Shown here piece by piece: positions 1 through 64,000 of a DNA stretch of 64,000 bases. The notes under the pieces are model-generated. The model was not told the origin of the DNA. It saw nothing but the letters and a program-made list of their open reading frames with translations, and did no database searches. The translations under genes were made by a program, and so were the position numbers. The stretch comes from Acidovorax sp. DW039 (GTDB taxonomy: Bacteria; Pseudomonadota; Gammaproteobacteria; Burkholderiales; Burkholderiaceae_C): NCBI RefSeq assembly GCF_037101375.1, contig NZ_AP029019.1, forward strand, positions 930,001 to 994,000, in the 5' to 3' direction. How positions within the stretch are numbered: position 1 is the stretch's first letter; each line of letters starts with the position of its first letter.

Positions 1-222
1 CCGTTTCAAGCCATGATGCGCCAAGGTGTCCCGCTGCCTGTGTCCTGCGACAAGCTCATGCGGATTGATTTTGCGGCGGCAGGCTCTGTGCTGAACTGGG
101 CTGCCGAGCAGCAGGCGCAGGGGCATGTGGTGCATTTCCAGAACCTGCATCGCCTGATTGCCGTGTTCTTCAATGTGATTGGCGTCAACGAGCACGCCTG
201 GGTCATTCCGCGCAAGAACTGA
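1..222 (+). CDS. STAS-like domain protein, C-terminal fragment
   Basis: The frame is open from the first base, so only the last 73 residues are visible and the true start lies outside the window. The fragment contains hydrophobic alternations and an [16 protein letters not shown] stretch that resembles the end of STAS-type anti-sigma-antagonist or NTP-binding folds often encoded next to hslV in Comamonadaceae. No catalytic residue is visible. It ends 62 bases before the hslV start, on the same strand, so co-transcription with hslVU is possible. The family assignment rests on memory of neighbourhood and a short match and is moderate at best. Confidence 0.55.
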
Positions 223-284
223 TCGAGGGCTTGCACCACAAGCAGTGCTTGCAATCTGCGGAAGAGTCCCCACCTTCCGCAGCT

Positions 285-848
285 ATGGACTCATCACAAG
301 ATACCCCGGTGTTTCACGGCACCACCATTTTGAGTGTGCGTCGCCAGACGCCACAAGGCGTTCAGGTTGCCATTGGCGGTGACGGGCAGGTAACGCTGGG
401 CAATATCGTGGTCAAGGGCACGGCACGCAAGGTGCGCAAGCTCTACCATGGCAAGGTGCTGGCGGGTTTTGCGGGTGCCACGGCCGATGCCTTCACCCTG
501 TTCGAGCGCTTTGAGGCCAAGCTGGAAAAGCACCAGGGCCACCTGACCCGTGCCGCCATCGAGCTGACCAAAGACTGGCGCACCGACCGCGTACTGCGCC
601 GCCTGGAAGCCATGCTGGCCGTGGCCGATGCCAGCGCATCGCTCATCATCACGGGCAACGGCGATGTGCTGGAGCCTGAGCAGGGTATCGTGGCCATTGG
701 CTCGGGCGGTGCGTACGCACACTCGGCGGCCAAGGCGCTGCTGGTCAACACAGACCTGTCCGCGCAGGAGATTGTGAAGAAGTCGCTCGAAATCGCGGGC
801 GAACTCTGCATTTACACCAACATGAACCACACCATCGAAACGCTGTAA
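285..848 (+). CDS. hslV: ATP-dependent protease HslV (ClpQ) peptidase subunit
   Basis: HslV is the proteolytic double-hexamer core of the cytoplasmic HslUV protease. The protein is 187 residues; the usual length is about 175-180. The N-terminal nucleophile motif TTILSVRR places the catalytic threonine at residue 13, so a 12-residue propeptide ([12 protein letters not shown]) would have to be removed, longer than the single Met of E. coli. The GxGGxYAxSAAKAL segment typical of the family is present ([14 protein letters not shown]). An in-frame start further upstream at 231 exists, but 285 is the first ATG giving a near-normal length. hslU follows 98 bases downstream with a dispersed repeat between them. 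Identification is firm; the exact start is less so. Confidence 0.95.
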
Positions 849-862
849 GGCGGTGTGTTGGT

Positions 863-919
863 TTTGCTCATATTTTGATAGCTGCCTGCGCTTTTTTATC
901 AAGCGTTGGCGGCTGATTT
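863..919 (+). repeat. Dispersed repeat copy 1 (hslV-hslU gap)
   Basis: The sequence TTTGCTCATATTTTGATAGC is followed directly by TGCCTGCGCTT and then AAGCGTTGGCGGCTGATTT. This is the general plan of all copies: GCTATNNNNNNNATAGCTGC, then YTGCGCTT, a short variable spacer, then RGCGCTNGNGGC. It fills most of the gap between hslV and hslU. Confidence 0.8.
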
Positions 920-946
920 GGCTTTGAATTTGAAGGCAGGCAACGC

Positions 947-2275
947 ATGTCCTCCATGACTCCCCAGGAAATCGTCTCCGAACTTGACAACCACATCGTG
1001 GGCCAGGCCAGCGCCAAGCGTGCCGTGGCGATTGCGCTGCGCAACCGCTGGCGCCGCCAGCAGGTGGACAGCAGCCTGCGTCAGGAAATCACGCCCAAGA
1101 ACATCCTCATGATTGGCCCCACGGGTGTGGGCAAGACCGAGATTGCCCGTCGCTTGGCAAAGCTGGCGGATGCTCCTTTCATCAAGGTGGAGGCGACCAA
1201 GTTCACTGAGGTGGGCTACGTGGGCAAGGATGTGGACTCCATCGTTCGCGATCTTGCAGAGATTGCCGTCAAGCAGACGCGCGAAGCCGAGATGAAGAAG
1301 GTGCGCGCCCGCGCAGAAGATGCGGCGGAAGAGCGCATTCTGGATGTGCTGATTCCGCCCGCGCGCGCTGCGGCCGGGGCAGAGCAGCCCGCCAGCGACA
1401 GCACGGCGCGGCAGGTGTTCCGCAAAAAGCTGCGGGAAGGCCAGCTGAACGACAAAGAGATTGAAATTGATGTTGCCGAGGCGCGCCCCCAGCTGGAAAT
1501 CATGGGCCCGCAGGGCATGGAGGAAATGACCGAGCAACTGCGCGGCATGTTCAGCCAATGGGGGCAGGACCGCCGCAAGACGCGCAAGCTCAAGATCGCA
1601 GAGGCGCTCAAGCTGCTCACCGATGAAGAGGCGGGCAAGCTGGTCAATGACGAAGAGATCAAGCTCCGCGCCATTGCCAATGCCGAGCAGAACGGCATCG
1701 TGTTCATCGACGAAATTGACAAGGTGGCCGCGCGCCAGGAAACCAGTGGGTCCGATGTGTCCCGTCAGGGCGTGCAGCGCGATCTGCTGCCCTTGGTGGA
1801 GGGCACCACGGTGTCTACCAAGTACGGGATGATCAAGACTGATCACATCCTGTTCATTGCTTCGGGGGCATTCCACCTGTCCAAGCCCAGCGACCTGATC
1901 CCCGAGCTGCAGGGGCGTTTTCCCATTCGTGTGGAACTGGAGTCCCTGTCGGTCAAGGATTTCGAGGCCATCCTCATGCAGACCCATGCCTCCCTGGTCA
2001 AGCAGTACCAGGCGCTGCTGGCCACCGAGGGTGTGACGCTGGACTTCACACCAGAAGGCATTACGCGGCTCGCCCACATTGCGTACCACGTAAACGAGCG
2101 CACGGAGAACATCGGTGCCCGTCGCCTGTCTACCGTGATGGAGCGCCTCCTGGATGAAGTGAGCTTTGACGCGACCCGTCTTGGCGGCCAGACGGTCCGC
2201 ATCGACGCCGCCTATGTGGATGCCCGCCTGCAGTCCTTGAGCCAGGATGAGGATTTGTCCCGCTACATCCTTTAA
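947..2275 (+). CDS. hslU: ATP-dependent protease ATPase subunit HslU (ClpY)
   Basis: HslU is the AAA+ unfoldase ring that recognises substrates and feeds them to HslV. The protein is 442 residues, normal for the family. Walker A is GPTGVGKT at residues 57-64 and Walker B is IVFIDEID near 251-258. Between them lies the inserted I-domain (roughly 110-240), rich in charged residues. The C-terminus ends LSRYIL, matching the tail that docks into HslV and opens its pore. An alternative start at the Met three codons later is possible. It is transcribed with hslV and closed by a strong terminator at 2313. Confidence 0.97.
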
Positions 2276-2312
2276 TCAGCGTCAAAAGTCTCTTCTCTTG
2301 GCTGCGCATCAC

Positions 2313-2346
2313 AAAGCCCGATCCGCGAAAGCGGGTCGGGCTTTTT
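2313..2346 (+). terminator. Intrinsic terminator after hslU
   Basis: AAGCCCGATCCGC, a GAAA tetraloop, then GCGGGTCGGGCTT and a T run form an 11-13 bp stem with one G-T pair followed by TTTTT. It ends the hslVU transcript before the dcw cluster. Confidence 0.93.
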
Positions 2347-2583
2347 CATGCTTGGCGCGCTTGAGGAGCGGGGTGCGCTCGCCGTGACCGGCATCAGAAC
2401 GATGGTTTCGCTCTATGTAGGCTGCAACCATAGTTAACAAGTCCGATGGGGTGGGGTGCCGCTTCAGGTTTCACTTGCACAGCCATTTCTAAGTGCTTAT
2501 TTCACAAGGGTTTTTCATGCGTTCACGCCTTCGGATTCGGCGCTAAGTCATTGATTTCATTGAAAAACTTTGTAGCGCCCCTA
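2347..2583. other. Non-coding stretch between hslU and the mraZ promoter
   Basis: No convincing gene is seen here. A 6-bp inverted repeat (ATGGTT at 2402-2407 and AACCAT at 2426-2431) and AT-rich segments nearer mraZ are the only notable features. Open frames crossing the stretch lack a plausible ribosome binding site and any family resemblance. Confidence 0.6.
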
Positions 2584-2642
2584 TTGCTGGCTAGGCTTTT
2601 CCTGCTACAGTGGAAAAAAGTGCAATTAAGTGGGGAAAAGTG
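2584..2642 (+). promoter_or_regulatory. dcw promoter with MraZ-type operator (four AGTG repeats, 10-bp period)
   Basis: A -35 like TTGCTG (2584-2589) and a -10 like TACAGT (2606-2611) are separated by 16 bases. The tetramer AGTG recurs exactly every 10 bp at 2609, 2619, 2629 and 2639, giving TGGAA, TGCAA, TGGGG and TGCCA boxes separated by 5 bases. MraZ is known to bind direct TGGGN repeats with 5-bp spacers just upstream of its own gene. The array overlaps the -10 and start region, the expected place for autorepression of the whole cluster. The promoter hexamers are weak matches; the periodicity is seen directly. Confidence 0.72.
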
Positions 2643-2698
2643 CCATTTGATCCGGTCGCCGGATTGGATGGTTGTCCTTCTAGCTGGGAAATCCGTCC

Positions 2699-3127
2699 GT
2701 GTTCCAAGGTGCCTCGTCGCTCAGTCTCGATGCGAAGGGTCGGCTTTCTGTGCCGACCCGGCATCGTGACGTCCTTGCGGCCACGGCAGCAGGTCAGCTC
2801 ACTATCACCAAGCATCCCCACGGTTGTCTGATGGTGTTCCCCCGTCCCGAATGGGAGAAGTTCCGCGAGCGCATTGCCCAACTGCCCATGTCTGCGCAGT
2901 GGTGGAAGCGTATCTTTCTGGGCAACGCCATGGATGTGGAGATGGACGGCACAGGCCGCGTCCTGGTGTCGCCCGAGCTGCGCGCTGCCGCAGGGTTGAG
3001 CAAAGAGGCGGTTTTGCTGGGAATGGGCAACCATTTCGAGCTGTGGGACAAGGCCACTTACGACGAGCAGGAGGCTCAAGCCATGCAAGGCGAGATGCCC
3101 GATGCTTTCAAGGATTTTTCTTTCTGA
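2699..3127 (+). CDS. mraZ: Transcriptional regulator MraZ
   Basis: MraZ is a ring-forming DNA-binding protein that represses the dcw cluster from its own promoter. The protein has 142 residues with a GTG start preceded by GGGA. Two AbrB/SpoVT-like halves are visible, each with the family DxxxR signature: DAKGR at residues 11-15 and DGTGR at 83-87. The conserved [10 protein letters not shown] segment links them. It is the first gene of the cluster, 57 bases after the operator repeats. The downstream rsmH frame begins within or just after its 3' end, indicating translational coupling. Confidence 0.97.
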
Positions 3128-3134
3128 GGCCGCG

Positions 3135-4058
3135 GTGACCACATCCCTTCAACACACCACGGTTTTGCTGCACGAGGCCGTTGATGCCCTGCTGGGTAAC
3201 GCAGGCCCGGAGTCTGCGGGCACCTGGGTGGATGCGACCTTCGGACGAGGGGGGCATTCGCGGCACATCCTGCAGAGGCTGGGGCCTGAGGGGCGCCTTG
3301 TGGCATTCGACAAGGACCCCGAAGCCATCCTCGAGGCAGCGCGCATCACCGATGCGCGTTTTTCCATTCGGCACGAAGGTTTCCGCCATCTGGCCGAAAT
3401 GCCTGCGGGCAGTGCATCCGGGGTTCTGATGGACCTGGGGGTGAGCTCGCCGCAGATCGACAGTCCTGGCCGGGGGTTCAGTTTCCGGTTCGACGGTCCG
3501 CTGGACATGCGCATGGATACCACGCGCGGCGAAAGCGTGGCCGATTGGTTGGCCACTGCCGAAATGGGGCAGATTGCGGAGGTGATACGTGAATACGGTG
3601 AAGAACGGTTTGCTGGCCCCATTGCAAAGGCGATTGTTGCTCGGCGCGAGGAACGGGGCCCCCTTGCAACCACCTCCGAGCTTGCCGATCTCGTGGCTGG
3701 CGCGGTCAAGACCCGCGAGGCGGGCCAGAACCCTGCAACGCGCACATTTCAGGCTCTTCGGATTTTCATCAACGCTGAGCTTGAAGAGTTGCAACAGGCA
3801 CTAGAAGCCAGTCTGTCGGTGCTGCGCCCTGGTGGTCGCCTGGTGGTCATCAGCTTCCATTCACTGGAAGACCGCATCGTCAAGCAGTTCATCGCCAAGC
3901 ACTCCAAAGAGGTGTACGACCGCCGGGCGCCGTTTGCGGCACCCCAGCCCATGAAGCTGCTGGCGCTCGATCGCATCAAGCCGAGCGAGGAGGAGGTGGC
4001 TGCCAACCCCCGTTCCCGCAGCGCCATCATGCGCATTGCGCAGAGGACCGAGGCATGA
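3135..4058 (+). CDS. rsmH: 16S rRNA (cytosine-1402 N4) methyltransferase RsmH
   Basis: RsmH (formerly MraW) methylates N4 of C1402 in the decoding centre of 16S rRNA using S-adenosylmethionine. The SAM-binding motif [10 protein letters not shown] is at residues 33-42 and the family block [13 protein letters not shown] lies near residue 97. The chosen start is GTG at 3135, 7 bases after the mraZ stop, because the protein then begins [15 protein letters not shown] in line with the family. An in-frame ATG at 3102 inside mraZ would add 11 residues. The length of 307 residues is normal. Confidence 0.95.
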
Positions 4059-4119
4059 GCTGCTCTGTGCGCTCCATGTCTGTACAGCCCACATCCCGAC
4101 TGCGGATGCAGGAGGTGCC

Positions 4120-4443
4120 ATGGCGCGCCTGAATCTGGTCTTGCTGCTGGCGGTGCTGGTGAGCGCGATGTACCTGGTGCACACCCAATACCAGTCGCGC
4201 CGCCTGTTCACCGAGCTGGATCGCGCGGTGGCCGAGGCGCGCCGACTGGACACCGAACACCAGCGCCTGCAGGTGGAAAAGCGCGCGCAGGCAACCCCGC
4301 TGCGGGTGGAGAAGCTGGCCCGCGCGCAGTTGAACATGCGCGCCGCCACACCTGCCATCACCCAGTATGTGAGTGACCCTGCAGGCGCAGGCGCGGCTGC
4401 TGCGCAATCCAGGCCTGCAACTGCGGCGGAGGGCGCACGATGA
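4120..4443 (+). CDS. ftsL: Cell division protein FtsL
   Basis: FtsL is a small bitopic membrane protein of the divisome that forms the FtsQLB complex and helps activate FtsWI. The start at 4120 follows an AGGAGG site at 4110-4115. The protein has 107 residues: a short cytoplasmic N-terminus, one membrane helix at about residues 5-22, then a charged coiled-coil stretch (about 30-75) rich in Glu, Arg and Leu, and an alanine-rich tail. Its stop overlaps the ftsI start by four bases (ATGA). Sequence conservation in this family is low, so position in the cluster and topology carry the call. Confidence 0.93.
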   Translation: MARLNLVLLLAVLVSAMYLVHTQYQSRRLFTELDRAVAEARRLDTEHQRLQVEKRAQATPLRVEKLARAQLNMRAATPAITQYVSDPAGAGAAAAQSRPATAAEGAR

Positions 4444-6185
4444 GCCGTAGCGTTCTCTACACATCCAGCCCGCTGCTGGCGAGCAAGACGCCCGTCTGGC
4501 GCAGCAAGTTCATCGTGGCGATGATCGGTCTGGGCTTTGTGGGCTTGGGTGCCCGCGCCGCCTATGTGCAGGTGTTTGGCAACGATTTCTTCCAGCGCCA
4601 GGGCGAAGTGCGCTTTGCGCGCACGCTGGAACTGCCTGCCAACCGCGGCAAGATTCTGGACCGCAATGGCTTGATCCTGGCCTCCAGCGTGCCGGCCGCC
4701 AGCATCTGGGCGATTCCGGAAGACGTGGAGCACGACAAGCCCGAAGTGAAGGCCAAGCTGCGCCAGCTGGCCAAGCTGATGGACATGCCCTTTACCGATC
4801 TCATGGCCAAGCTGTCTGATGAAGACAAGACCTTTGTTTGGATCAAGCGCCAGTTGGACTGGGACGTGGGCCAGCAGATTGCCGCGCTGGACATCAAGGG
4901 CATCTACCAGCGCAAGGAATACAAGCGCCAATACCCCGAGGGGGAGGCAGCCGCGCACATCGTGGGCTTTACCAATGTGGAAGACAAGGGGCAGGAAGGC
5001 ATGGAGCTGGCCTTCAACAGCCAGCTCGCAGGCAAGCCCGGTTCCCGCCGTGTGATCAAGGACCGCCTGGGTCGCGTGGTCGAAGGCGTGGGTGAGACCA
5101 TTCCTCCCGTGGATGGTAAGGACATGCAGCTATCCATCGACAGCAAGGTGCAGTTCTTCGCCTACCAAAAGCTGCGCGATCAGGTGCAGGCACACAAGGC
5201 CAAGGCAGGCAGTGTGGTGGTAATGGATGCGCACACCGGCGAGTTGCTGGCCCTGGCCAACTACCCCAGCTATGTGCCTGACAAGCGGCAGAACCTGACG
5301 GGCGAGCAGTTGCGCAACCGGGCTCTCACCGACGTGTTCGAGCCTGGCTCGACCATGAAGCCTTTCACCATCGGTCTGGCACTGGAGACCGGTCGCGTCA
5401 AGCCCGAGACGCCCATCGACACGAACCCTGGCCGCATCAACATCACGGGTTCCACGATTTCCGATACGCACAACTATGGTCTGCTGACGGTGGAGGGCGT
5501 GATCCAGAAGTCCAGCAACGTGGGCACGACCAAGATCGCGATGCAGATGCCTGCCAAGGAAATGTGGGAGACCTTCTCTGCAGCAGGATTTGGGCAAAAG
5601 CCGCAAATAGGATTTCCGGGCGCCATCAGCGGCAGGCTGCGCCCCTATAAGACCTGGAGGCCAGTGGAGCAGGCCACCATGTCCTACGGCTACGGGCTGT
5701 CGGCCAGCCTGTTCCAGATGGCACGCTCGTACACCGTGTTTGCCAATGGCGGGCGTGTGATCCCTGCAACCCTGCTCAAGAGCCACGAGCCCGCTGTGGG
5801 CGTTCCCGTGTTCTCGGAGCGCACGGCAGACCAGGTGCGCAAGATGCTGCAGATGGCCGCAGGGCCGGGCGGCACGGGCCAAAAGGCGCAAACCGTGGGC
5901 TATTCCGTGGGCGGCAAGTCGGGTACCGCGCGCAAGCAGGTGGGCAAGAGCTATGCGGCGGGCAAGTACCGCGCCTGGTTTACCGGCATGGCGCCTATCG
6001 ACAAGCCCCGCATCATCGTGGCGGTGATGGTGGACGAGCCCAGTGCAGGGCAGGTGTATGGGGGCTTGGTGGCTGCGCCGGTGTTCAGCGAAGTGGTGCA
6101 GCAAACCCTGCGCATGATGGGCGTGCCGCCCGACATGGCGGTCAAGCCGCAGATCGTGGCCAATCCGGTGGAGGAGTCTCTGTGA
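4440..6185 (+). CDS. ftsI: Peptidoglycan D,D-transpeptidase FtsI (PBP3)
   Basis: FtsI is the septum-specific class B penicillin-binding protein that cross-links new septal peptidoglycan with FtsW. The 581-residue protein has one membrane anchor at about 24-43, a dimerisation/pedestal region starting with the RGKILDRNG motif, and a transpeptidase domain. Active-site motifs are all present: S304-T-M-K (serine nucleophile), S358-S-N and K493-S-G. The start overlaps ftsL (ATGA) and the stop overlaps the GTG start of murE. Nothing is missing; this looks fully functional. Confidence 0.97.
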   Translation: MSRSVLYTSSPLLASKTPVWRSKFIVAMIGLGFVGLGARAAYVQVFGNDFFQRQGEVRFARTLELPANRGKILDRNGLILASSVPAASIWAIPEDVEHDKPEVKAKLRQLAKLMDMPFTDLMAKLSDEDKTFVWIKRQLDWDVGQQIAALDIKGIYQRKEYKRQYPEGEAAAHIVGFTNVEDKGQEGMELAFNSQLAGKPGSRRVIKDRLGRVVEGVGETIPPVDGKDMQLSIDSKVQFFAYQKLRDQVQAHKAKAGSVVVMDAHTGELLALANYPSYVPDKRQNLTGEQLRNRALTDVFEPGSTMKPFTIGLALETGRVKPETPIDTNPGRINITGSTISDTHNYGLLTVEGVIQKSSNVGTTKIAMQMPAKEMWETFSAAGFGQKPQIGFPGAISGRLRPYKTWRPVEQATMSYGYGLSASLFQMARSYTVFANGGRVIPATLLKSHEPAVGVPVFSERTADQVRKMLQMAAGPGGTGQKAQTVGYSVGGKSGTARKQVGKSYAAGKYRAWFTGMAPIDKPRIIVAVMVDEPSAGQVYGGLVAAPVFSEVVQQTLRMMGVPPDMAVKPQIVANPVEESL

Positions 6186-7714
6186 CGAACCCAGCCCAGG
6201 CCTTGCATGCGCTTCATCAGGTGGCTGATGCCGTGGCGTGGCTGCGCGCGCGCGTGACCGGAACCCTGCACACCGACAGCCGCCGTGTCACTCCTGGCGA
6301 TGGTTTTATTGCCTGGCCCGGCGCAGCCACCGACGGGCGTGCCCATGTGGCCGATGCACTGGCCCGCGGCGCCACCGCCTGCCTTGTGGAGGCCGAAGGC
6401 GTGGACGCCTTCCGCTTTGCAGAAGGTGCGCCATTGGCCGCCGTGCGTGGTCTGAAAGCTGCCACCGGCAGCATTGCAGCGTTGTGGTTCGAAGAACCTT
6501 CCCGCGCGCTGGATGTGCTGGCGGTGACGGGAACCAATGGCAAGACCAGCACCGCCTGGTGGCTGGCCGAGTCTGTCAATTTGCTATCAAAAAATGAGCT
6601 GCCTGCGCTTGCTGGATGTGCGGTAGTGGGCACTTTGGGTGTGGGTGTTCCTCCCCAGGTGCAAACCACGGGTATGACTACGCCAGACCCGGTGCTGTTG
6701 CAGCGGGCTTTCCGTCAGTTTGCAGACCAGGGCCTGCGCGCCTGTGCCATCGAGGCTTCATCCATCGGGCTTGCAGAGCATCGTCTGGCTGGAACGCAGA
6801 TTCGAGTGGGCGTGTTCACCAACTTCACGCAGGACCACCTGGACTACCACGGCAGCATGGCCGAGTACTGGCAGGCCAAGCGGGCCCTGTTCCAATGGCC
6901 GGGGCTTCAGGCAGCGGTCATCAATGTGGACGACGCCACAGGCGCGCAGCTGCATGCCGAGTTGGCTGCGACCTCGAAGGCTTTAGACCTCTGGAGCGTT
7001 TCCGCCAGCGGCCCGGCGCGCCTCATGGCACGCGACATCGTTGCGGCGCAAGGCGGTCTGCAATGGTGGGTGGTGGAAGGCAACGAGCAGCACCTGTTGC
7101 AGTCTCAGCTGGTGGGTACCTACAACGTGCTGAACGTGCTGGGGGTGATTGCCACCTTGCGCAGCCTGGGCGTCCCTCTGGCTGCTGCGGTGCAGGCTTG
7201 TGCCCAGTTGCAACCCGTGCCCGGACGCATGCAGCAACTGGCGCAGCCCGGCCAGCCCTTGGTGGCGGTGGATTACGCCCACACCCCGGACGCGCTGGAA
7301 AAAGCCTTGCAGGCATTGCGCCCTATAGCGCAGCAACGCGGGGGCCAGCTGTGGTGCGTGTTCGGTTGCGGTGGCGACCGCGACGCTTCCAAACGCCCCC
7401 TGATGGGCGCTGCGGCCCAGCGGCACGCTGACTGGGTGATTGCCACCAGCGACAACCCGCGCAGCGAAGACCCGGCGGTCATCCTGCACCAGATTCTGCT
7501 GGGCACCATTGCAGGCGAGACGGTGCGTGTGGAGCCAGACCGTGCGGCCGCCATTGCCCTGGCGTTGCGCGAAGCTGCAGTGCAGGACGTAGTGCTCATC
7601 GCTGGCAAGGGGCACGAGGATTATCAAGAGGTGGCTGGCGTGCGCCGCCCGTTTTCAGACATGGCCCAGGCGCGCAGCGCACTGCAGGCCCGCGGAGAAA
7701 CCCCATGGGCATGA
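6182..7714 (+). CDS. murE: UDP-MurNAc-L-Ala-D-Glu:meso-DAP ligase MurE
   Basis: MurE adds the third stem-peptide residue to the peptidoglycan precursor in the cytoplasm. The protein has 510 residues and a GTG start overlapping the ftsI stop (GTGA). The Mur ligase ATP-binding motif TGTNGKTS is at residues 116-123. The DNPR motif at 424-427 is the hallmark of ligases selective for meso-diaminopimelate rather than lysine. Residues 133-148 (NLLSKNELPALAGCAV) are encoded by a copy of the dispersed repeat and have no obvious counterpart in E. coli MurE, so the repeat appears to have been accommodated between the P-loop helix and the next strand. Confidence 0.96.
   Translation: MTNPAQALHALHQVADAVAWLRARVTGTLHTDSRRVTPGDGFIAWPGAATDGRAHVADALARGATACLVEAEGVDAFRFAEGAPLAAVRGLKAATGSIAALWFEEPSRALDVLAVTGTNGKTSTAWWLAESVNLLSKNELPALAGCAVVGTLGVGVPPQVQTTGMTTPDPVLLQRAFRQFADQGLRACAIEASSIGLAEHRLAGTQIRVGVFTNFTQDHLDYHGSMAEYWQAKRALFQWPGLQAAVINVDDATGAQLHAELAATSKALDLWSVSASGPARLMARDIVAAQGGLQWWVVEGNEQHLLQSQLVGTYNVLNVLGVIATLRSLGVPLAAAVQACAQLQPVPGRMQQLAQPGQPLVAVDYAHTPDALEKALQALRPIAQQRGGQLWCVFGCGGDRDASKRPLMGAAAQRHADWVIATSDNPRSEDPAVILHQILLGTIAGETVRVEPDRAAAIALALREAAVQDVVLIAGKGHEDYQEVAGVRRPFSDMAQARSALQARGETPWA
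6580..6625 (+). repeat. Dispersed repeat copy 2, inside murE
   Basis: TTTGCTATCAAAAAATGAGC is followed by TGCCTGCGCTTGCTGGATG. It follows the consensus closely through the YTGCGCTT core, then decays. It is in frame with murE and translated. Confidence 0.75.
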
Positions 7715-9135
7715 TGACCCTGCAACAGGCCCTGGACCTGGTCCGCCCACGCATCCCTGCCACTCGCATGGTGGGCGATGGCGCAACGCCACTGGCCCGT
7801 GTGCACACTGATACGCGCACGCTGCAGGCGGGTGACTTCTTTGTCGCCCTCAAGGGCGAGCGCTTTGATGCCAATGCCTTCCTCAGCCAGGCGCAGGCCA
7901 GCGGCGCAGCCGCTGCGGTAGCCCATAGCGGGCTGGAGCAAGCAGGCTTGCCCGGTCTGGAGGTGCCCGACACCTTGGCAGCGCTGGGGGCCCTGGGTGC
8001 GGGGTGGCGGGCGCAGTTCGCGCTGCCCCTCATCGGTGTGACGGGCAGCAATGGCAAGACCACGGTGACGCAGATGATCGCGTCCATCCTGCGCGCCTGG
8101 AAGGGCGATGCAGCCTTTGCCACGCAGGGCAACTTCAACAACGACATCGGGGTGCCGCTGATGCTGCTGCGCCTCACGTCCGCACACCGCGCCGCCGTGA
8201 TCGAGATGGGCATGAACCACCCGGGCGAAATCGCCCAGCTCGCCGCCATGGCCCGCCCCACGGTGGCCCTGGTGAACAACGCACAGCGCGAGCACCTGGA
8301 GTTCATGCACACCGTGCAGGCCGTGGCTGAAGAGAACGGCTCGGTATTTTCCGCGCTGCCATCGGATGGCGTGGCGGTGTTTCCTGCCGCAGATACCTAC
8401 AGCCCACTGTGGCGCGGGTTGGCAGGCACGCGTCGCTGCATCACCTTTGGGGAGGGCGGTGATGTGCATTGCACAGAGGCCCGCTGGGAGCAGGGGGGCT
8501 GGAGCGTGGCTTTGTCCACCCCTGCAGGCTCTGCACGCTGCCGCCTGCACATTGCGGGGCGACACAACGTGACCAATGCCCTGGCCGCGGCTGCCTGCGC
8601 CATCGCTGCGGGTGCGCCGCTGCAAGCGATCGAGCAGGGGCTCGAGGCTTTTGTTCCTGTCAAAGGTCGGTCTCGGGCTTTTGAAGTCTCTGTCGCTGGC
8701 CGCGCCATCACGGTGGTGGATGACAGCTACAACGCCAACCCTGATTCCATGCGCGCAGCCATCGACGTGCTGGCGGCGCTGCCCGGCCCCCAGCTACTGG
8801 TGATGGGCGACATGGGGGAGGTGGGCGACCAAGGCCCCGCATTCCATGCAGAAGCTGGAGCGCATGCGCGCGACGCCGGTATTGCGCAGGTATACGCGCT
8901 GGGGGATCTGACAAGCCACGCTGCAAAGGCTTGCGGGCCAACAGCCCAGCATTTTGAAGATATGGCATCGCTGCTGGAGGCGGTGCACACCGCGCTGCCG
9001 CAACTGGGTAGCGTGCTGGTGAAGGGATCGCGGTTCATGAAGATGGAAAAGGTGGTGGAGGCGATTGCCGCCGCCGGTCAGGCACAAGAACAACAAGCGC
9101 AAGCCGCAAACGTTGCAAGAGAGGTGCAGACATGA
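7705..9135 (+). CDS. murF: UDP-MurNAc-tripeptide:D-Ala-D-Ala ligase MurF
   Basis: MurF completes the UDP-MurNAc-pentapeptide by adding D-alanyl-D-alanine. The protein has 476 residues with the P-loop TGSNGKTT at 113-120 and the later Mur-ligase block [11 protein letters not shown]. The ATG at 7705 lies 6 bases after CGGAGA and overlaps murE by 10 bases; ATGs at 7711 and 7714 are alternatives with a poorer spacing. The C-terminal tail is alanine and glutamine rich. Its stop overlaps a short 17-codon frame that leads into mraY. Confidence 0.96.
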
Positions 9136-9185
9136 AGCTGGCTGCAAGCCGCTCCGCTGCAAAGGGAGGAGTCACATGCTTTTGA
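9132..9185 (+). other. 17-codon frame bridging murF and mraY
   Basis: An ATGA overlap with the murF stop opens a frame of 17 codons that ends 10 bases inside mraY. It includes the mraY ribosome binding site (GGGAGGA at 9164-9170). It may carry ribosomes from murF across the 40-base gap to mraY. There is no evidence that the peptide itself matters. Confidence 0.25.
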
Positions 9186-10354
9186 TGCTGTCGCAATGGC
9201 TGCAGGGGTTGTCGCCCGAGTTCGGCTTCTTCCGCGTCTTTCAGTACCTCACCTTCCGCGCCGTCATGGCAGCGTTGACCGCGCTCATGATTGGCCTGAT
9301 CGCGGGGCCCAAGGTCATCCGGGTGCTGACATCCCTCAAGATTGGCCAGCCTATCCGGGGCTACGGCATGCAGTCGCACTTGTCCAAAAGCGGCACGCCC
9401 ACCATGGGGGGCGTGCTCATCCTGCTGTCAATTGCCATCTCCACCCTATTGTGGTTTGACCTCTCCAACCGCTTTGTGTGGATTGTGCTGATCGTGACCC
9501 TGGGCTTTGGTGCCATTGGCTGGGTGGACGACTGGCGCAAGGTGGTGAACAAAGACCCTGAAGGCATGCGCTCGCGCGAGAAGTATTTCTGGCAGTCGGT
9601 CATCGGTCTGGTGGCTGCCGTGTACCTGGTGTTCAGCATCTCCGAAAGCTCCAACGCCAAAGTGCTGGAGCTGTTTGTGAGCTGGGTGCAGTCGGGCTTT
9701 GCGCTGGATCTGCCGCCCAAGGCGGGTTTGCAATTGCCCTTCTTCAAAGAAGTGAGCTATCCGCTGGGGGTGTTCGGGTTCGTGATCCTCACGTACCTGG
9801 TCATCGTCGGCTCCAGCAATGCGGTGAACTTGACGGATGGTCTGGACGGTCTGGCCACCATGCCGGTGGTGATGGTGGGTTCTGCGCTGGGCGTGTTTGC
9901 GTACGTCACTGGTAGCTCGGTTTATTCCAAGTACTTGTTTTTCCCCCACATTCCAGGCTCTGGCGAGTTGCTGATCTTCTGCGCGGCCATGGCGGGCGCG
10001 GGCCTCGCGTTCCTGTGGTTCAACGCCCACCCCGCGCAAGTGTTCATGGGGGATGTGGGTGCGCTGGCACTGGGGGGCGCACTGGGCACCATCGCCGTCA
10101 TCGTGCGCCAGGAAATCGTACTGGCCATCATGGGGGGCATCTTTGTGGTGGAGGCCCTGTCGGTCATGCTGCAGGTGACCTGGTTCAAGTACACCAAGAA
10201 GCGCTACGGCGAAGGCCGCCGTCTGCTGAAGATGGCTCCTCTGCACCACCATTTCGAAAAGAGTGGCTGGAAGGAGACCCAGGTGGTGATCCGCTTCTGG
10301 ATCATCACCATGCTGTTGTGCCTGATCGGCCTGTCTACCCTGAAGCTGCGATGA
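9176..10354 (+). CDS. mraY: Phospho-MurNAc-pentapeptide-transferase MraY
   Basis: MraY transfers phospho-MurNAc-pentapeptide to undecaprenyl phosphate, making lipid I at the inner membrane. The protein has 392 residues with about ten hydrophobic helices. Family landmarks are the GTPTMGG block, the [10 protein letters not shown] aspartate motif, the [12 protein letters not shown] block and the MAPLHHHFE histidine loop near the end. The ATG at 9176 has a strong GGGAGGA site 6 bases upstream. It is somewhat longer than the 360-residue E. coli protein. The stop overlaps the ATG of murD. Confidence 0.97.
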
Positions 10355-12429
10355 ACCAGCACGACGATACCCTCTTGCCTGACGGTACCGCAGTGCCGGG
10401 CCAACCTGTGCCCGAGAGGATGGCTTTCGGTAGCGAGTCACCAGCGGCAGTGGAACAGGCTGTGGATGCACCTGTGATGCCTGCGTTCCCTGCTGCAGAG
10501 GCCGATGTGTCTGCGGATTCCGAAGGCGCTGTGATTCCTGCTGTGGTGGAAGCCTCCGTTGAAGTGGCCGTCGATGCAGACGATCAAGCCGATGCGGAAC
10601 CCGCACCTGCGCAGCCGCCGCTTGACGCGGTAGATCCCCAGGTTGCCGAAGACGTACCAACGGATGCACCCGCAGAAGGTGCTGTCGGCGCTGTCGCGGA
10701 GCAGCCTTCTTCCGGGGGGCTGGCCGTGCTGGACGATTACGTGGCCCCCAAGGTGTCCGCGGCCAAGGCTGCTGCAGATTTTGTGGCGCAGATCTTCGCG
10801 GAAGTGCGTGCCAGCGAGGCGGCAGAAGCCGCAGCCAGCGCGCCGGTCGTGAGCGAAGTGGCCGCAGATGCCGAGCAACCCGTTCTGCCCCAGGTGCGCC
10901 CCGGTGAAGGGATTGCGCTGCTGCAGGACAAAAAGGTGCTGGTGCTGGGGCTGGGCTCATCGGGCCTCGCCATGGCACGCTGGTGCGTTCGCTGTGGTGC
11001 CCAGGTGACGGTGGCGGACACGCGCCAGGCCCCTCCCCAGTTGGCCCAGTTGCAGCAGGAATTGCCCGATGTGCGGTTTGTGGCGGGTGCGTTTGACGCA
11101 TCGCTGGTGGACGGCCAGGGCTTGCACGCGGTGTACCGCTCCCCAGGGTTGAGCCCTGACACCATTGCCCCCGTGTTCAAGGCTGCCCAGGCGATTGGCC
11201 TGGTGACCGGCAGCGAGTTGACTTTGTACGCTGCAGCGCTGGGTTATCTGCGGGCCGAGCACGGCTATGCACCTTGCGTTCTGGCCATCACAGGCACCAA
11301 TGGCAAGACCACGGTCACCTCGCTCACCGGGCAACTGGTGGAGCGCTCGGGCAAGACGGTGGCCGTGGCGGGCAACATTGGCCCCACGTTGCTGGACACC
11401 CTGGCGACCCACATCGATGCAGGCACCTTGCCCGAGGCGTGGGTGCTGGAGCTGTCGAGCTTCCAGCTCGATGGTGTGACCGGCTTTGAGCCGACGGCGG
11501 CGACGGTGCTGAACATCACCCAGGACCATCTGGACTGGCATGGCGACATCAATGCCTATGCTGCGGCCAAGGCCCGCATCTTCGGGCAGACCGGTCTGAT
11601 GGTGTTGAACCGGGAAGACGCCGAAGTCATGCAGATGCTGCCCCCGCCTGTGCGGGTCAAACTACAGAAACCGCAGCAGCGCGAACACGTCACCTTCGGG
11701 GGGGACATGCCGCGTCGCCCGGGCGACTTTGGCATCGAGATCGTCAATGGCATGCCCTGGCTGGTGCGAGCACTGGAGGCTGACGAAACGCGCAAGCGTA
11801 GTCGTTCAGATGCTGGCGAAGAGCTGCACATCCAGCGCCTGATGCCTGCGGACGCGCTGCGCATTCGCGGTCGCCACAACGCTACCAATGCATTGGCTGC
11901 GCTGGCCCTGGCCTGTGCAGCGGGCTGCCCGCTGGCACCCATGCTGTACGGGCTGCGTGAGTACCGCGGTGAGCCGCACCGTGTGGAGCCCGTGGCTATC
12001 GTGAACGATGTCGAGTACTTCGACGACAGCAAGGGCACCAACGTCGGGGCCACGGTGGCGGCACTGACGGGGCTGGGTGCGGACCGCCGCATCGTGCTGA
12101 TCCTGGGGGGGGAAGGCAAGGGGCAGGATTTTTCACCGCTGGCCACTCCGGTCGCTCGTTACGCCCGCGCCGTGGTGCTGATCGGGCGGGATGCTCCGCA
12201 GATTCGACAAGCGCTGGCAGATGCCGGGGTTCCGCTGCTGGATGCCAGCGATCTGCCTGAAGCCGTGCAGCTTGCAACGCAACGGGCCCATGCAGGCGAT
12301 GCCGTTCTGATGTCGCCCGCCTGCGCCAGCTTTGACATGTTCAAGGACTATGCACACCGGGCACAGGTTTTCTGTGACACCGTACACGCCATGGCGCAAG
12401 ACGCCGGGCAATCCCTGGGGGGCGAGTGA
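10351..12429 (+). CDS. murD: UDP-MurNAc-L-Ala:D-Glu ligase MurD with long N-terminal extension
   Basis: MurD adds D-glutamate to UDP-MurNAc-L-alanine. The catalytic part begins around residue 191 with [20 protein letters not shown] (uridine-binding Rossmann domain), followed by the ligase P-loop TGTNGKTT at 314-321 and the [13 protein letters not shown] and [12 protein letters not shown] blocks. The reading frame starts at an ATGA overlap with mraY, adding about 185 residues rich in Ala, Val, Pro, Glu and Asp with almost no Lys, Arg or aromatic residues. The total is 692 residues against about 440 in E. coli. A GTG at 10894 would give a near-normal MurD (511 residues) but has no clear ribosome binding site. 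The extension is open for over 540 bases without a stop and keeps the coupled start, so it is probably translated. Confidence 0.9.
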
Positions 12430-13715
12430 TGTCGGGCAGCGCCAGCACATCCAGCGAACGCGAGGGCTTCCTGTCGCGCGTGACGGGCTGGTTTGGCGGC
12501 TTGTCCAGCAAGGCCGCGGATGTGCTGCCCGTGCGTGTAGGGGGGACCGAGTACCGCCAGTCTTCCACCACGCCCGCCAGCGTACTGGGTTTTGACCAGG
12601 CCCTGATGTGGGTGGTGGTGGCCTTGCTGGCGTGGGGCTTGGTGATGGTGTATTCCGCATCCATTGCATTGCCCGACAACCCCCGTTTCGCCAACTACGC
12701 GCCAACGCATTTTTTGACGCGGCACATGATGTACCTCGTCTTCGGGTTTGTCGCGGCATTACTGTCCTTTCAGGTGCCCATGAAAGTCTGGGAGCGCATG
12801 GCCCCCTGGCTGTTCATCGGCTCTCTGTTGCTGTTGATTGCCGTGCTCATCCCCGGCGTGGGCAAAGTGGTCAACGGCGCGCGGCGCTGGCTGGCCATTG
12901 GCCCTATCGGTTTTCAGCCCTCCGAGGTGGCCAAGCTGGCCGTCCTGATCTACGCGGCCGACTACATGGTGCGCAAGATGGAAGTGAAGGAGCGCTTCTT
13001 CCGCGCCGTGCTGCCCATGGGGGCCGCTGTGGGCGTGGTGGGGGTTTTGCTGCTGGCCGAGCCGGACATGGGTGCCTTCATGGTGGTGGCCGTGATTGCC
13101 ATGGGCATCCTCTTCCTGGGTGGCGTCAATGCCCGTATGTTCTTCCTGATTGCCGGCGTGCTGGTCGGTGCCTTCGCGCTGATGATTGCCAGCTCACCCT
13201 GGCGGCGCGAGCGCGTGTTCGCCTACCTGGACCCATTCAGTGAGCAGCACGCCTTGGGCAAGGGCTATCAGCTCTCGCACTCGTTGATTGCGATTGGGCG
13301 GGGCGAGATTTTTGGCGTAGGCCTGGGCGGCAGTGTGGAAAAGCTGCACTGGCTTCCCGAGGCGCACACCGACTTCCTGCTGGCCGTGATCGGGGAGGAG
13401 TTCGGCCTGGTGGGCGTGATCACGCTCATCATTCTTTTCCTGTGGCTGACCCGCCGCCTGATGCACATCGGCCGCCAGGCCATTGCGCTGGATCGCGTCT
13501 TCTCCGGGCTGGTGGCCCAGGGGGTGGCCATCTGGATCGGTTTTCAGGCCTTCATCAACATGGGCGTGAACCTGGGTGCCTTGCCCACCAAAGGTCTGAC
13601 CTTGCCGCTGATGAGCTTTGGCGGCTCTGCCATCTTGCTGAACCTGGTGGCGCTGGCCATCGTCATGCGCGTGGACTATGAAAACAAACTTCTCATGCGC
13701 GGAGGCCGTGTATGA
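12429..13715 (+). CDS. ftsW: Septal peptidoglycan glycosyltransferase FtsW
   Basis: FtsW is the SEDS-family polytopic protein that polymerises lipid II at the septum with FtsI. The protein has 428 residues: a cytoplasmic N-terminus of about 55 residues and roughly ten membrane helices. Family landmarks are [20 protein letters not shown], the [11 protein letters not shown] block, the LPEAHTDFL loop and the [15 protein letters not shown] segment. The ATG at 12429 overlaps the murD stop (TGATG) and follows a G-rich site; a GTG one codon earlier is the alternative. Its last codons (LMRGGRV) are duplicated downstream in the repeated ftsW-murG junction. Confidence 0.96.
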
Positions 13716-13724
13716 GAAGTTTGT
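13684..13724. repeat. Perfect 13-bp inverted repeat across the ftsW stop
   Basis: ACAAACTTCTCAT at 13684-13696 is the exact reverse complement of ATGAGAAGTTTGT at 13712-13724. The 15-base loop contains the GCGCGGAGG ribosome binding site. In mRNA this would form a stable hairpin enclosing the Shine-Dalgarno sequence for the ATG at 13712. Confidence 0.8.
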
Positions 13725-13897
13725 GTCACCAAAACAAAGTTTTGCATTGCGCCAGCAATGCCAGGCACGCAGTGCCCCATGCGCGGAGGCCGCGTATGAG
13801 AAGTTTGTTTCATCAAAACAAAGCTTTGCATTGCGCCAGCAATGCCAGGCATGCAGTGCCTTATGCGCAGTGCCTGATGCGCGGAGGTCGCGTATGA
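13695..13897 (+). repeat. 84-bp tandem duplication of the ftsW-murG junction plus partial third copy
   Basis: Copy 1 is 13695-13778 and copy 2 is 13779-13862; they match at 77 of 84 positions. A 14-bp partial unit (13863-13876) precedes a third copy of the first 21 bases (13877-13897, ATGCGCGGAGGTCGCGTATGA). Each unit contains GCGCGGAGG, then RTATGA, then an AAAACAAAG..TTGCATTGCGCCAGCAATGC segment with an internal GCATTGC/GCAATGC inverted repeat. The outer copies keep the stop/start overlap at the end of ftsW and the beginning of murG. Confidence 0.9.
13712..13897 (+). CDS. 61-codon frame bridging ftsW and murG, possible coupling peptide
   Basis: This frame starts with ATGA overlapping the ftsW stop, preceded by GCGGAGG, and ends with a TGA overlapping the murG ATG. 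It encodes two near-identical 28-residue units ([20 protein letters not shown] and a second [20 protein letters not shown]) and ends LMRGGRV, the same last residues as FtsW. No function or family is recognised. It would let ribosomes pass from ftsW to murG across the duplication. It may be a by-product of the duplication rather than a protein gene. Confidence 0.35.
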
Positions 13898-14958
13898 CCC
13901 AGAAAACCGCACTCATCATGGCCGGTGGCACCGGTGGTCATATCTTCCCGGGGCTGGCGGTGGCTGAAGAGTTGCGCGCCCGCGGTTGGCGCGTCCATTG
14001 GCTGGGCGCTCCCGGCAGCATGGAGTCGCGCATCGTTCCTCAGCACGGCTTTGCGCTGGAGCTGATCGACTTTTCCGGTGTGCGGGGCAAGGGCCTGGTT
14101 ACGCTGGCCCTGCTGCCTGTGCGCCTGCTGCGCGCGTTTTGGCAGGCGCTGCAGGTGGTGCGCCGGGTCAAGCCCGATGTGGTGGTGGGGCTGGGGGGGT
14201 ACATCACCTTTCCGGGCGGCATGATGGCTGTGCTGTGCGGCAAGCCTCTGGTGCTGCATGAGCAGAACTCCGTGGCTGGCATGGCCAACAAGGTTCTGGC
14301 CGGTGTGGCAGACCGCGTGTTCACAGCCTTCCCGAACGTGTTCCCCAAGGCACAGTGGGTGGGCAATCCGCTGCGCGCGGCCTTCACCCGCCAGCTGCCT
14401 CCGGCGGAGCGTTTTGCGGGGCGGTCCGGTCCGCTGCGTCTGCTGGTGGTAGGCGGCAGTCTCGGGGCCCGTGCGCTCAACGAGATCGTGCCCCAGGCCC
14501 TGGCCTTCATCCCGCCGGAGCAGCGTCCGCAAGTCACCCACCAAAGCGGCGCCACACAGATTGACGCCTTGCGCGCCAACTACGAAGCGGCGGGCGTGCA
14601 GGCGGAACTGACGCCCTTCATTGAAGACACGGCCAGTGCCTTTGCCCGCGCCGACATCATCGTGTGCCGGGCCGGTGCCAGCACGGTGACAGAGATTGCA
14701 GCCGTGGGGGCTGCAGCCATTTTTGTGCCCTTCCCCTCTGCGGTGGATGACCACCAGACCACCAACGCCCAGTTTCTGGTGAGCGCAGGCGGTGGCTGGC
14801 TGGTGCAGCAGAGCGATCTGACGCCCGAGGGACTGGCCAAGATGCTATTGAATTCAGAGCGCCCTGCGCTCGTTGGTATTGCCGAGAAGGCCAAAAACAT
14901 GCAGAAAATCAACGCCACCCGCGAAGTGGTGGCCGCGTGCGAGGAGTTAACGCAATGA
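13894..14958 (+). CDS. murG: Lipid II synthase MurG (GlcNAc transferase)
   Basis: MurG adds GlcNAc to lipid I on the cytoplasmic face of the inner membrane, giving lipid II. The protein has 354 residues and is a GT-B glycosyltransferase. The N-terminal donor/acceptor glycine loop GGTGGH is at 11-16, followed by the [12 protein letters not shown] block and the C-terminal [13 protein letters not shown]-binding block. The ATG at 13894 follows GCGGAGG and gives a standard N-terminus. The frame is also open upstream to 13678 through the tandem repeats, but a 72-residue repetitive extension is unlikely. The 3' region carries a degenerate dispersed-repeat copy. Confidence 0.96.
14842..14880 (+). repeat. 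Dispersed repeat copy 3 (degenerate), inside murG
   Basis: ATGCTATTGAATTCAGAGCG then CCCTGCGCTCGTTGG. The GCTAT and CTGCGCT landmarks are kept with substitutions between them. It is translated as residues 317-329 of MurG. Confidence 0.45.
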
Positions 14959-16388
14959 AGCACGCCATTCGTCATATTCACTTTGTCGGCCTGGGTGGTG
15001 CGGGCATGAGCGGCATTGCCGAGGTGCTGTTCAACCTGGGCTACCGCATTTCCGGCTCCGACCTGGCAGACAGCCCTACGCTGCGCCGTCTGGAGGGTTT
15101 GGGCATCAAGACCTGCCTGGGCCATGCCGCCGCGCATATCGACGGGGCCGATGCTGTGGTGACTTCCACCGCTGTGACGCCTGACAACCCGGAGGTGCTT
15201 GCAGCCCGCGAGAAGAAGATTCCCGTGGTGCCCCGCGCGCTCATGCTGGCCGAACTGATGCGCCTGAAGCAGGGTATTGCCATTGCTGGCACGCATGGCA
15301 AGACCACCACCACCAGCCTCGTCACCAGCGTGCTGGCCGAGGCGGGGCTGGACCCCACCTTTGTGATTGGCGGCAAGCTCAACAGCGCTGGTGCCAACGC
15401 CAAGCTGGGCAGTGGCGACTACATCGTGGTGGAGGCTGACGAGTCGGATGCATCCTTCCTCAACCTGCTGCCCGTGATGGCCGTGGTGACCAACATCGAT
15501 GCGGACCACATGGAAACCTATGGGCACGACTTCGGTCGCCTCAAGGGAGCGTTTGTGGACTTTCTGCACCGCATGCCGTTTTATGGCACCGCGGTGCTGT
15601 GCGTGGACAACCCGGCCGTGCGCGACATCCTGCCCAGCGTGACCTGCCCGGTCACCAGCTACGGCTTTTCGGAAGACGCCCAGGTGCGCGCCGTCAATGT
15701 GCGTGCCCAGGCGGGGCAAATGCACTTCACGGTGCAGCGGCGCAACGGCGTGACCCTGCCCGACCTGGACATCGTGCTCAATCTGGCGGGCGAGCACAAC
15801 GTGCTCAATGCGCTGTCCGCCATCGCGATTGCCGTGGAGCTGAACATTCCTGATGACGCCGTGCAGCGCGCGCTGGCGGGCTTCAAGGGCGTGGGTCGGC
15901 GCTTTCAGAGCTACGGCCATCTGCCCGCCAAGGATGGCGGGCTGTTCACGGTCATTGACGACTACGGCCATCACCCGGTGGAGATGGCCGCCACGCTGGC
16001 TGCGGCGCGCGGCGCGTTCCCCGGTCGTCGTCTGGTGCTGGCTTTCCAGCCTCATCGCTACAGCCGCACGCGCGACTGTTTTGAAGATTTCGTCAAAGTC
16101 ATCGGTAGTGCGGACGCCGTGTTGCTGACCGAGGTGTATGCCGCCGGTGAGGCCCCTGTGGTGGCCGCAGACGGTCGCTCGCTGGCCCGTGCGTTGCGCG
16201 TGGCAGGCCGCGTGGAGCCTGTCTTTATCGACAACGTGGCGGATTTGCCACAGGCCATCGCCGACAACGCACGTGATGGGGACGTTGTCATGTGCATGGG
16301 CGCTGGTTCCATAGGGTTGGTGCCCGGAAAGGTGGTCGATTTGCTACAAAATAGTGAGCTAACTCCGCTCGCAGGGAAAGCGCAATGA
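14955..16388 (+). CDS. murC: UDP-MurNAc:L-alanine ligase MurC
   Basis: MurC starts the stem peptide by joining L-alanine to UDP-MurNAc. The protein has 477 residues. The N-terminal [17 protein letters not shown] block binds the nucleotide and GTHGKTTTT at 112-120 is the P-loop; the DDYGHHPVE block is the family motif in the C-terminal domain. The ATG overlaps the murG stop (ATGA) with GAGGAG about 10 bases upstream. Its last 14 residues or so are encoded by a degraded dispersed repeat. The stop overlaps the ddlB start. Confidence 0.97.
16340..16380 (+). repeat. Dispersed repeat copy 4 (degenerate), 3' end of murC
   Basis: TTTGCTACAAAATAGTGAGC then TAACTCCGCTCGCAGGG. The first half matches the consensus and the second half has diverged. 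It encodes the C-terminal tail of MurC. Confidence 0.5.
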
Positions 16389-17383
16389 CCCCGTTGAATA
16401 CCGAAATCGATGTGAAAACCCTGGGCAAGGTGGCCGTGCTGATGGGCGGCACCTCGGCGGAGCGTGAAGTCTCCCTCATGTCGGGTTCCGGCGTGCTGCA
16501 GGCACTGCGCTCGCGCGGTGTGGATGCGCATGCCTTCGACCCCGCTGAAAAGGACCTGGGCGAACTCCGGCGCGGTGGCTATGCCCGCTGCTTCATTGCG
16601 CTGCATGGCCGCCATGGCGAAGACGGTACCGTGCAAGGTGCGCTGGAACTGCTGGGCATTCCTTACACCGGTCCAGGGGTCATGGCCTCGGCGATCGCCA
16701 TGGACAAGGTGATGACCAAGCGGGTGTGGACGGCGGAAGGTCTGCCCACACCGCGGTATGTCTGGCTTGCACCTGACCGCCAGCAGCGTGAAGTGGTTCG
16801 TACCGTGCCCGATGAACTGGGCCTGCCGCTGATAGTGAAGCCCCCACGCGAGGGCTCGTCGATTGGGGTGACCAAGGTACGCGGGTACTCGGAGATGCAG
16901 GACGCCGTTGCCCTTTCTGCCCGCTACGACCCTGATGTGCTGTGCGAGGAATTCATCGACGGCGAGGAAGTGACCTGCCCGGTGCTGGGTGAAGGCGCGA
17001 ATGCCCGCGCTCTGCCTGTCATCCGCATCATGGCTCCCGAAGGGGCTTACGACTACCAGAACAAATACTTCACCGACGATGTGAAGTACCAGTGCCCAAG
17101 TGGCCTGCCCGAAGCGGAAGAGCGAGAAATCCAGCGCATCGTGCTGGAGGCCTACCGCACGCTGGGCTGCCGCGGCTGGGGCCGTGCGGACTTGATGATC
17201 CGCGCCAGTGACCGCAAGCCTTTCCTGCTGGAGATGAACACCTCGCCCGGCATGACGGGCCACTCGCTGGTGCCCATGTCGGCCCGTGCTTCAGGCATCA
17301 GCTACGAGGACCTGTGCCTGCGCATTCTGGCGATGGCGACCCTTGATACACCCGCTGCACCCACTCGCCAGGGAGCTGCCTGA
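16385..17383 (+). CDS. ddlB: D-alanine-D-alanine ligase
   Basis: Ddl makes the D-Ala-D-Ala dipeptide used by MurF. The 332-residue protein is an ATP-grasp enzyme. It has [17 protein letters not shown] at the N-terminus (with the catalytic Glu and Ser), [20 protein letters not shown], and the [19 protein letters not shown] metal/nucleotide block, followed by [10 protein letters not shown]. The ATG overlaps the murC stop (ATGA). The symbol ddlB is used because of its position between murC and ftsQ. Confidence 0.96.
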
Positions 17384-17385
17384 CC

Positions 17386-18180
17386 ATGTCCACCTCCATG
17401 CCAGCACCGCTGGACGTCAAGCTGATGAACGTGACCGCCACGGTCCTGTTCGTTGGCTGCGCCCTGCTCATGCTGGCAGCGGGGGCGTGGTGGGTGATGC
17501 GGTATCCGGGCTTTGCCATCGCCCGCATCGTGGTGCATGGCGATCTGGTGCACAACAACACCGTCACATTGCGGGCGAACGTGGGCCCGCGCCTGACGGG
17601 CAACTTTTTTACCGTGGATCTGCGTGCTGCGCGCGAGGCGTTTGAGCAGGTGCCCTGGGTGCGCAAAGCCCAGGTGCGCCGCGAGTACCCCGGCATCCTG
17701 CATGTGCAGCTGGAAGAGCACGATGCCGTTGCCTACTGGGGGCCAGACACAGGGTCTGCCTTGGTCAACAGCCAGGGCGAAGTGTTTGAGGCGAACGTGG
17801 GCGATGTGGAGCAGGAAGACCTGCCGCGCTTGCAAGGACCTGAGGGCAGCTCGCCGGAAGTGCTCAAGACCTATGGCTTGTTGGCCCCCGTATTCAAGAC
17901 ACTGGGCCTGGAGCTGGAAGAGCTGGAGCTCAGCAGCCGTGGCGGCTGGCGTGCCCGCCTGGAAAACAACGCGGTGGTGCAGTTGGGCGGTGGCAGCGAT
18001 GAAGAGCTGGTGCAACGTACCAAGCGCTTTGCGCGCACGCTGGCGCAGGTGGCGGGGCAATACCAGCGGCGTGTGGAATCGCTGGAGTCCGCAGACCTGC
18101 GGCATGTGGGGGGCTATGCACTCAAGCTGCGCGGCGTAACCACCACGTCGGGCGAGGGTGCGCCGGCAGTGCGCAGATGA
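17386..18180 (+). CDS. ftsQ: Cell division protein FtsQ
   Basis: FtsQ is the bitopic scaffold of the FtsQBL complex in the divisome. The 264-residue protein has a short cytoplasmic N-terminus, one membrane helix at about 19-40, a POTRA domain (about 45-115, with the VRKAQVRREYPGILHVQLEEH block) and the FtsQ beta domain after it. The ATG lies two bases after the ddlB stop, with GGGAG upstream inside ddlB. It belongs to the same run of coupled genes. Confidence 0.95.
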   Translation: MSTSMPAPLDVKLMNVTATVLFVGCALLMLAAGAWWVMRYPGFAIARIVVHGDLVHNNTVTLRANVGPRLTGNFFTVDLRAAREAFEQVPWVRKAQVRREYPGILHVQLEEHDAVAYWGPDTGSALVNSQGEVFEANVGDVEQEDLPRLQGPEGSSPEVLKTYGLLAPVFKTLGLELEELELSSRGGWRARLENNAVVQLGGGSDEELVQRTKRFARTLAQVAGQYQRRVESLESADLRHVGGYALKLRGVTTTSGEGAPAVRR

Positions 18181-18237
18181 GGCGGGTGGGCATGCACGGC
18201 ACACAGCACACAAGAACCATGAAGGGCAGAAACTGAT

Positions 18238-19467
18238 ATGGCAAGAGAATACAAAGACGTGGTGGTGGGCCTGGACATTGGCACGGCCAAGGTCATGGCC
18301 GTGGTCGCCGAAGTCCTGCCCAGTGGCGAGCTCAAACTGGCCGGGCTGGGTGTAGCCCCGAGCAACGGCCTCAAGCGCGGAGTGGTGGTCAACATCGACG
18401 CGACGGTGCAGAGCATCCAGCAGGCGCTCAAAGAAGCCGAGCTGATGGCCGACTGCAAGATCCAGCGCGTCTACACCGGCATTACCGGCAGCCATATCCG
18501 CGGCCTCAACTCCAGCGGCATGGTGGCCGTGAAAGACAAGGAAGTCACCTCGGCCGACGTGGCTCGCGTGGTGGAAACGGCCAAGGCCATCAATATCTCC
18601 AGCGACCAGCGGTTGCTGCTGGTCGAGCCGCAGGAATTCGTGATCGACGGGCAGGATGTGAAAGAGCCCATCGGCATGAGTGGCATCCGGCTGGAAGCCA
18701 AGATTCACATCGTCACTGGCGCACAAAGTGCAGCAGAGAACATCATCAAGTGCGTGCGCCGTTGCGGCCTGGAGGTGGAGCAGCTTTTGCTCAACCCCCT
18801 GGCCAGCAGCCAGGCTGTGCTGACCGACGACGAGCGTGAGCTGGGCGTGGTGGTGGTGGACATTGGCGCTGGCACGACCGATGTGGCGATCTTCACCGGT
18901 GGTGCCATTCGCCATACGGCGGTGATTCCGATTGCGGGCGACCTCATCACCAGCGACATCGCCATGGCCTTGCGCACGCCCACCAAGGACGCCGAAGACA
19001 TCAAGGTCGAAAGCGGCTACGCCAAGCAGTTGTTGGCCGACCCCGAAGCCCAGGTGGAAGTGCCCGGCCTGGGGGACCGCAGCCCGCGCATGCTCAGCAA
19101 GCAGGCCTTGGCAGGCGTGATTGAGCCGCGGGTGGAGGAAATCTTCTCGCTCGTGCAGCAGGTGGTGCGCGAGTCAGGCTACGAAGAAGTGCTGTCTTCG
19201 GGAATTGTTCTCACAGGCGGCAGTTCCGTGATGCCCGGCATGATCGAACTCGGGGAAGATATCTTTCTCAAGCCCGTGCGCCGTGGCGTACCGAAGTATT
19301 CCAGTGCCCTGGCTGACATGGTGGCCCAGCCCCGTGCAGCCACCGTCATGGGCTTGCTTGAAGAGGCCCGCCTGGCCCGCCTGCGGGGCTTCAAGGTGGC
19401 ACAGAAGAGTGGTTCCGTGAAGACGGCTTTCGGGCGATTCAAAGATTTCATCGTGGGGAATTTCTGA
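18238..19467 (+). CDS. ftsA: Cell division protein FtsA
   Basis: FtsA is the actin-like ATPase that tethers FtsZ filaments to the inner membrane. The 409-residue protein shows the phosphate-1 motif VGLDIGTAKV near the start, the VVVVDIGAGTTD phosphate-2 block and the LTGGSSVMPG adenosine block. The C-terminal segment TAFGRFKDFIVGNF is an amphipathic membrane-targeting helix. A 57-base spacer separates it from ftsQ, with GAAGGG as ribosome binding site. Confidence 0.97.
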   Translation: MAREYKDVVVGLDIGTAKVMAVVAEVLPSGELKLAGLGVAPSNGLKRGVVVNIDATVQSIQQALKEAELMADCKIQRVYTGITGSHIRGLNSSGMVAVKDKEVTSADVARVVETAKAINISSDQRLLLVEPQEFVIDGQDVKEPIGMSGIRLEAKIHIVTGAQSAAENIIKCVRRCGLEVEQLLLNPLASSQAVLTDDERELGVVVVDIGAGTTDVAIFTGGAIRHTAVIPIAGDLITSDIAMALRTPTKDAEDIKVESGYAKQLLADPEAQVEVPGLGDRSPRMLSKQALAGVIEPRVEEIFSLVQQVVRESGYEEVLSSGIVLTGGSSVMPGMIELGEDIFLKPVRRGVPKYSSALADMVAQPRAATVMGLLEEARLARLRGFKVAQKSGSVKTAFGRFKDFIVGNF

Positions 19468-19621
19468 TGCTGATCTACCCCACTTGCCAGGCCCGTGAGA
19501 GCCCACATCTGCGCCACCGAGAGCGATGGCGATGCACCGGCCCGCCGTGCGCCCTGCGACCGAACCTTCCCGTATCCACACATTGGCAAAAACATACCCG
19601 TATAGAAACAGGAGCTCCCAG

Positions 19622-20866
19622 ATGACCATCGAAATGATCGAAGCCGAAGAATTCAACCAGGGCACCCAGATCAAGGTGATCGGCGTGGGTGGTGGTGGCA
19701 GCAATGCTGTCGAGCACATGATCTCCCGCAGCGTGCAAGGCGTGGAGTTCGTCTGCGCCAATACCGATGCACAGGCGCTGACCCGCAGTTCTGCGCACCG
19801 CATCATCCAGCTGGGTGGCAGCGGCCTGGGCGCTGGCAGCAAGCCTGACAAGGGCCGTGATGCCGCAGAGGCAGCAGTGGAAGACATCCGCGCAGCGATT
19901 GATGGCGCGCACATGCTCTTCATCACTGCGGGCATGGGTGGCGGTACCGGCACTGGTGCTGCCCCTGTGATCGCCCGTGTTGCCAAGGAAATGGGCATTC
20001 TCACCGTGGGTGTGGTGACCAAGCCTTTCGAATGGGAAGGAGGCCGCCGCATGCAGAACGCCGACAACGGCCTGGCCGAGCTGGAGGCCAATGTTGACTC
20101 GCTGATCGTGGTGCTGAACGAGAAGCTGCTGGAAGTGCTGGGCGACGACATCACCCAGGACGAGGCGTTTGCCCATGCCAACGACGTGCTCAAGAACGCC
20201 GTGGGCGGCATTGCCGAAATCATCAACGAGTACGGCCATGTGAACGTCGACTTTGAAGACGTGCGCACCGTGATGGGTGAGCCCGGCAAGGCCATGATGG
20301 GCACTGCCACCGCCAGCGGTCCTGACCGCGCCCGTATTGCCGCCGAGCAGGCCGTGGCCTGCCCGCTGCTGGAGGGCATCGACCTGTCGGGCGCCAAGGG
20401 CGTGCTGGTGCTCGTCACAGCAGCCAAGGGCAGCCTCAAGCTGTCCGAGTCGCGTCTGGCCATGAGCACCATCAACGCCTACGCATCGCCCGATGCGCAC
20501 GTCATCTACGGCGCTGCCTACGATGACAGCCTGGGTGACGAGATTCGCGTGACTGTGGTGGCAACGGGCCTGTCCCGCGCCAACGCACGTCGCCAACCCA
20601 TCTCGGTGGTGCAGGGCGGTCTGCGCACAGGCACTGACAACATCGCTTACCAGATGCCAGTGGCCGGTGCCATGGGCGCGGTGGGCAGCGCTGTTGGCCT
20701 GGCTGGTGTTCCAGCAGGGGGCGCGCAGGCTGACTACGGCAGCATGTCGGTGCCCAGCGTGTGGCGTACGAACCGCACGCAGGCTGCGGCCCGTGTGGAC
20801 GCACTGTCGTCCGGCGGCATGGATGATCTGGAGATTCCAGCGTTCCTGCGCAAGCAGGCCGACTGA
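19622..20866 (+). CDS. ftsZ: Cell division GTPase FtsZ
   Basis: FtsZ is the tubulin-like GTPase that forms the Z ring. The 414-residue protein carries the tubulin signature GGGTGTG at 106-112, the N-terminal IKVIGVGGGGSNAV loop and a C-terminal peptide DDLEIPAFLRKQAD that binds FtsA and ZipA-type partners. The ATG at 19622 follows AGGAG; an upstream in-frame extension to 19526 has no family resemblance. The 154-base gap after ftsA probably holds a further promoter, since FtsZ is needed in excess, but no clear -35/-10 pair was found. Confidence 0.97.
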   Translation: MTIEMIEAEEFNQGTQIKVIGVGGGGSNAVEHMISRSVQGVEFVCANTDAQALTRSSAHRIIQLGGSGLGAGSKPDKGRDAAEAAVEDIRAAIDGAHMLFITAGMGGGTGTGAAPVIARVAKEMGILTVGVVTKPFEWEGGRRMQNADNGLAELEANVDSLIVVLNEKLLEVLGDDITQDEAFAHANDVLKNAVGGIAEIINEYGHVNVDFEDVRTVMGEPGKAMMGTATASGPDRARIAAEQAVACPLLEGIDLSGAKGVLVLVTAAKGSLKLSESRLAMSTINAYASPDAHVIYGAAYDDSLGDEIRVTVVATGLSRANARRQPISVVQGGLRTGTDNIAYQMPVAGAMGAVGSAVGLAGVPAGGAQADYGSMSVPSVWRTNRTQAAARVDALSSGGMDDLEIPAFLRKQAD

Positions 20867-20873
20867 TGGGAGG

Positions 20874-20894
20874 GGGCGAGAGGCATTCTCGCCC
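20874..20894 (+). terminator. Hairpin immediately after ftsZ
   Basis: GGGCGAGA, loop GGCAT, then TCTCGCCC form a perfect 8-bp stem 7 bases after the ftsZ stop. The following TTGCTC is a poor T run, so termination may be partial. Confidence 0.5.
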
Positions 20895-20950
20895 TTGCTC
20901 AGGCTACTAAGTCAAAAGGTTTGCCTTGGTAGCTTGGTGTTCATCTGTCA

Positions 20951-21009
20951 GGGCTAAAAAGGCCGCTTCCGCTCGCCCATCAATCGTAAGCTGCTATCTA
21001 ATTAATAGC
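20951..21009 (-). repeat. Dispersed repeat copy 5 (after ftsZ)
   Basis: Read on the minus strand, an ATTAGATAGCAGCTTACG core is followed by a GGGCGAGCGGAAGCGGCC arm and a TTTTT run. It is an inverted, somewhat degenerate copy between ftsZ and the convergent chemoreceptor gene. Confidence 0.55.
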
Positions 21010-21021
21010 TAATACGCCTAT

Positions 21022-21054
21022 AAAAAAGCCCCGCCATTGCTGGTGGGGCTTTTT
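21022..21054. terminator. Bidirectional terminator between ftsZ and the chemoreceptor
   Basis: AAAAAGCCCCGCC, loop ATTGCT, GGTGGGGCTTTTT. A and T runs lie on both sides of a 7-8 bp GC stem (one G-T pair), so it can end transcripts from both convergent genes. Confidence 0.92.
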
Positions 21055-21091
21055 GCTCGTGGGATTGATGGGTCGTGACGCGGACAGCGCC

Positions 21092-22864
21092 TCAGAAGCT
21101 CTCCCAGTCCCCGTGATCCTCTGACGCAGCCTTGGGCGCTGGGCTTGCCTTCGGCGGGAGCGCTGCTGCGGGCTTGGGCGATGGCGCACGGGTGGTGGTG
21201 ACAGCCGGTGCCTTGCTCTTCGCAAGCGGCACGGACGGTCTGGTGGCTGCTGCGCGGGGCGCCACAGGGGCGGGAGCGGGCCGTGGTGCGCTGGCGGTGC
21301 TGCCATTCACGCGGAACAGTGCAACCACCTCGGTGAGCTTGAGGGCCTGCTCGCGCAGGCTGTCTGCCGCTGCAGAGGACTCTTCCACCAGGGCCGAGTT
21401 CTGCTGTGTCATCTGATCGAGCTGGTTCACCGCGGTGTTGACCTGTTCGATACCCAGGCTTTGCTCTGAAGTGGCTGCGCGAATTTCGCCAATGATGTCG
21501 GTGACGCGCTGCACGCTGGCAACGATCTCGTTCATGGTGGCACCTGCGTTACCCACCAGGGTGGTACCGGACTCCACTTTCTCGACCGATGCGTTGATCA
21601 GGGACTTGATCTCCTTGGCAGCATCGGCACTGCGCTGGGCCAGGCTGCGCACTTCGCCCGCCACCACGGCAAAGCCACGGCCTTGTTCACCCGCGCGGGC
21701 AGCTTCCACCGCTGCGTTCAGGGCCAGGATATTGGTCTGGAAGGCAATCCCGTCAATCACACCAATGATGTCGGCAATCTTGCTGCTGCTGGCATTGATG
21801 TCCTGCATGGTGGAGACGACCTGTGCCACCACCTGGCCACCGCGGGCCGCAACCTCCGCAGCAGACGTTGCCATCTGGTTGGCTGTCTGGGCCGAGTCGG
21901 ACGTCTGCTTCACGGTGCTGGTCAGCTCTTCCATGCTGCTGGCCGTGGTTTGCAGGTTGCTGGCGGTGTCTTCGGTGCGGCGAGCCAGATCGTTGTTGCC
22001 TTGGGCAATTTCAGAGGAGGCGGTGGCAATGCTGTCGGTGGCAGAGCGCACATCGGTCACCAGACGGCGCAGCGAAGTGACCATGTGCGACAGGCCGTCC
22101 AGCATGGAGCCAGGGTAGGCGTTGGGAATTTCGGTGTCCAGGTTGCCCTGGGCCACCTGCGACATGATCGCAATGGCCTCGCTCGGCTCGCCGCCGATCT
22201 GGCGCAGCACCGAGCGTGCCACGGTAAAGCCGACGCCGCCCACGATGCCCATCACCACCAGCACGATCACCAGTTCCGAGAGCAGCGTCTTGCGTACTTG
22301 CTGGTCGATGTCGTCGGTGTACAAGCCGGAGCCCACCATCCAGTTCCATCCATCCACGCGAATCACGTACTGCAGCTTGGGAACCAGTTCCTGCTGTCCA
22401 GGTCGTGCAAACATGGTGGGCACGAACACCTTGCCGTCCTTGCTGGCGCGCAATGCATCTGAAATCGTTTTCAGGATGTCCGTGCCCGAGCCGTCCTTGA
22501 CCTTCCCGGCCATGTCCTGGCCCTCCCATTCGGGCTTGATGGGGTGCATCACACCCTTGGAATCTAGACTCCAGATGTAGAAATACTCGGTCTTGCCTTC
22601 GGGGCCTCCATAGCGGGAGACTCGCAGCGCCTCCTTGGCGGCTTTCTGAGCGTCTTCCTGACTCATGGCACCGCTGGCGGCTTTGGCCTGATAGGCTGCG
22701 ACGATGCTATGGGCGGATTGAACCGCAGTGGCCAGTTGTTCGCGTCGCGATTCGATGATCTGGGTGCGTTCCTGCAGCAATGCCGTGATGGCCATGAACA
22801 GCAGCGCTGCCAGCGCAGTGCCCAGCATGAGGAGCACCTTCATTTTGAAACCGAGCTTTGTCAT
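21092..22864 (-). CDS. Methyl-accepting chemotaxis protein with Cache sensor and DWESF tail
   Basis: This is a membrane chemoreceptor that controls CheA through its cytoplasmic tip. The 590-residue protein has membrane helices at about 8-28 and 190-212. Between them is a periplasmic sensor of the single-Cache type, with the [20 protein letters not shown] and [16 protein letters not shown] blocks. HAMP follows, then the signalling domain with the hairpin tip [20 protein letters not shown] proline/alanine-rich linker ends in DWESF, the pentapeptide type that tethers CheR and CheB. It therefore looks like a major, adaptation-assisting receptor. The ligand is unknown; Cache domains of this type often sense carboxylates or amino acids. 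Confidence 0.93.
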
Positions 22865-23085
22865 TGAGTGTCTCCAGTGAGTTCTAAAACTTTAGCAATG
22901 TGCTGCCCGACAAAGTGAGTGCGTGCACATGAATTTGCCCTCGTCTTGACTTGCAACAACAAGTAACCATGTCCCTATTGTGGTGCATTGGGAGCCTGCA
23001 GCCCTCAGGGAAAATGCCCCCTTCATGCACAAGAGCGGGGCATGGCTTGCCAGCGCGATCTGTGTGGCCCCCCTAAAATGCAGCC

Positions 23086-24009
23086 ATGTTGCAGCAACGC
23101 ACCCTCAAGACCTTGACCCGCGCCGTGGGCGTCGGGCTGCACAGTGGCCAGCGAGTAGAGCTGACGCTGCGCCCGGCCCAGCCCGACACGGGCATCGTTT
23201 TCCGGCGTGTAGATTTGCCGCAGCCGGTGGACATTCCCATCCATGCCGAGTCGGTCACCGACACGCGATTGGCTTCCACCATTTCTGCAGGTGGCGCCAA
23301 GGTCCACACGGTGGAGCATCTGATGTCGGCCTGTGCGGGTCTGGGTATCGACAATCTTTATGTAGACATCACGGCCGAAGAAGTCCCCATCCTGGACGGA
23401 TCTTCGGCCTCCTTCGTGTTTTTGCTGCAAAGCGCCGGTGTGGAGCTGCAGCGCGCACCCAAGCGCTTCATCCGGGTGAACCGTCCGGTGGAAGTGCGCG
23501 AAGGCACCGGGCCCAATGCCAAATGGGCCAAGCTCACGCCCTACCACGGCTACAAGCTGAGCTTTGAAATTGACTTCGATCACCCCGCAGTGGACTCCAC
23601 GGGGCAGCGCGTGGAGTTTGATCTGGGCTCAGGCAATTACAGCCGCGACATTGCGCGTGCCCGTACCTTCGGCTTCACGCGCGATGTGGAAATGATGCGC
23701 TCGAACGGCCTGGCCCTCGGTGGTGGCCTGGACAACGCCATCGTCATGGACGACTACAAGGTTCTCAACAGCGATGGGCTGCGCTATGACGATGAGTTCG
23801 TCAAGCACAAGATTCTTGATGCCATGGGCGACCTGTACCTCATCGGCAAACCCTTGCTGGCCGCCTACAGCGCTTTCCGGTCGGGCCATGCCATGAACAA
23901 CCTGCTCTTGCGCGAGCTGCTGGCCCAGCGCGATGCCTGGGATGTGGTGACTTTTGAAGACGAGAAGGCAGCACCTGCCGGATTTGCACAGCCCGTGCGC
24001 GCCTGGTGA
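23086..24009 (+). CDS. lpxC: UDP-3-O-acyl-GlcNAc deacetylase LpxC
   Basis: LpxC is the zinc enzyme that commits UDP-GlcNAc derivatives to lipid A synthesis. The 307-residue protein has the zinc ligands H78 (in HTVEHLM), H241 and D245 (in [10 protein letters not shown]), and the catalytic H268 (in SGHAMNN). It lies downstream of the dcw cluster as in most proteobacteria, but a convergent chemoreceptor gene has come between ftsZ and lpxC, so it must use its own promoter in the 221-base gap. No strong ribosome binding site is visible before the ATG. Confidence 0.97.
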
Positions 24010-24027
24010 TCGCCCGCTCTTGGGCGG
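24010..24027 (+). terminator. Weak hairpin after lpxC
   Basis: CGCCC, loop GCTCTT, GGGCG, followed by GTTCGCCTTGCTT. The stem is short and the T run poor, so this is only a candidate end for the lpxC transcript. Confidence 0.35.
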
Positions 24028-24066
24028 TTCGCCTTGCTTCCCTTGGTTTTATTGCTTGACGTGCGT

Positions 24067-24095
24067 TAGGCAGTTTGTGCGCAGTCACCTATACT
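24067..24095 (+). promoter_or_regulatory. Candidate thiC promoter
   Basis: TAGGCA (24067-24072) and TATACT (24090-24095) are separated by 17 bases. Transcription would start near 24102, just where the riboswitch aptamer begins, which supports the assignment. Confidence 0.6.
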
Positions 24096-24101
24096 CCGCA
24101 A

Positions 24102-24208
24102 CGCTCCGGGGTGTGCTGATGCGCTGAGATGGGGGAAGCCTGAAGGAATTCAGGCATTCCCGCGAACCCGACGAACTTGATCCGGTTCATACCGGCGGAA
24201 GAAGAGCC
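24102..24208 (+). ncRNA. TPP riboswitch (THI element) upstream of thiC
   Basis: The conserved landmarks are all present in order: CTCCGGGGTG near 24104, the CTGAGATGGGG core at 24124-24134, a P3-type hairpin (GCCTGAAGGAATTCAGGC), GAACCCGACGAACTTGATCC, then GGTTCATACCGGCGGAAGA. This is the thiamine pyrophosphate aptamer. The 136 bases up to thiC serve as expression platform and include a CCTGCG GGG CGCAGG hairpin at 24284-24298 and a GGAG ribosome binding site that could be sequestered. Control is probably at translation or at termination in the leader; no strong T-run terminator was seen, which favours translation. Confidence 0.95.
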
Positions 24209-24275
24209 GACCTCCTGCTGCGCACCTGTGGTGCTGCAGCCAGCCACATGGGGCGCATGCAGCGGTACTTGCTGA

Positions 24276-26240
<1,965 letters not shown>

Positions 26241-26261
26241 GTAGAGCTACTGCCCCACGTA

Positions 26262-26284
26262 TTTCCTTGTTCATGGCAAGGAAA
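26262..26284 (+). terminator. Hairpin after thiC
   Basis: TTTCCTTG, loop TTCATGG, CAAGGAAA: a perfect 8-bp stem 21 bases after the thiC stop, without a downstream T run. It is possibly a weak terminator or an mRNA-stabilising hairpin. Confidence 0.4.
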
Positions 26285-26349
26285 CGGGTAAATACCCTGT
26301 GGGTGATACAAGGTGTGAGCGCATACAGTCGCGCCCACACCACGTCCAG

Positions 26350-26372
26350 GCCCGGAGACATGATCTCCGGGC
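26350..26372 (+). terminator. GC-rich hairpin between thiC and the second chemoreceptor
   Basis: GCCCGGAGA, loop CATGA, TCTCCGGGC: a perfect 9-bp stem. No T run follows. It lies upstream of the chemoreceptor start and may be a terminator for thiC or part of the next leader. Confidence 0.4.
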
Positions 26373-26443
26373 AACCGCTACAGCGCAATGGCACCAAAGT
26401 TGCTATTCTTTGTGCGGCTTGTTAGAAAATGTAAGGAAGCGCC

Positions 26444-28108
26444 ATGAACGCCCTGAACCGACTGTCTATCCGCACACGTCTTTATTTCGGCACCGTCTTT
26501 TCCCTGGTCCTGCTGGTGGTGATTGGAGCCATGGGCTACCTCGCACTGGAGCGCACGCGCAGTACGCTCGAAGTCCTGTTCACCCAGCGGGTGCAGACCC
26601 TCTCTGACATGAGCGACCTGCGCACAACGCTGGGGGACCTGCGGCGTGCTGAAAAGGACATCATCATCAACTTCAACAATTCCATTGAAGTGGGTGCTCA
26701 GCGAGACCTGTGGAAGAAGTCCTTGCAAGCCCTCACCAAAGGCATGACCGATGTGCGCAAGGTGCAGGCAGACGACCCCAGCGTGACGGGTGCCATTGAC
26801 AAGGCACTGTCCGAGGTCAAGGAATACGAGACTGGCATCTCCCCCGTGTTTGAGCAGATTGAACGAGCGCAGATCGACGGCGCTGTGGGCGGTGCCTACG
26901 CCGAAAAATACAAGAAGCATATGGAGGCAAGCGACAAACTGTTGTTTGACTTAGCCTCCGATGCGCGCAAAAAAATGGACGAAGCCCGCCAGGGGGTGGA
27001 TTCGCTCACTGCCACCATGTCGGGGCTGATCGGCGGCGCTTTGTTGCTGGCTCTGGCCGTGTTGATTCCACTGACCTTTTTCAGTGTCCGCTCCATCACC
27101 CAGTCGATCTCGCAGGCCAGCCAGCTTGCCGAGCTGATTGCCGGGGGCGACCTGACGCGGGATGTACGCGCCACCTCCAACGATGAGATGGGGCAATTGG
27201 TGGGGGCGATGGCACGCATGCAGGATTCGCTGCGTGGGCTGGTCCATCAAGTGCAAGAAGCTGCAGGAAACATTTCTACCGCCAGTACCGAAATTGCTAC
27301 CGGTAACCATGACCTGAGCCACCGGACCGAGCAGACGGCCGCCAATCTGGAAGAGGCAGCTTCTTCCATGGAACTGCTGACCGGCACCATCCAGCAAAGT
27401 GCCCAGTCCTCTCGCCAGGCCAGCAACTTTGCATCCTCGGCAGCACAGGTGGCGGCGCGCGGCGGCTCTGTGGTCTCGCAGGTAGTCACGACCATGGATC
27501 AGATCACCGCCAGCTCGCGAAAGATTGCAGACATTACCGGGGTGATTGATTCGATCGCCTTCCAGACCAACATCCTCGCGCTGAACGCAGCTGTAGAAGC
27601 GGCCCGTGCGGGCGAGCAGGGCCGTGGCTTTGCGGTGGTGGCCAGCGAGGTGCGCAGCCTCGCTCAACGTAGCGCTGAGGCCGCCAAAGAAATCAAGGGC
27701 TTGATTGCCTCGTCCGTGGAGCGTGTGGAAGACGGCTCCCGTCTGGTCAGCCAAGCGGGTGAGACCATGACCGAAATCGTGAGCAGCGTGCACCGCGTCT
27801 CCGGCATCATTGAGGAGATCACCGCCTCGTCTTCCGAGCAGAGCGACAACGTAGCTCAGATCAGCCAGTCTGTGAGCCAGCTCGACAACATGACGCAGCA
27901 AAACGCGGCTTTGGTGGAAGAGTCCACCGCGGCATCTGAATCGCTGCGAGAGCAGGCAGTGCAACTGACCCGTGCGGTGGCGCAATTCAAGCTGCCTCCT
28001 GGCCGTCTGCATGCCACCCACTATGCGGAGCCTGCAGGGCGCGAAACGAATGGCGCTCCAGCACTCAACCGGCCTGAGCGTGAACCCATGGTGCCCCGAC
28101 TTGCCTGA
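26444..28108 (+). CDS. Methyl-accepting chemotaxis protein, four-helix-bundle sensor
   Basis: This is a membrane chemoreceptor, 554 residues. Membrane helices are at about 12-32 and 190-212. The periplasmic part is all-helical with the DLRRAEKDIIINFNN pattern typical of 4HB_MCP (Tsr/Tar-like) sensors. HAMP follows, then the signalling domain with tip [19 protein letters not shown], very similar to the receptor at 21-22.9 kb. Unlike that receptor it ends in a short unstructured tail (MVPRLA) with no CheR/CheB-binding pentapeptide, so it would depend on other receptors for efficient adaptation. AAGGA precedes the ATG. Confidence 0.93.
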   Translation: MNALNRLSIRTRLYFGTVFSLVLLVVIGAMGYLALERTRSTLEVLFTQRVQTLSDMSDLRTTLGDLRRAEKDIIINFNNSIEVGAQRDLWKKSLQALTKGMTDVRKVQADDPSVTGAIDKALSEVKEYETGISPVFEQIERAQIDGAVGGAYAEKYKKHMEASDKLLFDLASDARKKMDEARQGVDSLTATMSGLIGGALLLALAVLIPLTFFSVRSITQSISQASQLAELIAGGDLTRDVRATSNDEMGQLVGAMARMQDSLRGLVHQVQEAAGNISTASTEIATGNHDLSHRTEQTAANLEEAASSMELLTGTIQQSAQSSRQASNFASSAAQVAARGGSVVSQVVTTMDQITASSRKIADITGVIDSIAFQTNILALNAAVEAARAGEQGRGFAVVASEVRSLAQRSAEAAKEIKGLIASSVERVEDGSRLVSQAGETMTEIVSSVHRVSGIIEEITASSSEQSDNVAQISQSVSQLDNMTQQNAALVEESTAASESLREQAVQLTRAVAQFKLPPGRLHATHYAEPAGRETNGAPALNRPEREPMVPRLA

Positions 28109-28118
28109 GCGTGTGCAG

Positions 28119-28149
28119 CCTGAAAGCGGTGCTGAGCGCTGCTTTCAGG
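28119..28149 (+). terminator. Hairpin after the second chemoreceptor
   Basis: CCTGAAAGC and GCTTTCAGG enclose a 13-base loop that can pair further (AGCG/CGCT). It starts 10 bases after the stop and is probably the terminator, although no T run follows. Confidence 0.55.
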
Positions 28150-28178
28150 CCTCGCATACATACGCCATCTAGTAGGCA

Positions 28179-28583
28179 GTGCACAATGCGCTCATGCCAT
28201 TTTTAGACGCTGTGCGCCTGTGGTCTCTTCGGCGGTTGAAGTCTCTTGTCGGGCCATCGCTCGTGGTGAGCGCCAGCTTGCTGGCACCATGCGCCGCAGG
28301 TGCTGAAACCCTGCGGTGTGCCGGTGGCGGCGTCGATGTGGGTGAATCCATCGCCGTGGTGCTCCAGCGTTGTGGCGCTCCGCAGGTGACGGCTTCGTTC
28401 TGCGCACCGCAGGAAATTCTTTGGACAGACCGAACGCGCCCGGCACCTCACGGTTACTGGCTTGCGCCGTGCCAACCTGTGGATGAGTGGATTTACGAGC
28501 GCGGCACGGGATACCTGCCCGCACGACTTCAATTTCGCAACGGGCGCTTGTGGTCACTGGTCTACGGGCAATCCAGGCCCTGA
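28179..28583 (+). CDS. Small exported protein, DUF2845-like
   Basis: The protein is 134 residues from a GTG at 28179 or 129 from the ATG at 28194. A basic N-terminus and the hydrophobic segment SLVVSASLLAPCAAGA form a likely Sec signal peptide with cleavage before ETLRC. The mature part has LRCAGGGVDVGESIAVVLQRCG, a spacing of cysteines and glycines that resembles DUF2845 proteins, and three further cysteines. It stands alone between a chemoreceptor and the convergent gspE. The function is unknown. Confidence 0.75.
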   Translation: MHNALMPFLDAVRLWSLRRLKSLVGPSLVVSASLLAPCAAGAETLRCAGGGVDVGESIAVVLQRCGAPQVTASFCAPQEILWTDRTRPAPHGYWLAPCQPVDEWIYERGTGYLPARLQFRNGRLWSLVYGQSRP

Positions 28584-28628
28584 GAACCTGTTCACAACGT
28601 GCCTGAAGCCTTGACGCGGGCTGTTGGT

Positions 28629-30017
28629 TCAATCCCGCGTCACGCGCAGCACTTCTTCCCTGCTGGTGATGCCCGCAGCAATAAGGCGCTCCCCGTCCTC
28701 ACGCATCAGTGTCATGCCAGCGGCAAGGGCGGTGGTGCGGATTTCCGCCTCGGATGCTTGGGCGTGAATTTGCGCGCGGATGGCGTCATCGGTGACCAGC
28801 AGCTCAAACACGCCCGTGCGCCCGGCATAGCCGGTATGGCCGCAGGCATCGCAACCTTTGCCGTGGCAGGCCGTGCAGTACTTGCGCACCAGCCGCTGTG
28901 CCAGCACGCCAAGCAAGGAGGACGACAGCAGAAACGGCTCCACGCCCATGTCGATCAAGCGCGTAACCGCACTGGCCGCGTCGTTGGTGTGCAGCGTGGC
29001 CAGCACCAAGTGCCCGGTCAGAGACGCCTGAATGGCGATCTGTGCCGTCTCAAAGTCCCGGATTTCCCCGATCATGATGATGTCCGGGTCCTGCCGTAGT
29101 ATGGCGCGCAGGGCTTTGGCAAACGTCAGGTCGATCTTGCTGTTGACCTGCGTCTGTCCCACCCCTGGCAGCTCGTACTCGATGGGGTCTTCCACCGTCA
29201 TGATGTTGTTGCGGGTTGCGTCGAGCCGCCCCAGGCCTGCATACAGGGTGGTGGTCTTGCCGGAGCCTGTCGGGCCTGTCACCAGGATGATGCCGTGGGG
29301 CTGGCTGATCAGGCCTTCAAAACGGTGCAAGGTGTCGCCCTGCATGCCCACGGCTTCCAGACTGATCTTGTTCTCGCTCTTGTCCAGCAGACGCAGCACG
29401 GCCCGTTCGCCATGGGCGCTGGGCAGGGTCGATACGCGCACGTCGATGGCGCGGGTGCCCAGGCGCAGGCTGATGCGTCCGTCTTGGGGCAGGCGTTTTT
29501 CCGAGATGTCCAGATCCGCCATGATCTTCAGGCGGGAGATCAGCGCTGCATGCAGCGCCCGATTGGGTTGCACCACTTCACGCAGTGTTCCGTCCACCCG
29601 AAAGCGCACGCTGGAGTGCCGCTCGTAGGGCTCGATGTGAATATCGCTCGCACCGTCCCGGGCTGCCTGAGTCAGCAGCGCGTTGAGCATGCGGATGATG
29701 GGCGCATCGTCGGCCGTCTCCAGCAAGTCCTCCACCGCGGGCAAGTCCTGCATCATGCGGGAGAGGTCTGCATCCGACTCGACTTCACTGACCACCGTGG
29801 CCGCGCTGGATTCACCCTGCGCATACGCCGCCGTGATGCGTTGCGCCAGGCTGGGGGCATCCAGCGAGAGCAGATGGCGCACCTTGTACTTGCGCAGTAC
29901 TTCGGAGAGTGCCGTGACGTCCGGCGCAGGGCCATGCCACAGCACAAGCTGCTGGCCGTCATCCTCCAGCAAAAGCTGTGAGGTACGGGCAAATGCATAG
30001 GGCAATGGGTGGCGCAT
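28629..30017 (-). CDS. gspE: Type II secretion ATPase GspE
   Basis: GspE is the cytoplasmic hexameric ATPase that drives pseudopilus assembly. The 462-residue protein has an N-terminal GspL-binding region, Walker A GPTGSGKTTT, the acidic box IMTVEDPIEYELPGVGQ, Walker B DPDIIMIGEIRD and the LATLHTNDA histidine box. The tetracysteine zinc loop is kept as CTACHGKGCDAC. The start at 30017 removes 28 residues with no family match in the longer frame. It is the last gene of the minus-strand gsp operon; the expected gspF does not follow. Confidence 0.95.
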   Translation of the reverse strand: MRHPLPYAFARTSQLLLEDDGQQLVLWHGPAPDVTALSEVLRKYKVRHLLSLDAPSLAQRITAAYAQGESSAATVVSEVESDADLSRMMQDLPAVEDLLETADDAPIIRMLNALLTQAARDGASDIHIEPYERHSSVRFRVDGTLREVVQPNRALHAALISRLKIMADLDISEKRLPQDGRISLRLGTRAIDVRVSTLPSAHGERAVLRLLDKSENKISLEAVGMQGDTLHRFEGLISQPHGIILVTGPTGSGKTTTLYAGLGRLDATRNNIMTVEDPIEYELPGVGQTQVNSKIDLTFAKALRAILRQDPDIIMIGEIRDFETAQIAIQASLTGHLVLATLHTNDAASAVTRLIDMGVEPFLLSSSLLGVLAQRLVRKYCTACHGKGCDACGHTGYAGRTGVFELLVTDDAIRAQIHAQASEAEIRTTALAAGMTLMREDGERLIAAGITSREEVLRVTRD

Positions 30018-30081
30018 GGCGTGTGATGTTTGGCGAGACTCGTAAAAGGGGTTGGGTGCTCTGGACGTTTCTTGCACCCAC

Positions 30082-30116
30082 TGTCTGCGGCTTCCTGGCA
30101 AGGCACGCCGCAGACA
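30082..30116 (-). other. Hairpin between gspD and gspE
   Basis: TGTCTGCGGC and GCCGCAGACA (perfect 10-bp arms, 15-base loop) lie in the 160-base gap between gspD and gspE. Without a T run it may reduce expression of gspE relative to gspD or protect the upstream mRNA. Confidence 0.5.
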
Positions 30117-30177
30117 TCAGGGAGGTTTCAGGAGGCTGATGGGGACATGGTCACTTCCACCTCACCTCCAGGTCGAT

Positions 30178-32808
30178 TTACTGGCGACTCACATCCGCTT
30201 CCAGCGCCAGGGCTCGAACAGAGGCTGCAGCCTTGTCCGCAGCCACTTCGCTGTCGAAAGGACCCACCCGCACCCGGGTGCGGGTACCCCGGTTGGTGTT
30301 GATGGCCTGGACGTTCACGGGAAGGGACGTCTTGCGCAGCTTGGACAGGGCCTCGTTGGCGGACTTGTCGTTCGCAAACATGCCTACGTTCACAAAGAAC
30401 AGGGCAGGGGTCGCACTGTCCATCGGGGCGGGTACGACATTGGTGCCTACCGGATCGGGAGCAGCCACGGCGGGGGGCATGGGGCTGGGGGCCAATGCGG
30501 GAGCCACAGGAGTTTGCATGGCCTGCGGTTGCGGATGGGGCAGGGGCGTTTGCGCGGCTGCAGCAGCTTGTGGTGGCACACCGTTATCCGATGCCACAGG
30601 GCGTACGCGTGACTCCAGCGCAGGCAGGATGGGGGCACCGGATACCGAACGCATCACGGTACTGGGCTCAGGTTGCACCACCTGTTGCAGGGCCCGGATG
30701 GACTCGTAGCGATCCGCCACCAGCGCGTCGTTGGTGTTGTTGTCTCGCACCACCACCGGCCGCAGGAACACCATCAGGTTGGTCTTCTTGCGCGAACGGT
30801 TTTCGCTGCGGAACAGGGCTCCCACCACGGGAATGTCACCCATGACGGGGACCTTGTCTTCGCCTTGCGAGTAGCTGTCTTCCAGCAGGCCGCCAATGAC
30901 GATGATGTTGCCGTCATCCACCACCACGTTCGATTCGATGGACCGCTTGCTGGTCGTGGGGCCATTGGTGTTGTTCTTGGTGGACTCGTCGATCTTCGAG
31001 ACTTCCTGGTAGATCGACATCTTCACCGTGCCGTTCTCGCTGATCTGCGGACGCACGCGTAGCATCAGGCCCACGTCCTTGCGCTCCACCGTCTGGAACG
31101 GGTTGACGGTGGTGCTGCCCGTGGTGTTGGCGTACGAGCCCGTGACGAAGGGCACGTTGTTGCCGATCACGATCTTGGCTTCTTCGTTGTCCAGCGTCAT
31201 CAGGTTGGGCGTGGACAGCACATTGGAGTCGCCGCTCTTTTGCAGGAAGTTGGCCAGCGCACCGAGGTAATACTGACCGTTGATGCGCGGGGCCAGCGCC
31301 ACATTGAGCCCGCCACCCAGCGAACTGAGCGCGGTGGCCGCAGTGGAGGTGCTGCCCGTCGCCAATGCGCCGGTCAGCGAGAGGATGTTGGAGCCCGCTG
31401 CACTGGAGTTGGTGCCGATCACCCCCACCGTGCCGCTGCCGCTGCTGCCCACCGTGCCTTGCCACTGGATGCCGAACTGGGCCACCTTGTCTGCGGCCAC
31501 TTCCACAATCAGGCTTTCCACCAGCACCTGTGCGCGGCGGCCGTCGAGCTTGTCGATGACGGCGCGCAGCTGGCGGTACAGGGGCTCGGGTGCGCTGATG
31601 ATGAGCGAGTTGGTGGTCGGGTCCGCCTGGATCTGCCCGCCTGTGGAGGGCTGATTGGCATTGGCCGTGCTGCTCGCGCCGGTGTTGCTGCCCAGGCCCG
31701 AACTGGCCCCCAGCCCGCCCGAAGTATTGTTGGTGCCCCCCAGGGTGGAGTTGGTGCTCGTCGCCATGGTGGAGCCATTGGAATAGCTGGATGAGGTGCT
31801 ACCCCCACTGCTGCTGGCACCCCCGCTAGCCCCTGCCAGTGCAGCGCGCAGCGTGGTGGCCAGCTTGGTGGCGTCCGCATTCTTCAGGTACACCACGTGG
31901 ATATTGCCTGTGGATGCACTGCTGCCGGGCGTAGGTGGCTGGTCTAGCTTGTCGACCAGTGCACGTACCAAGGCCACGCGTGCCGGGTTGGCTGCACGCA
32001 GGATCAGCGAGTTGCTGCGGGGCTCGGGCAGCAGCGTGGTCTTGAAGGATGTGTCGGCCTGCCCTTGGGCTGCACCAGCTGCGGCGCCATTGCTGCCCCC
32101 ATCAATCAGGCGAGAGACAAGCGGGGCGAGGTCCGATGCCAGGGCGTTGCGCAGCGGAATCACCTCGACATCGGTGGCATTGGAAACATCCATCGCAGCG
32201 ATGATGCGGGCCAGGCGCTGCAGGTTGTCGGCATAGTCCGTGATCACCAGCGAGTTGTTGCCGGGGTTCACGTTGATGGTGTTGTTGGGGCTGATCAGCG
32301 GGCGCAGCACCGGCACCAGATTGGCCGCGTTTTCAAAGTTGAGCTTGAAGATCTGCGTGACGATCTGGCCCCCGCCAGGACCGCCCGAGTTGCCACCTTG
32401 TGTCACGTTCACGCTGCCTGCCTGCAGCTTGGCGTCGGCCTCGGGCACCACCTTGTACAGACCTGCGGACTCCACCACCGTGAAACCCTGCAGCCGCAGT
32501 GCAGCCAGAAACTGCTGGAACGCCGCTGCGGGGGGCACTGCGCGCTCGGTAATCAGGGTCAGCTGTCCCTTCACCCGGGGGTCTACCACCACGTTGCGAC
32601 CCGTGATGGTGGCCATGGTGCGTGCCACGGCTTCAATCTCTGCGTTGGCAAAGTTCAGGGTGACGGGTTCGCCGGCGCGCACGCTGCTGGTGCTCGTACC
32701 AATCGCTGTTTGGGCATGAATTTGGCCGCTAAGGCACGCCAAAAAAGCGCAGGCAGCTACCGTATTGATAGCAAATCGCGTGCGTGGCGAGAGGATGGAT
32801 GTCGTCAT
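30178..32808 (-). CDS. gspD: Type II secretion secretin GspD with C-terminal SPOR domain
   Basis: GspD forms the outer-membrane secretin channel. The 876-residue protein has a signal peptide (residues 1-32, cleavage near IHA|Q), N0-N3 domains (about 35-440), a secretin domain with VPFVTGSY and KDVGLMLRVRPQI (about 450-725), and then a Pro/Ala-rich linker and a SPOR domain at about 802-876 (FFVNVGMFANDKSANEALSK; RVRVGPFDSEVAADKAAASV). SPOR domains bind denuded septal glycan; a SPOR tail is not usual for GspD. The N3 domain carries a long Ser/Gly/Asn/Thr-rich insertion around residues 330-410. The signal-peptide core (12-28) is encoded by a dispersed repeat. The start lies 4 bases after the gspN stop. 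Confidence 0.95.
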   Translation of the reverse strand: MTTSILSPRTRFAINTVAACAFLACLSGQIHAQTAIGTSTSSVRAGEPVTLNFANAEIEAVARTMATITGRNVVVDPRVKGQLTLITERAVPPAAAFQQFLAALRLQGFTVVESAGLYKVVPEADAKLQAGSVNVTQGGNSGGPGGGQIVTQIFKLNFENAANLVPVLRPLISPNNTINVNPGNNSLVITDYADNLQRLARIIAAMDVSNATDVEVIPLRNALASDLAPLVSRLIDGGSNGAAAGAAQGQADTSFKTTLLPEPRSNSLILRAANPARVALVRALVDKLDQPPTPGSSASTGNIHVVYLKNADATKLATTLRAALAGASGGASSSGGSTSSSYSNGSTMATSTNSTLGGTNNTSGGLGASSGLGSNTGASSTANANQPSTGGQIQADPTTNSLIISAPEPLYRQLRAVIDKLDGRRAQVLVESLIVEVAADKVAQFGIQWQGTVGSSGSGTVGVIGTNSSAAGSNILSLTGALATGSTSTAATALSSLGGGLNVALAPRINGQYYLGALANFLQKSGDSNVLSTPNLMTLDNEEAKIVIGNNVPFVTGSYANTTGSTTVNPFQTVERKDVGLMLRVRPQISENGTVKMSIYQEVSKIDESTKNNTNGPTTSKRSIESNVVVDDGNIIVIGGLLEDSYSQGEDKVPVMGDIPVVGALFRSENRSRKKTNLMVFLRPVVVRDNNTNDALVADRYESIRALQQVVQPEPSTVMRSVSGAPILPALESRVRPVASDNGVPPQAAAAAQTPLPHPQPQAMQTPVAPALAPSPMPPAVAAPDPVGTNVVPAPMDSATPALFFVNVGMFANDKSANEALSKLRKTSLPVNVQAINTNRGTRTRVRVGPFDSEVAADKAAASVRALALEADVSRQ
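32724..32775 (-). repeat. Dispersed repeat copy 6, encoding the GspD signal-peptide core
   Basis: On the minus strand TTTGCTATCAATACGGTAGC is followed by TGCCTGCGCTTTTTTGGCG and a TTAGCGGCC arm. It matches the consensus well and is in frame with gspD, coding for FAINTVAACAFLACLSG. Confidence 0.8.
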
Positions 32809-32812
32809 AGGG

Positions 32813-33682
32813 TCAACCCACGGTGATGAGCGAGCGAGCGCCGCTGCGCCGCCCAATGATATTCAGGAGATTGGCCAGTGCGGCCTCACGGTCTGGGGCG
32901 GCCTGGGCCTCGCCCGAAAAGCGCAGCCGCTGGCCCACCCACTGGCCGCTGCCACTCAGTTGCAAATGTCCTTGCAGTGTGCTGAGCGTGAGGGTGGGCA
33001 CATCGCCCCCCGCCAGTTCCAGCCGGTAGCTGCCCATGGGGCGCAGGGTGGACAGGCGGGACGAGATGGACATGGCGTCGAGCTGTACCCGACCCGCCAG
33101 CACCATGCGGCCCGCAGACCAGACAGCCTCCAGCCCCTGGGTGCGCAGCATCAGCTGTCCCTGGGGCTGCAGGGTGTTCCAGGGGGTGCCCAGACCAGAC
33201 AGCACGGCTGCAGGCCATTGGCTGGAACCGTCTTGCAGGCTCATGCGCACGCGCCCCAGTCCCAGCTGGATCGTTGCCTGCAAAGGTTGAGGAGTGCAGC
33301 AGGTGGAATGCAGTTGCAGCTGCAGCCCGCTCCAGGAAGGGCGCAGTTTCCATTCCAGCCGACCCGGCAGCGCGGCGCTGTCCTGGCTGGCGCCGCCGCC
33401 TGTCAGCACCAGTTGTGCAGAGCCCGTCCAGATCGTGCCGCGGGCTTGTACCAGCTGCACTTGCCCGCCCGTGGCCACTGCAGCCCGCTGGGCCAGCCAC
33501 TGTGCGGGCGCAAAGGCCACGATGGCGGGCAAGAGACCCGCTGCTGCGCCCGCAATGGCCCAGCCCCAAGGCGCGCGGGGCGGTGCAGACGTGGCCGAGC
33601 GTGAGCGCGAGCGGCTCTTGCTCTTCTGGGCTGAACTGGGGTGGGGGGTGGAACGGGAGCGAGGAGACACAGCGTCTGGCAC
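32813..33682 (-). CDS. gspN: Type II secretion protein GspN
   Basis: GspN is an accessory inner-membrane/periplasmic component present in some type II systems, including those of Burkholderiales. The likely product is about 289 residues from a GTG at 33682, 15 bases after the gspM stop; a GTG at 33670 is equally possible. The N-terminus is very basic with SRSRSRSA repeats, followed by one membrane helix (WGWAIAGAAAGLLPAIVAFA) and a beta-rich periplasmic domain with the GTIWTGSAQL block typical of GspN. It lies between gspM and gspD. Confidence 0.85.
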   Translation of the reverse strand: MPDAVSPRSRSTPHPSSAQKSKSRSRSRSATSAPPRAPWGWAIAGAAAGLLPAIVAFAPAQWLAQRAAVATGGQVQLVQARGTIWTGSAQLVLTGGGASQDSAALPGRLEWKLRPSWSGLQLQLHSTCCTPQPLQATIQLGLGRVRMSLQDGSSQWPAAVLSGLGTPWNTLQPQGQLMLRTQGLEAVWSAGRMVLAGRVQLDAMSISSRLSTLRPMGSYRLELAGGDVPTLTLSTLQGHLQLSGSGQWVGQRLRFSGEAQAAPDREAALANLLNIIGRRSGARSLITVG

Positions 33683-33699
33683 TTTGCGGGTGTACGGTG

Positions 33700-34236
33700 T
33701 CAGCGGGCAGGCAGGGCCAGCACTACGGTGCCGTCCCAGCGCGGGGCGGCAGGGTTGGCCGATGCGTTGCCCAGCGTCGCAGGCGTGGCGGAAGCCGGTG
33801 CGTTGCTGCGGGTGAACTTGGCCTCTACCGGCACGGCCCGTGCATTGGTGCGGGCCAGTGCCAGCCACTGGGCCACTGCGTCGGCAGGGGCCGCTTTCAA
33901 GGTCACCGTCACGCGGTCACCCAGAACGTTCATCTGTGCAGCCGTTCCCAGCCGCTGGGTCAACGCCGTGCGCAGGGCACCCACGGCATCGCCAGGCGCT
34001 GTCTGCGGCTGCGCCTGCAGTTGCTGAGCTTCGGACTGCATGCGCTGCATGAGCTGCAATTGCTGGTCGAGCTGGCTGTGCTGCTCGGGTGCCTGCCGCA
34101 AGGTGGACAAGGCCGGAGCCAGGGCCACCCACCACACGAGGGCCACCACCACTACTGCCGCTGCGGTCAGCAGCAGGTTCTGTTCACGCGGGGCGAGCGC
34201 TTTCCAGCGCGCTTGCAAGGCAGCGCTGCGGCTCAT
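33700..34236 (-). CDS. gspM: Type II secretion protein GspM
   Basis: GspM is a bitopic inner-membrane platform protein that partners GspL. The 178-residue protein has the typical N-terminal RWKALAPREQNLLLTAAAVV with one membrane helix (about 20-42), a coiled-coil stretch rich in Gln (about 48-80), then a small ferredoxin-like periplasmic domain. Its ATG overlaps the gspL stop by four bases. Confidence 0.93.
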   Translation of the reverse strand: MSRSAALQARWKALAPREQNLLLTAAAVVVVALVWWVALAPALSTLRQAPEQHSQLDQQLQLMQRMQSEAQQLQAQPQTAPGDAVGALRTALTQRLGTAAQMNVLGDRVTVTLKAAPADAVAQWLALARTNARAVPVEAKFTRSNAPASATPATLGNASANPAAPRWDGTVVLALPAR

Positions 34237-35492
34237 GGCGCAACCTCCGTGCGTACCAGCAAGGTGCTGTCTTCAGTGCGGGCGCGGTAGCCTGCTGCTT
34301 GCAGTCGGGTGTTGAACACGGATTCCTCGTCGGGTGCCAGTGCCAGGCCCCGCAGGCGCAGCTCTCCTGGCGCAAATTCGATGGCTTCAGGAATGCGGCC
34401 GTCGGGCAGGCTTCCGCCGGTCGCAGCCATCAGGGGTTCCAGGTCGCGTGGGGACACGGCTCCGGCTTTTTGGCGCAGCAGGCCCAGTTCGCGCTCCATT
34501 TGCACCGGGGCGTCAACCACCACCTTGACCTGCGGGAACGTGGCCGTGAGCGCTGAGCGAACCGCAGCCTGCTTGCTGGCCAGAGATTGCTTCTCTTGCC
34601 ATGCCCACACATTCAGCCCCACCACATGCGCGGCCAGCAGCAAGCCCGTGGCCCAGCGCGCGGCGCGCCACTGGGGCGCATACAGCAGCGCACTGGCTGC
34701 GGAGCCCGCCTTGCGCATGGCGCGGGTGCGGCTTGTGCTGGCCAGCTCAAACTGGGCAAGATCCCAGTCGCTGCGCGCGGCATCGAGGGCGCGCTGGCTG
34801 GCGGTGTGCAGGGTGACTTGTCGCCCCAGGGTGCGTTCGGCATGTTCGGCCACGGCGGGGTCTGCTCGCACCACGGGGGCGGCTGCCTCATCGGCGGCTG
34901 CAGGCGTCAAACCTGCCAAGCCCAGCACGGCTGCCGACAGAGGCAGCAGGGTGACGCTTTGGTCTGCCCCCTGGCCGCACAGCACCATCTGGGGTTCGCT
35001 GGGGCTGCCCAGCACGCACACTTCGGTGCCGCCGCTGGCGGTGGGGCCGGGCGCAAACTCCGGCACCACGCGGGATACGGGGCGGCCCGCAGCCTCCAGG
35101 GCCTGCAGGTTGTCGCGCAGCCAGCTGCGGTCGCACACCGCCACCCATACCGGGGCGCCGGCCTGCGCACCGGGCTGCAGGGCAAAGTGCAGTTGGGCAG
35201 GGTCGTCGAGCAGGCGGTCTTCCAGCAGCCCTTCCAGAATGGATCGCAGGCGCGGTGTCTGGTGACTGGGCCCCAGCGGAATGCCCGGCGGCAGTTGCAC
35301 CCGTTGCCAGGACAGGGCAGAAATCGGCACCACGGCCACCACCTCGCCGCCAGGGCGCGAGGGCTCGGGCAACAAGGCAGCAGCCGCACGCGCATGGTCA
35401 GCGGCGGTGTGGCCGTCCGACGTCAGCGTGTAGCTGTATTTGGTGGAAATGCCCGGTGGCGTGAGGGGCAGGGTAAGGATCAGGGTGCTCAT
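34233..35492 (-). CDS. gspL: Type II secretion protein GspL
   Basis: GspL links the GspE ATPase to the periplasmic parts. The 419-residue protein has an actin-like cytoplasmic region (about 1-275), one membrane helix near 282-302 (WATGLLLAAHVVGLNVWAWQ) and a periplasmic ferredoxin-like domain at the end (GELRLRGLALAPDEESVFNT). It lies 62 bases after gspK and overlaps gspM (ATGA). Confidence 0.92.
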   Translation of the reverse strand: MSTLILTLPLTPPGISTKYSYTLTSDGHTAADHARAAAALLPEPSRPGGEVVAVVPISALSWQRVQLPPGIPLGPSHQTPRLRSILEGLLEDRLLDDPAQLHFALQPGAQAGAPVWVAVCDRSWLRDNLQALEAAGRPVSRVVPEFAPGPTASGGTEVCVLGSPSEPQMVLCGQGADQSVTLLPLSAAVLGLAGLTPAAADEAAAPVVRADPAVAEHAERTLGRQVTLHTASQRALDAARSDWDLAQFELASTSRTRAMRKAGSAASALLYAPQWRAARWATGLLLAAHVVGLNVWAWQEKQSLASKQAAVRSALTATFPQVKVVVDAPVQMERELGLLRQKAGAVSPRDLEPLMAATGGSLPDGRIPEAIEFAPGELRLRGLALAPDEESVFNTRLQAAGYRARTEDSTLLVRTEVAP

Positions 35493-35554
35493 GGGCAGGT
35501 ATTGCGAGCCATTTTAGGGGGCTGGCATGTCGATGGCGTGAGTGTCTGGAAACC

Positions 35555-36589
35555 TCAGCGTTGTGCGGTATTGCCAGCCAGGCCGGGACCGGGGCCGAAG
35601 TTGCCCCTCTCCCGCCAGAGCGTGGTGGTGGTAATGGTGTCCTTGCGCACGAGAGAGCGCTCATCCACGATGGATTCGCCCAGCCGCAAGCGACCTCGTA
35701 CTTCAAAGTAGTAAGAGGAGACGCCGACCAGTTGGGAGTCGGGCATGTCGTTACTTCCAAGCAACGTTTTGACATCCGTCAGGGTATTGAAGTGCCGAGA
35801 TTCCCTCGCTGCGATCAGCTTTTGGGCACTGGCCAGGTCCGCGCCGTCCAGCGCGGCCCACAGCACGTCCAGTTGGGCGGTATTGAGGTTCACGGGAGTG
35901 GGCATGGGCAGGATGGTGACGTGGGGCGTCAGCGCTGCCACCGTGCTTGCCGGCAGGCCCAGCCATCCCAGCTGCGACACCGTCTGTGGCATGAGCGGGG
36001 CGTTTGCGTCATCCGTGCCAGCAGCCGACTGGGCTTTGCGCAAGGCCTCCACCAGGGTGGTGAGTTGCTGCGACGGCAGGCTCAGGCGCTCAAACAGCCG
36101 CGTGAACTGCTTGAGTGCGCCCGCCTGCACCTGCCCGCCATTGACCAGGCTGGTGAGGTTGAGCTTGCCCTGCATGTCGGTAATCTGGCCTGACAGGAAT
36201 GCATCGGTCGTGTCGGTGCTGGCGTCCTCCACCTGCGAGACATTGCGCTCGGCTGCCAGAAAGGACGACAGCCGGGCCTCTTGCAGCGGTATGGCCCACG
36301 GCTCTGCCAAGTGGTCGGCCCCCCCGGCGCGCCCGTCTTCGCGCAAGATGAGGCGGGACCAGTCCAGCGCGCCGATCAGTATCCAGGAAGCCTGCACGCG
36401 GTCACGCTCTGCGGTTTCCACTTCTACCGCACGCCATTGCTGCCACATGGCTGCGGCCGCCAGCGTGGCAACCAGTGTCACCGTGAGCATGGCCGCCAGC
36501 AGGGCTGCGCCGGTCTGACGTAGACGGGCCGCAGGGCGCACGCCCGATGGATGGGCGCGGTGCGGGGAAGGAGCCTGATGCTGTCTCAT
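35555..36589 (-). CDS. gspK: Type II secretion minor pseudopilin GspK
   Basis: GspK sits at the tip of the pseudopilus with GspI and GspJ. The 344-residue protein has a type IV pilin-like leader ending in the prepilin peptidase site (RQTG|AALLAAMLTVTLVATLA) and a large globular domain with the PVNLNTAQLDVLWAAL helix-hairpin motif and the YYFEVRGRLRLG block. Position +5 lacks the glutamate of other pseudopilins, as is usual for GspK. The start follows 12 bases after gspJ. Confidence 0.93.
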   Translation of the reverse strand: MRQHQAPSPHRAHPSGVRPAARLRQTGAALLAAMLTVTLVATLAAAAMWQQWRAVEVETAERDRVQASWILIGALDWSRLILREDGRAGGADHLAEPWAIPLQEARLSSFLAAERNVSQVEDASTDTTDAFLSGQITDMQGKLNLTSLVNGGQVQAGALKQFTRLFERLSLPSQQLTTLVEALRKAQSAAGTDDANAPLMPQTVSQLGWLGLPASTVAALTPHVTILPMPTPVNLNTAQLDVLWAALDGADLASAQKLIAARESRHFNTLTDVKTLLGSNDMPDSQLVGVSSYYFEVRGRLRLGESIVDERSLVRKDTITTTTLWRERGNFGPGPGLAGNTAQR

Positions 36590-36601
36590 GGATGTTCAGC
36601 C

Positions 36602-37324
36602 TCAGGTCCGGCTACCGGTGCGCACGGGGTTGACCCAGTCGCGCACCAGCAGACCGGTAAGCGGGCCGCCGGGCGAGAGGGTGATGTTCAGGCGTATGCC
36701 TTCAGGAATGGCGTTGCTGCCGTTGGCTTCCTGGTTGGTGCCCGCGCTGGACAGTGCGTTGGACCATGCGCCGCCCCGAAAATAAAAGAGCTGCCAGCCA
36801 TCAATGGGGATCAGCGCCACTTCGCGTGGCCGGTCGGCCTCACCCGGTGTGCGGGCCCACTGGGCCGCCTGGGCCCACGCCTCTTGCCATTGGCCTCGGG
36901 TGCGCAGCGGGGGGGACTGCCAGCGCATCCACTGCGCGCCAGCATTGGTCTCGCGCCGTGTCCACGCCACCACCACCGGGCCTTCGTCGATCACAGCAGC
37001 GCTGCGGCGGGTGAGGCGCAGCACCTGGCCATCCCAGTCCAGCGGCGTGGTATTGGCGATGGGAGTCAGCGCATCCAGGTCTGCGCCCCATTGGCCCAGC
37101 GCGGCCTGCAGCACCAGCATGTCGTCGGCGCGCTGACGGGTGGCCTCTTGCGTGCGCAGCATCCCGTCAATGCCGCGCCAGCTCAGGATGGCTATCAGTG
37201 CCATCACGCTGATGGCGACCAGCAACTCGATCAGGGTGAAGCCGCCAGGTCGCGTACGGCGCTGCCCATGGACCGCGGGCAATGGCTGGGGTGAGGGGCA
37301 GTGCGGCATCGGGCGTGGCACCAT
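36602..37324 (-). CDS. gspJ: Type II secretion minor pseudopilin GspJ
   Basis: GspJ is one of the tip pseudopilins. The 240-residue protein has a leader of about 28 residues ending at the GGFTLIELLVAISVMALIAI cleavage and polymerisation segment, with Glu at +5. The globular part carries the RGIDGMLRTQEATRQRADD and RLTRRSAAVIDEGPVVVAW blocks. The start codon directly abuts the gspI stop. Confidence 0.93.
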   Translation of the reverse strand: MVPRPMPHCPSPQPLPAVHGQRRTRPGGFTLIELLVAISVMALIAILSWRGIDGMLRTQEATRQRADDMLVLQAALGQWGADLDALTPIANTTPLDWDGQVLRLTRRSAAVIDEGPVVVAWTRRETNAGAQWMRWQSPPLRTRGQWQEAWAQAAQWARTPGEADRPREVALIPIDGWQLFYFRGGAWSNALSSAGTNQEANGSNAIPEGIRLNITLSPGGPLTGLLVRDWVNPVRTGSRT

Positions 37325-37726
37325 TCAATTGCGGCCAATGATGGTGGACAGACGCAGGATGGAGGCTTCCCCATCAAACACCTGCGCATCGATGCGACGG
37401 AACTGCGGATTGGGTGTGGGCCGCACGATGATGTTCACATTGAACTGCCGCCCCGCCTGCTCGCAGGATTCGGTGCTGTCGCCCACGCTGGGCATTTGGC
37501 GCGACAGGCGTGCTTTGACCAGTTCGTTTTCGGCGCACAGCTGCGCCAGCACGATGTCGGACTGGCGCTGGGCATTGCGCGTCAGGGTGCCCGCCGCCTG
37601 CGTGCCCGCCACCAGCGCAATCGCCACAATGGCCAGAGCCACCAGAACTTCCACCAGCGTGAAGCCACGGTGCCTTGCCCTGCGAAGGGTATTGGGTGGC
37701 GCAAAGAACGGGAGTCTGCGGATCAT
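37325..37726 (-). CDS. gspI: Type II secretion minor pseudopilin GspI
   Basis: GspI is a short tip pseudopilin. The 133-residue protein has a basic leader and the prepilin segment RGFTLVEVLVALAIVAIALV with Glu at +5. The ATG at 37726 overlaps gspH by four bases; the longer upstream frame is not supported. The globular part has the CAENELVKARLS and RRIDAQVF blocks typical of the family. Confidence 0.93.
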   Translation of the reverse strand: MIRRLPFFAPPNTLRRARHRGFTLVEVLVALAIVAIALVAGTQAAGTLTRNAQRQSDIVLAQLCAENELVKARLSRQMPSVGDSTESCEQAGRQFNVNIIVRPTPNPQFRRIDAQVFDGEASILRLSTIIGRN

Positions 37727-38166
37727 GGGAGGGACTCCACCGCAAAAGGGCGCAGGCCGTCCGTGAACACGCGCAATGCCAGTTCTGGCCGCTCGCGGTG
37801 GGTCAGCACCACCTGCTGCGGGCCGATCAGGGGTTCGGGCCCCAGCACCAGCACCGCATTGCCGCGCACCACCACGCCGGGGTCCAGCCACTGCGACGGA
37901 AGCGATGCATTGGGCACGCCGTCAAACCGGAAGCCTTGCTCCGTCACCACCCAGCGCACCGCTGCGCCGCTGGCACGGGATTTGGCGCGGCCTGCATCCA
38001 GCAGCGCAGCCAGCCGCGCTGCGTCGCGCTCCAGGGCGGTCCTGCCGTTGTCACGCAAAGCCACGGAAACCCCTGCGATGGCGAAGGCCATGATGCTGAT
38101 GACCACCAGCAACTCCAGCAGGGTGAAGCCCCGCGAGGCAGGCGCGTGCGTTGTCATGTCACCCAC
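37723..38166 (-). CDS. gspH: Type II secretion minor pseudopilin GspH
   Basis: GspH is a minor pseudopilin located below the tip complex. The protein has 147 residues (144 from the second ATG at 38157). The prepilin segment is RGFTLLELLVVISIMAFAIA with Glu at +5, followed by the variable globular domain (ALLDAGRAKSRASGAAVRWV). It lies 66 bases after gspG and overlaps gspI. Confidence 0.92.
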   Translation of the reverse strand: MGDMTTHAPASRGFTLLELLVVISIMAFAIAGVSVALRDNGRTALERDAARLAALLDAGRAKSRASGAAVRWVVTEQGFRFDGVPNASLPSQWLDPGVVVRGNAVLVLGPEPLIGPQQVVLTHRERPELALRVFTDGLRPFAVESLP

Positions 38167-38232
38167 GCAGGGCGCAGAGGCGGCGCTCTGCCAGCGAGAG
38201 CATCACGCGCAGCGCAAGGCCGGGGCGCATGT

Positions 38233-38685
38233 TCACTGCCAGCTGCCGATGTCCGCGTCCTTGCCTTCGCCGCCAGACTGGCCGTCTGCGCCGAAGGACA
38301 TCACGTCCACCTCCCCCTTGATGCCGGGGTTGAGGTACTGGTATGGGCGACCCCAGGGGTCGTTGGGCAGCTTGTCCAGGTAGGGCTTCCAGTTGTTGGG
38401 GATGGGGCCTGCCGTGGGTTTGGCAATCAGCGCCTGCAGGCCTTGCTCTGCCGTGGGGTAGCGCTGGTTGTCCAGGCGGTACATCTTGAGCTGCTGGACG
38501 ATGTTGGCAATATCGGTCTTGGCTGCAGTCACGCGGGCATCGTCAGCGCGGTCCAGCACATTGGGCACGATCAGCGCTGCCAGCACGCCGATGATGACCA
38601 TCACCACCATCAGCTCAATGAGGGTGAAGCCACGGGCCAGAGCGCGCCGGGCGGAGCGTACGGAGGAGGAAAGGGAGGTGTTCAC
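38233..38685 (-). CDS. gspG: Type II secretion major pseudopilin GspG
   Basis: GspG is the main pseudopilus subunit. The protein has about 150 residues from a GTG at 38685. It has the prepilin segment RGFTLIELMVVMVIIGVLAA with Glu at +5, and the calcium-site C-terminal block DPWGRPYQYLNPG followed by DVMSFGADGQSGG. The start is uncertain because no ribosome binding site is clear and the frame extends upstream to 38748. It is first in the minus-strand operon; gspC begins only 47 bases away on the other strand, so the two share a control region. Confidence 0.94.
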   Translation of the reverse strand: MNTSLSSSVRSARRALARGFTLIELMVVMVIIGVLAALIVPNVLDRADDARVTAAKTDIANIVQQLKMYRLDNQRYPTAEQGLQALIAKPTAGPIPNNWKPYLDKLPNDPWGRPYQYLNPGIKGEVDVMSFGADGQSGGEGKDADIGSWQ

Positions 38686-38732
38686 TGCAAGCGGTCTCGG
38701 TGATCTCGAATCGGCTGAATCATAATCGCCAC

Positions 38733-39182
38733 ATGGTGACAAACACACACTCTCGTTGGGCTACGCGCCTGGGCACTCTGGTCCTGTGGGCGGCTGCCGG
38801 TGCCAGCGTTGTCTACTGGGGGCTGCGCCTGTCGTCCCGGCCTTCGGGCATGTCGGCCCCCGTGGCTGCGGCGGCCCCGGCGGCGGTGGATGCGGACGCG
38901 CTGGCGCGCCTGCTGGGTGCATCGCCAGCGGCGGCCGTGGCCAAGCCCGCTGCCCCGGCACCTGCCAGCCGCTTTGTGTTGCTGGGCGTGCTTTCAGGCC
39001 GCGCCAGCGGGGGCGGTGCAGCGTTGATCGCCATGGACGGCAAGCCCGCCAGACCGTACCGCGTGGGCGCGCAAGTGGATGCCGGGCTGGTGCTGCAATC
39101 GCTTGGCCCACGGCAGGCCGCGCTGGGTGCGTCGATTGATGGGCCCACCACGGTACGGCTCGAGATGCCGCCCAAGAGCTGA
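38733..39182 (+). CDS. gspC: Short GspC-like type II secretion protein (no PDZ domain)
   Basis: GspC connects the inner-membrane platform to the secretin. The 149-residue protein has one membrane helix (about 10-28), an Ala/Pro-rich periplasmic linker, and a homology-region domain with RFVLLGVLSGRASGGGAALIAMDGKPARPYRVG, split here as RFVLLGVLSG and AALIAMDGKPARPYRVGAQV. The C-terminal PDZ domain of classical GspC is absent. It is transcribed divergently from gspG. Confidence 0.82.
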   Translation: MVTNTHSRWATRLGTLVLWAAAGASVVYWGLRLSSRPSGMSAPVAAAAPAAVDADALARLLGASPAAAVAKPAAPAPASRFVLLGVLSGRASGGGAALIAMDGKPARPYRVGAQVDAGLVLQSLGPRQAALGASIDGPTTVRLEMPPKS

Positions 39183-39234
39183 GTTTTTAGTTCGCCAGAT
39201 GGGTGCTTCAGGCCATCTGGGCATAAACGGCTGG

Positions 39235-39888
39235 TTACCCTTTTTGCGGTGCAGCCCGCCAGCTTTGCGTTTCTTTATCCAGCCAGAAGGCTTGCCAGCC
39301 GCCAAAACCCGGCGCTGCAGTGGGCCATTGCTCCGAGCGGGCCTTCAGTGCCGCGCCCAGGCTGCCACATTGCGCCAGCCAGCTCACGCAGCGCGCAACG
39401 CCTGCATGGCTGATCCACACCACCGGGGTGCCTTGCATCAGGTGTTGCGCCGCATCGTCCAGGGCTGCGCTCACGCGCTGCAGCATGGCTGCCAGGTTTT
39501 CGCCCTGGCCGGGGCGGTAGTGGGCAAAGTCCTGGGTCCAGGTGTCGATTTCGCTGCGCTCAATGTCTGACCACAGGCGGCCTTCCCAGCGGCCAAAGTC
39601 CATTTCGCACAGGCGCGCATCGGCGGTAGAGGTGAAATCGGGCTGTAGCGCTTGCAAATCGAGCGCAAGCTGCTCACATCTTTGTAGCGGTGAGTGCCAT
39701 GCGACGGCTGCCTGCGGGAGTTGCGCGGCCAGTTGCTGAGCTGCGGCCTGCGTGGCGTGCGGGTCTGCTGGAACATCGAGCATGCCGTAGCAGGTGCCCG
39801 GCGCGATCCGCGGTGCGGCATGCCGCACCACCCACAGTGCCGGGGCCGTGGAAGCGCTTGTATCCGTGGGTGTTGCTGGCGCAGTCAC
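39235..39888 (-). CDS. cobC: Histidine phosphatase, probable alpha-ribazole phosphatase CobC
   Basis: CobC removes the 5'-phosphate of alpha-ribazole phosphate or of adenosylcobalamin phosphate in the lower-loop step of cobalamin assembly. The 217-residue protein has the catalytic VVRHAAP motif (His of the RH pair), a GRWEG block and the second histidine in VWISHAG. It overlaps cobS by four bases, which supports the cobalamin role over a general phosphoglycerate mutase. Residues about 67-83 (PLQRCEQLALDLQALQP) coincide with a dispersed-repeat copy. Confidence 0.85.
   Translation of the reverse strand: MTAPATPTDTSASTAPALWVVRHAAPRIAPGTCYGMLDVPADPHATQAAAQQLAAQLPQAAVAWHSPLQRCEQLALDLQALQPDFTSTADARLCEMDFGRWEGRLWSDIERSEIDTWTQDFAHYRPGQGENLAAMLQRVSAALDDAAQHLMQGTPVVWISHAGVARCVSWLAQCGSLGAALKARSEQWPTAAPGFGGWQAFWLDKETQSWRAAPQKG
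39641..39690 (-). repeat. Dispersed repeat copy 7, inside cobC
   Basis: On the minus strand CCGCTACAAAGATGTGAGCA then GCTTGCGCTCGATTTGCAAGCGCTACAGCC, broken here after 20 bases. The GCTAC, GCTTGCGCT and AAGCGCTACAG landmarks are intact and the unit is translated. Confidence 0.65.
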
Positions 39889-40694
39889 TGCCCCACACCC
39901 AGCGTCAGCGCCGCGCCCAGGTAAAAGCCGATTTCACTCACCTGCTGGGTGGCACCCAGGCAGTCGCCCGTAAAGCCCTGCAGCCGCCGTGCAAACCAGC
40001 GCCCCATCCAGGCTGCTGCCAGCAGGCTCATCAGCGCAGCTGCTACCAAAAACGTAGCTGCCTGCGCTTGATATACAAGCGCTAGCGGCACAAAACACCA
40101 CAAAGCCGCCGTGGCCAGCGCGCCGCGCGAAATCTGGTCTGCGAGCGGTTTGCTTTTGGAGCGCGCCGTGTCCCCCACATGGGGCAGCCAGCGCACGATG
40201 AACAGTGGCCACAGGCGCGAGAGCACATGCCCGCCCGCCAGCGCCGCCAGCGCCGCGCCCAGGCTGTGGGCGCCCAGCACGGCCAGCAGGCTCAGCTTGG
40301 ACAGCAGTGCCAGCACCAGCGCCATGGCACCGAATGCGCCAATGCGCGAGTCTTTCATGATGTCCAGCGCGCGTTCCCTGTCGTAGCTGCCGCCCAGTCC
40401 GTCCACCACATCGGCCAGGCCGTCCTCGTGAAAGCCCCCGGTCATCACCACCGTGGCCACGGTGCAGAACACGGCGGCCACCCATGGCCCGCCGGGCAGG
40501 GCCGCCAGGCCCCAGTGCAGCAGCCCATACACCGCGCAGGCCAGCCCACCAGCAAGCCAGCCCACGCCCGGAAAATGCGCCGCGCTGGCGCGCAACATGG
40601 CCGGGCTGTAGCCCACCCAGGCCGCCAGCCGCCCTGTGACCGGGATGCGGGTGAAGAACTGCACAGCCAGCAGGTAGTGGCGCAGGGCTTGCAT
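39885..40694 (-). CDS. cobS: Adenosylcobinamide-GDP ribazoletransferase CobS
   Basis: CobS joins adenosylcobinamide-GDP to alpha-ribazole (phosphate) in the inner membrane. The 269-residue polytopic protein has the family motifs FFTRIPV near the start, the HEDGLADVVDGLGG metal-binding block, the RIGAFG block, and GDCLGATQQVSE near the end. It overlaps cobC (ATGA). Residues about 202-218 (PLALVYQAQAATFLVAA), part of a membrane helix, are encoded by a dispersed repeat. Confidence 0.95.
   Translation of the reverse strand: MQALRHYLLAVQFFTRIPVTGRLAAWVGYSPAMLRASAAHFPGVGWLAGGLACAVYGLLHWGLAALPGGPWVAAVFCTVATVVMTGGFHEDGLADVVDGLGGSYDRERALDIMKDSRIGAFGAMALVLALLSKLSLLAVLGAHSLGAALAALAGGHVLSRLWPLFIVRWLPHVGDTARSKSKPLADQISRGALATAALWCFVPLALVYQAQAATFLVAAALMSLLAAAWMGRWFARRLQGFTGDCLGATQQVSEIGFYLGAALTLGVGQ
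40041..40089 (+). repeat. Dispersed repeat copy 8, inside cobS
   Basis: TGCTACCAAAAACGTAGC then TGCCTGCGCTTGATATACAA then GCGCTAGCGGC: an almost full consensus copy, antisense to cobS and translated from the other strand as membrane-helix residues. Confidence 0.8.
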
Positions 40695-40697
40695 GGG

Positions 40698-40753
40698 GTT
40701 GCTATGAATTCAATAGCTGCTTGCGCTTATTAAATGGGCGATGGCAGCCTTTT
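40698..40753 (+). repeat. Dispersed repeat copy 9 (between ilvA and cobS)
   Basis: GTTGCTATGAATTCAATAGC then TGCTTGCGCTTATTAAATGG then GCGATGGCAGCCTTTTTCT. A complete copy that fills the gap between the ilvA stop and the cobS start. Confidence 0.8.
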
Positions 40754-40756
40754 TCT

Positions 40757-42319
40757 TCAAGACGCCGTGCGCAGGAACAGCCGGTATGCCGGGTTGTTCG
40801 TCTCTTCCACATACGGGTAGCCCAGCGTGGACAGGAAGGCGTTGAACGTTTCAGTGTCTTCCGCGGGCACCTGCATACCGACCAGGATGCGGCCATAGTC
40901 GGCCCCCTGGTTTCGGTAGTGGAAGAGGCTGATGTTCCAGGTGGGCTGCATCAGGCTCAGGAACTTGAGCAGGGCGCCGGGCCGCTCGGGGAAGACAAAG
41001 CGCAGCAGGCGCTCGTCTTGTGCCAGGGCCGAGTGGCCTCCGACCAGGTGGCGCAAATGTTCTTTGGCCAGCTCGTCGTGGGTCAGGTCCAGCGCCTCAA
41101 AGCCTTGCTGGTTGAAGTGCTGCGCAATCGTGGCCGATTCGCCCTTGCCGCGCGTGGTCAACCCCACAAACACGTGGGCGCGGGCGGAGTCGCTGATGCG
41201 GTAGTTGAACTCGGTGACGTTGCGCGGGCCGCCGGGCAGGGCACCCACGGACTCGCAAAAGCGGCGGAAGCTGCCGCGCTCTTCGGGAATGGTGATAGCA
41301 AACAGGGCTTCGCGCTCTTCGCCCACCTCGGCCCGCTCTGCCACGAAGCGCAGGCGGTCAAAGTTCATGTTGGCACCGCACAGGATGGCGGCGTAGGTCT
41401 CGCCCTCGGTGTGGTGGGTTTCCACATACTGCTTGATGGCCGCCACCGCCAGCGCCCCGGCGGGCTCGACGATGCTGCGCGTGTCCACAAACACATCCTT
41501 GATGGCGGCGCATACGGCGTCGGTGTCCACGGTGATGAATTCGTCCACCAGCCCGGCTGCCACGCGGAAGGTTTCCTCCCCCACCAGCTTCACGGCCGTG
41601 CCGTCCGAGAACAGGCCCACATCGGCCAGGGCCACGCGCTCCTGGGCCTTGACCGACTGGATCATCGCGTCCGAGTCGTTCATCTGCACGCCAATGATCT
41701 TGATCTCGGGCCGCACGGCCTTGATGTAGTTGGCCACACCGCTGACCAAACCGCCACCGCCGATTGCCACGAACACCGCATTGAGCTGGTTGCTGCCCAG
41801 GCTTTGCAGCTGGCGCAGGATTTCCATCGCAATGGTGCCTTGACCGGCAATCACGTCCGGGTCGTCGAACGGGTGCACAAAGGTCAGCCCTTGCTCCTTC
41901 TCCAGCTTGAGGGAGTGACCGTAGGCGTCTGAGTAGCTGTCGCCGTGCAGCACCACCTCGCCCCCCAGCGCCTTCACCGCATCCACCTTGAGTTGCGGGG
42001 TGGTGGTGGGCATCACGATGACGGCCCGCACGCCCAGCCGCTTGGCGCTCATGGCTACGCCCTGGGCGTGGTTGCCTGCAGAGGCACAGATCACACCGCG
42101 CTCGAGCTGGGCAGGCGTCAGGTGCGCCATCTTGTTGTAAGCCCCGCGCAGCTTGAAGCTGAACACCGGCTGCTGGTCCTCGCGCTTGAGCAGCACCTTG
42201 TTCTTCAGCCGCAGGCTCAGGTTTTTTGCGGGCTCCAGCGGAGACTCCACCGCCACGTCGTACACGCGTGCAGTCAGGATCTTCTTGAGGTAATCGGCGG
42301 GGGTGAGTGGCTGTGTCAT
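40757..42319 (-). CDS. ilvA: Threonine ammonia-lyase, biosynthetic IlvA
   Basis: IlvA deaminates threonine to 2-oxobutanoate, the first committed step to isoleucine. The 520-residue protein has the PLP lysine K56 in SFKLRGAYNK, the SAGNHAQGVA and GGGGLVSG phosphate-binding blocks, and two C-terminal ACT-like regulatory domains (ALFAITIPEERGSFRRFC and LLRFVFPERPGALLKFL), so it is the isoleucine-inhibited biosynthetic type. The ATG at 42319 is chosen over one 17 codons upstream because of family alignment. cobS and cobC lie downstream on the same strand. Confidence 0.96.
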   Translation of the reverse strand: MTQPLTPADYLKKILTARVYDVAVESPLEPAKNLSLRLKNKVLLKREDQQPVFSFKLRGAYNKMAHLTPAQLERGVICASAGNHAQGVAMSAKRLGVRAVIVMPTTTPQLKVDAVKALGGEVVLHGDSYSDAYGHSLKLEKEQGLTFVHPFDDPDVIAGQGTIAMEILRQLQSLGSNQLNAVFVAIGGGGLVSGVANYIKAVRPEIKIIGVQMNDSDAMIQSVKAQERVALADVGLFSDGTAVKLVGEETFRVAAGLVDEFITVDTDAVCAAIKDVFVDTRSIVEPAGALAVAAIKQYVETHHTEGETYAAILCGANMNFDRLRFVAERAEVGEEREALFAITIPEERGSFRRFCESVGALPGGPRNVTEFNYRISDSARAHVFVGLTTRGKGESATIAQHFNQQGFEALDLTHDELAKEHLRHLVGGHSALAQDERLLRFVFPERPGALLKFLSLMQPTWNISLFHYRNQGADYGRILVGMQVPAEDTETFNAFLSTLGYPYVEETNNPAYRLFLRTAS

Positions 42320-42447
42320 GGGTGTGGTCTGATCACCCGCCGGCCTGTGTGCAGGCGGGGCGCACATCATAGTAGGTGCCGCACCGAGGTGGACTGCCAG
42401 ACGGAGGTGTCTGGATCCCTCGTGACTGGCGTTGCAGTGCTGAGGGC

Positions 42448-42480
42448 AAAAAAAAGCCCCAGGCCGTGAGGCTTGGGGCT
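42448..42480 (-). terminator. Strong minus-strand terminator upstream of ilvA
   Basis: AGCCCCAAGCC, loop TCAC, GGCCTGGGGCT, TTTTTTTT on the minus strand. There is no minus-strand protein gene immediately upstream for it to end. Confidence 0.9.
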
Positions 42481-42573
42481 GAATCCATCCTTTGAGGAGA
42501 TGGAGGAGACAATCGGAGCGCGGAAACCCGTTTGGGGTTGCCTTCAGCCGAAAATCACATTTCGACTGCGCAT
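42448..42573 (-). ncRNA. Candidate small RNA or ilvA leader with intrinsic terminator
   Basis: Read on the minus strand: a -10-like TAAAAT (42586-42581) lies 7 bases before an ATG at 42573 that opens a nine-codon frame (MRSRNVIFG, 42573-42544). Then come a 5-bp hairpin (AACCC/GGGTT, 42527-42541 region), an unpaired pyrimidine-rich stretch containing CTCCTCC, a 6-bp hairpin (TCCATC/GATGGA) and a perfect terminator: an 11-bp stem (42455-42480) followed by eight T. The terminator lies 129 bases before ilvA, so this is either an attenuated leader or a separate sRNA of about 125 nt. The -35 region is weak. Confidence 0.55.
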
Positions 42574-42696
42574 GGTTTGAATTTTAGCCTGTTGTTTGTT
42601 GCGATGCAGCAAAATTCAATCCAAATTTAGATCGCCGGGCTCAATCCGTGCGAAAAACGCCACGTTCATCACTATCGTCACAGGAGAGTCACATAT

Positions 42697-43146
42697 ATGG
42701 AATGCACAGTCAGCTGGACCGGAGGCGCCGGGACACGCTCGGGCATGGGTTTTGTTGCCGAAACCGGGAGTGGTCATGTGCTGACCATGGATGGCGCACC
42801 CGATGCCGTGAATCCCGCCAATGGAGGGCAGAACCTTGCACCTCGTCCCATGGAAACCGTGCTGGCGGGTACAGGAGGCTGCACTGCCTACGACGTGGTG
42901 CTGATTCTCAAGCGTGGACGGCACGACGTGCGCGGCTGCAGCGTCAAGCTCACATCCGAACGTGCTCAGACGGATCCCAAGGTGTTCACCAAGATCCACA
43001 TGCAGTTTACGGTAACGGGACGTGGCATCCCTGCCGCGGCCGTGGAGCGTGCGATTGCCATGAGCCATGACAAATACTGCTCGGCCAGCATCATGCTGGG
43101 CAAAACAGCAGAAATCACGACTGGGTTTGAACTGGTGGAAGTCTGA
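42697..43146 (+). CDS. OsmC/Ohr family protein
   Basis: OsmC-family proteins are cytoplasmic thiol peroxidases or related redox proteins acting on organic hydroperoxides. The 149-residue protein has the two family cysteines, C62 in GTGGCTAYDV and C128 in HDKYCSASIML, and the conserved ETVLAG segment. The pattern is closer to the YhfA-like branch than to Ohr. AGGAGA lies upstream of the ATG at 42697. It is a single-gene unit, convergent with coq7. Confidence 0.88.
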   Translation: MECTVSWTGGAGTRSGMGFVAETGSGHVLTMDGAPDAVNPANGGQNLAPRPMETVLAGTGGCTAYDVVLILKRGRHDVRGCSVKLTSERAQTDPKVFTKIHMQFTVTGRGIPAAAVERAIAMSHDKYCSASIMLGKTAEITTGFELVEV

Positions 43147-43201
43147 AAGTATTTCCGTGGCAGATCGAGCGGGTGCCAGGCACCCGTTCGGTGCGCCAGG
43201 C

Positions 43202-43819
43202 TCAAATACGGTGCGCCGTAGTCGTCATCACCTTGGCCGCCACTTTCATCAAGCCCCGTGCTACAGGTGGCAGCTGTAAGGCTCCTGCGGCCTGGGCCTG
43301 CGCCGCATGGCGCTCTTCGTCTTCCTTCATGCGTGCCACCACCGCTCTGGATGCCCTGTCAGCCTTGGGCAGGCGTTGCAGATGGCCTTGGAGGTGTTGG
43401 GAGACTTGCTTCTCGGTTTCAACAACAAAGCCCAGGCTGACACGGTCGCTGACTTTGGCGGCCACCCATCCCAAAGCAAAGGCCCCCGAAAACCACAGAG
43501 GATTCAGTACGCTGGGGCGAGCACCCAGAGCCTGCATGCGATCCCGCGTCCATGCCAGGTGATCCGTTTCCTCTCGGGCAGCCTCCAGCAGGTGCGCCCG
43601 CAGGTTTTCATCCCGTGTGGCCAGGGCTTGGGCGCTATAGAGTGCCTGAGCGCACACCTCGCCCACGTGGTTGATTCGCATCAAGGCACCAGCCAGTTGC
43701 TTGTCCTCAGCGCTCAAGGTGCCCTCTGGCATTCCTTTTGCTGGTGACGGCGTATTCGCATGGGGTGCCGCAAAGAGGGTGCGCAATGCGTTGTCGATGC
43801 TGGAGAGTAACGAATCCAT
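43202..43819 (-). CDS. coq7: Ubiquinone hydroxylase Coq7
   Basis: Coq7 is the di-iron monooxygenase that hydroxylates 5-demethoxyubiquinone, replacing UbiF in many betaproteobacteria. The 205-residue protein has the carboxylate-bridged di-iron motifs: [15 protein letters not shown], the EETDH (ExxH) pair and a second EERH (ExxH) near the C-terminus. The ATG at 43819 gives a family-length protein; an upstream in-frame extension to 43951 is not supported. Confidence 0.95.
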
Positions 43820-44119
43820 GGCTGCGGGTTTTGATGTATTAATTTCAAAAAGATACAACTTTGCCTCTTGCAAATCGCCGTTTTGCACCGTGCGAAATTG
43901 ACTACGATTTGCATTCAGGAATGTTGCACCACTGCAACGATTTTCCCTCAACCCTCCGATTGTGGGTGATTTCCTTTGCGAAACCGGGCAGGCTCTGGTG
44001 CAATAGACGCAACTTCCCCACCAGGAGGTTGGCCCGGGGAACCGGCGGGACTGCGTAGGTGCTTGGCACCCAAGACCCCCCGTACCGGCGCCCTATGTTT
44101 AACCTTGGAGTAACTCGCA
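43820..44119. other. Divergent control region between coq7 and the porin
   Basis: This 300-base stretch holds an inverted repeat GCAAATCG (43870-43877) / CGATTTGC (43905-43912), a GTTGC/GCAAC repeat at 43923-43938, the porin promoter, and a GC-rich porin leader of about 110 nt with a GGTGC TTG GCACC hairpin at about 44057-44069. GGAG lies before the porin ATG. No gene is seen in it. Confidence 0.6.
43976..44004 (+). promoter_or_regulatory. Candidate porin promoter
   Basis: TTGCGA (43976-43981) and TGCAAT (43999-44004) are separated by 17 bases, each matching four of six consensus positions. The resulting leader would be about 110 nt. Confidence 0.45.
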
Positions 44120-45160
44120 ATGAAAAAATCCCTGATTGCCCTGGCTGTGCTGGCTGCTTCCGGCGCTGCAATGGCTCAGTCTTCCGTGACACTGTTCGGT
44201 ATTCTGGACGCTGGCGTGGGCCGCATTTCTTCCGGTGGCACCTCCGTTACTGGCGTGACCAACAGCGGTCTGGCAACCAGCCGTCTGGGCTTCCGCGGTG
44301 AAGAAGACCTGGGTGGCGGTCTGAAGGCCGGCTTCTGGCTGGAAGGCGCTGTGCAAAACGACACAGGTACAGGTCAAGGCGGTGGCGCTGCAGGCCCAGG
44401 CTTCGAATTCAAGCGTCGTTCTACCGTGAGCCTGTCTGGCAACTTCGGTGAAGTGCGTCTGGGTCGCGACCTGACTGTTGGCTACGTCAACTCCACAGCT
44501 GCTGACGTGTTCGGCGATGTGGGTGTGGGCGCTTCCATTGGCAAGAGCTTCTTCACCAACGTGATCGAAACCCGTAAGGGCAACGCAATCAGCTACTTCC
44601 TGCCCTCAAACCTGGGTGGCATCTACGGTCAAGTGCAATACGTGTTCGGTGAGTCCCTGTCGAACGCAGCCTACGACAAGGCTGGCGACTACCTGGGCGC
44701 ACGTATCGGCTACCGCAACGGTCCTCTGGACGCTGCTATCGCCTTCGCAAAGGGCCGTGGCGCTACAGCCGCTGCCGATGCTGACCAGTTCAACATCTTC
44801 GCCAGCTACGACCTGGGCGTTGTGAAGCCATTCATCGGCTTCAACCAAGAAAAGAACAAGGCTGCCGTTCAGACCAAGTACCAAAGCTACCTGCTGGGCC
44901 TGACGGCTCCCGTGGGTCCTGGCACTGTGCGCGTGTCGTACAACGATGTAGATCGTAAGAACAGCCCTGATGACGCGCAAAAGTTCGCTATCGGCTACGT
45001 GTACGATCTGTCCAAGCGCACAGCTCTGTACGGTACTCTGGCCCACGTGAAGAACAAGGGCGCTGCTGCGTTCACAACCAACACAGGTGGTCTGGCTCTG
45101 ACTCCTACTGGTGGCAAGAACTCCAACGGCTACGAATTCGGTATCCGTCACTCGTTCTAA
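44120..45160 (+). CDS. Omp32-type gram-negative porin
   Basis: This is a general anion-selective trimeric outer-membrane porin of the Comamonadaceae Omp32 type. The 346-residue precursor has a signal peptide cleaved after A19 (AMA|QSS), a SSVTLFGILDAGVG first strand, the SRLGFRGEEDLGGGLKAGFWLE block, and a C-terminal phenylalanine (FGIRHSF) required for BAM-mediated insertion. Codon choice differs from the surroundings (many CGT, GGT, TCC and CTG), as in very highly expressed genes. Tandem terminators follow. Confidence 0.93.
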   Translation: MKKSLIALAVLAASGAAMAQSSVTLFGILDAGVGRISSGGTSVTGVTNSGLATSRLGFRGEEDLGGGLKAGFWLEGAVQNDTGTGQGGGAAGPGFEFKRRSTVSLSGNFGEVRLGRDLTVGYVNSTAADVFGDVGVGASIGKSFFTNVIETRKGNAISYFLPSNLGGIYGQVQYVFGESLSNAAYDKAGDYLGARIGYRNGPLDAAIAFAKGRGATAAADADQFNIFASYDLGVVKPFIGFNQEKNKAAVQTKYQSYLLGLTAPVGPGTVRVSYNDVDRKNSPDDAQKFAIGYVYDLSKRTALYGTLAHVKNKGAAAFTTNTGGLALTPTGGKNSNGYEFGIRHSF

Positions 45161-45167
45161 TTGCTCA

Positions 45168-45182
45168 CGGGCTTAACGCCCG
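45168..45182 (+). terminator. First hairpin after the porin
   Basis: CGGGC, loop TTAAC, GCCCG, then TTTGTG. A short stem 7 bases after the stop. Confidence 0.5.
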
Positions 45183-45197
45183 TTTGTGTGAAGAACA

Positions 45198-45231
45198 AAA
45201 AAGCCACTCAGCGAAAGCTGAGTGGCTTTTT
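45198..45231 (+). terminator. Strong terminator after the porin
   Basis: AAAAAAGCCACTCAGC, GAAA tetraloop, GCTGAGTGGCTTTTT: a perfect 10-bp GC stem extended by A-T pairs, functional in both directions. Confidence 0.95.
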
Positions 45232-45338
45232 ACTTTTCTTATGCTTCTGGCTCGTACCTTCTTGGCAAAGTGCGGTTGATGGGATGGACCTATGAGTTCT
45301 GCGCATTTGCTTGCATATCGTCAGTAAAATTAAAAAAC

Positions 45339-45350
45339 GAACGGTCGTTC
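45339..45350. promoter_or_regulatory. TetR-type palindrome upstream of the second porin
   Basis: GAACG GT CGTTC, set in AAAAAAC..TATTAG. Such GAACGnnCGTTC palindromes are typical TetR-family operators. It lies just after TAAAAT (45325-45330), a possible -10, so binding could block transcription of the porin at 45458. Confidence 0.5.
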
Positions 45351-45457
45351 TATTAGGGAAACCCTGTGTAGGGATTGAGCAACATGCGTGCACTGTGAGA
45401 GAAGTGGCTCACTACACTGATTGAGTCGCATATCAACCACAGGAAGAGACGGGATCT

Positions 45458-46594
45458 ATGAAAAATCTTGACGCGAAGAGACTGTTTGCTCTGGGGGTAG
45501 TTGCCCTTGTGTCGGGCTCTGCATTTGCCCAAGCCAGCGCAAGCTCGGTGCAGTTGTACGGCATCGTAGACGTAGCCTATCGTCGTACCAATAACGAAGG
45601 TCCAGCAGGTAACACTGCGCAGTCGCTCAACCAGCTTGTCGGTGGCGGTATGTCGCAAAGCCGTTGGGGCCTGAACGTTTCTGAAGATCTTGGTGGCGGT
45701 AACAAGGCCTTGGCCAACGTTGAAAACCGCTTTGGTGCTGATACAGGCGCGCCAAACTCGGGTGCTACGGGCCCATACTTCCAGCAATCCTGGGTGGGTT
45801 TGCAGGGCGGATACGGCCGCGTCACGCTGGGTCGTCAGTACAACGTGCTGTTTGACCTTGTTACCAGTACCTATGCGTCTTATCCCTACTCACCCTACAT
45901 GGACGTGTACAAGCCAGAGATCGGCTTTGCTCTGGGCGCGCGTGCAGACAACATGATCAAGTACATGGCTGAAATCGGCCCTGTGCGTGGTGCCTTGCAA
46001 TACTCGTTCGATGAGAAGAGCCCCACAGGTGGCAAGACTGTAGGTGCCTATTTGCGCTATGCGGCTGATGGTTTGGCTGCAGGTGCAGGCTACGAAAGCT
46101 ACAAGTTTGCGTCCGGCAAAGAAGTGGAAGCTTGGACCCTGGGCGGCTCGTATCGCATGGGTAACTGGTACTTCAATGCCGGTTATGGTGAGAACAAGGT
46201 AGACGCGCTCACCAGTCCTACTGACTTGGCTGTGCTGGGCGCCATGTGGCAAGGCACCATCAACGGCGGTTTTGGTGGCCCCGCATTCCTGTTGGCGAAC
46301 AAGCGCACTATCTACAAGGTGGGCGCGGGTTACCAGATCACACCTCAGCTGAATTTGGGCGTGCACTATTTCCATGCCAAGCAATCTGGCGCATCAGCCG
46401 CGGCTGACGCTACTGCCAACTTCTTCACCATGGCGGCAGACTACGCTTTCTCCAAGCGTACGGATGCATACGTCGAAGTGGACAACACCCGTTTGAAGGG
46501 CAACGTCAGCCTGAGCAGCAGTGCTGCGGGTGGTACCGTGAATGGTGCCAAGAGCCGCACAGGTTTCACCATCGGTCTGCGCCACCGTTTCTGA
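45458..46594 (+). CDS. Gram-negative porin, second paralogue
   Basis: The 378-residue outer-membrane beta-barrel precursor has a signal peptide cleaved after A24 (AFA|QAS). The first strand is SSVQLYGIVDVAYRR, with the MSQSRWGLNVSEDLGGGNKA block, the GRVTLGRQYN block, and a terminal FTIGLRHRF ending in phenylalanine. It is only distantly similar to the neighbouring Omp32-like porin and has less biased codon use, so it probably serves a narrower, regulated uptake role. GGAAGAGA precedes the ATG. Confidence 0.92.
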   Translation: MKNLDAKRLFALGVVALVSGSAFAQASASSVQLYGIVDVAYRRTNNEGPAGNTAQSLNQLVGGGMSQSRWGLNVSEDLGGGNKALANVENRFGADTGAPNSGATGPYFQQSWVGLQGGYGRVTLGRQYNVLFDLVTSTYASYPYSPYMDVYKPEIGFALGARADNMIKYMAEIGPVRGALQYSFDEKSPTGGKTVGAYLRYAADGLAAGAGYESYKFASGKEVEAWTLGGSYRMGNWYFNAGYGENKVDALTSPTDLAVLGAMWQGTINGGFGGPAFLLANKRTIYKVGAGYQITPQLNLGVHYFHAKQSGASAAADATANFFTMAADYAFSKRTDAYVEVDNTRLKGNVSLSSSAAGGTVNGAKSRTGFTIGLRHRF

Positions 46595-46953
46595 TGTGAA
46601 AGCAAGGTCCCTCGTTGCCTGAGGGCCTGCTCAAGTGGGTCGCATGTTGCTTGGTGGGGATTTGCAGTGCGACCGATAGAGAACACCGGGCATTTTGCGA
46701 GCCTTATGGTTCAGGTTCGCGAGATGCATTCCGGTGTTTTTTATTTTGTGCCGAACCATATCGCCTCTTTTTGGCGAATGGTGCCCCTCTTCGGGGCCGC
46801 AACGGCGCAATTTTATTGGCACCGAATTTGCGAAGTAGCCAAGACTTGAATCAGGTCAACCCATTGGCCTGCGTGATTCACGGAAATCAGGGATTCCCTC
46901 TTGGTTTTCAAGGCCCTTTACTGCATAGTAAATTTTTTTAAAGAGAATGTTCC
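46595..46953. other. Gap between the second porin and the peptide-binding protein
   Basis: This 359-base stretch holds the terminator at 46681-46748 and an AT-rich promoter-like end. TTGGTT near 46901 and CATAGT near 46924 are weak -35/-10 candidates, and AAGAGA is the ribosome binding site before 46954. A 108-codon frame across it has no ribosome binding site and spans the terminator, so it was not called. Confidence 0.55.
46681..46748 (+). terminator. Long hairpin terminator after the second porin
   Basis: AACACCGG (46682-46689) pairs with CCGGTGTT (46731-46738). The interior arms TGCGAGCC and GGTTCGCG also pair. TTTTATTTT follows. Confidence 0.85.
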
Positions 46954-48528
46954 ATGAAGTTAAAGCACGTTTTGTTGGCAGCAGCTGTGGCGTTGTCTTT
47001 CACTCCTGCTTTGCAGGCCAAGACTTTCAAGTGGACCAGCCAGGGTGAAATTGCTACCTGGGATATTCACTCGCAAAACAATGCCCTCCAAAACGGGCTG
47101 CATGCAAATGTCTATGAGAGCCTTGTGTACTACGACAGCAAGACTTTCAACGTCGAGCCCATGCTCGCCACTGCATGGAAGGAAGTGACACCCACTCAGG
47201 TGCGCTTTACTCTGCGCAAGGATGTCAAGTTTCATGACGGCTCTGTCATGACAGCGGACGATGTGGTCTTCTCCCTGAATCGGGCCATGGCAAAGACGTC
47301 CAACTACACGCCCTACACACAAGGCATCTCCAAGGTCAACAAGGTCGATGCGCAAACGGTGGACGTCATCCTCAGTGCGCCCAACCCCGTTTTGCTCCGC
47401 CAGATGACGGAGCTGCGCATCATGAGCAAGGCCTGGTCTGAAAAGAACAAGTCTGTAGAACCCAAGGACATCAAAGGCACCGACGAAAACTTTGCCCACC
47501 GCAATGCCATGGGCACTGGCCCCTACATGCTGGAGTCGTGGCAGCCCGATGTGAAGATGGTGTTCAAGCGCAATCCCAACTGGTGGGGCAAGATGGATGG
47601 AAACGTGACGGAAATCGTCTACACCCCCATCAAGTCGGCTGCTACCCGCATTGCTGCACTGCTCTCGGGTGAAGTGGATCTTGTACTTGACCCAACGCCT
47701 CAAGACTTGGCGCGCTTGCGCGCCAACTCGGAGCTGAAGGTCGTTGATGGTCTTGAGAACCGCACCATCTTTTTGGGTATGGATCAGTTCCGCGACGAAC
47801 TGCCTGGCTCCAACGTCAAGGGCAAGAATCCTTTGAAGGATGTGCGTGTCCGCAAGGCTTTGTACCAAGCGATTGATGCAGACACCATCTCCCGCAGCAT
47901 CATGCGCGGGCTGGGCAAACCTACTGGCACCCTGGTGGCGCCTCAAGTCGCTGGCTGGACTGAGTCCGTGGCCAAGCGCTTGCCTTACAGCGTTGATACT
48001 GCCAAGAAACTGCTGGCTGAGGCAGGCTACCCCGACGGTTTTGAAGTGGACTTTGCATGCCCCAACAACCGTTACATCAACGACGAGGCCATTTGCCAAG
48101 CGGTCACAGCCATGTGGTCGCGTGTGGGCGTGAAGGCCAAGCTGCGCACCTTGCCGCTGGTCAATTACTTCCCCATGATTCAACGCTACGAAGCCAGCAT
48201 CTACATGCTGGGCTGGGGTGTGCCCACGTTTGACTCCCTCTACAGCCTGCAGTCCCTGGTGCGCTCTGTCGGAACCGGCGGTGATGGCAACTACAACGTA
48301 GGCCGCTACAGCAATCAGCGCATGGATTACCTGGTGGACCGCATCAAGGTCGAAACCGACGCGCCTGTGCGCGCTCGCATGCTGACCGAGGCCCTGCAAC
48401 TGTCCAACGATACGGTGTCACACATCCCTCTGCATGACCAAGTGATCCCTTGGGCGATGAAGAAAAATGTGGAAATGGTGCACCGCGCGGACAACCGCGT
48501 AGACATGCGTACCGTCAAGGTGAACTGA
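46954..48528 (+). CDS. Peptide ABC transporter substrate-binding protein (family 5), first copy
   Basis: This is a periplasmic binding protein of the DppA/OppA family, 524 residues, with a signal peptide cleaved near residue 22 (LQA|KTF). Family landmarks are KDVKFHDGSVMTADDVVFSL and RVRKALYQAID. The binding site WW-type segment RNPNWWGK is kept. It lies upstream of the permease gene but is separated from it by a terminator, so it can be made in excess. It shares many blocks with the second binding protein at 51018 (for example NVKGKNP and AEAGYP), so the two are paralogues. Confidence 0.93.
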   Translation: MKLKHVLLAAAVALSFTPALQAKTFKWTSQGEIATWDIHSQNNALQNGLHANVYESLVYYDSKTFNVEPMLATAWKEVTPTQVRFTLRKDVKFHDGSVMTADDVVFSLNRAMAKTSNYTPYTQGISKVNKVDAQTVDVILSAPNPVLLRQMTELRIMSKAWSEKNKSVEPKDIKGTDENFAHRNAMGTGPYMLESWQPDVKMVFKRNPNWWGKMDGNVTEIVYTPIKSAATRIAALLSGEVDLVLDPTPQDLARLRANSELKVVDGLENRTIFLGMDQFRDELPGSNVKGKNPLKDVRVRKALYQAIDADTISRSIMRGLGKPTGTLVAPQVAGWTESVAKRLPYSVDTAKKLLAEAGYPDGFEVDFACPNNRYINDEAICQAVTAMWSRVGVKAKLRTLPLVNYFPMIQRYEASIYMLGWGVPTFDSLYSLQSLVRSVGTGGDGNYNVGRYSNQRMDYLVDRIKVETDAPVRARMLTEALQLSNDTVSHIPLHDQVIPWAMKKNVEMVHRADNRVDMRTVKVN

Positions 48529-48542
48529 CCGGAAATGCATAT

Positions 48543-48576
48543 AAGAAAACCGGGGGCTGAGGCCCTCGGTTTTCTT
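48543..48576 (+). terminator. Terminator after the first binding protein
   Basis: AAGAAAACCG and CGGTTTTCTT form a perfect 10-bp stem with an inner GGG/CCC extension. It would reduce readthrough to the permease, a usual arrangement for making more binding protein than transporter. Confidence 0.85.
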
Positions 48577-48680
48577 GGGAAGGTCTGCGGTGCTGTCCCG
48601 TAGACCGACAGTCTTTTGCGAAACTTTTCCCGCCGCGGTCTTCGTGCTTCATCATGACCACGGCGTTTGTTCCCGATAAA

Positions 48681-48711
48681 GTGACATGGCGGCCAAAAGC
48701 GGCGATGTCAC
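48681..48711. promoter_or_regulatory. Inverted repeat upstream of the permease gene
   Basis: GTGACAT (48681-48687) and ATGTCAC (48705-48711), 24 bp centre to centre, lie 28 bases before the permease start. It could be an operator or a leader hairpin. Confidence 0.35.
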
Positions 48712-48738
48712 GCTTTCGAAAACCAACTCGACGCTCCG

Positions 48739-49719
48739 ATGCTTGCTTTTATTCTCCGCCGCCTCATCCAGGCAGTGATCGTGATGGTCACGGTGGCCTT
48801 CATCGCCTTCATGCTGTTCCAGTACGTGGGGGATCCGGTGGTGTTTTTGCTGGGGCAGGATGCCACCCCCGAGCAGATTCGTGAGCTGAGGGCCTCGCTT
48901 GGGCTCGACAAGCCCTTCTTTGTGCAGTTCTGGCACTTCCTGGTCAATGCTGCGCAAGGTGAGTTTGGGTTGAGCCTGCGTCAAGGGGCGAAGGTGTCCC
49001 GCCTGATTGCCGAGCGCTTTCCGGCCACCCTGGAGTTGGCGCTGGTTGCCGCGTTCCTAGCCCTGCTGGTCGGTGTGCCCATGGGTGTTTATGCCGCCCT
49101 CAAGCGCGGCACATTCACCAGCCAGCTGTTCATGACGATTTCCCTGCTGGGCGTCTCGCTGCCCACCTTCCTCATCGGTATCTTGCTGATCCTGGTGTTT
49201 TCCGTCACCCTCGGCTGGTTCCCCAGCTTTGGGCGGGGTGAAGTGGTCAAGCTCGGCTGGTGGAGTTCCGGGTTGCTCACAGCCAAGGGCTGGCACCACA
49301 TCACTCTGCCTGCCATCACGCTGGCCATCTTCCAGCTCACATTGATCATGCGTCTCGTGCGGGCTGAGATGCTGGAAGTGCTGCGCACCGACTACATCAA
49401 GTTCGCCCGGGCTCGTGGCCTGTCCAACCGTGCCATCCATTTTGGGCATGCCCTCAAGAACACGCTGGTGCCCGTGATGACCATCACCGGGCTGCAACTG
49501 GGTGGGCTCATCGCATTTGCCATCATCACCGAGACCGTGTTCCAGTGGCCAGGCATGGGCCTGCTGTTCATCCAGGCGGTAACGTTTGCCGACATTCCCG
49601 TGATGGCCGCTTACCTGTGCCTGATTGCACTGATTTTTGTGGTCATCAATCTGGTGGTGGATCTGCTGTACTTTGTGGTCGATCCACGGCTGCGCGTAGG
49701 CAAGGCAGGGGGGCACTGA
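48739..49719 (+). CDS. Peptide ABC transporter permease, DppB type
   Basis: This is an inner-membrane permease of 326 residues with six predicted helices. The N-terminus MLAFILRRLIQAVIVMVTVAF and the late EAA-loop (EMLEVLRTDYIKFARARGLS) identify the DppB/OppB branch. Its stop overlaps the ATG of the M20 hydrolase gene (TGATG), so the two are translated together. Confidence 0.93.
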   Translation: MLAFILRRLIQAVIVMVTVAFIAFMLFQYVGDPVVFLLGQDATPEQIRELRASLGLDKPFFVQFWHFLVNAAQGEFGLSLRQGAKVSRLIAERFPATLELALVAAFLALLVGVPMGVYAALKRGTFTSQLFMTISLLGVSLPTFLIGILLILVFSVTLGWFPSFGRGEVVKLGWWSSGLLTAKGWHHITLPAITLAIFQLTLIMRLVRAEMLEVLRTDYIKFARARGLSNRAIHFGHALKNTLVPVMTITGLQLGGLIAFAIITETVFQWPGMGLLFIQAVTFADIPVMAAYLCLIALIFVVINLVVDLLYFVVDPRLRVGKAGGH

Positions 49720-50936
49720 TGCAGGCACCTCGCATGAAGGCAGGGGGCCGTGCATTTGCCCACATTGCCCAATACCACCCTGAGCTGACCGCCCTGCGGC
49801 GGGACTTGCACGCCCACCCGGAGCTGGGCTTTGAAGAGGTCTACACCGGCAAACGGGTGGTAGAAGCCCTTAAGGTCTGTGGCGTGGATGAGATCCACGA
49901 AGGCATTGGCCGCACCGGTATCGTGGCCGTCATCCGCGGGCGCAGTGTGGCCAGTGGCGCCATGGTGGGCTTGCGTGCAGATATGGACGCGCTGCCGCTG
50001 GCAGAGCACAACGACTTCGCATGGAAGTCCTGCAAGCCCGGTTTGATGCACGGCTGTGGGCACGACGGGCACACTGCCATGCTGGTGGGTGCGGCGCGTT
50101 ACCTTGCAGAAACCCGCAACTTTGATGGCACCGCCGTGCTTGTGTTCCAGCCTGGTGAAGAGGGTTTTGCGGGAGCGCGCGTGATGATGGAAGACGGTCT
50201 GTTTGACCGCTTTCCGGTGCAATCCATCTATGCCATGCACAACTGGCCTGCCATGCAGCCCGGCACCATCGGCATCAATCCCGGCCCCATGATGGCGGCC
50301 GCAGACCGTGTCACCATTGAGATCACGGGCCGCGGAGGGCATGGTGCCCATGCCTACCAGACGGTGGATGTGGTGCTGGTGGCCGCGCAGATCATCACGG
50401 CTGCTCAGAGCATTGTGTCGCGCAACGTGCGGCCGCTCGAAAGCGCGGTGGTCAGCCTCTGCGCCATGAAGGCGGGCGAGCTGGGCGCATTCAGCGTTTT
50501 GCCGGGCTCAGCCACGCTCGTGGGCACCGTACGCACGTTCAACCCCGTGGTGCAGGAGATGGTCGAGAACCGCCTCAAGGAACTGTGCAGCGCCATTGCC
50601 TTGGGCTTTGGTGCCACGGCCACCGTGCATTACGAGCGCATCTATCCGGCAACCATCAACACCGAAAGCGAAGCCATTTTTGCGGGCGACGTTGCCGAGT
50701 CTCTGGTGGGCGCTGACCATGTGGTGCGTGACCTGGAGCCCAGCATGGGCGCAGAAGACTTCTCTTTCATGCTGCAGACCAAGCCCGGCGCCTATCTGCG
50801 CATAGGGCAGGGCACCGGTGCCAGTGGCAGTGCCCTGCACAACAGCCGCTACGACTTCAATGACGACATCCTGCCCTTGGGCTCGGCATTGCACGCCAGC
50901 CTGATCGAGCGGGCCATGCCGCTGCCCATGCCTTGA
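49719..50936 (+). CDS. M20 family amidohydrolase / aminoacylase
   Basis: This is a cytoplasmic metallohydrolase of the M20D (hippurate hydrolase, IAA-amino acid hydrolase, aminoacylase) family, 405 residues. Metal-binding motif HGCGHDGH is at 111-118; the PGEEG glutamate block and the GRGGHGAHAY dimerisation-domain histidine are present, as is the late MGAEDFSFM block. The start overlaps the permease stop. Being embedded in a peptide transporter locus, it likely hydrolyses the imported N-acyl or dipeptide substrate. Confidence 0.92.
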   Translation: MQAPRMKAGGRAFAHIAQYHPELTALRRDLHAHPELGFEEVYTGKRVVEALKVCGVDEIHEGIGRTGIVAVIRGRSVASGAMVGLRADMDALPLAEHNDFAWKSCKPGLMHGCGHDGHTAMLVGAARYLAETRNFDGTAVLVFQPGEEGFAGARVMMEDGLFDRFPVQSIYAMHNWPAMQPGTIGINPGPMMAAADRVTIEITGRGGHGAHAYQTVDVVLVAAQIITAAQSIVSRNVRPLESAVVSLCAMKAGELGAFSVLPGSATLVGTVRTFNPVVQEMVENRLKELCSAIALGFGATATVHYERIYPATINTESEAIFAGDVAESLVGADHVVRDLEPSMGAEDFSFMLQTKPGAYLRIGQGTGASGSALHNSRYDFNDDILPLGSALHASLIERAMPLPMP

Positions 50937-51017
50937 GGCAGATGAGCCCGCTTGCCATGTCCGGCGCTTTTTCCTTTAACGCCTGAGTCCTTTCCCCACC
51001 CTCCCCAGGAGAACCGC

Positions 51018-52595
51018 ATGAAAATCCAACGCAAAATGACCGCGGCAGCCTTGTGTGTTGCCTTGTCTGCAGCAGGCATGGTGGCCAGCGCGCAAACGGT
51101 GCGCATTGCCAACCAGGGCGACTCCTTGTCCATGGACCCGCACTCTCTCAACGAAACCCTGCAGTTGAGCGTGACAGGCAATGTGTATGAACCCCTGGTG
51201 GGCCGCAACAAGGACCTGAGCCTGGCCCCCGCGCTGGCCACCAGCTGGAAGCAGACCTCGCCCACCGTGTGGCGTTTTGAACTGCGCAAGGGTGTCCAGT
51301 TTCATGATGGCACCCCCTTCACGGCAGACGATGTGGTGTTCAGCCTCGCCCGCACCCAGGTCGAAGGCTCTGACATGAAGAGCTACACCAACGACTTCAA
51401 GGAAGTGCGCAAGATCGACAGCCACACGGTCGAGATTGAGACCAAGACGCCATTCCCCATCCTGCCGGATGTGCTCTCGCTCGTTTACATCATGAGCAAG
51501 AAGTGGTGCGAGACCAACCAGGCCACCGTGCCAGTGGATCGTCGCAAGGGCATTGAAAACGCCGCCTCCTTCCGTGCCAATGGCACCGGCCCCTTCCGCT
51601 TGCGTGAGCGCCAGCCCAATGTGCGCACCGTGTTCACTCGCAATGGCTCCTACTGGGGCAAGATTGAAGGCAACGTGAGCGAGGTGGTGTTCACCCCCAT
51701 CGGTAACGACGCAACCCGCGTGGCAGCGCTGCTGTCGGGTGAGGTGGATGTGATGGAACCTGTGCCAGTGCAGGACATTGACCGCGTCAACAGCAGCCCC
51801 AACACCCGCGCCATTACGGGGCCTGAGCTGCGCACCATCTTCCTGGGCATGGACCAGAAGCGTGACGAGCTGCTCTACTCCAACGTCAAGGGCAAGAACC
51901 CCTTCAAGGACAAGCGCGTGCGCCAGGCCTTCTACCAGGCCATCGACATCGAAGGCATCAAGAAGACCGTGATGCGCGGTGCCTCCAACCCGTCTGCACA
52001 GCTGGTGGGCCCGGGCATCAACGGCTTTCAACCTGACATGAAGCGTTTGCCCTATGACGTGGAAGCGGCCAAGAAGCTGATGGCCGAGGCGGGTTACCCC
52101 AACGGCTTCGAAGTGTCGATGAACTGCCCCAACGACCGTTATGTGAACGACGGCCGCATCTGCCAGACCGTGGCAGCCAACCTCTCGCGCATCAACGTCA
52201 AGATCAACCTGCAGGCAGAAACCAAGGGCACCTACTTCCCCAAGGTACTGCGCCGCGACACCAGCTTCTACATGCTGGGCTGGACCCCCGCCACCTACGA
52301 CGCGCACAACGCCATGAATGCCATCATGCGCTGCGTGGATGACAAGGGCGCGGGCCAGTTCAACCTGGGGGCTTACTGCAACCCCAAGGTGGACGAGCTG
52401 ACTCTCAAAGTCCAGGCGGAGACCGACAAGGACAAACGCAATGCCTACATCAAGGAAGCGTTCGACTTGCACGCTGCCGATGTGGGCCACATCCCCCTGC
52501 ACCAGCAGGCATTGGCCTGGGGCGTGAACAAGAAGGTCAAGCTCGTGCAGCTGGCCGACAACTTCATGTATTTCAAGTGGATCAGCATCCCCTGA
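51018..52595 (+). CDS. Peptide ABC transporter substrate-binding protein (family 5), second copy
   Basis: This periplasmic binding protein of the DppA family has 525 residues from the ATG at 51018 (AGGAGA upstream) and a signal peptide cleaved near residue 25 (ASA|QTV). Landmarks are KGVQFHDGTPFTADDVVFSL, RVRQAFYQAID and HIPLHQQALAWGV. It is paralogous to the first copy. The two binding proteins bracket one DppB-like permease and the hydrolase, suggesting one transporter served by two receptors of different specificity. Confidence 0.93.
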   Translation: MKIQRKMTAAALCVALSAAGMVASAQTVRIANQGDSLSMDPHSLNETLQLSVTGNVYEPLVGRNKDLSLAPALATSWKQTSPTVWRFELRKGVQFHDGTPFTADDVVFSLARTQVEGSDMKSYTNDFKEVRKIDSHTVEIETKTPFPILPDVLSLVYIMSKKWCETNQATVPVDRRKGIENAASFRANGTGPFRLRERQPNVRTVFTRNGSYWGKIEGNVSEVVFTPIGNDATRVAALLSGEVDVMEPVPVQDIDRVNSSPNTRAITGPELRTIFLGMDQKRDELLYSNVKGKNPFKDKRVRQAFYQAIDIEGIKKTVMRGASNPSAQLVGPGINGFQPDMKRLPYDVEAAKKLMAEAGYPNGFEVSMNCPNDRYVNDGRICQTVAANLSRINVKINLQAETKGTYFPKVLRRDTSFYMLGWTPATYDAHNAMNAIMRCVDDKGAGQFNLGAYCNPKVDELTLKVQAETDKDKRNAYIKEAFDLHAADVGHIPLHQQALAWGVNKKVKLVQLADNFMYFKWISIP

Positions 52596-52734
52596 GCCCA
52601 GCGCCCTGAGCCAGGGCACGCTTCCTGATCTTTTTCTCTTGTTTGATTGACCGCTGCGCTGCCCACCACTGCCGGGGTGCAAACCCTGTGCAGGCTGGGC
52701 AGACCCGCTGGCCACAAGCCATGCGCGCACGCGG

Positions 52735-53664
52735 ATGTTTCTGGTTTCTACGATGAAAAAAACACTTGCCCGCTGGTTCGACAGCGACATCGGCTACAGC
52801 TTTCGCACTTCGCCCATGGCGATGCTGGCGGCCTTCATTGCCCTGGTGTGCGTGGTCTGCTCGGTCTTCGCAGGCTGGGTGGCTCCGCACAACCCGTTTG
52901 ATCTGGCCACGCTGGAGCTGGGCGACGCCCGCCTGCCCCCGGCCTGGAATGAGCATGGCACTTCCAAGTACCTGCTGGGCACGGACGACCAGGGGCGCGA
53001 CATTCTGTCTGCGCTGATCTATGGCGCCCGCATCTCGCTGGTGGTGGGGCTGGCCTCGGTGCTCCTGTCGGTGGTGGTGGGCGTGGCGCTGGGTCTGCTG
53101 GCCGGGTTTCGCGGCGGCTGGATCGATGCGGTGCTCATGCGCCTGTGCGATGTGATGCTGTCCTTCCCCGCCATTCTGGTGGCCTTGCTGATTGCGGGTG
53201 TGGGCCGTGCGCTGTTTCCCAACGCGCATGAATCCCTTGCATTTGGTGTGCTCATCTTGTCGATCTCGCTCACGGGCTGGGTGCAATACGCACGTACGGT
53301 GCGCGGCTCCACGCTGGTGGAGCGCAACAAGGAATACGTGCAGGCCGCCCGCGTCACTGGCGTGTCACCGCTTCGCATCATGCGTAAGCATGTGCTGCCC
53401 AACGTGCTGGGCCCGGTGATGGTGCTGGCCACCATCCAGGTCGCCACGGCCATCATCACCGAGGCCACGCTGTCCTTTCTGGGGGTGGGGGCTCCGCCCA
53501 CGTCGCCCTCGCTGGGCACCCTGATCCGCATTGGCAACGACTATCTGTTCTCGGGCGAATGGTGGATCACCGTGTTCCCCGGCGTCATGCTGGTGCTGAT
53601 TGCCCTGTCGGTGAACCTGCTGGGCGACTGGCTGCGTGATGCCCTGAACCCCCGCCTGCGCTGA
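52735..53664 (+). CDS. Peptide ABC transporter permease, DppC type
   Basis: This is the partner inner-membrane permease, 309 residues (303 from the ATG at 52753). The N-terminal ARWFDSDIGYSFRTSPMA, the LGTDDQGRDILSALIYGARI segment and the EAA-loop block EYVQAARVTGVSPLRIMRKH identify the DppC/OppC branch. No strong ribosome binding site is seen before either start. It is followed by both ATPases. Confidence 0.93.
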   Translation: MFLVSTMKKTLARWFDSDIGYSFRTSPMAMLAAFIALVCVVCSVFAGWVAPHNPFDLATLELGDARLPPAWNEHGTSKYLLGTDDQGRDILSALIYGARISLVVGLASVLLSVVVGVALGLLAGFRGGWIDAVLMRLCDVMLSFPAILVALLIAGVGRALFPNAHESLAFGVLILSISLTGWVQYARTVRGSTLVERNKEYVQAARVTGVSPLRIMRKHVLPNVLGPVMVLATIQVATAIITEATLSFLGVGAPPTSPSLGTLIRIGNDYLFSGEWWITVFPGVMLVLIALSVNLLGDWLRDALNPRLR

Positions 53665-53693
53665 ACACGAAGAGCAAAAGAAGTGACCACCCC

Positions 53694-54674
53694 ATGAGTC
53701 TCCTAGAAGTCAAAAACCTCGTTGTCGAATTCCCGGGCCGTCGCGGCACCCTGCGCGCTCTGGACGACATTTCCTTCTCCATCGCTCCCGGCGAGATCCT
53801 GGGCGTGGTGGGTGAATCGGGCGCGGGCAAGTCGCTCACCGGCGCAGCCATCATCGGCCTGCTGGAGCCTCCAGGCCGTGTGGCCTCGGGCCAGATCCTG
53901 CTGGAGGGCCAGCGCATCGACAACCTGGGCCATGAAGAAATGCGCCACATCCGTGGCCGCCGCATCGGCGCGATTTTTCAGGACCCGCTCACCTCGCTGA
54001 ACCCGCTGTACACCGTGGGCCGCCAGTTGACGGAAACCATCCTGGCCCACCTGCCCGTGAATGCGGCAGAAGCTCGCCAGCGCGCCATCCAGCTGCTCAA
54101 GGACACCGGCATTCCTGCCGCCGAAGAGCGCATCGACCACTACCCGCACCAGTTCTCGGGCGGCATGCGCCAGCGCGTAGTGATTGCCCTGGCCCTGGCG
54201 GCCGAGCCCAAGCTCATCGTGGCCGACGAGCCCACCACGGCGCTGGATGTGTCCATCCAGGCGCAGATCATCACGCTGCTCAAAAACATCTGTAAATCGC
54301 GCGGTGCGGCCGTGATGCTCATCACCCACGACATGGGGGTGATTGCCGAAACCTGCGACCGCGTAGCCGTGCTGTACGCCGGGCGCGTGGCCGAGATTGG
54401 CCCGGTGCACGACGTGATCAACCAGCCATCGCACCCGTACACCGCAGGGCTCATGGCCTCCATCCCCGACATGGAGCAAGACCGCGAGCGTCTGAACCAG
54501 ATCGACGGTGCCATGCCGCGCCTGAACGCCATTCCCAAGGGCTGCGCCTACAACCCCCGTTGCCCCAAAACCTTTGACCGCTGCATGACCGAACGCCCCG
54601 ACCTGATGAGCGCCGGAAACACCCGCGCCGCCTGCTGGCTGCACGCTGCTGACAACACCAAGGTGGCCGCATGA
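53694..54674 (+). CDS. Peptide ABC transporter ATPase, DppD type
   Basis: This is a cytoplasmic ATPase subunit, 326 residues. Walker A is GESGAGKS, the Q-loop follows in [14 protein letters not shown], the signature is FSGGMRQR and Walker B LIVADEPT with ALDV after it. The C-terminal oligopeptide-transporter region has the cysteines of [15 protein letters not shown]. In some Dpp/Opp ATPases these bind a 4Fe-4S cluster. The stop overlaps the next ATPase gene (ATGA). Confidence 0.95.
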
Positions 54675-55687
54675 GCAGCGCAGTGAATTCTTCCCACAAG
54701 CCCCTGGTGCAGGCGCACGACCTGGCCAAGACCTTTGACGTCTCGGCCCCCTGGCTCAACCGCGTGCTCGAGGGCAAGCCCCGCACGCTGCTGCACGCTG
54801 TGGATGGCGTGAGCTTCGAGATCGAAAAGGGTAAGACCCTGGCCCTGGTGGGCGAATCTGGCTGCGGCAAAAGCACCGTGGCCCGCCTGCTGGTGGGCTT
54901 GTACGATCCCACGCGCGGCGGTCTCACGTTCGACGGGCAAGACGCCCACGCCGCCTTCAAGGGCAACGATGCCAAGGCCATGCGCCGCCGCATCCAGATG
55001 ATCTTTCAGGACCCCTACGCCAGCCTGAACCCGCGCTGGTTGGTGGAAGACATCATTGGCGAACCCTTGCGCGAGCATGGCCTCATCACCGACAAGGTCC
55101 AGCTCAAGCAACGTGTGGGCGAGCTGCTGCAGTCGGTGGGCCTGTCGCCGCTCGACATGGTCAAGTACCCGCACCAGTTCTCGGGCGGACAGCGCCAGCG
55201 CATCTCCATTGCCCGCGCATTGGCCACCGAGCCTGAATTTCTGGTGTGCGACGAGCCCACCAGCGCGCTCGATGTGTCGGTGCAGGCGCAGGTGCTCAAC
55301 ATCATGAAAGACCTGCAGCGCCAGCGGCAGCTCACCTACCTGTTCATCAGCCACAACCTGGCGGTGGTGCGCCATGTGAGCGATCAGGTGGGCGTGATGT
55401 ACCTGGGCCGTCTGGTGGAACTGGCCGACAAACACCAGCTGTTCGAGTCGCCCCGCCACCCCTACACGCGCATGCTGCTCGATGCCATCCCCAAGATGCA
55501 CGACACCGGCAAGGCGCGCACCCCCGTGCAGGGCGAGGTGCCCAACCCGTTGAACCCGCCACCCGGCTGCGCCTTCAACCCCCGTTGCCCCCACGCCAAC
55601 GACCGCTGCCGCACCGAGCGCCCCAAGCTGCAAAGCCTTGGTGGCATCCGCATTGCGTGCCATGCGGTGGAAGAAGGTCGCATCTGA
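54671..55687 (+). CDS. Peptide ABC transporter ATPase, DppF type
   Basis: This is the second ATPase, 338 residues. Walker A is GESGCGKST, the Q-loop is in MIFQDPYASLNPRW, the signature is FSGGQRQR and Walker B LVCDEPTSALDV. The C-terminal cysteine block CAFNPRCPHANDRC matches DppD. It closes the transport operon, followed by a dispersed repeat and a terminator. Confidence 0.95.
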   Translation: MSSAVNSSHKPLVQAHDLAKTFDVSAPWLNRVLEGKPRTLLHAVDGVSFEIEKGKTLALVGESGCGKSTVARLLVGLYDPTRGGLTFDGQDAHAAFKGNDAKAMRRRIQMIFQDPYASLNPRWLVEDIIGEPLREHGLITDKVQLKQRVGELLQSVGLSPLDMVKYPHQFSGGQRQRISIARALATEPEFLVCDEPTSALDVSVQAQVLNIMKDLQRQRQLTYLFISHNLAVVRHVSDQVGVMYLGRLVELADKHQLFESPRHPYTRMLLDAIPKMHDTGKARTPVQGEVPNPLNPPPGCAFNPRCPHANDRCRTERPKLQSLGGIRIACHAVEEGRI

Positions 55688-55689
55688 GG

Positions 55690-55748
55690 TTTGCTATTGA
55701 ATTGATAGCTGCTTGAGCTTATTTGTAGGGCGCTAGAGGCTATTTTTA
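55690..55748 (+). repeat. Dispersed repeat copy 10 (after dppF-like gene)
   Basis: TTTGCTATTGAATTGATAGC then TGCTTGAGCTTATTTGTAGG then GCGCTAGAGGCTATTTTTAT. A complete copy starting 3 bases after the stop. Confidence 0.85.
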
Positions 55749-55753
55749 TCAAA

Positions 55754-55775
55754 ACAGGCTCCTGAGGGAGCCTGT
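55754..55775 (+). terminator. Terminator of the peptide transport operon
   Basis: ACAGGCTCC, loop TGAG, GGAGCCTGT: a perfect 9-bp stem. An A run precedes it and only TTGG follows, so the T run is weak on this strand. Confidence 0.75.
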
Positions 55776-55872
55776 TGGCTTTGGGGTCTGCAACGGCCCC
55801 GTATTTCATCGCCATGTCATGCACACATCCCACCATCTCGGTTTTTGTTGAACCGACACAGAGGGATTGGCG

Positions 55873-57789
55873 ATGACAACGATGTGGGCAAAGCAGTGGC
55901 AAGTCGCACGCAGTGTGCGCGTGGGTGCGCTGGCGCTGGCTGTGGCAGGCATGGTGGCTGCCTGTGGTGGCTCCGGCAGCGATGACGCGGGCCAGCCGCT
56001 CACGCTGACCATCCTGCACATCAACGACCACCACTCCACGCTGGAGAGCAAGTCCAAAACCCTCAAGCTCTCCGCCGGTGGCGCCGGCGCGGTGGATGTG
56101 GCAGTGGACGCCGCAGGCTTTCCGCGCGTGACGGCCGCCATCAGCGAGCTGGCGGCGCAGAGCACCAATGTGCTCAAGCTGCACGCGGGCGATGCGCTGA
56201 CGGGCACGCTGTATTTCAACCGCGCCGGAGCCAATGGCGAGGCCGATGCGGCCATGATGAACACCGTGTGCTTTGATGCCTTCACGCTGGGCAACCACGA
56301 GTTCGACAAGGGCGACAGCGGCCTCAAGGGCTTTATCGACCTGCTGCGCAAGGGCACCTGCAAGACGCCAGTGCTCAGCGCCAACGTGCAGTTTGGCGCC
56401 AATTCAGCCCTGAACCCCAGCCGTGCGCCGGGCTACGTCAGTCCCTCCACCGTGGTGGAGCGCGGCGGGCAAAAGATCGGCATCGTGGGCCTGACCATTG
56501 CCCAAAAGACCAAGGCCTCGTCCAGCCCCGACGCGGACACCAACTTTGAAGACGAGACCACCGCCGCCCAGCGCGAGATCGACCGCCTGCGCGGCCAAGG
56601 CATCAACAAGATCATCGTCATGAGCCATGTCGGCTACGAGTACGACCTGCAGATTGCGCCCAAGCTCAGCGGCGTGGACGTGGTGGTGGGCGCAGATTCG
56701 CACACCCTGCTCGGCCCTGCCGCCCTGGCGACCACCGGTGTGGGCACACCCGGCGGTGCGTATCCCACCCAGCTCACCGACAAGGACGGCAAGCCCGTGT
56801 GCGTGGTGCAAGCGTGGGAATACGCCCAGGTGGTGGGCGAGCTGAAGGTGAACTTTGACGCGCAGGGCAACGTCACCCAGTGCAAGGGCACGCCGCATGT
56901 GCTGATTGGCGACAACTTCACCATCGGCGGCAAGGCGGCGACCGACGCGGAAAAGACTGCCCTCAAGGCCAGCGCCGCAGCCACGGGCTTCCTGCGCATC
57001 ACCCAGCCATCGGCCAGCGCCACGGCGGTGCTGCAGCCCTTCAAGGACAAGGTGGCCGTGTTCAACCAGACCCAGGTCGCCGTGGTGCCGCAAGAGCTGT
57101 GCTCGCGCCGCGTGCCGGGCGGCGTGGGCTCGGTGGACTACAGCCGCTCCAGCGCTGCCTGCAACGCTGAAGGCAGCGTCAGCCTGCGTGGCGGTGACAT
57201 CCAGCAACTGGTGGCGCAGGCTTATCTGGAAGTGGCCAACGCCCAGTACGGCGGGGCCGATATCACCTTGCAAAGCGGTGGTGGGGTGCGCGTGCCGCTG
57301 CAAGGCACGGTGACGGCCGCGCAGGTCATTCAGGTGCTGCCGTTTGGCAACATGCTGTTCCGCCTGGACGTGACCGGGCAGGAGGTGAAGGGCATGCTCG
57401 AAGACGGCTTGGAAGCCACCTTTGGCACCGGTGGCTCCACCGGCCCGTACCCCTACACCGGCGGCCTGCGCTTTGATGTGAATGCCAAGGCCGCTAAGGG
57501 CGCGCGCGCCAGCAACATCGAAGTGCGCAACCCCACCACCGGTGTGTGGAGTGCCATCGACCTGAGCAAGACTTACAAGCTGTTTGTGCTGAGCTTCAAC
57601 GCCACGGGCGGCGATGGCTACAAGACCCTGGCCGCCGTGCCCGCCGCGCGTCGTCTGGACATTGGTGTGCTCGATGCCGATGTGTTCTTCAGCTACATCG
57701 ACAAGCAGGCCAAGGATGCTGCGACCGGCCTGCCCACCCTCAAGCGCTTGCCCGTGGAGCTGTACAGCACCAAGAGCTTTGCTAATTGA
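55873..57789 (+). CDS. 5'-nucleotidase / 2',3'-cyclic phosphodiesterase family lipoprotein
   Basis: This is a periplasm-facing or outer-membrane phosphoesterase of the UshA family, 638 residues. The lipobox VAAC places the lipid-modified cysteine at 31. The metallophosphoesterase domain has HINDHHSTLE, HAGDALTG, GNHEFDKG, SHVGYEYD and GADSHT metal ligands; the C-terminal 5'-nucleotidase domain has LQSGGGVRVPL and NATGGDGYKTL, the nucleotide-clamping region. The ATG at 55873 lies 7 bases after AGAGGGA; a TTG two codons earlier is less likely. It would release phosphate or nucleosides from extracellular nucleotides. Confidence 0.92.
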   Translation: MTTMWAKQWQVARSVRVGALALAVAGMVAACGGSGSDDAGQPLTLTILHINDHHSTLESKSKTLKLSAGGAGAVDVAVDAAGFPRVTAAISELAAQSTNVLKLHAGDALTGTLYFNRAGANGEADAAMMNTVCFDAFTLGNHEFDKGDSGLKGFIDLLRKGTCKTPVLSANVQFGANSALNPSRAPGYVSPSTVVERGGQKIGIVGLTIAQKTKASSSPDADTNFEDETTAAQREIDRLRGQGINKIIVMSHVGYEYDLQIAPKLSGVDVVVGADSHTLLGPAALATTGVGTPGGAYPTQLTDKDGKPVCVVQAWEYAQVVGELKVNFDAQGNVTQCKGTPHVLIGDNFTIGGKAATDAEKTALKASAAATGFLRITQPSASATAVLQPFKDKVAVFNQTQVAVVPQELCSRRVPGGVGSVDYSRSSAACNAEGSVSLRGGDIQQLVAQAYLEVANAQYGGADITLQSGGGVRVPLQGTVTAAQVIQVLPFGNMLFRLDVTGQEVKGMLEDGLEATFGTGGSTGPYPYTGGLRFDVNAKAAKGARASNIEVRNPTTGVWSAIDLSKTYKLFVLSFNATGGDGYKTLAAVPAARRLDIGVLDADVFFSYIDKQAKDAATGLPTLKRLPVELYSTKSFAN

Positions 57790-57810
57790 TGGATGCTGCG
57801 CCCGCTGGGA

Positions 57811-57870
57811 GCTTTTGAAGTGAAAGCGCCTGCCAGCGCTTGATGCATGAGCGCTGGCAGCTATGAAAAA
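57811..57870 (-). repeat. Dispersed repeat copy 11 with perfect hairpin
   Basis: CTGCCAGCGCT (57830-57840) and AGCGCTGGCAG (57850-57860) form a perfect 11-bp stem around TGATGCATG. On the minus strand it reads CATAGCTGCCAGCGCTCATG. It lies between two convergent genes and can act as their shared terminator. Confidence 0.75.
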
Positions 57871-57880
57871 CAGAGCGTTC

Positions 57881-58315
57881 TCAGTTCACGCGGCTGGGAG
57901 GCATCACGCTGTAGCGGCCTGCACCCAGCAGGGCCACGGCCAGTGCGCCAAACAGGTACAGGCCCTGCAGCTCCAGCGCCCAGCCGCCTTGTTTGGTGAT
58001 GACGAACAGGTCACCCATGTGCACCAGGCCCAGGGCCACCAGCATGTTGACCACCACAATGGCCGCCCCGGCGCGGGCACCTACGCCCAGCATCATCATC
58101 AGGGGCGCGACCACTTCGCCGATGTACACGCCGTAGGCCAGGAACCCGGGCAGGCCGGCCTTGTCGAGCATGCCGCCGATAAAGCCCACACCGTGCGTGA
58201 TCTTGAAGATGCCGTGCAGCAGCACGAGCAGGCCGATGGCAACGCGCAGTACGAGCTTGCCTGCGTCGTCGGTGTTGGAGGTGGCGGTGGCGTTGTCAAA
58301 GTTCGTTGTGTTCAT
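57881..58315 (-). CDS. DoxX family membrane protein
   Basis: This is a small inner-membrane protein, 144 residues with four helices. The LVLRVAIGLLVLLHGIFKIT segment and GFIGGMLDKAGLPGFLAYGV block are typical of DoxX. DoxX proteins are associated with redox functions (thiosulfate:quinone oxidoreductase in archaea, an oxidoreductase complex in mycobacteria), but the role here is unknown. It is transcribed alone, toward the nucleotidase. Confidence 0.88.
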   Translation of the reverse strand: MNTTNFDNATATSNTDDAGKLVLRVAIGLLVLLHGIFKITHGVGFIGGMLDKAGLPGFLAYGVYIGEVVAPLMMMLGVGARAGAAIVVVNMLVALGLVHMGDLFVITKQGGWALELQGLYLFGALAVALLGAGRYSVMPPSRVN

Positions 58316-58438
58316 GGTGCGTCCCTTGCGCTGAATGTGTTGGAAGAGCTGTAGTCTGGTGGGGCGCGGGCTGGAGGTATGTGCGTTTGCGCACAGGTTT
58401 TGTGAAGTGGGTGGGGCGGTGTTTTTATGGGAAAACGT

Positions 58439-58491
58439 TGGCTGGCGCTGGATGTATATGCGCTGGCAGCTATTGAATTGATAGTGGTTGC
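58439..58491 (-). repeat. Dispersed repeat copy 12
   Basis: On the minus strand ACTATCAATTCAATAGCTGC then CAGCGCATATACATCCAGCG then CCAGCC. The core differs from the consensus (CCAGCGC instead of YTGCGCTT). Confidence 0.7.
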
Positions 58492-58508
58492 ATGGGTGTT
58501 TCGTACCC

Positions 58509-58582
58509 GTTCAGGCTGAGCCTGTCGAAGCCAGGGCACCGCCTCACACCCCCAACCGTTCGGGCTGATCTCGTCGAAGCCA
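58509..58582 (+). repeat. Two GTTCAGGCTGAGCCTGTCGAAGCC-type units
   Basis: GTTCAGGCTGAGCCTGTCGA at 58509 and a diverged GTTCGGGCTGATCTCGTCGA at 58558, both continuing AGCC. This motif is widespread in proteobacterial intergenic DNA; the reason for its spread is unclear. Confidence 0.7.
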
Positions 58583-58652
58583 AGGCTTGTGCGTGGATCT
58601 GGCCGCATGCCTGTGCCAAGGGTGGGAGCCGGGATGTGCGCCCGGCGGCGCA

Positions 58653-58930
58653 CCTTCTTTTCTTGCGTCGCCAAGAAAAGAAGGCAAAAGAAGGCGACCC
58701 CCAGTCTGCGGCCCCTTCGCGGTGCGAAGGGGCAAACCTGCGGCGGTGCGATTGCGGGGTGCGCCGCAGAACTCGCTGCGCGCCGTGGGCGCTTCGCTCG
58801 GACAACTGCGGCGAGTCAGTTGACGAAGCATGGGCGCTTCGACGCCCATGCCACCCCGCAACCGCACCGCCGCAGGCGCAGCCAGCAGGGGGGGGAGCCG
58901 AACAGCCGAACAGCCGAACAGCCGTTCGGG
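58653..58930. repeat. Composite hairpin element
   Basis: In order: a perfect 13-bp inverted repeat (CCTTCTTTTCTTG 58653-58665 / CAAGAAAAGAAGG 58672-58684, loop 6); CCCCTTCGC GGT GCGAAGGGG (58712-58732); a 24-bp inverted repeat (58738-58761 with 58852-58875, 23 of 24 paired) enclosing GCATGGGCG CTTCGA CGCCCATGC (58828-58851); and three GCCGAACA units near 58898-58921 ending in GCCGTTCGGG. Such density indicates a structured RNA or a non-autonomous mobile element. Confidence 0.75.
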
Positions 58931-58980
58931 CCATTGCTTCGCTCGGCCCTTGGCTGGGTGGGTGGGGAGGGGAGCGTGGT

Positions 58981-59035
58981 TTTGCTATTGAATAGATAGC
59001 TGCTTGCGCTGATGGAATGGGCGCTGGCGGCCTGA
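58981..59035 (+). repeat. Dispersed repeat copy 13
   Basis: TTTGCTATTGAATAGATAGC then TGCTTGCGCTGATGGAATGG then GCGCTGGCGGCC. A full copy ending 7 bases before the stop codon of the convergent tetR gene. Confidence 0.85.
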
Positions 59036-59042
59036 AGGGCAT

Positions 59043-59717
59043 TTACTTCTTTGGGGCCTTGCCCTTGCTGGAGGTTCTGCCTTGCTTTTTGGAGGATGAG
59101 GTCGCAGAGGCTTTGGCTGGTTCGGCGGGGGGGCTCAGGTGCGCGCGCAGGGTGGCCAGAATTTCGTCCGACAGTGTGGGGTTGGCCGCCACGGTGGCGC
59201 GAGCCAGTACCAGGCCGCCGACCATGGTGGCCAGCATGCACAGTGCGCGTTCGCGGTTTTCGGGGCTGGGGGAGCCTTCTTGCAGGCCTTCAATGACGCG
59301 GGCAAAGCGTTCGATGTTGCGCTCAATGCCCTGCGCAAATACTGCAGACAGTTCGCTGCCTGCGCGGGCTGCATCCACCGCCAGTGCCGCCGCCGGGCAG
59401 CCCTCGCCGGGGTGGTCGCGGTGTTCTGCAGACAGGTAACTGGCCACCTTGGCTGCAAGCCCCGTGGGCGCCGCTTCGCCACGCAGTTGCACACCATCCA
59501 GCGGTGCGATGGACCAGTCGAATGCGCGTGCGCAGGCTTCGCGCACCAGGGCGTCCTTGTTCTCGAAGTGGCGGTAAAGGCCACCGTGGGTCAGGCCCGC
59601 GTCACGCGTGATGTCAGCCACCCCTACGCCTGCGAGGCCGCGCTCCCGGTACAGACGTGCTGCGGCATCCACGATGCCTTGGCGGTTTTCAGCAGACTGG
59701 GTTTTGGAGACTTTCAT
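59043..59717 (-). CDS. TetR/AcrR family transcriptional regulator
   Basis: The 224-residue repressor has its helix-turn-helix at about 32-51 (GVADITRDAGLTHGGLYRHF), preceded by RQGIVDAAARLYRERG. The ligand domain follows, with CPAAALAVDAARAGSELSAV; the C-terminal tail is Lys/Ser rich. The GGLYRHF type occurs in regulators of the COG1309 branch that respond to small lipophilic ligands. The ATG at 59717 is chosen because upstream codons overlap an operator-like site. It is divergent from the KAS II gene 111 bases away, with two palindromic sites between them. Confidence 0.92.
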   Translation of the reverse strand: MKVSKTQSAENRQGIVDAAARLYRERGLAGVGVADITRDAGLTHGGLYRHFENKDALVREACARAFDWSIAPLDGVQLRGEAAPTGLAAKVASYLSAEHRDHPGEGCPAAALAVDAARAGSELSAVFAQGIERNIERFARVIEGLQEGSPSPENRERALCMLATMVGGLVLARATVAANPTLSDEILATLRAHLSPPAEPAKASATSSSKKQGRTSSKGKAPKK

Positions 59718-59731
59718 GGCGAGCCAGTTTT

Positions 59732-59789
59732 TGATGATGATCGTAAGCAAAAAAGCCGTGCGCCTTTATGATGATGGTCGTAATCATAA
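59732..59789. promoter_or_regulatory. Two TetR operator-like sites between tetR and the KAS II gene
   Basis: TGATGATGATCGTAA (59732-59746) and TGATGATGGTCGTAA (59769-59783) match at 14 of 15 positions, 37 bp apart. The second is embedded in a 24-bp inverted repeat, TTATGAT (59766-59772) / ATCATAA (59783-59789). They cover the region where both divergent promoters must lie, as expected for a TetR repressor controlling itself and the neighbour. Confidence 0.65.
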
Positions 59790-59828
59790 ATAGCTGGCGC
59801 AACCGCGCCGCTCTTCAAAGGACTGAGC

Positions 59829-61148
59829 ATGGCAACAACAAACAATGGTACGCAAGGCACGACAGGCGCAGCGCAGCAAGTGCGGCGGGTGGTGATCACC
59901 GGCATGGGGCTGGTGTCTCCGCTGGGCTGCGGGGTTGAGCTGGCCTGGAGTCGCCTGCTGCAAGGTGCATCGGGCCTGCGCCGCTTGCCCGATGCGGTGG
60001 TGGAGGGCCTTGCGGCCAAGGTTGGCGGCGTGGTGCCTACGGCGGAAGAAGATCCTGAAGGCGGCTGGAACCCCGAAACTGTGGTCTCTGCCAAGGACCT
60101 GCGCAAGATGGACCGCTTCATCCCCTTTGCTCTGGGCGCGGCACAACAGGCGCTGACCCAGGCGGGCTGGGCACCCGAGGACGAAGGCGCAAAGGCCCGC
60201 ACCGCCACCGTGATTGCCTCGGGCATCGGCGGCTTCGGTGCCATTGCCGAAGCCGTGCGCACTACCGACACGCGCGGGCCGCAGCGGCTGTCGCCGTTCA
60301 CCGTGCCATCGTTTCTGGTCAACCTGGCGGCAGGCCATGTGTCTATCCACCATGGCTTGAAAGGCCCGATTGGCGCACCGGTAACGGCCTGCGCTGCCAG
60401 CGTGCAGGCGATTGGCGATGCGGCGCGCATGATCCGCTACGGCGAGGTCGATGTGGCGGTGTGCGGCGGTACCGAGGCTGCCATCGACCGCGTGAGCCTG
60501 GGCGGCTTTGCGGCAGCCAAAGCCCTGTCCACGGGCTTTGCCGACCACCCCGAACAGTCCTCACGCCCGTTTGATGCGGCGCGTGATGGCTTTGTGATGG
60601 GCGAGGGCGCTGGCATGCTGGTGCTCGAATCGCTGGATCATGCGCTGGCACGCGGTGCCAAGCCTCTGGCGGAGGTGGTGGGTTACGGCACATCGGCAGA
60701 TGCGTACCACATCACCTCAGGGCCCGAAGACGGCGACGGTGCCCGCCGCAGCATGGAAATGGCCTTGGCCCAGGCAGGCTTGGCGGCCAGTGACGTGCAG
60801 CATTTGAACGCGCACGCCACCTCCACCTATGTCGGTGATCGGGGTGAGCTGGCCGCCATTCGCCGGGTGTTTGGCACGGACAAATCGGTCGCCATTGCCT
60901 CCACCAAATCCGCCACAGGTCACCTGCTGGGCGCAGCAGGCGCCGTGGCTGCCATCTTCACCACACTGGCCCTGCGCGACCAGGTGGTGCCCGGCACGCT
61001 GAACCTGCAGCAGCCTGACGAGCTGGCCGAAGGCCTGGACATGGTCGCCCTGCAGCCTCGAAAAATGGCGCTGCAGCACGCAATGCTCAATGGCTTCGGA
61101 TTTGGTGGGGTGAATGCAACACTGCTGCTCAAGCGATGGGAGGCTTGA
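59829..61148 (+). CDS. Beta-ketoacyl-ACP synthase II (FabF-like)
   Basis: This is a condensing enzyme that elongates acyl-ACP with malonyl-ACP. The 439-residue protein has the catalytic Cys188 in VTACAASVQA, His329 in NAHATSTYVGD and His365 in KSATGHLLGAAG, plus the C-terminal GFGFGGVNA block. The first 18 residues are a polar extension. AAGGA precedes the ATG. It stands outside a fab cluster and has its own divergent TetR regulator, so it is probably an accessory KAS II expressed under particular conditions rather than the housekeeping FabF. Confidence 0.92.
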   Translation: MATTNNGTQGTTGAAQQVRRVVITGMGLVSPLGCGVELAWSRLLQGASGLRRLPDAVVEGLAAKVGGVVPTAEEDPEGGWNPETVVSAKDLRKMDRFIPFALGAAQQALTQAGWAPEDEGAKARTATVIASGIGGFGAIAEAVRTTDTRGPQRLSPFTVPSFLVNLAAGHVSIHHGLKGPIGAPVTACAASVQAIGDAARMIRYGEVDVAVCGGTEAAIDRVSLGGFAAAKALSTGFADHPEQSSRPFDAARDGFVMGEGAGMLVLESLDHALARGAKPLAEVVGYGTSADAYHITSGPEDGDGARRSMEMALAQAGLAASDVQHLNAHATSTYVGDRGELAAIRRVFGTDKSVAIASTKSATGHLLGAAGAVAAIFTTLALRDQVVPGTLNLQQPDELAEGLDMVALQPRKMALQHAMLNGFGFGGVNATLLLKRWEA

Positions 61149-61293
61149 GAGGCCCGGATCAAGGTATGCCCCGGCAGCGATTTTTCGCTCCCTCTCATGG
61201 CTGTTGAAGGCCCGCTCTGCTGGCGCAGTCGTGGGTTGAATATGTGTTGACAGTTGCGGCCGTGTTCAGCTTGAAAGCTTGCGCATTTAGTGT

Positions 61294-61322
61294 TTGGCGC
61301 GGTCGCCAGCCATTTGTATGAT
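61294..61322 (+). promoter_or_regulatory. Candidate promoter of the mid-cut surface protein gene
   Basis: TTGGCG (61294-61299) and TATGAT (61317-61322) with a 17-base spacer, five of six matches in the -10. The leader to the ATG at 61407 would be about 78 nt. A perfect TTGACA at 61247 has no matching -10. Confidence 0.5.
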
Positions 61323-61406
61323 GCGCCGCTGCTCGTGGTGCATACGCCGCAGCAGTCTCTCGCGTGGCCTTGCCGCCAGCACTGTTCCTCCACATCTCCT
61401 CTCCCC

Positions 61407-62999
61407 ATGTTTGCAGCAGTTTCCCCTTTGAGTCGGCCGTCCCGTTTTGTCTGGGGGCTTGTTGTAACGCTGTGCATGGGGTGGCTGGTGATGCACGGCT
61501 CTGCGCATGCGCAGACCGTGATGGAGCTGCGCACCTTGATCGACAGCGACAACAATCCGGCCACAGGCTGTACGGTGACTACCGCTGCGGGTGTCTTTGC
61601 GGGGGCAGATATCGCATCCGTCACGCGTGTGGACCTGAGCGCTACAGACCCTGTGGGAGATGTGTCCCAAGAAGTCTGCCAAGGGGGTGTGCTGGTGACA
61701 GACGCCAGCTTCGTTCCTGCGTCACCGCAGCGGTGGTCGTTAGGCGTTGCAGCAGCAGGTGCACAGGTGGATGTGGTCGAGAGTTACGCCAAGTTGTTCG
61801 CTCCAGTCGCTTCGCTGCGGCTGGGCTTCTCCGCCAGCACTACCGACGGCAGCATGGCTGCAACTGCATTGCTTTCGCCGAGTGGCGCAGGTGCAGGTGG
61901 CGTGCTCTTGCAGGCCCCGCCAACAGCCGTGGCAGTGCCTGCACTGGGACTGGGTGGATTGATGGGGCTGGCGGCTTTGCTGGGCTGGGTAACGCAACGC
62001 TCAGCACGATTTCGGCGGTGGACTGCGTCTTGCGCCGTGTTGTGTCTTTTGTTGGTGGTAGGGGTGGCGTGGTCTGCCATCGTGCGAGATGGTGCCCCGG
62101 CTGACTGGGGGAACACCCCGGCCATAGCCCGCAGTGCTTCATCCGGCCCGCTGCAGTTGTCAGCGGTCTATGCGCAGCTGGAGGGCACGACGCTGAACCT
62201 TCGCTATGACGTGGACCTTGGAATCCGTGACGGAGCGACTCAGGATGACGGTCCTTACAACATGACCGTGGGTACACCCCTTTCCGTGCCCGCCCCAGGC
62301 TTGCTGGCCAATGACAGTCTGGGCAGCCCCGCCATGCAGGTGCGGGAGGTACGTGTGGCAGGCTCCACCACTACTGCGGCTGCAGGGGACTCTGTTCCTA
62401 TAGCGGGCACTTCTCTCATGGTGCGGCCAGACGGCAGCATCGCCGTGGGTGCACCTACCATGCCAGGTAATTTCCAGTTCGAGTACCGGGCGAGCAATCG
62501 CTACAAGCCCGGTAGCTGGAGTGTTGCAAGGCTTGCTGTAGTCCCCATGGTTCCCTCCATCTGTGGCGACGGGATTCGGCAGAGCGGGGAAGCCTGTGAT
62601 GACGGCAATACCGTTACAGAGGCAAGCTGCCCTAATGGCCAGTTCCGCTGCACAGTTTGCAGTGCAACCTGTACGCTGGTGGATCTTGATCTCACGCCAG
62701 TAACCCGACCTCCCATTTGTGGCAACGGAATTCTGGAGCCGGGGGAGGCTTGTGATGATGGCAATACAACGACGGAGAGGTCGTGTCCCAACGGAGAATC
62801 CAGCTGCAGGATATGCACAGCCACCTGTACCTGGTTGGATATTGCGCCTGTAGTTTCTCCAGCCGTCTGCGGCAATGGCATCGTGGAGTCGGGTGAGGTT
62901 TGCGACGACGGCAACAACATCAATGAAACGAGTTGCACTGGTGGGGACGCGCACTGCAATATGTGCAACGCCACCTGTACTGCGACCATTCCGTTATGA
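61407..62999 (+). CDS. Surface protein with internal IPTL/XrtH-like sorting signal and three cysteine-rich DUF4215 repeats
   Basis: The protein has 530 residues. A signal peptide (cleavage near AHA|QTV, about residue 35) is followed by an exported domain to about 170. Then comes an IPTL-like sorting segment in mid-protein: VPALGLGG at 177-184, a hydrophobic stretch to about 197 and a basic QRSARFRR at 200-207. A second helix follows (about 209-229), then a beta-sandwich-like region (YNMTVGTPLSVPAPGLLAND). Three cysteine-rich repeats start at C386, C438 and C488 (C-G-N-G-I..E-G-E-x-C-D-D-G-N). From memory this plan matches 'midcut-by-XrtH' proteins cut by exosortase H. An upstream frame to 61290 is not preferred because it precedes the promoter. 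No clear ribosome binding site is seen. Confidence 0.75.
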   Translation: MFAAVSPLSRPSRFVWGLVVTLCMGWLVMHGSAHAQTVMELRTLIDSDNNPATGCTVTTAAGVFAGADIASVTRVDLSATDPVGDVSQEVCQGGVLVTDASFVPASPQRWSLGVAAAGAQVDVVESYAKLFAPVASLRLGFSASTTDGSMAATALLSPSGAGAGGVLLQAPPTAVAVPALGLGGLMGLAALLGWVTQRSARFRRWTASCAVLCLLLVVGVAWSAIVRDGAPADWGNTPAIARSASSGPLQLSAVYAQLEGTTLNLRYDVDLGIRDGATQDDGPYNMTVGTPLSVPAPGLLANDSLGSPAMQVREVRVAGSTTTAAAGDSVPIAGTSLMVRPDGSIAVGAPTMPGNFQFEYRASNRYKPGSWSVARLAVVPMVPSICGDGIRQSGEACDDGNTVTEASCPNGQFRCTVCSATCTLVDLDLTPVTRPPICGNGILEPGEACDDGNTTTERSCPNGESSCRICTATCTWLDIAPVVSPAVCGNGIVESGEVCDDGNNINETSCTGGDAHCNMCNATCTATIPL

Positions 63000-63006
63000 C
63001 GTGCAT

Positions 63007-63035
63007 GCGATAGCGCCAATGAGTGGCGCTATCGC
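63007..63035. terminator. Hairpin between the surface protein and the RpiR gene
   Basis: GCGATAGCGCC, loop AATGAGT, GGCGCTATCGC: a perfect 11-bp stem between convergent genes. No T run; probably a shared terminator. Confidence 0.7.
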
Positions 63036-63056
63036 CTCATGAAAGCGTTGCGCAGA

Positions 63057-63902
63057 TCAGGCGTAACGCTTGGCCCGCAGGTTTTCTTTCATCTGCTGCA
63101 GGATGGGCTGCAGCGATCCGCCAATGCGCAACGCCACGCAGGTGGCCAGCACATCGATGATGAGCAGGTGCATCAGGCGCGACACCATGGGGCTGTAGCG
63201 GTCATAGCCTTCGGGGTGGTCGGCCGCCAGATGGATGTTGCAGGTGCTGGCCAGCGGTGAGCCGCTGGCGGTGATGGCGATGGTGGTGGCGCCGTTCTTG
63301 CGGGCGATGTCGGCCGCATCCATCAGGTCGCGGGTGCGGCCTGAGTTGGAGATGATCACGGCACAGTCACCCGGCCGCAGCAGGGTGGCGCTCATCACCT
63401 GCATGTGGCCGTCGCTGGTGGCAATCGACGTGACCCCGAGGCGGAAGAATTTGTGCTGCGCGTCTTGCGCCACGATGCCCGAGTTGCCCACGCCGTAAAA
63501 CTCGATGCGCTTACCTTTCTTCCAGGTGTCCGAGATCGCACCTGCCGCGCGCTCCAGGGCCACCGTGCTGGCGGCGTTGCGGTATTGCAGGAAGGCCGCC
63601 ACGGCGTTGTCCACCACTTTCACCAGCACGTCGCCCGTCTTGTCATCCACATCCACGCTGCGGTGGATGAAGGGTACGCCTTCGCTAACACTGCCCACCA
63701 GCTTGAGCTTGAAGTCTGCCAGCCCGTCGTACCCCATGCTGCGGCAAAAGCGCACCACGGTGGGCTTGCTCACATGGGCGCGTTCAGCCAGCTCACGCAC
63801 GGGCAGGCGGGCAAAGGCACGGGGGTCGGTCAGCACCAGCTTGGCCACGCGCTGCTCAGCGGGGGCCAGGGAACTCAGGGATGCGGTGATGCGTTCGAGC
63901 AT
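63057..63902 (-). CDS. RpiR/HexR family transcriptional regulator
   Basis: The 281-residue regulator has an N-terminal helix-turn-helix (RELAERAHVSKPTVVRFCRS, about 35-60) and a C-terminal SIS sugar-phosphate-binding domain (FYGVGNSGIVAQDAQHKFFR; IISNSGRTRDL). This is the HexR-like type that controls central sugar metabolism (Entner-Doudoroff genes) in proteobacteria and responds to KDPG, but the partner genes lie outside the window. The start at 63902 is chosen over 63968 because the family begins MLERI. Confidence 0.9.
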   Translation of the reverse strand: MLERITASLSSLAPAEQRVAKLVLTDPRAFARLPVRELAERAHVSKPTVVRFCRSMGYDGLADFKLKLVGSVSEGVPFIHRSVDVDDKTGDVLVKVVDNAVAAFLQYRNAASTVALERAAGAISDTWKKGKRIEFYGVGNSGIVAQDAQHKFFRLGVTSIATSDGHMQVMSATLLRPGDCAVIISNSGRTRDLMDAADIARKNGATTIAITASGSPLASTCNIHLAADHPEGYDRYSPMVSRLMHLLIIDVLATCVALRIGGSLQPILQQMKENLRAKRYA

Positions 63903-64000
63903 GTCAGTTCCACACAAAGACGAAAACGTAGTAACCGCAATGTAACTCGGTTTCATGTTCGTGACCATGGCAGTAACGGGCCGTCTACACTTGCGGGTTG
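63903..64000. other. Start of the region divergent from the RpiR gene
   Basis: These 98 bases hold the upstream region of the RpiR gene and a TACACT at 63989-63994 that may be the -10 of a plus-strand promoter for a gene beyond the window. AGTAACCGCAATGTAACT at 63931-63948 has some dyad character but is not a clear HexR box. Confidence 0.35.

Follow-up and report, generated by a model that had tools for sequence, protein, structure and literature searches.

A C-terminal SPOR domain on the type II secretin GspD of Acidovorax sp. DW039 and its possible role in cell-wall anchoring

The gsp cluster of Acidovorax sp. DW039 raises the question of what a peptidoglycan-binding type of domain does at the end of an outer-membrane channel. 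For only a few systems is it understood how the cell wall holds the type II secretin. The stretch of DNA analysed, henceforth referred to as the window, spans 64,000 nucleotides (NZ_AP029019.1, positions 930,001 to 994,000), and its gspD gene had been predicted from the letters to end in a SPOR-like tail behind a Pro/Ala-rich linker. The same prediction held that the tail could anchor the secretin to peptidoglycan or place it at sites of wall remodelling, replacing the pilotin or GspA/GspB systems.

The gspD reading frame is uninterrupted from the secretin domain through the SPOR tail and encodes 877 residues from an ATG at 32811; an alternative longer TTG start is also among the open reading frames. 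The protein matches TIGR02517 over the whole model (622.5 bits, cut-off 351.35, residues 52–697), and its score against TIGR02515 (247 bits) lies below the cut-off of 284.35. Ala33-Gln34-Thr35 is invariant in the GspD alignment A3, from which the signal peptide was judged by eye, and no invariant lipobox Cys was seen by eye on GspD in the same alignment. No AMIN family matched the window GspD in Pfam at E 0.01. Disorder of the linker is read from its Pro/Ala composition, since the barrel is likewise low in the full-length model in which the linker has a pLDDT of 23–31. Coordinates of all features are collected in Table 1.

Table 1 Features of the gsp cluster and of GspD in the window.
Feature	Position	Strand	Evidence
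gspE, ATPase, next gene downstream of gspD, start hand-chosen	28629..30023	-	TIGR02533 668.3 bits, cut-off 630
gspD, type II secretin with C-terminal SPOR domain	30178..32811	-	TIGR02517; Pfam N0, Secretin_N, Secretin, SPOR
gspD stop codon	30178..30180	-	sequence
GspD SPOR domain, residues 803-877, beta-alpha-beta-beta-alpha-beta	30181..30405	-	Pfam profile, genome-wide scan, structure models
Arg846 and Arg848, aligned with R309 and R311 of the RlpA basic patch	30268..30276	-	alignment
Asn808, aligned with the conserved Gln that reads glycan (RlpA Q270)	30388..30390	-	alignment; PMC6895207 (available part)
GspD linker, residues 731-802, 72 residues, 47% Pro+Ala	30406..30621	-	composition
GspD post-barrel segment, residues 695-730, ends GAPILP	30622..30729	-	similar in tail-less relatives
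GspD secretin barrel domain, residues 523-689	30745..31245	-	PF00263 176.9 bits
GspD N0 domain, residues 52-121	32449..32658	-	PF21305 90.5 bits
GspD signal peptide, residues 1-33	32713..32811	-	by eye, sequence and alignment A3
gspN, start hand-chosen	32813..33652	-	PF01203 94.6 bits
gspM	33700..34236	-	PF04612 78.4 bits
gspL	34233..35492	-	TIGR01709 122.6 bits, cut-off 65
gspK	35555..36589	-	NF037980 240.9 bits, cut-off 130
Pseudopilin genes gspJ, gspI, gspH, gspG	36602..38748	-	order and pilin-like GFTLxE motifs only
gspC, short, divergently oriented	38700..39182	+	PF11356 38.7 bits

The gene sits between gspN and gspE in a cluster that also contains gspC, G, H, I, J, K, L and M. GspC is 160 residues long with a PF11356 match limited to residues 73–136, and the frames listed for gspC and gspG overlap at the 5' end of gspG. 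No gspF was found in the gsp cluster of the window. Three GspF-family proteins were scanned, and the one passing TIGR02120 (434 bits, cut-off 424) is encoded at C1:1183647-1184879 (L194:3648-4880, minus strand), approximately 215 kb from the cluster, near a gene for a luciferase-like monooxygenase and approximately 13 kb away from one for a DUF2628-SPOR protein. The genome encodes four secretins. One, of the GspD family (C1:811-814 kb) and without a SPOR match, belongs to a second type II-like system at C1:802-814 kb (L195) that also has a protein with a PilN domain and an ATPase of the GspE family in which a cyclic-di-GMP-binding domain of the MshE type is present.

The tail of GspD is a SPOR domain by identity and by fold. 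PF05036 (SPOR) matched residues 803–866 with 43.0 bits (E 6e-11, cut-off 21), and a genome-wide SPOR scan gave 47.3 bits at the same place. By sequence the domain is closest to that of RlpA (E 0.002). When modelled alone from nine aligned sequences (A6), it reached a pLDDT of 84.7 with the RNP-like order beta-alpha-beta-beta-alpha-beta, and among 1589 Foldseek matches with E ≤10, only the RlpA SPOR structures 6i05 and 6i09 had E ≤0.001. VIA-align Z scores, among the matches listed, were 8.3 for 6i09 (with denuded glycan), 8.2 for 6i05 and 8.0 for CwlC, with unrelated proteins of the same common fold close behind at 7.8; these Z scores alone would therefore not settle the fold, but the RlpA sequence match and Pfam agree with it. 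The full-length GspD model was poor (mean pLDDT 43.9, pTM 0.22, 28 sequences), and its SPOR part alone, with a pLDDT of 77–83, was used. The original prediction of a SPOR-like tail after a Pro/Ala linker was thus borne out by profile and by predicted fold, for which the RlpA SPOR domain is the best match. Both quoted motifs are present, the coordinates given for the domain were correct within a few bases, and the residues proposed (795–876) are close to 803–877.

The genus search covered 47 Acidovorax genomes, and the GspD of this system was found in 44 of them. In the 42 genomes where GspD could be judged from its own sequence, 19 proteins have the SPOR tail and 23 do not; G001, G006 and G029 have no such GspD match, and contig ends cut GspD in G017 and G033. 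Besides the window, the tail was thus read in 18 further genomes of the genus, among them G041, whose SPOR domain lies on a separate contig-edge piece. At least 47 database proteins (P0001–P0047), some of them fragments, have secretin and SPOR together in precomputed Pfam, with P0001 a near-twin of the window GspD. Because the fusion recurs in these 18 genomes and 47 proteins, the tail is neither chance nor an assembly error. A second protein search with P0047 as the query returned at least nine matches including P0047 and little new; both searches scored the best 7999 candidates by shared words, so that wider fusions may be missed.

Outside the genus, the fusion was narrowly distributed in the samples. 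Eight of 80 named GspD loci have the tail, all labelled Acidovorax (seven were not judged, five being truncated and two lacking the anchor motif). In a family sample of 349 genomes and 141 genera, the tail occurs in frames longer than 700 residues in three of the five genomes of the window's genus and in G165, among the matches listed, which reach down to about 7e-15. In an order sample of 399 genomes and 159 genera, listed down to about 9e-13, only the window's match spans the secretin end and SPOR (1–204 of 205) among the matches listed; other listed matches starting at position 1 or 2 end at 142 or before, and other SPOR-side matches listed lie in frames of at most 544 residues. The survey of Burkholderiales proposed with the prediction, run here on samples, therefore places the fusion in Acidovorax and a single further genus of its family, among the matches listed. 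No relic SPOR was seen by eye in three-frame translations downstream of tail-less gspD. A gspE-like start follows within a few codons of gspD in 22 of the 23 tail-less genomes, the exception being G008. In G020 (L051), no gspE-like start lies within 450 bases after the tailed gspD, whereas the other tailed genomes with sequence in that region do have one.

The ligand site was compared with that of RlpA, whose key glycan contacts are described in the available text of PMC6895207 as Q270, R302, R309, R311 and F274, with neighbours contacting through the backbone. In the same source, canonical SPOR domains bind denuded septal glycan, and the conserved glutamine is important in DamX and FtsN. The alignment places Asn808 at Q270, Thr839 at R302, Arg846 at R309, Arg848 at R311 and Phe812 at F274 in the window GspD; the N276 equivalent is also kept, and Arg841 and Arg844 lie near Thr839 in sequence. 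The window GspD thus lacks the conserved Gln of canonical denuded-glycan SPOR domains. The comparison took in 29 GspD SPOR domains, several of them near-copies: those of 19 genomes of the genus, of G165 and of nine database proteins. At the Q270 place, 26 have Asn and three have Arg; the R302 place is Thr in every one, and R309 and R311 are kept in 26 and 27, respectively. P0038 was left out of these counts as its end runs into another protein. Asn is also found at the Q270 place in 18/18 DUF2628-SPOR-like and 8/8 similar domains, and Gln in 12/12 DedD-like domains, in an FtsN-like protein of the same genome and in RlpA. The SPOR domains of G014 (L053), G021 (L046) and G045 (L047) carry Arg where the Gln would be and Ser instead of R309, and by these residues the glycan site of this subgroup may be decaying or changed. 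A literature search, judged by its listing, returned no report of a Gln-to-Asn change in SPOR domains.

In the SPOR tree (80 columns, weak in detail), a branch with 92/79 support separates the GspD domains from all others; together with DUF2628-SPOR-like and similar domains they belong to a group with 100/100 support, apart from the DedD-like ones. The SPOR domain of the DUF2628-SPOR protein of the same genome is 44% identical to that of GspD. A DedD or FtsN origin was disfavoured by the tree and the shared Asn at the Q270 place; mean identities to the GspD SPOR domains are nearly equal (40.7% for DUF2628-like, 38.9% for DedD-like), so that the case against DedD draws on the tree and on that site. 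DedD and FtsN are working labels for the paralogues rather than profile results, and most DUF2628 labels came from a text pattern and inspection by eye, only the protein of L003 being profile-tested. Eight paralogue loci (L075, L083, L085, L086, L087, L092, L097 and L106), where no domain was picked, were left out.

The history of the tail was examined on the secretin body. A tree of 43 bodies requires seven changes, of which at least four are forced by well-supported branches, and grouping the tailed proteins as one clade was rejected when the 19 tailed rows were constrained (p-AU 0.0026). A tree of 72 rows that included other genera and the database proteins required eight changes (quick method, outgroup not clean). 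The tail is present in both main clades of the genus and in the outlying P0044 and P0047. P0040, P0044, P0046 and P0047 are GspD-SPOR proteins branching outside the Acidovorax domains in the SPOR tree; by their bodies, the 72-row tree puts P0044 and P0046 with Simplicispira-like rows, P0047 next to Extensimonas and P0040 next to the window's group. Given these placements, the fusion may predate the genus. The simplest reading is a single fusion of a DUF2628-SPOR type of domain to GspD in an ancestor of Acidovorax and near relatives, followed by several losses; support for a single origin is not strong (92/79 on 80 columns), and gspD may also have been exchanged between species. Tail-less G036 (L027) and G044 (L028) look like recent losses, because they retain 82–83 residues from GAPxL to the end (25–47 in the other 21 tail-less proteins) and share the linker motif P[MLQ][QM][QDEP]L[TVAS] with 13 of 19 tailed linkers and none of those 21; the motif was chosen after viewing the sequences and is a description.

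Codon comparisons indicate that selection acts on the SPOR domain, though less strictly than on the channel. In nine hand-picked close pairs, dN/dS was 0.06–0.27 for SPOR, 0.08–0.17 for the body and 0.15–0.51 for the linker. Across the 91 pairs formed by 14 of the 19 tailed genomes, median dN/dS was 0.44, 0.21 and 0.33, respectively, with distant pairs near saturation, and mean pN was 0.244, 0.098 and 0.358. The SPOR alignments A1 and A6 contain 20 and 25 invariant columns.

The claim that the tail replaces other anchoring parts was examined against the rest of the genome. Pilotin and GspA/GspB genes had been described as not seen, which is true within the window; elsewhere in the genome, C1:673001-675651 encodes GspB and an ATPase resembling GspA, with GspB (PF16537, C1:674809-675651) after a 600-residue AAA ATPase whose C-terminus has sub-threshold matches to PG_binding_1 (17.7 bits, cut-off 23) and a GspA_C39-like family (16.5 bits, cut-off 27). 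By these matches a GspA/GspB pair very likely exists in this genome, among four secretins that it could serve. PF16537 was found in 35 of the 47 genomes, the window's own included, in a search that has no positive control of its own as it matched 0 of 14 control genomes. GspB accompanies 17 of 19 tailed and 16 of 23 tail-less GspDs (Fisher p 0.15), a direction opposite to replacement. The known pilotin families PulS/OutS (PF09691) and AspS-type (PF16549) matched none of the 47 genomes, tailed or not; the E. coli positive control matched for both. A pilotin outside these two families may still be encoded.

That the tail does the work of an absent pilotin or of GspA/GspB, bringing the secretin to the outer membrane or through the wall, is accordingly very improbable. 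The lack of PulS/OutS and AspS matches and of an invariant lipobox Cys on GspD would fit such a role, as would the tailed genomes G009 and G046, which are without GspB. Tail-less relatives are, however, equally without a pilotin match, leaving the pilotin part of the claim unsupported, and replacement of GspA/GspB was rejected once both genes were found in the genome.

The reading preferred here, and considered reasonably probable, is that a normal type II secretin and a SPOR domain of the DUF2628 kind were joined once behind a flexible linker, with several later losses, and that the tail anchors the channel to peptidoglycan beside GspA/GspB. Cell-wall anchoring is the most plausible role of the domain, and this part of the original prediction was retained together with the identity and fold of the domain, without the replacement of pilotin or GspA/GspB. 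According to the available text of PMC9239104, GspD channels have 15 subunits, pilotins bind the C-terminal S domain and staple the barrel on its outside at the outer membrane, and the outer membrane lies 12–25 nm from the peptidoglycan. From the S-domain and pilotin position in other GspD channels, the C-terminus would come to lie at the periplasmic face of the outer membrane after barrel insertion. The 72-residue linker, about 22–26 nm when fully stretched, would then allow SPOR to reach the peptidoglycan. Approximately 15 SPOR domains per ring, a subunit number taken from other species, could hold the wall by many weak glycan contacts through avidity. Such anchoring would add to the GspA/GspB system and replace nothing. 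Counting against it are the changes of Gln to Asn or Arg and of R302 to Thr in all 29 GspD SPOR domains, and the faster evolution of SPOR than of the body. The tail is also dispensable in many relatives, being absent in 23 of 42.

The same observations bear on two other readings of the tail. As an address label, it would direct GspD, and with it the secretion machines, to the denuded glycan of the septum and young poles, much as PilQ is drawn by its AMIN domains to poles that are nascent or new (PMC10653833, available part). The glycan preference of canonical SPOR domains (PMC6895207, available part) and the retained R309 and R311 equivalents agree with this, but the Gln used in the denuded-glycan structure and kept in DedD-like domains and the FtsN-like protein is Asn or Arg in every GspD SPOR domain, and the nearest relatives are DUF2628-SPOR-like rather than DedD- or FtsN-like. 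The septal or wall-remodelling placement originally proposed is weakened by Asn808, and the address label is regarded as doubtful. It is rather unlikely that the tail is a passenger, a leftover of the fusion that does little and is being lost. Its absence from more than half of the readable GspDs, the forced changes on the body tree, the altered ligand sites of G014, G021 and G045 and the rate of SPOR change would all suit a passenger; low dN/dS in close pairs, the invariant columns and the presence of the tail in both main clades and in P0044 and P0047 argue against it.

Beyond the preferred reading of an added anchor, a speculative proposal, to which we give little weight, is that the GspD tail and the DUF2628-SPOR domains form a separate, Asn-marked SPOR class that would read a form of peptidoglycan other than septal denuded glycan, the tail serving as a clamp, prone to loss, that grips the type II channel on its outer-membrane side. 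If true, the channel would be fixed to the wall in some species and free in their sisters. The ligand of these SPOR domains is a further question that the Asn-for-Gln class poses. Tailed and tail-less close relatives, with secretins otherwise similar, offer a natural comparison for the effect of anchoring on secretion, on placement and on the number of machines.

Among known proteins, RlpA provides the best sequence and fold match (PDB 6I05, 6I09), with the equivalents of F274, N276, R309 and R311 kept; it differs at Q270 and R302 and in carrying its SPOR domain on a lytic transglycosylase instead of a secretin. The DUF2628-SPOR protein (C1:1168982-1170496) is the nearest SPOR relative by tree and shares the Asn, but has approximately 500 residues, a long linker and an N-terminal DUF2628 region, which was Pfam-tested in this protein alone. 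PilQ is likewise a secretin anchored or placed by its own peptidoglycan-binding domain (PMC10653833, available part), although its AMIN domains are N-terminal and of another family (PMC5285504, available part), and the window GspD has none. GspA/GspB (OutB) also tie a type II secretin to peptidoglycan (PMC9239104, available part), but are separate proteins whose counterparts are present in this genome as well. A literature search, with subscription journals largely outside its coverage, found no C-terminal SPOR domain on a secretin, and the available parts of PMC12239567 and PMC8767351 make no mention of one. The closest likeness is Legionella LspD, a type II secretin that itself has a predicted SPOR domain, placed N-terminally ahead of N0 (PMC9239104 and PMC6617341, available parts), named in the accessible text of PMC9239104 as the sole T2SS component known to carry SPOR. 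Compared by description, LspD differs in this N-terminal position and in the lack of GspA/GspB in Legionella (PMC9239104, available part), whereas the SPOR domain of the window GspD (803–877) follows the barrel and linker and GspA/GspB-like genes are present. A secretin with a SPOR domain was already known from LspD, and the domain calls were already in precomputed Pfam; the C-terminal position of the domain appears to be new.
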